The translations under genes and the position numbers were made by a program. Under the pieces are notes generated by a model. The model made no database searches. It was given only the letters and a program-made list of their open reading frames with translations, and had not been told where the DNA came from. Of a DNA stretch of 29,821 nt, positions 1 through 29,821 are shown piece by piece. Origin of the DNA: a virus. The stretch spans positions 1 through 29,821 of IMG/VR virus record IMGVR_UViG_3300046675_000110; one strand, 5' to 3'. The stretch's first letter is position 1. Every line of letters starts with the position of its first letter.

Positions 1-132
1 GCCGAGCGCAGGCTGGAAGTGGTGGCCGCGATCATCGAGAACCTGCGCGCCCAGCTGCCGTTCGAGGAGCTGATAGCGTTCGAGGCGGCGCGGAAGGATA
101 AGAAGGCGAGACGGCAGAAGAAGGTAGCGTGA
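1..132 (+). CDS. C-terminal end of an unidentified protein (5' truncated by window)
   Basis: Frame 1 is open from the first base to a TGA at 130-132, giving 43 residues with no start inside the window. The visible end is a charged helix-like stretch (AERRLEVVAAIIENL) followed by a lysine/arginine-rich tail (KDKKARRQKKVA). I do not recognise a family. It lies on the same strand as the collar fibre gene, whose ATG begins one base after this stop, so the two are very likely co-transcribed and translationally coupled. It could be a small fibre-associated or regulatory protein, but too little is present to say. That it is coding is supported only by the open frame and the tight spacing. Confidence 0.55.
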   Translation, partial: AERRLEVVAAIIENLRAQLPFEELIAFEAARKDKKARRQKKVA

Positions 133-133
133 G

Positions 134-1021
134 ATGGCAACAGCGATCGGCGGCCGGTTCGTCCTTCCCATCATGCAAGTCGTAGACAGCACTGGCGTGC
201 CCTACAACGGCGCGAAGCTGTTCTTCTACGCGACCGGCACCAGCACCGATCAGCAGACGTTCTCCGATTCGGCGCTGACGGTGCCCAACCCGCAGCCCGT
301 GCTGACGAATGCGCAGGGCATGTTCCCGCAGATCTTCATGCTGCCCGCGCCCGCCTACCGGGTGCGCCTGCTAGACCCCACGGACGCGATCGTGTGGGAC
401 TGCGATCCGGTGTCTGGGCTCCCAGGTGTCGGCACGGCGCCGGGCTACGTGCCGGTGGGCAGCATCATGCCGTTCGCTGGCGGCGCACCGCCATCAGGCT
501 GGTTGTTCGCGGATGGCAGCCTGATCAGCCGCACCGTGTTCAGCGTGCTGTTCGCGGTCATCGGGACCACCTACGGCGCGGGAGACGGCGCCACGACATT
601 CGCCGTGCCTGATCTGCGAGGCCGCGTCGCAGCGGGGGCGGACAGCCAGGGCGGGGTCGCCGCTGGGCGCCTGACGTTCGGCAACAGCGGCGTGGCGGGC
701 GACACCCTCGGTGCCTCGGGCGGCAGCGAGCTGTCCCAGGCACACAATCACACGCTGACCGATCCTGGGCACAACCACACCACCAACGACGCTGGCCATG
801 CGCACGAGCAGCAGATGGGGCAGGGCTCGGGGTCAACTAATGCTTGGAACATTACGGGAACGGGCGCACTTGTTAATATGGATATTATGACAGAACCAGC
901 TACCACTGGTATTACCAATAATGGCACTACGACTGGTATAACTATTGATTCATTCGGTTCTGGATCGTCACAAAATGTCCAGCCCACGATTGTCACCTTG
1001 TATGTGATATTCGCCGGATAG
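134..1021 (+). CDS. Tail fibre protein with phage tail-collar domain
   Basis: This 295-residue protein is probably a trimeric tail fibre or receptor-binding tip. Residues 10-95 resemble the N-terminal domain of many phage fibres and spikes (DSTGVPYNGAKLFFYATGT, then a YRVRLLD segment). Residues 105-165 match the tail-collar domain (PVGSIMPFAGG, SGWLFADGS, VPDLRGRV). A histidine-rich stretch follows (AHNHT, GHNHT, GHAH), of the kind that binds metal along the axis of trimeric fibres. The end, NVQPTIVTLYVIFAG, is a common collar-fibre terminus. From about base 832 the DNA becomes clearly AT-rich, so the tip looks like a swapped or fast-evolving segment. The gene runs opposite to the main structural operon. 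The ATG is coupled to the preceding stop with no obvious separate ribosome site. Confidence 0.85.
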   Translation: MATAIGGRFVLPIMQVVDSTGVPYNGAKLFFYATGTSTDQQTFSDSALTVPNPQPVLTNAQGMFPQIFMLPAPAYRVRLLDPTDAIVWDCDPVSGLPGVGTAPGYVPVGSIMPFAGGAPPSGWLFADGSLISRTVFSVLFAVIGTTYGAGDGATTFAVPDLRGRVAAGADSQGGVAAGRLTFGNSGVAGDTLGASGGSELSQAHNHTLTDPGHNHTTNDAGHAHEQQMGQGSGSTNAWNITGTGALVNMDIMTEPATTGITNNGTTTGITIDSFGSGSSQNVQPTIVTLYVIFAG

Positions 1022-1047
1022 TAACAAATGAAACAAAGGAGTATCCC

Positions 1048-1332
1048 ATGAGAGCCGACCGCAACCAGAGCCTACTCGTGCAGTCACGTGAGGTGGCGAA
1101 AGACATCCCCTTCCTGGAGGACGTCCAGTATCGCGATACCACGGTACGAGCGCACGCCGACTGGACGAACAGCTGGATGGCCACCAAAGCAGTTTGGAAC
1201 GGTGCGCAGTTCTTCATCGGATGGATGTTCATCGTTTTCTTCGTCATGTCAGGGGCAATCGTTATTGAGTTTTTCATCAGCGATCATCCGCACAGGATTT
1301 TAGACAATCTGCTGAATGGCCACGGCTTCTAA
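1048..1332 (+). CDS. Small single-span membrane protein, possible holin-like
   Basis: This is a 94-residue protein with a strong ribosome site (AAAGGAG at 1035-1041, six bases before the ATG). Residues 1-52 are hydrophilic. Residues about 55-78 form one strongly hydrophobic helix (FFIGWMFIVFFVMSGAIVIE), followed by a short polar tail containing DHPHRIL. The size, single helix and place behind a fibre gene would fit a lysis-related membrane protein. There is no holin family signature I can name and no endolysin or spanin in the window, so this role is a guess. The DNA is less GC-rich than its surroundings, continuing the AT-rich patch that starts inside the fibre gene. Its TAA ends three bases before the stop codon of the converging minus-strand operon. 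Confidence 0.65.
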   Translation: MRADRNQSLLVQSREVAKDIPFLEDVQYRDTTVRAHADWTNSWMATKAVWNGAQFFIGWMFIVFFVMSGAIVIEFFISDHPHRILDNLLNGHGF

Positions 1333-1335
1333 CCC

Positions 1336-4002
1336 CTATTGGGACAATCCATGCTCAACATGCGCCCCAGTCTCAGCACCAAGGGCCTGCAGCCAGCGCC
1401 GTGTTGCCTCGCTCAGGTTCTTGAAGTCTGAAGCCTTCTTCAGCAGATCCTGGGCGATATCAGGATTGCCAGCCGCCTCGATCAGGCGCGCGCGTAGCGC
1501 CTCGGTTGGCATTTCATACATGCGGTGCAACAGGGATTGACCGATACCCTCCGCACTCATACCGAGTATTGCGCCGACACCGAGACCGGTGGTGCTTTCG
1601 ATCATATGACCGATAAGGCCACCAGAAATGACGAAGAGATGCTTGTTCAGAGCGGTCGAGAACAGGTTGATGATTTGCGGGTTGCTACCGCCCATTAGAC
1701 GCTCGAACGTCTCGCTGCCGGTGCCACCGCGCAGGTTGGCGACGCGTGCGCCCATCGCCGCGCTGTCGCGGATCGCCCGCAATAAATCTATCTGCTGCGG
1801 GGCTAGTATGCGGCTGCTTGCCAGCCAGCCCTGGTTGCGATCAATCCACTGCACGAGCTTGTTGAGGTGACGCGCCTCGGCGCCGGTCTGCGATTCGGCA
1901 ATGGGCGTGATCATGGTGTTGATGATGTAATCCACCGCGCTCTGGCCTAGTTCACGTTGCGCGGCCTGCGCGACGTTGGGGGAGAACCCGCTGCGTGCGA
2001 GCTGAAGCCACTTCGTGCGGATGTCGTCGAGTGCATTGGTGATGGCGTTGATGCCGGTGCCACGCTCGCCAGCACTCTGTGGATCGAAGCCGAACAACGA
2101 CCGACCGCTAACAGCTGGGTCGGAGCCTTGCTTGATGATGTTCTGATAGCGCTGATGGCCGATGGTGTCCCACATCTTCTTGGTAAAGGCACGCGCCTCT
2201 CCGTAGGCAGCCTTGACTGCTGGGTTGGTGCGCAATGCCGGGTTGCTGTCGATCGCCTTCAAAAGACCGCTGGCGAGATCACCAGCGATTTTTCTGATCA
2301 TCCCGTCCGGGTCTTTGCGGGATATTTCCAGGATCTCGCTGCGAATATCGTTAAGGTCAGCCAGTGTCGTGCTGTTCGGCATGTTGCTAAGATCTTCTAG
2401 GATGCCGCGAAGGCCTGCGTGGTTCTCGATGGCACGACGAAAACGCAACGGCATCTTGCTGCCGAAATTACCAACCGCACCCTTGATGGCTGGCATGTCC
2501 ACCAACGATCTGAGCAGCGGATGATCCCACAGGCGGTGCTCTTCCTGTTTGAACACCTGCCACGCGCGCTGGAGAGCGCCCTGCAGTCGTCCTGATGCCT
2601 GGGCTGGGTTCATCGCGCGGCTGGCCAGCTGCGGCACGGCAGGGCGCCCGGTTGGTGAGAGCGTGACAGCGCGACTTGGCTGCGGCGTGGTCGCAGTCTC
2701 GGTAATCGCCCGCTGCTGCTCCTCGCGGCGTGCGACGGCTGCGGCGTCGTCCATGGTGTTGGCGCGCCGCTCGGCTGCGGCGAGGCGAGGGTCATTGGTA
2801 GCGCCGCCAGTGCCCAGGGGGAAGTTCTCGATGGGCGCCTGTTCAAATGTTGGCGGTGGTCCCTTGACCATCTCCCCCATGGTCTGCCCTGCCTTCACAT
2901 CCACCTGCGCGGCAGGGCGCAGCGAGCGGTAGATGCCGCCAATCAGCCGACCGACGTAGGGCATCGCAGCGGTGAGTGCGCCACCCCACTCAGCACCCTT
3001 ACGTGCGTCATCGAGCCGCTGCTGTGTGTCCCCCTCAGACAGGCCGAAGCTGGTGATGCCACCGAGCGTGCTACCGGCAGCGACATCCCCGGCGAGTGGG
3101 AGAAGCCCCTTCGCGCCGGAAAACAGATTGCCGGTCAGCAGCGCGTTCGCGCCGGTACCCACCAAAGATCCGACCGCCGACTTCACCGGATGCTGCTGCT
3201 CCAGTGCGTGGCGATCGGCCTGTAACTGGCCTTTGAGTTTCTCCCAGGCTTCGCCGATCGGCATACCAGTGCGGTAATGCATGATCAGTGCGCCAGGGAA
3301 TGCAGCGACGTCCTCGTCGAAGCCCATCGTCAGAGCGTGGGTCATGGAGCGGTTGGTCGCTGGATCGTCGAGAGACGGCATGGCGTCATTGATCGACTTC
3401 ACCGTGTTCCAGACGTGCTGGTACCAGGGCTGGTCGCTGGCAGTGGTCGCCGGGTGCGACTGCACCGGCTGATCCGGCAGCTTGGCTGGGCTGGTGTCCG
3501 ACCGGTAGCCGCCGTCTGGCTGCTTGGTGAAGCCACCCGCAGTAAACGGATCGAACGGTGCTGGCTGTGCCGGTGGCGGCGTAGCCGCTGGTGGCTGAGG
3601 TTGTACGGCCGGTGCGACAGCGGCAGGAGGCTGTGGCGTAGGCGGTGACGGCGCAGGGGGCGCAACAGCGGGGGCAACTGCGGTCGCGGCTGGGGGCGGC
3701 GCTGGCGGTGGTGCTGGGGGTGGCACGGCACGGGCTGCTGGTGCGGGTGGTGCCGCCGGGTGCTGCACTCCAGGCGCCGGTTGCGCTGGGACGAACCCAG
3801 ACCCAGGCTCTCCTGGCTTCGCTGCCGGGTTGTAGGGGGTGGTCTCGATGACCGCCTGATAGCCCGGCGGGGCTGGCGTAGCCGCTGCTGGCGCAGGCGG
3901 CGTCAGGGGGCCGGGAGGCGCGGTGTACTTGCCATCGGCGCCCTTGACGAAACCAGCCGCAGCGAACGGGTCGAATGGCGCGGCAGTTGTGTCGAGCGGC
4001 AT
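1336..4002 (-). CDS. Large internal/ejection-type virion protein with proline-rich N-terminus
   Basis: This 888-residue protein is the last gene of the minus-strand operon and takes the position of P22 gp16, which enters the cell with the DNA. Residues 10-30 and 150-170 hold two copies of a short module (FDPFAAAGFVK and FDPFTAGGFTK, each followed by a DGxY turn). They are joined by about 120 residues of almost pure Pro/Ala. Residues about 195-360 carry a segment often seen in phage internal proteins (HALTMGFDEDVAAFPGAL, then Gly/Ala-rich hydrophobic stretches). The C-terminal half is mostly helical, with another Gly-rich hydrophobic stretch (ISGGLIGHMIESTTGLGVGA). The Gly/Ala hydrophobic segments would suit membrane passage. 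The ATG follows the previous gene's TAA without a gap. The ejection role rests on synteny and composition, not on a named domain. Confidence 0.7.
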   Translation of the reverse strand: MPLDTTAAPFDPFAAAGFVKGADGKYTAPPGPLTPPAPAAATPAPPGYQAVIETTPYNPAAKPGEPGSGFVPAQPAPGVQHPAAPPAPAARAVPPPAPPPAPPPAATAVAPAVAPPAPSPPTPQPPAAVAPAVQPQPPAATPPPAQPAPFDPFTAGGFTKQPDGGYRSDTSPAKLPDQPVQSHPATTASDQPWYQHVWNTVKSINDAMPSLDDPATNRSMTHALTMGFDEDVAAFPGALIMHYRTGMPIGEAWEKLKGQLQADRHALEQQHPVKSAVGSLVGTGANALLTGNLFSGAKGLLPLAGDVAAGSTLGGITSFGLSEGDTQQRLDDARKGAEWGGALTAAMPYVGRLIGGIYRSLRPAAQVDVKAGQTMGEMVKGPPPTFEQAPIENFPLGTGGATNDPRLAAAERRANTMDDAAAVARREEQQRAITETATTPQPSRAVTLSPTGRPAVPQLASRAMNPAQASGRLQGALQRAWQVFKQEEHRLWDHPLLRSLVDMPAIKGAVGNFGSKMPLRFRRAIENHAGLRGILEDLSNMPNSTTLADLNDIRSEILEISRKDPDGMIRKIAGDLASGLLKAIDSNPALRTNPAVKAAYGEARAFTKKMWDTIGHQRYQNIIKQGSDPAVSGRSLFGFDPQSAGERGTGINAITNALDDIRTKWLQLARSGFSPNVAQAAQRELGQSAVDYIINTMITPIAESQTGAEARHLNKLVQWIDRNQGWLASSRILAPQQIDLLRAIRDSAAMGARVANLRGGTGSETFERLMGGSNPQIINLFSTALNKHLFVISGGLIGHMIESTTGLGVGAILGMSAEGIGQSLLHRMYEMPTEALRARLIEAAGNPDIAQDLLKKASDFKNLSEATRRWLQALGAETGAHVEHGLSQ

Positions 4003-6621
4003 TTAATACTGCCCCTCGACCGGAACCCAGCTTGGGTCGGCACGACGCGCGATCGCGACAGCTTCAGCCTTCTGCGGATCTGTGAGCCCCGCCTTGTCCC
4101 AGGCACCTTTCGGCTTTCCGTTGATGAGATTGGCCGCCGCCAGATAGACCCTTGGATTGTGGATAGACTTTGAGGTGTTCCAGTCATCGTCAACCTGACG
4201 CTGCACGGGTTCGTAGGGGTTGGTCCATGGTGATTTGTTGTACTCAGTCTGCGCGCCTTCCGTTCTCCTGCTCAGGTCATTGGCGTAGTCCATCGTCATC
4301 TGATGCCCGACGATCATGCGGTCGAGTAGTTCCTTGACCGTATCGCCCTGCATGTCGAGACTGGGTGACCCCTTGCCGATCAGCGTCGTCAGGCCAATCC
4401 CTGAGCGCACGCCGGGCATCGCTGCTTCCTGCGCGGTGGCGAGATTGACTGCTTCTTTTATGAAGGCCTCGCGGTCTGGCAGCTTGCCGAAGTCCCACCC
4501 ATCGATTTTCTTGATCAGGTCATCCACCCCGATGGTGCCCGCTAGCGTACGGGCAACGCTGAGAGCGTTGGTGCGGAACCCGGCCGCGAAGCCGAAAGCG
4601 TTCGCATCCTTGAGGGGTTGTATCCGATCACGCATGTCATTCACGGTGCGTGATGCGCCATGCGCCGCGATGGCCGCGCTGTGGGCTTCATTCACCGCGT
4701 TGCTGTCGTTGGTAATGTTGCGTTCGATGATCTGAGCCACACCCGGTGCCCGCTGCGGCGCGCTCTGATACGTCGCACCACCTCCACCGCCACCACCACC
4801 TGGGGCCGCTGCTTGACGCGGCACGCCGGGCTGCCCGCCTGGGCCAGGACCGACATCTGTCGAACGGCCGTCGATGTTGTCGGGCGTGATGGTGTTGTTG
4901 CCAGCGCGGCGCTGTGCCCAATCGATGAAGCCGCCTGTCGTGGTATTGCCCTGCAGTTCAGGATTGTTGGCGACTGTGCCTGGGGCCAGCAGACCGCGCC
5001 GCTCCATTTCCGCCATAGTCATGTTGGGCGGCACTTTGTTCAGGTTGATCATGCCCTGCGGGCCGATGTAGTGCGACATGAAAAGATTGGCGGCACTTGG
5101 CCGGATACCGGCATTCTGCAGCGTGACACTGTTATTGGCAGTGAAGCCCTGAAGCATCTTCGCCTCGGCCTGCGGCGACAGTTGCTTCGCGACGATCTGC
5201 TGATCTGTCAGACCAGCGACTTCCTGCGGTGCCCACAGTCGCGCCTGCTCGACTTTGGTCTTCGGTGACCAGCCGAACTCTCCCATGGTTGGCTTGAAGC
5301 CCTCATGGGTATGCACGACGCCAGCGTAGTCAGCGAACGGCCCAGGCGCCACGGTCGTCACAGCAGCGACGGCTGGCGATGGTGTGCCACCACCACCACC
5401 ACCCGGCGCGCCGCCGCCTGCTGGCTGTCCTTCCACCGGTTGATCCGCGTTCTGCGCGATCTGTGCCGGGGTCAGTCTCTGGTCGGTCATCGTGCCGCCC
5501 GGCCCAGGTAATTGGCCGGTGACGACCGGCGCATCGCCAGAATGCATCCTCGGGCTAAACACATAGCCATGTGGGCTCGGGACGTAGCCACGATTGAGTT
5601 GGTCGGTATCCTGCTGCGCTGTCACACTGGGCTGCAGGGCGCGAAGAACCGTCGCCCTAGCGCCAAAATTCTGATGGAGCATGTGGTAGTCGTTCTGGGA
5701 GAGATAGCCGTTGTCGTATTCTTGCTCAATGGCGCGTGACCATGCCTGCGGCGTATCGGCACCAATGGCGACTTGCAGCAGATAATTGTTACGCTTTGCG
5801 ACCGCTTCTGTCGCTGCCTGGGTCGCGTTCTTGCCGCCTTTGATGTCCTGCCAGTATTGGGTCTGCATCTGGCTAGGCACCATCACGCCGCCAAGCTCCA
5901 TCGAGTAGACCCCGTTGGGTGATCCTACCGTGCTGGGATACTGCGGCTCCTGCTGCGGCTGCCCTGGCGCGGCCGGTATCGCTGGTGCCCCTGACGTGCC
6001 TCGGGCGCCCGGCGCAGCCGCTGGCGCGTTCGGTGGTGGCTGCGGTCTCACGGTGATCGTTGGCACCTGATCCGTCGGCACCGGCTCGGATGTCGAGGCA
6101 CCGAGGAAGATACCGTCACCATAATTGGGTGCCGGTAGACCGCCAGCGGATTGGAGGCTGGAACTTCCTGGCGGCGCGTATCCGCTGTTGGTCTGCATAG
6201 CCAGCGCAGTGCTGGCAGGCATCGGCGCGTTATACGCCGTGCGCTGGGTGTTGGGTGTTGGGGTTGGCGACTCGCCAATAGGAGCAGCTCCACCCCCACC
6301 GCCCCCTGCTGGCGCTGCTTGTGGCGGTGCGTAGCCGCTGGATGTGTCAGGTGGCCGCCACGTGGTGCCTTGTTGCTGCTGACCGCCCTGTTGACCCTTC
6401 CCGTGGATCGCTTGTTCGTTGATGAACCGGTTCCACTCGTTACTGATCTGCTGCCCGGTGGTCTGAGCCCCGGCGTAGCCAGCACGCGCGCGCAGTTCTT
6501 CCGCTTGTGCCTGCTGTGTTGGGATCTGCGCGTAGTTCAGTGCGATGTCGGACCACATCTTCGGCAGCTGCGCCTGGGTCTCCGACCCGCGCATGATGAT
6601 GTCGCCGAGGGTGCCGCTCAT
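4003..6621 (-). CDS. Large internal virion protein with putative transglycosylase-like domain
   Basis: This 872-residue protein occupies the gp20 slot of a P22-like ejection set. Residues 80-240 and 385-425 are low-complexity Pro/Gly/Gln linkers with poly-Gly runs, and another poly-Gly run lies near residue 615. Residues about 428-575 look like a diverged lysozyme-fold domain of the phage internal transglycosylase type: THEGFKP with candidate catalytic Glu440, GWSPKTK, and ANLFMSHYIGPQG, which recalls the helix seen as FYMAHFLGxGG in such proteins. A local peptidoglycan-cutting activity during DNA entry would follow if E440 is catalytic. The C-terminal third is helical without a family I know. 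The ATG lies six bases after the TAA of the upstream gene, and AGGATAA provides a ribosome site. The virion role is fairly sure; the enzyme activity is uncertain. Confidence 0.68.
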   Translation of the reverse strand: MSGTLGDIIMRGSETQAQLPKMWSDIALNYAQIPTQQAQAEELRARAGYAGAQTTGQQISNEWNRFINEQAIHGKGQQGGQQQQGTTWRPPDTSSGYAPPQAAPAGGGGGGAAPIGESPTPTPNTQRTAYNAPMPASTALAMQTNSGYAPPGSSSLQSAGGLPAPNYGDGIFLGASTSEPVPTDQVPTITVRPQPPPNAPAAAPGARGTSGAPAIPAAPGQPQQEPQYPSTVGSPNGVYSMELGGVMVPSQMQTQYWQDIKGGKNATQAATEAVAKRNNYLLQVAIGADTPQAWSRAIEQEYDNGYLSQNDYHMLHQNFGARATVLRALQPSVTAQQDTDQLNRGYVPSPHGYVFSPRMHSGDAPVVTGQLPGPGGTMTDQRLTPAQIAQNADQPVEGQPAGGGAPGGGGGGTPSPAVAAVTTVAPGPFADYAGVVHTHEGFKPTMGEFGWSPKTKVEQARLWAPQEVAGLTDQQIVAKQLSPQAEAKMLQGFTANNSVTLQNAGIRPSAANLFMSHYIGPQGMINLNKVPPNMTMAEMERRGLLAPGTVANNPELQGNTTTGGFIDWAQRRAGNNTITPDNIDGRSTDVGPGPGGQPGVPRQAAAPGGGGGGGGATYQSAPQRAPGVAQIIERNITNDSNAVNEAHSAAIAAHGASRTVNDMRDRIQPLKDANAFGFAAGFRTNALSVARTLAGTIGVDDLIKKIDGWDFGKLPDREAFIKEAVNLATAQEAAMPGVRSGIGLTTLIGKGSPSLDMQGDTVKELLDRMIVGHQMTMDYANDLSRRTEGAQTEYNKSPWTNPYEPVQRQVDDDWNTSKSIHNPRVYLAAANLINGKPKGAWDKAGLTDPQKAEAVAIARRADPSWVPVEGQY

Positions 6622-6627
6622 GTCGTG

Positions 6628-7461
6628 TTATCCTTGCCCATAGGGAACCATATTGTCGCGACCGGTCCAGCCGGATCCTGCTGGCGGCACGTAGCCAGCG
6701 GCGAGTGGCGAACCGGCACCAGCAGAAACGCTGCCAAACTGGGTGGGTGTGAAATACCTGCCCGCCGCGCTGATCAGCCCGCCACTGCCGCCGCCGTAGC
6801 CGCTGGTCATGCCCTGACCCGCGAGCGCCTGGGTGATGCCTTGCACCATGTTGCTCTGCGCGGTGCCCTGCGCCATCGCGCTCGCCGCCTGGAGGCTGCC
6901 GAGCTGGGTGTCGGTCGCGCCCACCTGCTGGCCGATCTGGCCGCCAGACTGAGCGATCGTGCCAGCCGACGTCTGCCCCATGCCAGCGAGGTTCTGCAGC
7001 GCGCCGATGTAGTTGCTAAAGTTGCTGGCGGCGTAGTTGCCCGCCATCTTGCCGATACCAGCCAATTCACCCGCGCCGACGCCGCCACCCTGCCCGGTAG
7101 ACGCGTTGCGTCTGATTGATTCCTCGAATGTTTGTTCTGGGAACGTGTAGAACGGCGTCTTGGTGAACTGGTTGTAGCTCGCCAGCGCGCCGCTGCCGCC
7201 GGGCATCCCGCTCGTGGTCGCAGGACCGGCGCCCGCCAGACCGGTGAATTGCGCGAGGCCGCCCAGCGCCTGCTGGCCGGTGGTGACGTAGGGCATGAGG
7301 TTGGTCTGCGTGGTGTCGTAGACGCCCTTCTGGAAGCCTAGCGCATCCCGCATGGGCCCCGCGCCAGCTTCCGCTGCGTTCTTAGCGGCATTGCTCTGGA
7401 TCATGCCGCTGGCGACGCTACCGGCCGCAGCAACGCCCGCAGCGGCGAGAACAAACCCCAT
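6628..7461 (-). CDS. DNA transfer/ejection protein, P22 gp7-like
   Basis: This 277-residue Gly/Ala/Gln-rich protein resembles phage 'DNA transfer' proteins. It has a small-residue hydrophobic N-terminus (MGFVLAAAGVAAAGSVASG), a QSNAAKNAAEAG helix, then LMPYVTTGQQALGGLAQFTG. The pattern continues with FEESIRRNAS, a Gly-rich turn, and NFSNYIGALQNLAGMGQTSA, matching the usual order of these proteins as I recall it. It would be packaged in the capsid and leave with the DNA. I chose the ATG at 7461 because it overlaps the upstream TAA (TAATG). A longer frame reaching 7578 would add 39 Arg-rich residues that lie wholly inside the acetyltransferase gene. Its place before two large internal proteins is the P22 order 7-20-16. 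Confidence 0.75.
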   Translation of the reverse strand: MGFVLAAAGVAAAGSVASGMIQSNAAKNAAEAGAGPMRDALGFQKGVYDTTQTNLMPYVTTGQQALGGLAQFTGLAGAGPATTSGMPGGSGALASYNQFTKTPFYTFPEQTFEESIRRNASTGQGGGVGAGELAGIGKMAGNYAASNFSNYIGALQNLAGMGQTSAGTIAQSGGQIGQQVGATDTQLGSLQAASAMAQGTAQSNMVQGITQALAGQGMTSGYGGGSGGLISAAGRYFTPTQFGSVSAGAGSPLAAGYVPPAGSGWTGRDNMVPYGQG

Positions 7462-8003
7462 TACCCGATCCTCTTCTTGTAGATCGTCTCGATCGGCTTG
7501 TAGCCCATGAACCGGAACATCACACCAAGATCGCGCCCGCCGCGTCCCGGCTGCACGTGCAGCTTCACCCGGTTGCACATGTCATTGACGCCCTTCTCGC
7601 GCAGCAGATCCTCGGCAACCCGAAAGATCTTGACCCCGAGCCAGCCAGACCGATGCGCCGGTTCAATGAAGAACAGATCTGCATCTGCAACTATGGTCTG
7701 GTAGTGCATATGCGGCGCCATGACGTAGACCGCGTAACCGATCGGCGCACCGTCCTTTCGCATGATGACGCACGCCTCCAGCCCGGCCTGCTCCAGCCTT
7801 TCGTACATCTCCCAGTTCATGGCCAGCGGCACACTGAGATCCGCCGAGGCCTCGCGGTAATGGTGCTCAAACAGCGCCGCCGCCTCGTCGCGCAGCCAGC
7901 TGAGCCGTTCCTCGTGGAAGCTGACGCCACGATATCGCGCCAGCAATCGAGGCGGTGACGGTAGCGGGCGGGTGTTGGCATGAAGAGCGACGGCAAGCGG
8001 CAT
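7461..8003 (-). CDS. GNAT-family N-acetyltransferase
   Basis: This 180-residue protein has the GNAT layout: a helical N-terminus (HEERLSWLRDEAAALFEHHY), strands at VIMRKDGAPIGYAVYVM, and the acetyl-CoA binding segment at residues 110-136 (LFFIEPAHRSGWLGVKIF, where RSGWLG replaces the usual QxxGxG/A loop). It ends with LGVMFRFMGYKPIETIYKK, the typical strand-turn-strand ending. The substrate is unknown. A GNAT gene among ejection genes suggests acetylation of a virion or host protein or a small molecule early in infection, but this is inference. It sits in the P22 gene 14 position, between the needle slot and the gp7-like gene. The upstream gap of 50 bases holds a stem-loop. The ribosome site is weak (GGGATA). 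Confidence 0.8.
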   Translation of the reverse strand: MPLAVALHANTRPLPSPPRLLARYRGVSFHEERLSWLRDEAAALFEHHYREASADLSVPLAMNWEMYERLEQAGLEACVIMRKDGAPIGYAVYVMAPHMHYQTIVADADLFFIEPAHRSGWLGVKIFRVAEDLLREKGVNDMCNRVKLHVQPGRGGRDLGVMFRFMGYKPIETIYKKRIG

Positions 8004-8026
8004 GGCCCGGTATCCCTACGGGTGAC

Positions 8027-8053
8027 GGTGGCCATTCCTATGCCCAGGCCACC
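8027..8053 (-). repeat. Intercistronic stem-loop after the needle-candidate gene
   Basis: Two seven-base arms (GGTGGCC at 8027-8033 and GGCCACC at 8047-8053) pair perfectly around a 13-base loop. On the minus strand the stem begins directly after the TAG of the 8054-8704 gene, within the 50-base gap before the acetyltransferase. There is no T-run behind it, so a full intrinsic terminator is unlikely. An attenuator, RNA-processing or stability element is possible. This is one of the few real gaps in an operon where most genes overlap. Confidence 0.4.
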
Positions 8054-8704
8054 CTACATAGGCTGCGGCAGAACCGCCAGACTTCCATACGCGCTGATCG
8101 CGCCGCTGAACGTCGCCCTGACATTGAGATACACAGGCGTCCCGACAGGGAAGAACAGCACCCTGGCGATGCTGCCAATCGTCAAATCCGCACCGATGAC
8201 CGAAGGAATAGCGCCAGCTCCGAACCAACCGGTGCCGAACGCGCCGGGCGCTGTCTCGATCGCGCCAGCCGTGATGCCGACCGAGACACTGGCCACGGTC
8301 ACCGAGCCGGTGCCGGTCAGGCACAGCGTGCCGATCAGCATGTTGTTGCCGCCGCTGACTAGACTGATGCTGGTGACCCCGGCGACCACGCCCGACGTCA
8401 GCGGCACCGCCCCGGCCAGATCCAGCTCGGTGAACTGTGGCTGCAGGCGGGAGAACTTGTCGTTGGTGCTGGCGACCGATGCCGCGAGCCCGACGGTCAG
8501 CGTGGTGATGTGGCCGTCGATCGTGGTGATGGCCGTGGTGTTGGCGGTGACCTGGGCCTGCAGCGCGGTGAGATCACCCGTGTTGCTGCCGTGCGAGGCG
8601 CTGAGCCGCTGCAGATACTGGTAGAATTCCTGGGTCGCGAACGCACCGTTGCCCTGCACTGTGGCAATGGGCCTGTCGCCATAGACAATGCCGGTGCCCG
8701 ACAT
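8054..8704 (-). CDS. Candidate tail-needle / tail-tip protein (gp26 position)
   Basis: This is a 216-residue protein. The first 35 residues (GTGIVYGDRPIATVQG, then FYQYLQRLSA) lead into a short coiled-coil-like region at about 42-85 (LTALQAQVTANTTAITTIDG). The rest is beta-rich and ends in hydrophobic strands. P22 gp26, the needle that plugs the tail, contains a similar ITANTKAIT-type coiled-coil stretch and follows gene 10 in the P22 order 4-10-26. This gene sits after the gp10-like gene and its two satellite adhesin genes. The helix here is much shorter than in gp26, so it may instead be a plug, fibre or spike tip. The ATG shares one base with the upstream stop (TGATG). Role inferred from position and a short motif. 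Confidence 0.5.
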   Translation of the reverse strand: MSGTGIVYGDRPIATVQGNGAFATQEFYQYLQRLSASHGSNTGDLTALQAQVTANTTAITTIDGHITTLTVGLAASVASTNDKFSRLQPQFTELDLAGAVPLTSGVVAGVTSISLVSGGNNMLIGTLCLTGTGSVTVASVSVGITAGAIETAPGAFGTGWFGAGAIPSVIGADLTIGSIARVLFFPVGTPVYLNVRATFSGAISAYGSLAVLPQPM

Positions 8705-9225
8705 CAGCTCGCCATACCCTGGTCGATGTCGATGTATATACCGATGACATTACGCCTGACTGGATCGGTGCATTCCAGCTTGATCACCCGCTGGCGGAAC
8801 TGGCCCATCTTGAGCCAGCGCAGGCGCGTTTTGTAATGGCCGAGGGCACCGATGTCGCGCGGCTTCACCAGGGTCGACCATGTGCGTGCGCCGTCGTCGC
8901 TGACGGTGAGGCGCCACTGCGGTCGCTGCGCGGGGCCGGTTGCCTCGGTGATGATGTGCGGCGTGCAGCCGGGACCGGCCGCCGGATCGATCTCGCCGCT
9001 CACCACGAACGCACCGCCGTTGCCGTTGTTCTGCGGGAAGTCGAGCGGTGGCCCGAGGGTGGTCAGATAGACCGCTGGCTGCTGCGCGAACGGGATCTCG
9101 CCGCTGACGCCCATCCACTGCGGGGTGCCACTCAGTGATACGAACAGTTGGCGCGTGGCTGCCACCGAGAGATCGACGAAGCCGTGTTGCGGTTGGAACA
9201 GCAGCTCGCTGTCGGTGAGGGTTTC
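8704..9225 (-). repeat. Duplicated C-terminal module, copy 1
   Basis: This segment encodes 173 residues from ETLTDSELLF to QGMAS and the stop. Aligned by hand with copy 2 at 10455-10973, 126 of about 172 positions are identical. Similarity begins abruptly at ETLTDS; the residues before it are unrelated in the two genes. The DNA around that edge is almost identical as well, so the limit looks like a recombination boundary. The module includes QWRLTVSDDGARTWS and RLRWLKMGQ motifs. Confidence 0.9.
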
Positions 9226-10455
9226 ACCAGCGGGCACGTCGTCCTCAATATCGACAATGCCGTAGATGGTCGAGCCGTCGCGGCTCATCCCCCACGCTTC
9301 GCCTTTGTACTCACCGAATTCGGTTGCAGCGTCTGGCAGCGTCGGCAACTGGTGCAGCGTGCCACTGTCGTCCCAATAGATCGCCCAGCGGTAGTTGTTA
9401 GTGCCACCCTCGTAGCCGCCGCCGCAGACGCGTGCGCCGGTAGCCGAGCAGCCATAGGCTTCCGTATTATTGCCGCCCGCCAATGCTCCAAGATCAGTGA
9501 TGGTGATGCCGTTCCATCGGGCGCCGTGGTAAGCACCCGCAGATGTGTGGCCAAAGCCAACGGCAATGGGCTCAATGGTGCCTCCAGCCACCCATGTTAC
9601 GACTGGCACTGATACGTCGGTAACGGGCTCCAAGCCGTTAAGGAAGTGCTGTACACCATAGACGGTGCTGCCAAGACCACCAATGGACGTGGTCGTCAGA
9701 CTGTCCCAGTAACACGGTCGATCGCTCCCGGTCGTGTCGTCCCAACAGATCCCCCAGATTATAGTTCCTGCGTCATTACAAGCTTGCGCTTGGTAAGGTA
9801 AAACTGAAACGAAACCCTGATAAAGCGTATGGAACGTCGTCCCTGTACCAAGCCAGAAGCCAGCGCTGAAATTATCCGCTTCGCCGACGATCAGAGACCC
9901 ATCCGCCGAACAGCATAGACCACCAGACCCCGTGCGGATTGTGGTCGATGGTAATGCAGTCGGGACCGTGACATCCCAGCGCGTCGCTCTGTCTGGTAGA
10001 GATAGACTGCTGATGCTGCTTCCAACGATACGGGAGGCATCGTCAGAACAGAGCCGATCAGATACGCCACCGCTTATACCGGTGCCGGGTAGAGCGCTAC
10101 TAAAACCAGCAACGGCGTAAGTTGCTGCTGGCAGCAAAGAGGTTTCCATCGAACCGCCGGATGTCCATTGGACAGGACCACCATCGGTGCCGAGGATAGT
10201 CGACGCATCAGGCACACAATAAACTGCCGATGACGGTGTCGTCGTGTGCGCAAGAGATGTGACAGTCGTGCCTTCCCATTTGACCGCCACTTGATTGCCA
10301 TCCGCGTCAAGCGCCCAACCGACAACGGTGTTGCCATCGCTGCTGACGTGTGCAGGAGACGACACCTGGACCCCTATTGGGGCACCCGGCAGCAACTCCA
10401 GCCGTTCGCAAACAGTGAACGGATCGCGCCAGACGACACCAACACGCGTGACCAT
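8704..10455 (-). CDS. Adhesin-like virion protein: HAF-type propeller fused to gp10-like C-terminal domain
   Basis: This 583-residue protein has two parts. Residues 1-410 hold about seven repeats of roughly 45-55 residues, each with a small-residue/DG turn, a V/I-V/I-G strand and an aromatic strand: SSDGNTVVGW, CSDDASRIVGS, CSADGSLIVGE, CSATGARVCGG, MSRDGSTIYGI. This is the HAF-repeat pattern and suggests a seven-bladed propeller. Residues 411-583 form the C-terminal domain with SDDGARTWS and TDPVRRNVIG, recalling the end of P22 gp10-like stabilization proteins. The next gene upstream has a close copy of this domain behind an unrelated N-terminus. I infer that the C-terminal part docks on the tail and the propeller binds something outside. 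The ATG overlaps the upstream TGA by one base (TGATG). Confidence 0.75.
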   Translation of the reverse strand: MVTRVGVVWRDPFTVCERLELLPGAPIGVQVSSPAHVSSDGNTVVGWALDADGNQVAVKWEGTTVTSLAHTTTPSSAVYCVPDASTILGTDGGPVQWTSGGSMETSLLPAATYAVAGFSSALPGTGISGGVSDRLCSDDASRIVGSSISSLSLPDRATRWDVTVPTALPSTTIRTGSGGLCCSADGSLIVGEADNFSAGFWLGTGTTFHTLYQGFVSVLPYQAQACNDAGTIIWGICWDDTTGSDRPCYWDSLTTTSIGGLGSTVYGVQHFLNGLEPVTDVSVPVVTWVAGGTIEPIAVGFGHTSAGAYHGARWNGITITDLGALAGGNNTEAYGCSATGARVCGGGYEGGTNNYRWAIYWDDSGTLHQLPTLPDAATEFGEYKGEAWGMSRDGSTIYGIVDIEDDVPAGETLTDSELLFQPQHGFVDLSVAATRQLFVSLSGTPQWMGVSGEIPFAQQPAVYLTTLGPPLDFPQNNGNGGAFVVSGEIDPAAGPGCTPHIITEATGPAQRPQWRLTVSDDGARTWSTLVKPRDIGALGHYKTRLRWLKMGQFRQRVIKLECTDPVRRNVIGIYIDIDQGMAS

Positions 10456-10973
10456 CAGCTCATCCCCTGCCCGACATCGAGATAGACGCCGATGATGTTC
10501 TTGCGCACCGGGTCGGTGCTCTCCAGCCTGATCATACGCTCACGGCTCTGCCCCATCTTCAGCCAGCGCAGCCGGGTGAGGTATTTACCCAGCTTGCCCA
10601 TCGAGCGTGGCTTCACCAGCGTGCTCCAGGTGCGGCCACCGTCGTCCGACACCGACAGGCGCCACTGCGGATCGGCCGCCGAGCCAGATGCCTCGGTGAC
10701 GATGTAGGGCGTGCAGCCTGGGCCAGCGGCGGCCTCCAGCGTGCCGGTGGGCGCGAACCCGCCGCCATCGCCATTGTTCCCGGCAAAGTCCAGCGGCGGC
10801 CCCTGTGTGGTCAGGTAGACGGCCGGTGTCGAGCCGAACGGCAGCGCGCCGCTCGGTCCCATCCACTGCGGTGTGCCGCCGAGCGAGATGAACAGCTGGC
10901 GCGTAGCCAGCACCGACAAATCGACGAAGCCGCGCTGCGGCTGGAAGAGAAGCTCGCTGTCGGTGAGGGTTTC
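10455..10973 (-). repeat. Duplicated C-terminal module, copy 2
   Basis: This segment encodes 172 residues from ETLTDSELLF to VGQGMS and the stop. It is the closest match to copy 1 (8704-9225), about 73 percent identical by hand count, and shares the TGATG stop-start junction with the following gene. The segment in between, 9226-10454, belongs to the unrelated propeller part of the next gene. Confidence 0.9.
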
Positions 10974-12140
10974 AAACGCACCACCCGCCAGAGTGATATC
11001 GATCGTCGCATAACAGATGCCACTGCGTTGTTGGATCACTCCACCAAAGGTGCCAACAGTGCCACCAGAACCAAAGCCGCCGCTACCAAAAGAGAAGCCT
11101 TTCGGGTAAAACCGCTCGACACCTATTGACGCATCGTAGTCACCGACATGAACCTCAAACAAAACTGGACACACAAGCTGGTCAGACACGCTGGTGTTCA
11201 GCGACAGGCCGCCCGGCACGGCGTTGCCGATATTGTTGAACTGGATCGACGCAGGATCAATGCCCCATGGGTTCGTGAGATCCGCGAGGCCGCCATACGA
11301 AATTAGTGCCAGATCACACTCTTCAGGACCAACGCCAATTCCAGTCACTGACCACGTCACGGAGTAAGCCGCCGTTGGCGTTATTACTGATGGTGCCAGC
11401 GCGTAGAATAGCTCGGCATTTGTCGTGCAGTAGTGCTGCACGCTATGGATCGTATCCCAGTTTATGGTGTTGAACGATCCACCGCCAAGACGGGTGAATG
11501 TCAGGCCTGGAAAGGTGAAATGATCAACCGAAACCGGTGACGGATATGGTAGTGACGTCGCAGTCCCTGTAGAGAATACCAACGCAAACACGACGGTGTT
11601 AGGTTGTGTTGTCCCGAACTCCTCGGAAGAAACAGGCGTGACGACGCCCCAGCTTCCCGAGGCGCCACCCAGGTTGTCTCTGTTTGGCATCTGCGTTGAA
11701 CCGAGCAGCGTCACCCCGGCATACCAAGCCCCTTGATTGGTGCCATGTACCGGATTGGTATTCCATGCATCGTCAAATTGCGGCGTGTAGGGTTTTATGA
11801 TCCCAGGCACCTCCGTGACGACAGCAAAGACATCAAAGCTGTCCGATGAACTGCTGCTGCCGTCGTTATGGTAGGCTACCCGACCATCATCGATGTCCTG
11901 TTGGGTGAACTGCGTGGTTGGGGATCCGTCCTTAAGGATACCGCCATGACTGGGTGGTGAAGTGACGGTGTAGGCCACGTTGCCATCGACGATTGGTGCG
12001 CCTGGGCCAATATAAACACCGCCGCCATCGGTGCTGCCGTAGCTGTAATTCATCTGGATCGAGGTGATAGTCGTCGTAACACCGATCCCCGCATTGATGA
12101 AGCCGCTGACTCTGAGTGTCGGATCGGCTGGATCAGCCAT
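10455..12140 (-). CDS. Adhesin-like virion protein: CSPG repeat plus gp10-like C-terminal domain
   Basis: The 561-residue reading starts at the ATG at 12140 (MADPADPTLRVSGF). A frame reaching 12239 would add 33 Arg/Cys-rich residues inside the upstream gene. Residues about 55-105 match the CSPG/cadherin-like repeat (YTVTSPPSHGGILKDGS, FTQQDIDDGRVAYHNDGS, DSFDVFAVV), common in large adhesins. Residues 110-385 are beta-rich, with no family I know (SWGVVTPVSSEEFG, HYCTTNAELFYALAPS). Residues 390-561 are the duplicated gp10-like C-terminal domain (SDDGGRTWS, STDPVRKNIIG, VYLDVGQGMS). The protein is probably on the virion, held by the C-terminal domain. The start codon shares a base with an orphan TGA that belongs to a scar of a lost copy of the same module. 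Confidence 0.75.
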   Translation of the reverse strand: MADPADPTLRVSGFINAGIGVTTTITSIQMNYSYGSTDGGGVYIGPGAPIVDGNVAYTVTSPPSHGGILKDGSPTTQFTQQDIDDGRVAYHNDGSSSSSDSFDVFAVVTEVPGIIKPYTPQFDDAWNTNPVHGTNQGAWYAGVTLLGSTQMPNRDNLGGASGSWGVVTPVSSEEFGTTQPNTVVFALVFSTGTATSLPYPSPVSVDHFTFPGLTFTRLGGGSFNTINWDTIHSVQHYCTTNAELFYALAPSVITPTAAYSVTWSVTGIGVGPEECDLALISYGGLADLTNPWGIDPASIQFNNIGNAVPGGLSLNTSVSDQLVCPVLFEVHVGDYDASIGVERFYPKGFSFGSGGFGSGGTVGTFGGVIQQRSGICYATIDITLAGGAFETLTDSELLFQPQRGFVDLSVLATRQLFISLGGTPQWMGPSGALPFGSTPAVYLTTQGPPLDFAGNNGDGGGFAPTGTLEAAAGPGCTPYIVTEASGSAADPQWRLSVSDDGGRTWSTLVKPRSMGKLGKYLTRLRWLKMGQSRERMIRLESTDPVRKNIIGVYLDVGQGMS

Positions 12141-12159
12141 CAGCTCATGCCCTGCCCGA
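12137..12159 (-). repeat. Scar of a third C-terminal module copy
   Basis: These 23 bases match 10452-10474 at 22 positions. In both places the minus strand reads as the codons for GQGMS, a TGA, and an overlapping ATG of the next gene. Here the GQGMS reading is not in the frame of the preceding gene, which stopped at 12184, so it is a non-translated remnant. It shows that a complete module, or at least its end, once stood before the gene that starts at 12140. Confidence 0.75.
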
Positions 12160-12183
12160 TGACGGTTTGAAAGCCGTATGGCA

Positions 12184-13866
12184 TCAGCCGCTCGCTGGCA
12201 GCAGCAGCCAGTCGTCCCCCGGCGCATTGGCGATCGCATTGGTGCTCGACCACGTCAGCACCACAGGCGTCAGCTCGGTGTCGCCATACCCCACCGTGCT
12301 CACCCAGCACTGGATCTGATGGCTCGGTGTATACACACTGATGCCGATCCACACCCAGGTCGACCACGCCGACCACTGATACTCGGCATCGAGGATCGGT
12401 GCCGCATCGGCATCGAACAGCTTCACCACGATCTGGTTGTCGGTGCCCGGTGAGCTGGTGTCGTTGGCAATGGTGATCTGCATCGAGCTGTTGCCGAACG
12501 TCAGGCCGCGCGTCGTGCCGTCATCCGGCAGCAGCACCCAGTCGCTGAACACGAACCCGTTGAAGCTGTCGCCCACCCCGGTCAGCGCGCCCACCGTCTC
12601 GATCTGCGATGGCGTCGTCAGGGTGATCGCGGCGGGGCAGAACTCTTCCGTCACCTGCTGGGTGTAGGGCGCGCCGACGCCGCTCTCGACGTCGATCTCA
12701 AACCGCTTCAGGAACGCGCGGCGGCGATCGCTGTGGATCGGTGGCCCGACGATCAGCGCCCGCATGGTGTGGCCGAACTCGGTGAACACGTTGTTGTTCA
12801 GCTGATCGACCCGGCCCGACAAGCTGTCGCCGAACAGGATCTCAGGATACTGCTCGATCGATGAGCTGGCGTTCAGCGCGCAGTTGACCCGCCAGCGGCC
12901 GATGCTGCTGTCGGCATTATCGGCGGTCCAGCTCTCCCGCTCGTGCCAGCGCTTGGTGGCGAGATCCAGCACCCATGTCGCCTTGGCAGCGGGGAACGTG
13001 ATGGCGATCAGCTTGTGACCCTGCCACGTGTAGCTGAACGCCCTGGCATACTGGTGCCCGGTGTATTTTGCCCACTGCGCCTCGATGGCGTGGTTGCTCA
13101 TCCGCATCGGGACGAAGCTCTCCAGCCGCCAGAAGATCAGATCATCGCCCAGGAAGAACAAAGTGTTGTCTTCCAACACAAGGCTGTAGGGCGCCATCAG
13201 ACCGCGTTGGATCAGTGCGCCGAAGCTGCGGCTGAACGGGAATGCCGGTGGCGCGTTGGCGGCGTTATACCAGACCTCACCGACCTTCTCGCCGAACACG
13301 AACAGCTGCTCGTGGCTGTTGGCGATGCCGACAATCAGATCGCTGGTGGTGCTCTTGGTGGTGAAGTTGAGTGGGGGCGCCGGATCGACACCATCGGGAC
13401 CAATCAGCGGATCGGTGCCGTTCCAGAATGGCTGGCTGACAAAGAACCGCGTCGTGCCGCGCACTGAGAACACGAAGAACGTGTCGTAGTAGGTGACGGT
13501 GTTGCACGGCGGGAACGACGGATCGGTGATCTGATGCACGCCGGATGTGCTGTTGTAGGTCCAGCCCGAGACCCCATCGACCCAGCAGATCGTGGTGCCG
13601 TTGTTGGCGATCGAAACACCGTTGGGGCTGACTGAGGTGCGGCCGAGGAAGAACGCGGTGCCGAAGTGATCGAGGTGATAGAGGCCGTCGTTGGTGAGCG
13701 CGTAAACGAAGCCGCCCATCGCGGTGAACGCCATGACGGCACTGCTGTCGCCGCAGACCGTGAACGGCGCGGTGCCGGGCGCCGTCCAGATCCCGACCGG
13801 GGCTTTGTCCTTGGCGTCCTGGATGCCGGTCTCGGCGAGCACGTTCACTGCCCGCGACGCATTCAT
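12184..13866 (-). CDS. Packaged-DNA stabilization protein, P22 gp10-like propeller, with foreign C-terminus and damaged 5' end
   Basis: The 560 residues from the first usable ATG match the gp10-like family, which seals the portal and holds packaged DNA. Motifs include RAVNVLAETG near the N-terminus, RSFGALIQRG, NTLFFLGDD, MSNHAIEAQW, WQGHKLIAITFP, RWHERESW and EFGHTMRAL, ending the family region at DVESGVGAP (about residue 400). As I recall, homologs then continue into an SDDGG-type domain. Here residues 405-560 are a different beta-rich, lectin-like segment (FSDWVLLPDDGTTRGLTFG, WVWIGISVYTPS). Upstream of the ATG the same frame still reads AVPQVTDWLAQSYVSNSIP, which looks like the true N-terminus. 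No ATG, GTG, TTG or CTG lies between it and the stop at 13978-13980, and the ATG at 13866 has no ribosome site. The gene may be poorly expressed or use an unusual start. Confidence 0.8.
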   Translation of the reverse strand: MNASRAVNVLAETGIQDAKDKAPVGIWTAPGTAPFTVCGDSSAVMAFTAMGGFVYALTNDGLYHLDHFGTAFFLGRTSVSPNGVSIANNGTTICWVDGVSGWTYNSTSGVHQITDPSFPPCNTVTYYDTFFVFSVRGTTRFFVSQPFWNGTDPLIGPDGVDPAPPLNFTTKSTTSDLIVGIANSHEQLFVFGEKVGEVWYNAANAPPAFPFSRSFGALIQRGLMAPYSLVLEDNTLFFLGDDLIFWRLESFVPMRMSNHAIEAQWAKYTGHQYARAFSYTWQGHKLIAITFPAAKATWVLDLATKRWHERESWTADNADSSIGRWRVNCALNASSSIEQYPEILFGDSLSGRVDQLNNNVFTEFGHTMRALIVGPPIHSDRRRAFLKRFEIDVESGVGAPYTQQVTEEFCPAAITLTTPSQIETVGALTGVGDSFNGFVFSDWVLLPDDGTTRGLTFGNSSMQITIANDTSSPGTDNQIVVKLFDADAAPILDAEYQWSAWSTWVWIGISVYTPSHQIQCWVSTVGYGDTELTPVVLTWSSTNAIANAPGDDWLLLPASG

Positions 13867-13942
13867 CGGAATGCTGTTGCTGACGTAGCTCTGTGCGAGC
13901 CAGTCGGTGACTTGAGGAACGGCACCTACTCCCTTATGCTGC

Positions 13943-13978
13943 GAGCAGTGCTCGGGGCGCGAACCCCTGGCACTGCTC
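13943..13978 (+). repeat. Stem-loop between the gp10-like gene and the HNH gene
   Basis: GAGCAGTG (13943-13950) pairs with CACTGCTC (13971-13978). The stem continues through C-G and T-G pairs and one mismatch to GGGG/CCCC, closing a CGCGAA loop. The T-G wobble pairs in RNA only from the plus strand, which favours a role in the HNH gene leader, 28 bases ahead of its ATG. No T-run follows. It may mark the edge of the inserted HNH element. Confidence 0.5.
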
Positions 13979-14005
13979 TAACCTTAGCCTGTGGAAGGGA
14001 AGGCT

Positions 14006-14530
14006 ATGGCTCCGAAGAAGCTGCCACCAGCGCGCAAACTGCGCCAGTTGTTCGACTACGACCAGGACAGCGGGACGCTCACCAGGAAACCAGCTCCGCG
14101 ATCGGCTTTCAACAGCGACAGAGCCTGGGCAGCACACAAACAACGCATAGGTGAGGCCAGCAGGTCTACGGATGGCCAGAGATATGTCCGCGTTTGTATA
14201 GAATACAGCATCTTCAAAGCCCATAGAATCATTTGGAAGATGGTCACCGGAAGAGAACCGCCACCCATAATTGATCATATCAATCGCAACACTAAAGACG
14301 ACAGATGGTGTAATCTTCGACAGGGAACTAGTTCGCAAAGTAATGCCAACCGCCGGTCTATTGGGAGGAGCCTGAAGGGTGCGCACTTCAGGGGAAGATC
14401 GTGGGAATCCTCGATTCAGGTGCGAGGACATTATCGGTATCTCGGCACCTTTCCCACCGAGGCAGCCGCGCACGCCGCCTACTGCGAGGCCGGTCGGAAG
14501 GCATTCGGTGAATTCTTCCATCCAGGTTAG
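14006..14530 (+). CDS. HNH homing-type endonuclease with AP2 DNA-binding domain
   Basis: This 174-residue protein is read from the ATG at 14006, which is preceded by GGAAGGGAAGG; a GTG at 13991 in the same frame has no better site. Residues 15-110 form the HNH_3-type nuclease: FDYDQDSGTLTRK, KAHRIIWKMVTG with His73, IIDHINRNTKDDRWCNLR with Asp90, His91, Asn94 and Asn103. Residues 121-172 are an AP2-like domain (KGAHFRGRSWESSIQV, YRYLGTFPTEAAAHAAY). Proteins of this type are mobile genes that nick or cut a phage target and spread by repair. It lies head-on in the operon, is less GC-rich than its neighbours, and overlaps the stop of the gp4-like gene. Its other side abuts the damaged start of the gp10-like gene, which is probably its insertion site. 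Confidence 0.88.
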   Translation: MAPKKLPPARKLRQLFDYDQDSGTLTRKPAPRSAFNSDRAWAAHKQRIGEASRSTDGQRYVRVCIEYSIFKAHRIIWKMVTGREPPPIIDHINRNTKDDRWCNLRQGTSSQSNANRRSIGRSLKGAHFRGRSWESSIQVRGHYRYLGTFPTEAAAHAAYCEAGRKAFGEFFHPG

Positions 14531-16209
14531 GTGTTCCTGCTTGCCGGGTAGCTTGATACGCCAAACATCACACTCTCAGGTTCTCTATCCCACGCTCTTG
14601 CGATCATAAGCTTCTCGTCTGCGAGACCCTTCACTAGCTGGATGGAATAGTCTCCCTTCACGGCAGCCCGACGTTCCGAATGCTCAGGCCAGATCTCGAC
14701 CGCGAGGTTATAGCGTATGGCGTTCTGCCATTCGTCCGGAAACGTATCAATTGTGGTCAGATCGGTATATGTCGTCAGGGGTAACTGCACCGTCATCTGC
14801 ACCGCCTGATCAGCATCGCCAGGGGTGACCCAGGTATGGAATTCAGAAAATCCTAATTTAGGATCGAAAAAATACCCAGTCACCTGCCCTGAGTTGTCTT
14901 TATTTGTTTGGAAACTGTAATCGATGCGGCTGAACACGCTCAGTGGTGTTTCGATCTTGGTTGGGATCCCACGGTTCCCAGGATACACCACGCGACGGGC
15001 TGCAGGGGCCTTCAGGGGCCGTGGCAGATCATTGGTGTAGCTCAGCACCCTGGCGCCCGAGGACGCCTGTGAGGGCAGCGGGTCGGTCGTGGTGAGGGTG
15101 TTTGCCGATGTGATGGTGGCGACGGTGGTCCAGAGATAGCGTTGCGGCTGTCCTGGCTGGGCATCGAGCAGGACGGCGATGTGATCGGCGACTGTCATGT
15201 CGCTGGTAGAGTTCACCGTCAGCGCCGTCGTGCCAGCCACCGCGTCAGCGGTCAGGAACGTCTGGGTGTAGCTATCGGAAGCGCAGCAGTGATCCGGCGA
15301 GCCGATACCGATGCGGTAGGTTCGTTGCCCAGGCTGCAGGAACAGGATCGCATCCCGTTGGGTCCAGACCCGGATATCCATTCCCTGCCACTGCTTGACC
15401 ATGGCATTGAGGCTGTAGAACCCGTTGTTGATCATGCCGAGGGAGGGCGTTTCCTGGGCGCCACAGCCGCCTGCGAGGCGCAGCGCGCCCGCGATCAGCT
15501 GATACACCGGCTGCGAGTAGGGCAGCGTGGTGGTGCCCTGCAGCTCGGTATCCCAGCCCTTGACCACGGCGAGCTTCTCGTCAGCCAATTCCTTGAGGAT
15601 CTTCAGTCGCTCGGCGGGCACGTCGTATTCCGGCCCCAGCTCGACCGCGAGCGAGAACCGCAGCGCGCTGATCCACTCCTGCGGGATGTCGGCGGTGTCG
15701 CGCTGGGTGTCGAACGACTGCAGCGGGCGCTGCCCGACGAACTTCGCCACCCCGTCGACCAGCGGCGTCGGATAGACCGTCAGCACGCCGTAAGGCAGCT
15801 GTGGGTCGTAGAAGTATTGCGCCGGGACGCCCTCGGGGACCGCCTTGTTGGACAGGTTGGCATAGTCGAGCCGCGACATCAGGATCAGCGGTGTCTCATC
15901 ATCGCCGAACATAAATCGCCCTGCGGTGATCTTCAGCGGGCGCGGCGTGGTCGACAGGCCCGGCGAGCCGATGCCGATCAGATACGTGGCTTGACCACCG
16001 AGCAACGGCACCTCGATCGTGGTCTGGGTCCAGACGTGCAGGCCGTTTGCCTGCCACGCATGGATCATGCCGTTCAGCGACGCCAGGGCGTCGTCGTATT
16101 CCTCAGCGGGCGGTACTTCACCGGTTTGGATGGCGCCGATCAGGCGCATCGCGCCCGTGATGATCTGGAACGAACTCGGGTTGTAGGTGTAGTCGCCGCT
16201 GGTTGCCAC
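14527..16209 (-). CDS. Head-completion / tail accessory protein, P22 gp4-like, two fused copies
   Basis: The 560-residue protein starts at GTG (16209) behind GGGGGA. It contains the gp4-like domain twice. Copy 1, residues 9-222: YNPSSFQIITGAMRLIGAI, SLNGMIHAWQANGLHVWTQ, YLIGIGSPG, EWISALRFSLAVELGPE, LADEKLAVVKGWDTE. Copy 2, residues 231-548: YSQPVYQLIAGALRLAGG, SLNAMVKQWQGMDIRVWTQ, YRIGIGSPD, EWQNAIRYNLAVEIWPE, LADEKLMIARAWDRE. Copy 2 carries an extra beta-rich insert of about 80 residues (312-392). In P22, single gp4 subunits assemble on the portal and accept gp10. A fused pair could give half as many chains per ring or add a second layer; this is inference. It is followed by the HNH insertion and the gp10-like gene, the P22 order 4-10. 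Confidence 0.82.
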   Translation of the reverse strand: MATSGDYTYNPSSFQIITGAMRLIGAIQTGEVPPAEEYDDALASLNGMIHAWQANGLHVWTQTTIEVPLLGGQATYLIGIGSPGLSTTPRPLKITAGRFMFGDDETPLILMSRLDYANLSNKAVPEGVPAQYFYDPQLPYGVLTVYPTPLVDGVAKFVGQRPLQSFDTQRDTADIPQEWISALRFSLAVELGPEYDVPAERLKILKELADEKLAVVKGWDTELQGTTTLPYSQPVYQLIAGALRLAGGCGAQETPSLGMINNGFYSLNAMVKQWQGMDIRVWTQRDAILFLQPGQRTYRIGIGSPDHCCASDSYTQTFLTADAVAGTTALTVNSTSDMTVADHIAVLLDAQPGQPQRYLWTTVATITSANTLTTTDPLPSQASSGARVLSYTNDLPRPLKAPAARRVVYPGNRGIPTKIETPLSVFSRIDYSFQTNKDNSGQVTGYFFDPKLGFSEFHTWVTPGDADQAVQMTVQLPLTTYTDLTTIDTFPDEWQNAIRYNLAVEIWPEHSERRAAVKGDYSIQLVKGLADEKLMIARAWDREPESVMFGVSSYPASRNT

Positions 16210-16218
16210 CGTGTCCCC

Positions 16219-17742
16219 CTATGAGATGAACACCTGCGGATTGTAGTAGCACGTCGTCGACGCCTTCCCGAGCCGCACCTGGGCGCGCACCCGTCCCGCG
16301 ACCTGGGGCGTGAACGTCGCCACCAGCTTCTGGGTGGCCGGGGTGGCGGGCAGGCTGTTCCACGTCGCTGTGGACGTCGTGACGGCCGCTGCCGTGGTCA
16401 GCACAGTGGCGGGCAGGGTGGTGACGAACGAGGCGAGCGACGAGCCGACGGTGCCCTGGTATTCGACGATCAAGCTGATCTCGTCGTTGTTCAGGCTGGC
16501 GCTGCTGACGATCTCCACCGTCGCTGTGCGTGAGCCGCCGACCGTGACGTTGTTCACGTCCATCCAGAAGCCGTTCAGTGGATTGGCGTATTTGTCGATG
16601 TTCGTGTTGCTGACCATCTTGTGGCTGTAGGTGCCGACGTTGTCCTGCGCGCCGCCGGTCAGGGTGATGACGAACTCGGTGGTGACCGCACCGGATGGTT
16701 GGTAGCTCTCGGAGAGGAAGTTGCTGCCGTCGTAGCAGTTGATCAGCTCGACCAGATCGCGGGTGTTTGTCACACCAGTCGTGAGATAACGCACGACGCC
16801 GCTGGCAATACGGCAACTGTCGAATAGGAACTTGCTACCGGCACCGATATTGACGGTCACCAGCGTGCCAGTGACAGCTGATAGGTCGACGCCCCTGGCG
16901 GTTACCAGCATAGCTGTATTGACACCTGGGAACAACGTAACGGGAATTGTCGCTCCAGCTATCGCACTTGGCGTGTTTAGCCAGATCACCTCAAACATAC
17001 CGGCAATCGTGCCGATGCCTTGCGATGTAGCGCCAAACCGCACTGTAGAGTTATACAGGACGAGAGTTGCCGCAGCTCCGTTTGCAATACGAAGATTGGC
17101 AGTTGATGTATTAACATATAACTGGCATGTATCAAGGTAGACTGACTTTAAACCAGTGCTGCTTATATTTATCGGATTTGGTCCTGTTCCGGTATTTATG
17201 TAGCTCATTCCGTAGTGATACGTCGGAAAGCCTATCTCCAAGGTTAGTGATCCAGTAGTGACAGTGCATGTAGCACCTGCTGTCAGATCGGCGGCGACCG
17301 GTGGCGTGCTGCCTGCACGGTTCACGCTCAATATCTGACCGGTGCCAAAGCTTGCGGTTGCGTTACCAGAGCCATAAATAGTCGCTGCTGTCTGCGTCTC
17401 GGCGTGATCACTCGATACAAACATCCGGTCGCCGCCAGCTAACCGGATAGCTCCAACCGCACCGAGCAACGTCGGCATATCCCCGGCAGCAGCCGCCCAG
17501 AAGTATGTGCTCTGCCCGGTCACATTGGTGAACGTGACGCCGCCTGTGGCGATCGTGCTGTTGTTCGCCGTGGTCCACACCGGCTCGGTGCCTGCGGTGC
17601 CCCCTGCCGTGCAGCGAAATACCCACTGCGCCTTGAGAGCCGGTGCGGTCGGTTTCACAATATTGCCGATGACATACGTCGCGCTCGGTACGAACGCCGA
17701 GATCAGGGCATAAGCAGCGGACGATGCGTACCAGTCTGCGAT
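16219..17742 (-). CDS. Beta-rich virion protein with carbohydrate-binding-like N-terminal module; probable ATC start
   Basis: The first ordinary start is a GTG at 17658 (479 residues), but it has no ribosome site and cuts into a domain. The frame is open back to the upstream TAG (17752-17754). An AGGAGG lies five bases before ATC at 17740-17742, giving ADWYASSAAYALISAFVPS, a natural-looking N-terminus, so I place the start there (about 507 residues). The first 75 residues (VPSATYVIGNIVKP, WVFRCTAGGTAGTEPVW, GGVTFTNVTG) match a module found twice in the 1319-residue fibre ([28 protein letters not shown]). The middle is rich in short beta strands and looks helix-like or jelly-roll. The end is also beta-rich (FTPQVAGRVRAQVRLGKAS). 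It is probably a fibre or decoration protein; no named family. Confidence 0.65.
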   Translation of the reverse strand: MADWYASSAAYALISAFVPSATYVIGNIVKPTAPALKAQWVFRCTAGGTAGTEPVWTTANNSTIATGGVTFTNVTGQSTYFWAAAAGDMPTLLGAVGAIRLAGGDRMFVSSDHAETQTAATIYGSGNATASFGTGQILSVNRAGSTPPVAADLTAGATCTVTTGSLTLEIGFPTYHYGMSYINTGTGPNPINISSTGLKSVYLDTCQLYVNTSTANLRIANGAAATLVLYNSTVRFGATSQGIGTIAGMFEVIWLNTPSAIAGATIPVTLFPGVNTAMLVTARGVDLSAVTGTLVTVNIGAGSKFLFDSCRIASGVVRYLTTGVTNTRDLVELINCYDGSNFLSESYQPSGAVTTEFVITLTGGAQDNVGTYSHKMVSNTNIDKYANPLNGFWMDVNNVTVGGSRTATVEIVSSASLNNDEISLIVEYQGTVGSSLASFVTTLPATVLTTAAAVTTSTATWNSLPATPATQKLVATFTPQVAGRVRAQVRLGKASTTCYYNPQVFIS

Positions 17743-17751
17743 GATCGCCTC

Positions 17752-18627
17752 CTATGCCAGGATCATAGCACGGGCCTGCGCGCCGCCGACTGGCGGCACG
17801 ATCTGCGCGATCTGCATCACGGCGCCGACGTCGCTGATCATCTCGGTGCGGGTGGTGTTGTCCTGCACCAGCACCACCGAGCCGATGCCAGCGCGAGAGC
17901 CCGACAGCATCATCGAGGGCGTCAGCGGGGTCGGATACGTGGTCTGCACCGACGCCCAGTGCTCCAGCGCCACCTGGGTGACCTGGGCGGCCGGGTTGGT
18001 GGTCAGCCAGTGCTCGACCGCTGCCTGGGTGGCGAGCGCATTGGTGCCGATCGAGGCGCCTGCGGTGAAGCCCGAGGTGAAGCCGCTCGGCACCGTGCCG
18101 GTGAAGGCGGTGTCGCCGAAGTTGGCGGTGATTGCGTCCAGATTGGCGCCCATGATCGCCAGCGGAAATGCTGGGACGCCAACACCGGAACTTGTGATCG
18201 CTACGCCGCCAGCGCCAGTCGCCGGATTGGCTGTCGCACTGCCGTTCCAGTTGCCAGCCGCCGCGACGCGAAACCACGTTAGGCGAGCACCAAAATCCAC
18301 GGCTACGCTGATTACGTCAGCAGCAGCACGAGCACCCAGCGTAGATCCGCTGCTGACGCCATCGACGTTGATGACGCCGCTCTTAATGACGACGCACGTC
18401 CCGATCGATGTCGGGACAGGAGTGGTCACATTTGGTGTACTGAAACCGACCCCGGTATTGGCGTTGCCCCATACCGTCGGTGTGCATTCCCAGTAGAATT
18501 TTCCGGTGATCTGCTTATCAACAGCCCTGACCCAGGCTGATGCGCCACTCGCAACAGCGATCAGATTGAGGCCACTCAGCGTGACGTTGGCGCTCTTATC
18601 GCTCCCATTCCATTGGGTGTTCGCCAC
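17752..18627 (-). CDS. SPRY/B30.2-like domain protein, probable virion adhesin
   Basis: This 291-residue protein starts at GTG (18627), nine bases from the upstream TGA, with only a weak ribosome site. Residues about 40-195 follow the SPRY pattern: GKFYWECTPTVWGNANTGVG, DVISVAVDFGARLTWFRVAA with W-N-G turn, FPLAIMGANLDAITANFGD, and TVPSGFTSGF. SPRY folds are protein-binding beta sandwiches; in phages they occur in tail and decoration proteins. Residues 200-291 are a helix-rich tail (QAAVEHWLTTNPAAQV repeated as QVALEHWASVQTT) that may attach it to the particle. It is one of a run of four surface-type proteins between capsid and tail genes. The ligand is unknown. Confidence 0.7.
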   Translation of the reverse strand: MANTQWNGSDKSANVTLSGLNLIAVASGASAWVRAVDKQITGKFYWECTPTVWGNANTGVGFSTPNVTTPVPTSIGTCVVIKSGVINVDGVSSGSTLGARAAADVISVAVDFGARLTWFRVAAAGNWNGSATANPATGAGGVAITSSGVGVPAFPLAIMGANLDAITANFGDTAFTGTVPSGFTSGFTAGASIGTNALATQAAVEHWLTTNPAAQVTQVALEHWASVQTTYPTPLTPSMMLSGSRAGIGSVVLVQDNTTRTEMISDVGAVMQIAQIVPPVGGAQARAMILA

Positions 18628-18635
18628 GGTTCAGC

Positions 18636-20117
18636 TCACGCAATCACACGCGGGCCGATGGTGGCCGCACTGACCGCGCTCGCGCCCCACGCCGCGCCTG
18701 TGTTCGGATCGGTCGTGTCGGTGCGCCACGTCCACTGGAAGCCGGTGGTCAGCGTCAACGTGGACGAGGCGACGGTGGTGCCGCCGCTCTTGATCTGGAC
18801 CGCTGCGGTGCGTGATCCGGCGTCGCTCTTCTGCATATATGCGCGTGCGGTCACCGCGATCGTGCTGGTCGGCGTCGAGGCGATGGTGCCGATGGTGTAG
18901 AAGTCCGCGTCGTTGACGGTGCTGTCGTAGACATAGCTGGTGAGGCCGTCCTGCTGCGCTTCGTTGACATACTCGGCGTTGTTGGATGGGGTGATGTTAA
19001 CGGTGCTGGTGACCCCTCCCACCGAAGCGCCCATAGTTGGCGAGGCGCTCGGAAATGACGCGTAGCTGACACCCGTGCCGGTTCTCCCGGTTGACCCCGA
19101 TCCGGTCGTGAATACGGCCGTGACATCGTGGCTAACCCCAAACCAATATGTCACGCCCTTCGATACAGTTACCGGCGTGCCGAATGTGCAAGTATTATTT
19201 CCCGTCACCGGATTTACGATGTTCGTTGCCGATCCCAGTATCGCGGCCGGGTTGCCGGTAGTAATGTCGGAAGAGAAAATTGTGCACTTTAGGTTGCCCG
19301 TAAACCCGGTGTTCACGTTAATGATGATAGTTCCGACTGTACCACTAAAGGCGGCAGCAAACGGTGTGTATCTGGCGTTTGCCGTCACGTCGCTGCCGGT
19401 TCCGAATGGCGCAAGAGTGTTCGTGGCTGGATTTGGCGCCACCGAGAACTGCGTCTGCGTGGTCGTGCTCGGCATCCGCGCGTAGCACCGGATGTCGCCC
19501 ACCCACGGCACGCTCGATGCATCACTGCGCCAGAGAACGTCATCGAAGCGCACGTTGTTAACACTGGCCTGCATGCCAACTGACAGCTTGTTCGCTTGGG
19601 TATTTGTGCCGGGGCGCGTGTTGAGGCCACCCTGTGCGTGGTCGTTGCTGGTGCTGCCGTTCTTGCGCACTGCCCAGCTACCAGTCGAACCATTTATAAC
19701 GATCTCGAACTCAAAGGCAAACCATGTGTTCTGCGCTGTCACCGCGCCGGTGTAGGTATCGAGAACCGTTCCTGATGGCGTGGCAGAGGTCAGCAGGATA
19801 GCGCCATCCGATCGAAACACGATGCAGCATTGATTGGTCGCACCGTCTGACAGTTGGAAATACAGCCCGAGTGTCGTACCGCTCAGCGCCGCCACCTGGA
19901 AATATGCCACAACGATATGATGCACCGGATCGGTGGTTGCAGTACTGCTTTTCACTAAGCCATTCGGCGCAACGCTTCCTATGGAAACCGCCTGACTACC
20001 AGCAAAGCGACCGGCCACCAAAGTGTAACCAGCTGTCGTCCCGCTGTCCCAATAGCCCGCAATCGCATCGGTCTGCGCCGCGTAGAGATCGAAAGAATCA
20101 CCGAAGCTCCACGCCAT
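18636..20117 (-). CDS. LamG/concanavalin-like virion protein with an apparent inserted domain
   Basis: This is a 493-residue protein. Residues 1-215 fit the lectin-like jelly roll seen in phage structural proteins: SFGDSFDLYAAQTDAIAGYW, a RFAGSQAV strand, TWFAFEFEIVINGSTGSW, VRFDDVLW, VGDIRCYARMP. Residues about 375-493 read like the usual remainder of such proteins (NNAEYVNEAQQDG, YVYDSTVNDADFYTIG, TTGFQWTWRTDTTDPNTG). Between them, about 230-370 form a separate beta-rich, cohesin-like or carbohydrate-binding-like stretch (FSGTVGTIIINVNTGFTG, GVTYWFGVSHDV) that looks inserted. It probably sits on the virion and binds glycans or decorates capsids; the ligand is unknown. The ATG overlaps the fibre gene's TGA by one base (TGATG). 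Confidence 0.68.
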   Translation of the reverse strand: MAWSFGDSFDLYAAQTDAIAGYWDSGTTAGYTLVAGRFAGSQAVSIGSVAPNGLVKSSTATTDPVHHIVVAYFQVAALSGTTLGLYFQLSDGATNQCCIVFRSDGAILLTSATPSGTVLDTYTGAVTAQNTWFAFEFEIVINGSTGSWAVRKNGSTSNDHAQGGLNTRPGTNTQANKLSVGMQASVNNVRFDDVLWRSDASSVPWVGDIRCYARMPSTTTQTQFSVAPNPATNTLAPFGTGSDVTANARYTPFAAAFSGTVGTIIINVNTGFTGNLKCTIFSSDITTGNPAAILGSATNIVNPVTGNNTCTFGTPVTVSKGVTYWFGVSHDVTAVFTTGSGSTGRTGTGVSYASFPSASPTMGASVGGVTSTVNITPSNNAEYVNEAQQDGLTSYVYDSTVNDADFYTIGTIASTPTSTIAVTARAYMQKSDAGSRTAAVQIKSGGTTVASSTLTLTTGFQWTWRTDTTDPNTGAAWGASAVSAATIGPRVIA

Positions 20118-23100
20118 CAGACCCTCGACGTCAGGATGGTGAACGACACGTCGCTCAGCGCCACATCCGGCGTGCCCGGCGCCACGATCTGCAGCACGTC
20201 GCCGATCGCCAGCGTGCCGCCGCTGCCAGCCAGCGTCGCGCTGGTGTGCGACGCGGTGGTCACCGTGATCGTGCCGATCGGGGTGATCGTGGTGCCGCCG
20301 CTGATCTGGTTGAGGATGAACGCCGCGTTCGCCTTGGTCTGCGTGCCGTCATAGATCTTGGTGCCTGCCAGCGACGCGGGCACCGTCAGCGACATCACCA
20401 TAGGCACGTTGATCGCAGCGCTGGCCGCCGGTTGTCCCGCGAACGGGAACGCGATCGGCACGCTCTGCACCTCGGCAGGCAGCTGGGTGTAGGTCATCAC
20501 GCCAGCGATCGCCGAAGCCGTCGGGGTGGATGTCAGAGTGCCGCTGGTGATCGTCAGCCCCGACAGCGCGGACACCGTGCCGCCGTTCCACTGCACCGCA
20601 AGCGTGCCACTCGTGGTTATGGGACCGCCGGTAATGCCGGTGCCGCTGGTCGCCACCGAGGTGACCGAACCGCCAGATCCGGTCGCGGTCAGCGTGCCGC
20701 CGGTCGACAGCGTCAGACCGCTGCCGATCGCGATATCGCTCGGGACCGCCGCTGCGGTGCCGGGGTTGCCCATGATCGTGCTGGCGGTGCGGGTGGCCAG
20801 GGCGACGGTGCCAGCGGTCGTGATGGTGCCGCCCGACAGGCCGGTGCCTGCGGTGATGGAGGTCACCGAACCACCGCCAGCGGTCGACGCCAGGGTGCCA
20901 CTGGTGAGCAACAGGCCCGACCCCACCGTCGTGACCGTGCCGCCGTTCCACTGCACGGCGAGGGTGCCAGCCGTGGTGATCGGACCACCCGTGATGCCCG
21001 GCCCGCTGGTCGCCACCGTGGTCACGCTGCCGCCGCTGCTGGTCGACGCCAGGGTGCCGCTGGTCAGAGATAGACCGGATCCAATGGCGGTGACCGAGCC
21101 GCCGTTCCAGGCCACGGCGAGCGTGCCGCTGGTGGTGATCGGGCCGCCCGTGATGCCGGTGCCGGTGGTGGCCACCGTGGTCACGCTGCCGACAGAGGTC
21201 GCCGTGAGCGTGCCGCTACTGAACGACAGGCCGGTGCCAATCGGCACTGCCGTTGGTGCCGCCGTCCCTGCCGTGCTGTTGGCGAGGATCGTCTTGCCAG
21301 CCTGTGTCGCCAGGGTGGGGTTGGGATAGTTGCCGCCGAGCGAGCCGCCCGCCTTGCCGGATGGTGGACCACCGCTGGCCGATAGCGTGCCCGCCGTCAA
21401 CACCATGCTGCCGCCGTCGATGGCGAACACCGTGCCCGCATTCCACTGAACGGAAAGAGTTCCGGCTCCAGTGATTGGGCCGCCGGTAATGCCGGGGCTC
21501 GTGGTCGAAACCTTGGTGACGGTGCCGGTGCCCGCCAGCGGCACGCCAAGCACGGTGGGTGTCGAGGAAAAGTCGGTGACGCCGGTATCCGAGATCGACA
21601 GCGCGGTGATGCTGCCGGTGATGTATTGCCACGCTGCCTTGCTGCTGTTGTAGCGCGTGGTGCGGACGTTCTGGTGCGCGTCCGTTAGGTCGCCGCTCCA
21701 GTCGATCGGCTGGTTGGCCGCGAGCCGGATCGCCGCGTCCTTGACCCCGGCATCAGCGAGCGTGGCACCGGAGAACTCAAGGATCGCGTCGTAGAACGGC
21801 CCGACAGCATAGAGCGCGGTGCCGAACGATGCTGTACTGCCGCCGACAACCGAGATCGCGCGGCTCATCTGCATCGCCACGGTAGTGCCGAACGCCCATG
21901 TCACGCCGCCGTCGCCGACGGTGCCAGCCGAAGTCGGCCATGTCGGCTCAGTGGTGCCGGATGTACCTGGAGCGGTGCAGACGTAGGTGAAGCCGTTCCC
22001 CACCGTTGGCTGCATCGCCGTGCCAACGGTGTAGGCGTGCGACGGCTGCCACGGGTGCAGGATGGTGCCGTTGCTGGTCTGCCATGTGACGCCGCTATCC
22101 ACCACCGTGCCGCCGCCATCGGTCGGCCATGTCGGCTCGGTGGATCCCGATGTGCCTGGGGCGATACAGACATAGGTGAGGTTGTTAGCTACCGTCGGTA
22201 CGATGATGACACCCAGCGCGTAGCTGTGCGTTGGTTGCCAGTTGTTCTGCATCTGCGTCGGTCCAGGGTTCAGCACGAGGAACGTGCGGGCGCCGCCGCC
22301 GGGGGCGTAACCCGTCGATGCGGCCTCTGGCCCGTTGGCTTGGAACTGCAGATTGAGCCCGTAGTCGAGTTGACCGCTGACCGGCGGCAGCCCGCTGTAG
22401 TCGGTGACGTTTCCTATCGCGAGTTGGGTCGCAGTGGCAGCCGCATCGCTACGCGATGACGTGATGGTTGCCGCGCTGGTTATACCTTTCGCGCCATACG
22501 CCATGTTGGCACTGGCACGAAACGCACTCGCCAGCCCGCCATATCCAGGGTTGCGGTTGTTGACGCTCGTTTCAAGCGTAGCGAAGCCATTGGCCGAGCT
22601 TAGTAGTTGCTTGCGAAACGACACCCGGCCGTAGTTGCTCACGGTGACATCGCCGTCGCCCAGCACAGAAACCGGCGTCGTGCCCGTGCTGAAGGTATCG
22701 CCGTCCAGCTTCCAGAGCACCGGATTGGCACCACCGGTCAGCGTGGCGCCAGTGACGTTGACGCCGCCGCGCGGCACCCAGATCGATGCCCCGCCAGGGC
22801 CCGCTGACGCTGCTGTGTAGGCCGCCATGAACGCCGCCGCGTCGTTGGTGGTGCCATCCAGCTTGGCACCGTAGTCGCGGACATTGATCTGATCGTTGGC
22901 GCGATCAGCGATGGTCCGCAGCGTCGTCGTGGTGGTTGCGGCGTAGGGCGCGATGGCTGGGTTCGGGTACGTTCCGCTCAGGCCGCCGCCAGCCGGGCCG
23001 ATCGGCAGCGCCGACGTCACCACCGTGCCGCTCGACGCGGACGTCAGGCGCCCCTTGGTGTCCACCGTGAAGCTGGCGTTGGTGTAGTTACCAGCGGTGA

Positions 23101-24076
23101 CCGTCGTCGCCTTCAGCGTCGGGTTGGGATACGTGCCGGTGAGATCACCGCCCGCCGCACCGGTCGGTGTCGTGCTGCCGTTGGCGGCGGCGGTAACGCG
23201 CCCGTTGCTGTCGACCGTGACGTTGGCGTTGGTGTAGGCGCCCGCTATGACCGCTGTGGTGACCAGGGTTGGGTTGGGGTAGTTCCCCGTCAGATCGCCC
23301 CCGGCAGGCCCCGCAGGCGTCCCAGGCGGCGCTGTGAGGCCGCTCACGGCATCGGTGATGCGGCCGTCGTCGCCGATCGTCACCGTGGCGATGGTATAGG
23401 TGCCAGGGCGCACGCCGCTGTTGGCGATCGCCGGGTTCGGATACGACCCCGTCAGCGAGCCGCCCGCCGCCCCGGTGGGTGCCCCCGGCGGGATCGCTAC
23501 CTGCGCATCGACATACTGCTTGGTGGCGACATCGAACGCGTTGACCGGATCTGCCGCGACTGTCGCGGTGCCGCTGCCGGTGACGCGGAAGCCGTTCGGC
23601 AGCACCAGCTGGCCGGTGGCGTGCTCGATCTCGGCCGCATAGCCGACGGTGTCCTGATTGCCGGTGATATCAAAGCGGCTGATGGTGAAGTTGCCAGCCA
23701 CCGACGTATCCGGCATCGAGATCTGCCAGAACTTCAAACCGTCCTGAGACCCCGCGAGGGTGTTGGCGAAACCAGCCGTGCTTTCGAGGTTGAGCGTGGC
23801 GTCGGTGTTGGGCGAGCTGATACCGAGCGGCCCCGGCAGGATCGTGCCGCCGCTCAGCGGCAGCACCTGCACCCAGCTCGCGTTGACACGGCCCCAGACG
23901 TTGCCGTCCTGCGGTGCCTCGCCGATGCTGCCTACCAGCGCCTGGATGTCCTGCAGCGACATCTGCCGCGTGTGCGGTATCTGGCCCTGCTGCCACATCG
24001 CCAGCGTGTCATCGAGCTGCGGATCAACCGCACCCGGCAGATCGCCGATGGTTTCGGTGAGGAGTGTCGTGCTCAT
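20117..24076 (-). CDS. Long modular tail fibre protein
   Basis: This 1319-residue protein is built of repeats typical of tail fibres. After an N-terminal part ([12 protein letters not shown], then [10 protein letters not shown] near residue 190) come four AGG-L-G-YPNP repeats with NGRVT/KGRLT strands. Next is the opening of a right-handed beta-helix ([20 protein letters not shown], near 400), then two carbohydrate-binding-like modules ([10 protein letters not shown] and [10 protein letters not shown], each ending PTWPT). One more YPNP repeat and five GITGGPIT repeats of about 50 residues follow. The C-terminal 110 residues ([32 protein letters not shown]) resemble a common fibre tip. The beta-helix start is short compared with tailspikes and shows no enzyme residues I can identify. 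The fibre is very likely trimeric and host-binding. The ATG overlaps the upstream TGA (ATGA). Confidence 0.85.
20525..21530 (-). repeat. Tandem repeats of about 150 nt in the fibre gene
   Basis: Five copies encode segments with the pattern [27 protein letters not shown] followed by [11 protein letters not shown]. Copies at about 20530-20680, 20880-21020 and 21030-21190 are the most alike; one (about 20700-20870) carries a longer linker and one (about 21390-21530) is more diverged. Repeats like these lengthen fibre shafts and readily change number by recombination. Confidence 0.75.
22955..23510 (-). repeat. AGG-YPNP fibre repeats
   Basis: Four tandem units encode AGGxLxGxYPNP followed by an AGxYTNAxxTVDxxGR-type strand pair, spaced about 130-170 bases. 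A fifth YPNP unit lies apart at about 21300-21360. These are shaft-building repeats of the fibre. At the DNA level the shared core around GGRTTGGGRTA is conserved. Confidence 0.7.
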
Positions 24077-24654
24077 GATGTGCTGAACATGTTGTTGTTG
24101 TCGTCGGTGATGGGGATGTTCCCATTGTCGTCGACCAGGAACGTGGCGCCCGACGGACCCAGCGCCAGCACCGTGTTCTCGATCGGGCCGCCGTAATTGC
24201 CGAACATGCCGATGTCGTTGTAGGGGCCGCCCACCGTCGCGGGCAGCACATACGAGAGCAGCATCTGGTTGCCGACGATCCTGACCACGACCGGGAAATA
24301 GTTCTCGCCGCTGTCGAGCATCACCCCGATGCGATCGCCGGGACTGAATCCCTCAGCACTATCCACGGTGATGAGGTTGCTGCCACGCGGCGACTGCGCG
24401 GTGATGAACGTCGCGGTGATAGTAAACCGGTTCTGCTGGCGTGGCCGCGCCTCACCGCCGGGGATCGACTGGTCATCGACCACGCCGCGCACGAAGTCCT
24501 GCGGCTGCTGCGGCTCCCAGCGCTTCTTGTCGACCAGCAACCCGCCGGTCTGGCCGCCGGGGATCCGGCGCGCCTGTGAGTGCTTCAGCCGGAACCCGGT
24601 CAGGTCATCGATGACGTTCCAGTCGCCGGGCTTGTAGTAGGTTCCATACGGCAT
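24073..24654 (-). CDS. Phage structural protein of the [12 protein letters not shown] type
   Basis: This is a 193-residue protein. Its first 70 residues ([50 protein letters not shown]) resemble a conserved small phage protein that I recall as a zinc-ribbon-like module ending in WEPRHPQD. The cysteines expected in that module are absent here, so a metal site is probably lost. Residues 75-125 form a small beta domain ([19 protein letters not shown]), and the end is a Gly/Asn-rich tail ([14 protein letters not shown]). It lies directly before the fibre gene, overlapping it by four bases, so it may link the fibre to the particle. The ATG is six bases after the upstream TGA. Family resemblance is from memory and moderate. 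Confidence 0.6.
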
Positions 24655-24660
24655 GCTGCC

Positions 24661-25101
24661 TCACGACTGCGGAATGTTCTTGGTGCATTTCAGGATCACC
24701 GTGTAGCCGCTGTTGGCCACCTGCGCTGCCGTGGTGAAATCGATCGAGCCCGTGATCCCGGTAACGCCTGTGGGCGGCGTGAGACCGCCAAACCCGCCGC
24801 GCCCCAGGTCCAGGAACTGCCAGTTGTCAGCCTGCGACAGGACCATCATGTCGACATTGGAGGTGGCATGCCACTGGACACGCAGCGCCATGCCGGTGAC
24901 CGAGAACCACACCGCGACCACCGCAAGATGGATGCCGGGGTAGATCGTGTTGCCCTGAAACACCACGCCGTAGGGGCCGCTCGACGTGGCGTTGAGCTTG
25001 GTGACGCCAGACTCACCGGTCGCATCGGACAGGCTGGTGAACTTGGTCACGATGAAGCGTGGACCGTTCTCCAGGATCTGGGTCGATACTACGTCAACCA
25101 T
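24661..25101 (-). CDS. Conserved-type phage virion protein, function unknown
   Basis: This is a 146-residue beta-rich protein with a good ribosome site (GAGGAG, eight bases before the ATG at 25101). It reads VSTQILENGPRFIVTKFTSL, SDATGESGVTKLNA, then a strand VWFSVTGMALRVQWHA, a Gly-rich turn DLGRGGFGGL, and GSIDFTTAAQVANSGYTVIL. This layout recalls small virion proteins encoded between capsid and tail genes in several phages, but I cannot name a family. It has no transmembrane helix or enzyme motif. A decoration or head-surface role would fit its position. Confidence 0.6.
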   Translation of the reverse strand: MVDVVSTQILENGPRFIVTKFTSLSDATGESGVTKLNATSSGPYGVVFQGNTIYPGIHLAVVAVWFSVTGMALRVQWHATSNVDMMVLSQADNWQFLDLGRGGFGGLTPPTGVTGITGSIDFTTAAQVANSGYTVILKCTKNIPQS

Positions 25102-25130
25102 GGCTTTTCTCCTCGTTCAGCCACGGCCCA

Positions 25131-26072
25131 TCAAACCTGGGTCACCCCGAACAGGCCCTGATTGAGCCCATATGTCGCACTGACCATCTGCGGCAGCCAG
25201 GGGCGCATGAACATGGTCAAGCGCTTCGAACCGTCCGAGGCGCTGGCCGGGATCCAGGTGCCGCAGGTATCACCGAGCAGATTGGTCGACGGAATAGTCG
25301 TAACACCAGCAACTAATGTGCCGGTGCCATACAGTATCAGGTTGTTCCAGAACCCGTAGATCTGGCTCAGCTGCGAGCAATAGAACGGCAACCCGAACGT
25401 GTCCGATGTGCCGATGGTGATCGCGCTGCCCGACAGTGTGCCGCTCGGCACCGCGCTGATCAGCGCCTTGAACGCCTTGGTGCTGGTGACCGCCGCGCCG
25501 CTGCCCATGGTCACCCGCTGGGTCATCAGATAGCCATACTGATCCACCCCGGTGAGCAGCATGGTCGCGGCGCTGTCGTTGCCGACGCTGGTGATGGTGA
25601 TGCAGCGCTCCAGCATGGTCGCCGCGTCGTAGGCGTAGGCTTGTTGCTTGCCGTAGCCAAATTTCTGATACAGCGGCACCGCATGGATGAAGCGCGCCGT
25701 CGTCGGTACTAACGTGCCGCCTGGGAACATCTGAGTCGGTGTGGTCGGCACCACCACCCCAGCGGCCGAGGACGACACCAACGTGAAAGCCGTGCCCACC
25801 ACGGGCACCGCCGACGGGGCGAGTGCCGCTGCGGCCAGGGTCGCTGGCACGCAGTCGTAGACCGGATACAGCCCAGGATCAGGCCAGCCAATTATCTGCG
25901 GTGCGGTGCTCGACGAGCCAGCGTTCCACAGCCAGCGGCTGTCCTGGATGCCGGTGCCGCCAGCATCGAAGGACATCGACACGGTGGGCGGCTGACTGGC
26001 GCCTAGACGGTTTCCTGGCGGATTGCGTCCCATCACACGGTGGGCCGGGGCGTAGAGTGCTGTGCGTGCCAC
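25131..26072 (-). CDS. Phage virion protein, function unknown
   Basis: The 313-residue protein starts at GTG (26072), seven bases after AAAGGATC. The N-terminus is Arg/Pro-rich (ARTALYAPAHRVMGRNPPGN) and the rest beta-rich, with strands such as YLMTQRVTMGSGAAVTS and DTFGLPFYCSQLSQIYGFWN. It ends GDTCGTWIPASASDGSKRLT and GLNQGLFGVTQV. The last third resembles a group of phage structural proteins of unknown role as I remember them (TFGLP, WN, gDxxGT, SDGSxRL). It belongs to the block of small genes downstream of the capsid gene. Head decoration or joining is possible. Confidence 0.6.
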   Translation of the reverse strand: MARTALYAPAHRVMGRNPPGNRLGASQPPTVSMSFDAGGTGIQDSRWLWNAGSSSTAPQIIGWPDPGLYPVYDCVPATLAAAALAPSAVPVVGTAFTLVSSSAAGVVVPTTPTQMFPGGTLVPTTARFIHAVPLYQKFGYGKQQAYAYDAATMLERCITITSVGNDSAATMLLTGVDQYGYLMTQRVTMGSGAAVTSTKAFKALISAVPSGTLSGSAITIGTSDTFGLPFYCSQLSQIYGFWNNLILYGTGTLVAGVTTIPSTNLLGDTCGTWIPASASDGSKRLTMFMRPWLPQMVSATYGLNQGLFGVTQV

Positions 26073-26088
26073 GATTTGATCCTTTCAG

Positions 26089-26101
26089 CGCACTGAGTGC
26101 G
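26089..26101 (-). repeat. Short inverted repeat in the gap before the 25131-26072 gene
   Basis: CGCACTGAGTGCG is a perfect inverted repeat around one central base, lying in the 50-base gap between two minus-strand genes. It ends about eight bases upstream of the AAAGGATC ribosome site. It is short and lacks a T-run, so I do not call it a terminator; it could be an RNA hairpin that tunes translation. Confidence 0.3.
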
Positions 26102-26122
26102 GGGCAGAAGGAAGCGTTGCTG

Positions 26123-27013
26123 TTATCTCACGCGTCTGGCGCAGATGTAGCCTTTCGCGGTTAGAAGCCCGCTGCCACCGAGGGTGGTCTGGCCCACGAG
26201 GTAGACGTCGAGCGGGGCGGCTTGGTTGGAGCGGCACTGGCCGGTCATCAGCATCTGGCGCTGGCCTGCGGTCAGCGAGTTGGTGGTGATCATGTTGAGG
26301 ATGCCGACGCCCTCCATCAGATCGGTATCGCTGGGCAGCGCGTCGGGATGCACGCTGACGGATGCCGCGACCATGTTCGGGCTGACGCCAGCGGCGGGGA
26401 CGAAGTCGATCGCGCCCCAGATCTCCCAATCCCCTGGCGTGAGGCTGAGCTGGCAGATCATGGTTGGCACCGTCGTCGGCAGGGTGACGCCGACCGTGTT
26501 GCTGACCACCATGTACTCGCCGATCTCGCCGCCTGCCGCCTCACTGGCGTCGCCGATACCGAAGGTATTCATCTTCAGATTGTTGGCAGCATCGACGTAG
26601 TGCTTGGTCGTAGCCAGCACATCGGACGAATCATCCGGCGCATCGACAGGGTCGCCGCTAAGATACAACGGTCCCAGCATGGGAACGCTGCCGTCGAGCG
26701 GCAGATACTCCGGGCCTGAGCCGTCGGCAGGCACCACCGCCGTCGCACTATCCATCGCCGCCTGCGCGTCGTCCTGCGACAATCCGAACTGCGCCACCAG
26801 CACCGACACGACACGGTCGTTCAGCTCGCCAGGATCGCGCCCCATCACCAGCTGCGTCTTGTAGCTCTCGCCCAGGTTGGAGCCTTTGGCGTCAATCAGC
26901 ACACTGACCGTGGCGCCGATCAGCCCACTACCCATGCTGTAGACCAGGATCTCGGGCAGCGGCTCTGTCGCCTCCTCTTCGAGGATGTCGGGCTCTTCAG
27001 CGTCGTCAGACAT
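26123..27013 (-). CDS. Fibre-like virion protein with shared N-terminal module
   Basis: The 296 residues start at the ATG at 27013, six bases after AGGAGG and overlapping the upstream TGA (TGATG); a GTG one codon earlier is too close to that site. After an acidic leader, residues about 22-90 (EILVYSMGSGLIGATVSVLI, LNDRVVSVLVAQFGLSQDDA) are paralogous to the preceding gene's protein. Residues 135-150 contain ATTKHYVDAANN, a junction motif of tail fibres that also occurs in the long fibre as ATKQYVDA. The C-terminal half (GDWEIWGAIDFVPAAG to LTAKGYICARRVR) looks like a common beta-sandwich fibre ending. It is probably a short fibre or head fibre; its position near capsid genes favours the head. 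Confidence 0.68.
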   Translation of the reverse strand: MSDDAEEPDILEEEATEPLPEILVYSMGSGLIGATVSVLIDAKGSNLGESYKTQLVMGRDPGELNDRVVSVLVAQFGLSQDDAQAAMDSATAVVPADGSGPEYLPLDGSVPMLGPLYLSGDPVDAPDDSSDVLATTKHYVDAANNLKMNTFGIGDASEAAGGEIGEYMVVSNTVGVTLPTTVPTMICQLSLTPGDWEIWGAIDFVPAAGVSPNMVAASVSVHPDALPSDTDLMEGVGILNMITTNSLTAGQRQMLMTGQCRSNQAAPLDVYLVGQTTLGGSGLLTAKGYICARRVR

Positions 27014-27327
27014 CACGGGCCTCCTGTAACCGGCGCTAGCTGTGTCAGACCAGCCGGAACGAGAGCAACGGCAACGGCCTGCGCCAGACCGAACTCCTGG
27101 ATCAACACCGCAACAAGGCGTCCCATCAATTCGTCCATCGTGCGTGCCAGCACCAGCCGTGTCTTGTTCTGTCCGCTGACGTTGGCCGCAGTAGGGTCGA
27201 CCACCATGTTGATCGTGGCGCCCGCATACCCGGCGCCGATGGTGAACACCAGGATCTGCGGCGGCGCCACCCGCAGCTCCGTCGGCTCATCAGGCAGATG
27301 CACATCGATCTCGGGGACGTCCGACAT
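27013..27327 (-). CDS. Small structural protein, paralog of the next gene's N-terminus
   Basis: The 104 residues start at the ATG at 27327, overlapping the upstream TGA (TGATG). After an acidic leader (PEIDVHLPDEPTELRV) the protein reads PPQILVFTIGAGYAGATINM, then LARTMDELMGRLVAVLIQEF. About 28 of 67 positions match residues of the following gene's N-terminal module by hand count. It stops where the neighbour continues into its fibre part. This gives one free-standing and one fibre-fused copy of the same module, which may mix in one ring or anchor. The exact function is unknown. Confidence 0.62.
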   Translation of the reverse strand: MSDVPEIDVHLPDEPTELRVAPPQILVFTIGAGYAGATINMVVDPTAANVSGQNKTRLVLARTMDELMGRLVAVLIQEFGLAQAVAVALVPAGLTQLAPVTGGP

Positions 27328-27923
27328 CACGGCTCCAGCGGCTTGAACGGCCGGATGTCGATCGTCATGGCGATGCGGTCATCCAGCGAGCGGTTCTCCA
27401 CCGTGTGCTCGGCCTGATTGTCGAACCACCAGATCGTGCCCGGCTCCATGTAGACCCGCTCGTCGCCCGCCACGAACACCACGCCAGGGTGCGCCTGCAG
27501 CGTCAGCTGGTAGCGCTCGTAGTAGACCGCAGGCACCGGCCGCTCGGGGAATTCCTGTTCAGTGAACGGATCGCGGTCACTGTGCGGCGGGATGGATGCC
27601 TCGGGCGGCAGGCGGGAGATGAACACCCGCCCGAGATGCACCCCCTGCACCCTGGCCATCAGACCGAACACGATCGGCATGGCGAGCGGCAGCGCGCCCC
27701 AGGCGGGATAGTTCTTGCAGTAGATGCTGCTGACCACGACATCGCGCGGATCATCCCGCGCCGGGTCGAACCGATTGTAGCGCAGCAGGATGTCGTCGGT
27801 GTCCTTGTGCTGGCCATACTGCGAGCGGATCGGCACCGCGTTCCATAGCTCCGGTTGCGTACGCAACTGATGCAACAGAGGCTCGACGTCGATGCCAGCG
27901 GCGATCCGCTCGAAGTATCTCAC
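27327..27923 (-). CDS. Aspartyl/asparaginyl beta-hydroxylase-like 2-oxoglutarate/Fe(II) oxygenase
   Basis: The 198 residues start at GTG (27923), which overlaps the TGA of the small membrane gene (GTGA). A longer frame to 28088 would lie inside that gene. The fold is a double-stranded beta helix: RVFISRLPPEASIPPHSDRD gives His114 and Asp116, YERYQLTLQA and the acidic EPGTIWWFDN follow, and AEHTVENRSLDDRIAMTIDI gives His173 and the likely 2-oxoglutarate-binding Arg183. The complete HxD...H set suggests an active enzyme. The family hydroxylates Asp, Asn or other protein residues. Lying between capsid and decoration genes, it may modify a virion protein, but the target is unknown. Confidence 0.78.
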   Translation of the reverse strand: MRYFERIAAGIDVEPLLHQLRTQPELWNAVPIRSQYGQHKDTDDILLRYNRFDPARDDPRDVVVSSIYCKNYPAWGALPLAMPIVFGLMARVQGVHLGRVFISRLPPEASIPPHSDRDPFTEQEFPERPVPAVYYERYQLTLQAHPGVVFVAGDERVYMEPGTIWWFDNQAEHTVENRSLDDRIAMTIDIRPFKPLEP

Positions 27924-28108
27924 CGGACGCCCGGTCCCTGGATGGCAAATCCAAAAACTGCCCATCCCAAAAGAAATAGGAGCACGAACACCCAGACGCC
28001 GTTGAACCTCGGCCAATGGGGGTTGCTTGCATATGGCCCCCAGTAGCCGACCACGTAGAACACGATGGCTAGTATCATCAGCAACCAAAACAGGAAGCCA
28101 ATAGTCAT
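27920..28108 (-). CDS. Small two-helix membrane protein
   Basis: This 62-residue protein has a strong ribosome site (AGGAGG five bases before the ATG). Residues 3-22 (IGFLFWLLMILAIVFYVVG) and about 38-56 (VWVFVLLFLLGWAVFGFAI) form two membrane helices joined by a Trp/Pro/Asn-rich loop (WGPYASNPHWPRFNG). Small proteins of this kind are frequent just after the capsid gene in phages, and their role is mostly unknown. A holin-like role is possible but the usual lysis partners are not here. Its stop overlaps the start of the oxygenase gene. Confidence 0.7.
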   Translation of the reverse strand: MTIGFLFWLLMILAIVFYVVGYWGPYASNPHWPRFNGVWVFVLLFLLGWAVFGFAIQGPGVR

Positions 28109-28133
28109 ACGGACCTCCTGTTAGTTGTCTTAC

Positions 28134-29039
28134 TCACACACCCTGATTTGCGAAGATCGAACGCCAGTCAGCCCAGTATCCTGAGTAGCGTTCATAACAC
28201 GCGGCCTTCGCGTTTTTCGTATCGAAATCATTGTCTTGATCGAACGAAATCGCATCCCGCTCATAGTACGTGAGGCCGTTCGGGATGTTGGTGCGGACGA
28301 AGTAAGCGGTGGCACTGGTGAAGTAGTGGTTCACCTTGATGCCCTTGGGAAAGGTGCCGACAGCGCGCAGCACGTTGATCGCGTTGTTGGCGGTGTCGTT
28401 CTGCAGCACAGAGTTGTAGATACGGTTGGCTTCGAACCACAGCTGTGGTGGCACGTGTAGTGACATCGGCAGCGCCGAGATCCGCATGCCACGGTTGTTC
28501 TGGCACTGCATGACCTGGATCACGAGATCCTCGATCGCGACCTCCGAGATGTCCGCAGAGACACCAAGGTTCGACTGATTGCCCGACAGCGTCGGGTGGC
28601 TGGCTGAAACCAGCGGCTGGCCGTCGGCACCGAGCGCTGACGACGAGAACGCCAGATTGTAGGTGCCAGCGAGCACGTTCTCTTTGGTCTGCCGCATCGA
28701 GAAAGAGAGCTGCGCGGCGCGGCGTTTGCTGACCACCTCGTAGAGATCGTCGCGCAGCTCTTCGTAGGTCACGATGTAGCCGAGTGCGTAGGCTACGTGA
28801 GTGAAGCGCGAGACCGGTCCCTGCACTTCGATGTCGTAGAAGATCTGGGTACCCTGCGGCTTGACCGGCGCGAGACCGAAGCCGGTGATCTCCACCTCCT
28901 CTTCGTACGCCTTGTCCGATGTCTGCTTGTCGAACAGATCCAGATACTCGACTGGGTGTTCGTTATAGCTTCGTCCCCAAAAAGCCTTAATACCCGGCCA
29001 TAACGCTTTTGGATGCGACCCCGTAGTTATCACGGCCAT
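28134..29039 (-). CDS. Major capsid protein (HK97 fold, Mu gpT-like)
   Basis: The 301 residues start at the ATG at 29039, eight bases after AAAGGAG; an earlier start at 29078 would add 13 residues and skip that site. The protein reads AVITTGSHPKALWPGIKAFW, VEYLDLFDKQTSDKAYEEEV, then YVTYEELRDDLYEVVSKRRA-type spine helix (residues about 110-130), SASHPTLSGNQSN, and ALPMSLHVPPQLWFEANRIY. It ends with a basic/aromatic strand set (YFVRTNIPNGLTYYERDAIS, AACYERYSGYWADWR). This order matches the Mu gpT-like group of capsid proteins, about 300 residues. It forms the icosahedral shell. No scaffold or protease is in the window; they would lie to the right of 29039. Confidence 0.88.
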   Translation of the reverse strand: MAVITTGSHPKALWPGIKAFWGRSYNEHPVEYLDLFDKQTSDKAYEEEVEITGFGLAPVKPQGTQIFYDIEVQGPVSRFTHVAYALGYIVTYEELRDDLYEVVSKRRAAQLSFSMRQTKENVLAGTYNLAFSSSALGADGQPLVSASHPTLSGNQSNLGVSADISEVAIEDLVIQVMQCQNNRGMRISALPMSLHVPPQLWFEANRIYNSVLQNDTANNAINVLRAVGTFPKGIKVNHYFTSATAYFVRTNIPNGLTYYERDAISFDQDNDFDTKNAKAACYERYSGYWADWRSIFANQGV

Positions 29040-29116
29040 GTAACTAACTCCTTTGGCTAGAGAGGCAGCCGCATCCAAGCGTTGCCCAGGTGGATTGGTT
29101 GATGTATGAGATGAGC

Positions 29117-29151
29117 GGGCTGACGAAGCGTTGGAAGCGCTGCGCCAGCCC
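29117..29151 (-). promoter_or_regulatory. Stem-loop in the leader of the capsid gene
   Basis: GGGCTG (29117-29122) pairs with CAGCCC (29146-29151), followed inward by one G-U pair, two pairs, one mismatch, and AGCG/CGCT around a seven-base loop. The G-U pair forms only in RNA from the minus strand, so the structure belongs to the capsid transcript, about 78 bases ahead of its ATG. It could protect or process the mRNA of a gene needed in large amounts. I see no convincing promoter boxes in 29040-29181. Confidence 0.4.
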
Positions 29152-29181
29152 TAACCAGATCGAGCGAAGGGATCGCCCGCC

Positions 29182-29821
29182 ATGGCTGACCAGACCATCT
29201 CGCGCCGTGCCGCTATGACGCAAGGGTTGAAGCGCTACTTCACCGGTCTTCCATGCAAGCGCGGTCATGTTGCCGAGCGACTGGTTAACAACAAGACCTG
29301 TACCGCGTGCGACCTTGCCAGGAAGATTGATGACCCTGCGGTAAAGCGTCGACTCCGCGCTTACTACGCCGAGAACCGCGATAAGATCATCGAGCAGAAT
29401 ACGGCCTACACGGCGGCGAACCCCGAGAAGGTGCGTGAGCGCCGCAGGAAACACCGAGAGGCGAACAAGGACCGCCTCTACGCGGAGAGACGCGCCTGGG
29501 CGCAGGCGCACCCCGAGAAACGGCGCGTCGGTGAGCGCAACCGAGAGACTCGCGAGCGAGGCGCGGAAGGCTCCCACACGTACGCCGAGATCATGGCGCT
29601 GGGTGAGCGGCAGGGGTGGCGTTGTGCCTACTGCCCGGCAGATATCAGCGCCGGGTGGCACGAGGACCACGTCATGCCGATCGCGCGCGGCGGCACGAAC
29701 TGGATCAGCAACATCGCCCTCGCGTGCCAGCCCTGTAACCAATCGAAGCACGCGAGAGACCCTGCCGAGTGGATGCAAGAGATCCAACTCAAACGCCCGT
29801 GGCGTTGGTCCAGGGGTGAAT
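29182..29821 (+). CDS. HNH endonuclease (3' end beyond window)
   Basis: The frame is open from the ATG at 29182 to the window end (213 residues visible, no stop). The first 45 residues carry a probable zinc knuckle (PCKRGH and CTAC: Cys25, His29, Cys40, Cys43). Residues 55-125 are a highly charged helical linker with NPEKVRERRRK- and HPEKRRVGERN-like repeats. Residues 146-190 are the HNH core: WRCAYC (Cys148, Cys151), EDHVMPIARGG (His163), SNIALACQPCNQSKH (Asn177, Cys182, Cys185, Asn186). Such genes are frequent free-standing mobile nucleases in phages. It is transcribed away from the capsid gene, leaving a 142-base gap between the two starts. A ribosome site GAAGGGA lies about ten bases upstream. 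Minus-strand frames across it are shadows. Confidence 0.85.
   Translation, partial: MADQTISRRAAMTQGLKRYFTGLPCKRGHVAERLVNNKTCTACDLARKIDDPAVKRRLRAYYAENRDKIIEQNTAYTAANPEKVRERRRKHREANKDRLYAERRAWAQAHPEKRRVGERNRETRERGAEGSHTYAEIMALGERQGWRCAYCPADISAGWHEDHVMPIARGGTNWISNIALACQPCNQSKHARDPAEWMQEIQLKRPWRWSRGE

Follow-up and report, generated by a model that had tools for sequence, protein, structure and literature searches.

The nozzle protein gp10 of P22, with its counterparts Sf6 gp8 and the Pam1 and Pan3 nozzles (PHROG 578, PF11134), is made as one chain that carries both a propeller part and a C-terminal SDDGG part. Modular tail fibres and tailspikes keep an N-terminal anchor and exchange their C-terminal heads. 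Fibre attachment is known to proceed through such N-terminal anchors or through dock loops on the nozzle. The nozzles of T7 (gp12) and SU10 likewise consist of a propeller and a platform, and their fibres are separate and attach to a dock loop or dock domain on the nozzle outside (PMC6702177, PMC9509320). In both phages the platform binds the adaptor ring (PMC6702177, PMC9509320), and in T7 three strands contributed by the first 45 residues join the C-terminal domain to form it (PMC6702177). Duplicated adaptors occur in the dual tubeA podoviruses PhiGT1 and Bcep22 as two adjacent paralogs, for which a reduction of the tail symmetry has been proposed (PMC10386132).

Here we describe a locus of a short-tailed phage, in a 29.8-kb virus record (the window, meaning the whole stretch of DNA analysed) in which the propeller and SDDGG parts are both homologous to those of the P22 gp10-type nozzles, but the platform is broken after the strand FEIDVESGVG and its end is found on two head-bearing proteins. 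In contrast to T7 gp12 and SU10, the binding protein itself appears to supply a part of the platform, and the anchor, which is N-terminal in modular fibres and tailspikes, is placed here at the C-terminus and consists of a nozzle protein segment. The adaptors are also duplicated, but as two domains in one chain, next to a nozzle that is split. Judged from sequence, the parts belong to a known family, and what appears to be new is that the C-terminal anchor is part of the nozzle. We consider it probable, from sequence comparison and structure models, that the three genes encode one nozzle of the P22 gp10 kind, with the C-termini of the adhesin-like proteins finishing the platform in trans.

Division of the nozzle family over three genes

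The genes and their parts are listed in Table 1. Based on profile search, PHROG 578 ('head closure Hc3', the gp10/Hc3 nozzle) was divided over three proteins of the window, with its last part present twice. The propeller protein matched profile positions 21-404 of 486 (E 9e-70), and the second and third proteins matched positions 402-473 only (E 8.5e-7 and 4.5e-8, respectively). This confirmed the proposal of an earlier note, made from the sequence, that a gp10-like protein is broken up here, and it bore out the statement that the propeller gene is gp10-like yet has no SDDGG ending, as the match stops at profile position 404. That the three proteins hold complementary parts of the profile was counted in favour of one nozzle.

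Table 1. Coordinates of the nozzle locus and its parts in the window
Feature	Position	Strand	Basis or remark
gp4-like adaptor gene (as in P22), two tandem adaptor domains in one chain	14527-16209	-	phrog_12985, phrog_637; first in reading order
HNH gene	13991-14530	antisense	between adaptor and propeller genes
Propeller gene (called ORF)	12184-13866	-	after the adaptor in reading order
gp10/Hc3-type nozzle protein, propeller part and N-terminal platform segment	12667-13920	-	PHROG 578, N-terminal extension
Platform strand FEIDVESGVG	12673-12702	-	alignments; strand 403-412 of the L006 model
con domain, about 160 residues, beta-rich	12187-12666	-	12 aligned sequences; L094 model
Second gene, adhesin-like (as called)	10455-12239	-	next after the propeller
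Head of second gene	10971-12140	-	Cadherin_3/CSPG-like stretch at about 11832-11984
lk part of B-type module, second gene	10674-10970	-	lk profile; 100/99 pairing with the other lk of the window
B-type SDDGG half-platform (sd), second gene	10458-10673	-	gp10 profile 402-473
Third gene, adhesin-like	8704-10455	-	last in reading order
Head of third gene	9223-10455	-	HAF-type repeats possible, TIGR02913 below cut-off
lk part, third gene, B-type in sequence (converted or recombined)	8926-9222	-	lk tree, 100/99 and 97/95
A-type SDDGG half-platform (sd), third gene	8710-8925	-	A clade, 97/91

The propeller protein showed 31% identity to stabilization proteins of Vibrio phages. Its frame was homologous upstream to about position 13920 (VPQVTDWLAQSYVSNSIPMNASR), whereas the called ORF begins at 13866; position 13920 reads GTT and the extended frame has no ATG, GTG or TTG start. 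Immediately upstream (region 13921-14530) lies the antisense HNH gene (PF13392, E 2.7e-13), which occupies the point where the adaptor and propeller genes touch in relatives. The check with the profile PF11134 (Phage_stabilise) suggested in the earlier note had a divided outcome, as the window protein gave no match but the canonical relatives L041 and L044 matched with 38 bits against a cut-off of 25. FEIDVESGVG is the last canonical piece on the propeller chain of the window, and the break follows directly after it. In place of the gp10 ending, with its SDDGG segment, the chain continues with a domain that we call con, which is conserved in 12 aligned sequences, is present in all split propellers and was modelled in relative L094 with a pLDDT of mostly about 80-93. 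Pfam and PDB sequence searches with con gave no match, and its beta-rich predicted fold suggests a lectin-like domain.

The C-termini of the second and third proteins were 70% identical over 185 residues (E 5e-88), and 73% identical over the 172 residues named in the earlier note, as claimed there. Neither protein contains the nozzle beta-propeller, and the match to the gp10 family was limited to their ends. A profile of the SDDGG segment built from the adhesins (A1) matched the C-termini of the solved Pan3 (9vyg) and Pam1 (7eeq) nozzles with E 1.8e-4 and 4.9e-4. A chance resemblance of SDDGG to the Asp-boxes of sialidases was ruled out, since about 70 residues match the end of the family and solved nozzles outrank sialidases. 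The family phrog_19101 likewise ends in SDDGG. On the adhesins the SDDGG segment (sd) is always preceded by a stretch of about 100 residues (lk) that has no counterpart in fused gp10. Such a conserved pair of lk and SDDGG could fold alone, and together with the conservation of con in all split propellers this would agree with another reading, in which SDDGG was co-opted as an independent anchor or assembly domain elsewhere on the tail and the propeller and con alone form the nozzle.

The neighbouring adaptor protein consists of two halves that matched each other with E 2e-21 and 2e-15, and we propose this tandem adaptor as the neighbour of the platform. Two-domain adaptors were also found in many con-bearing relatives, namely L003, L004, L005, L008, L027, L030-L033 and L094, and three domains in L034 (932 aa), whereas canonical relatives with a fused nozzle protein, including L006, have one adaptor domain. 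The association is not strict, as L016, L028, L029 and L096, with split or one-chain nozzles, have one domain.

Position of the break in the platform

We modelled the fused protein of relative L006 with 31 sequences (mean pLDDT 78, pTM 0.81). Residues 1-496 of the model superposed on P22 gp10 (8eap) with Z 36.9 and an rmsd of 2.5 over 443 aligned residues, and on Pan3 with Z 37.6; Sf6 gp8 and Pam1 superposed too. The fold of P22 gp10, ending included, was thus recovered in the fused relative L006, the only protein to which this result applies, and the SDDGG segment did not come out as structurally unrelated to the gp10 ending, an outcome named in the earlier note as speaking against its idea. 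Many unrelated WD40 and lyase propellers aligned just to residues about 44-379 of the model, which places residues about 385-497 and the N-terminus outside the propeller, where the platform lies in T7 and SU10.

The break corresponds to a site after strand 403-412 of L006 (FEIGVESGVG) and before strand 431-437 (PSWRLSVSDD). The model places this site within the platform, in a loop predicted with low confidence. The SDDGG 'domain' of the earlier note is homologous to the gp10 ending as claimed, but appears to be half of a platform domain inside which the break falls. The platform strand and the N-terminal segment that are left on the propeller protein are equally conserved in split and fused proteins. 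Given this conservation and a break inside the platform, we infer that the missing part is supplied in trans by the C-termini of the adhesins. A strand still conserved before the break argues against SDDGG as an independent anchor.

The one-chain protein of L094 (1200 residues, modelled with 49 sequences) gave a low overall pTM of 0.41, with a good propeller and con and a poor head. The model could be aligned to 437 of the 471 residues of P22 gp10, and the alignment extends from residue 1 of the model to residue 1195; the propeller side is finished by about residue 386, which leaves 51 or more aligned residues beyond it. This fits an SDDGG segment that returns to the platform about 740 residues further along the chain, a placement that is partly informed by the fused homologs contained in the alignment and as such no independent proof.

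Fused, one-chain and split forms in relatives

A translated search of 50,697 deposited phage records gave 39 that matched the propeller and 21 that matched the adhesin C-terminus. In these 21 phages the match to the SDDGG end begins a few bases after the propeller match, in the same annotated gene, and in about 49 IMG/VR contigs a single ORF of about 470 residues encodes both parts, with one SDDGG segment per fetched stretch. The rule given in the earlier note, that the two parts normally sit in one protein, thus holds in both sets. The closest canonical relatives, L006 and L007, encode a fused 500-residue protein with a propeller about 67% identical to that of the window, so close homologs of this propeller do carry the SDDGG segment, contrary to an outcome that the note had named as refuting its idea.

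Among IMG/VR contigs and Acetobacteraceae prophages we found a graded series of forms. The first is the fused propeller-sd protein. The second is one chain of about 1206-1279 residues with the order propeller-con-head-lk-sd, in which con comprises about 155, the head about 475 and lk about 95 residues; its six members are L030, L031, L033, L034, L094 (Gluconacetobacter azotocaptans) and L096 (G. johannae). In the third, two genes encode propeller-con and head-lk-sd (L016, L027, L029), and in the fourth, propeller-con is accompanied by two head-lk-sd genes (the window, L004, L005, L008 and probably L003, which is cut by the contig end). The gene boundary is at the identical place in all eight split contigs, which come from different metagenomes. 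The module was matched in 14 of 397 sampled Acetobacteraceae genomes, mostly by open frames of about 1200-1280 residues, and the scan of genome contigs found prophages of Gluconacetobacter only. Among cultured phages none with the split layout came up, and searching them at the DNA level gave nothing; no deposited phage record covers con or these heads, and the open-access literature yielded no split nozzle of this kind.

In some Acetobacteraceae prophages (L012/L095 near position 6790, L032, L114) a frameshift in the head region interrupts the one-chain gene, which may be decay, an error or a step towards fission. A weak match came from another genome of this family (L119), where the propeller ORF is partial and an SDDGG segment is encoded by a second, short ORF; this may be one more split or a prophage in decay.

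Breaks and inserts were also observed at other sites. The propeller gene of L078 and L081 ends after WHERESWGSxWV (L006 residue 332), inside the propeller, and the next gene encodes a head of about 400-655 residues followed by the equivalent of L006 residues 340/349 to 500, which comprise the last part of the propeller and all of the C-terminal part; in L077 and L079 the propeller gene ends at the same motif, with no second gene before the contig end. This fission is independent of the window-type split. One-chain inserts of about 330-550 residues, alike in those compared, were found in L070, L074, L075 and L093 between L006 residues ~52-70 and ~101-137, that is between the N-terminal segment and the propeller. 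Together with this second fission, the inserts on the N-terminal side show that head insertion into the nozzle protein recurred at several sites, with gene fission following at two.

Module types, heads and a possible shared platform

The SDDGG modules of the two-module genomes fall into two types. Type A forms a clade in the sd tree (97/91), which contains the third gene of the window and the second genes of L003, L004, L005 and L008. The remaining sd sequences have the pattern RS[IM]G..G.YL[TS]RLRW.KMGQSRERM in common (type B); only type A was supported as a clade in the sd tree. The four complete two-module genomes (the window, L004, L005 and L008) each combine a single A with a single B module; the window has them in reversed order relative to the others. 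The two lk parts of the window are mutual closest relatives (100/99) within the B-type lk group (97/95), so the third gene is likely a recombinant of a B-type lk with an A-type sd.

The sd segments had pairwise dN/dS values of 0.06-0.29 (type A) and 0.19-0.49 (type B), compared with 0.17-0.48 in the propeller and 0.22-0.64 in con. The SDDGG ends are under purifying selection and constrained at least like the propeller, while the heads differ freely. Gene decay or an assembly error without function, which could be suggested by head frameshifts in a small number of prophages (L012/L095, L032) and by the lack of a standard start in the window's propeller gene, was rejected on the basis of the purifying selection in all parts tested and the conserved boundary in the eight contigs; we regard this explanation as largely refuted and highly improbable. 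The constraint on SDDGG also speaks against an independent anchor elsewhere on the tail, as do the one-chain forms, which hold con, lk and SDDGG together with the propeller, and we judge that alternative to be unlikely.

Comparison of the heads confirmed that the second and third proteins have unrelated N-termini. The second gene likely starts at the ATG at 12140 and not at 12239. Its 'CSPG repeat' was supported by a match to PF16184 (Cadherin_3, E 1.2e-9, 38.5 bits against a gathering score of 25.5), which covers just 51 residues. The 'HAF-type propeller' proposed for the third gene was not established, as TIGR02913 gave a sub-threshold match (E 0.022, 14.7 bits against a curated cut-off of 22.65) and the Pfam search no match. 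Heads were found to change between module types: the B-type module of L004 and the A-type module of L008 carry heads that share 88% identity over 370 residues, and the head of the B-type module in the window has 40% identity to its counterpart on the A-type module of L005. The B module gene of L008 is bare (178 residues), and the second module gene of L005 has only a short N-terminal stretch before the module. Heads of L016, L027 and L029 have a stretch of about 70 residues in common, at about 43-50% identity, with a separate tail-like protein encoded upstream in the window (17752-18627, minus strand), which suggests that head domains are taken from a shared stock. The idea of the earlier note that the module accepts different heads is thus favoured by the one-chain forms, the head interchange between types and the bare module; docking on the tail is the inferred part of it.

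In the explanation that we favour, the propeller protein would retain the beta-propeller, the N-terminal segment and the first C-terminal platform strands, and the remaining platform (SDDGG, about 72 residues) would be supplied in trans by the C-termini of the two adhesin-like proteins. These would thereby be anchored on the nozzle outside with their heads pointing outward, presumably for receptor binding. Given six nozzle subunits in each tail, the six platform sites would be divided between A and B. The forms seen in relatives suggest the order of origin: a lectin-like con, a head and a linker would have been inserted in a platform surface loop of a fused gp10, the inserted chain cut into two genes, and the head-linker-SDDGG gene duplicated, after which the copies would have diverged into A and B and exchanged heads.

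A variant compatible with this explanation is that one type completes the platform and the other occupies a second site. It would account for the pairing of one A and one B, with type-specific residues, in all four complete two-gene relatives, and for the persistence of the types in the window despite the swapped order and the homogenised linker. However, a B module that is bare in L008 and nearly so in L005 is easier to read as a filler of shared sites, and both types keep the full canonical SDDGG pattern; we hold two separate sites to be rather doubtful. If A and B do share the platform, three A and three B C-termini could alternate in a mixed ring over the tandem adaptor, with each C-terminus closing one half-platform that the propeller protein leaves open, an arrangement that we put forward only tentatively. 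Such a ring would convert the six-fold nozzle into a three-fold display of two heads, with the bare module as a spacer in some relatives.

If platform completion in trans is true, the nozzle wall would consist partly of exchangeable receptor-binding proteins, and adhesin attachment would follow another principle. Two binding specificities in one phage would thereby be explained, and receptor contact could be coupled directly to DNA channel opening. In the ordered forms, from fused through one-chain with insert to split and duplicated, the stepwise origin of a machine part made of several proteins can be followed.
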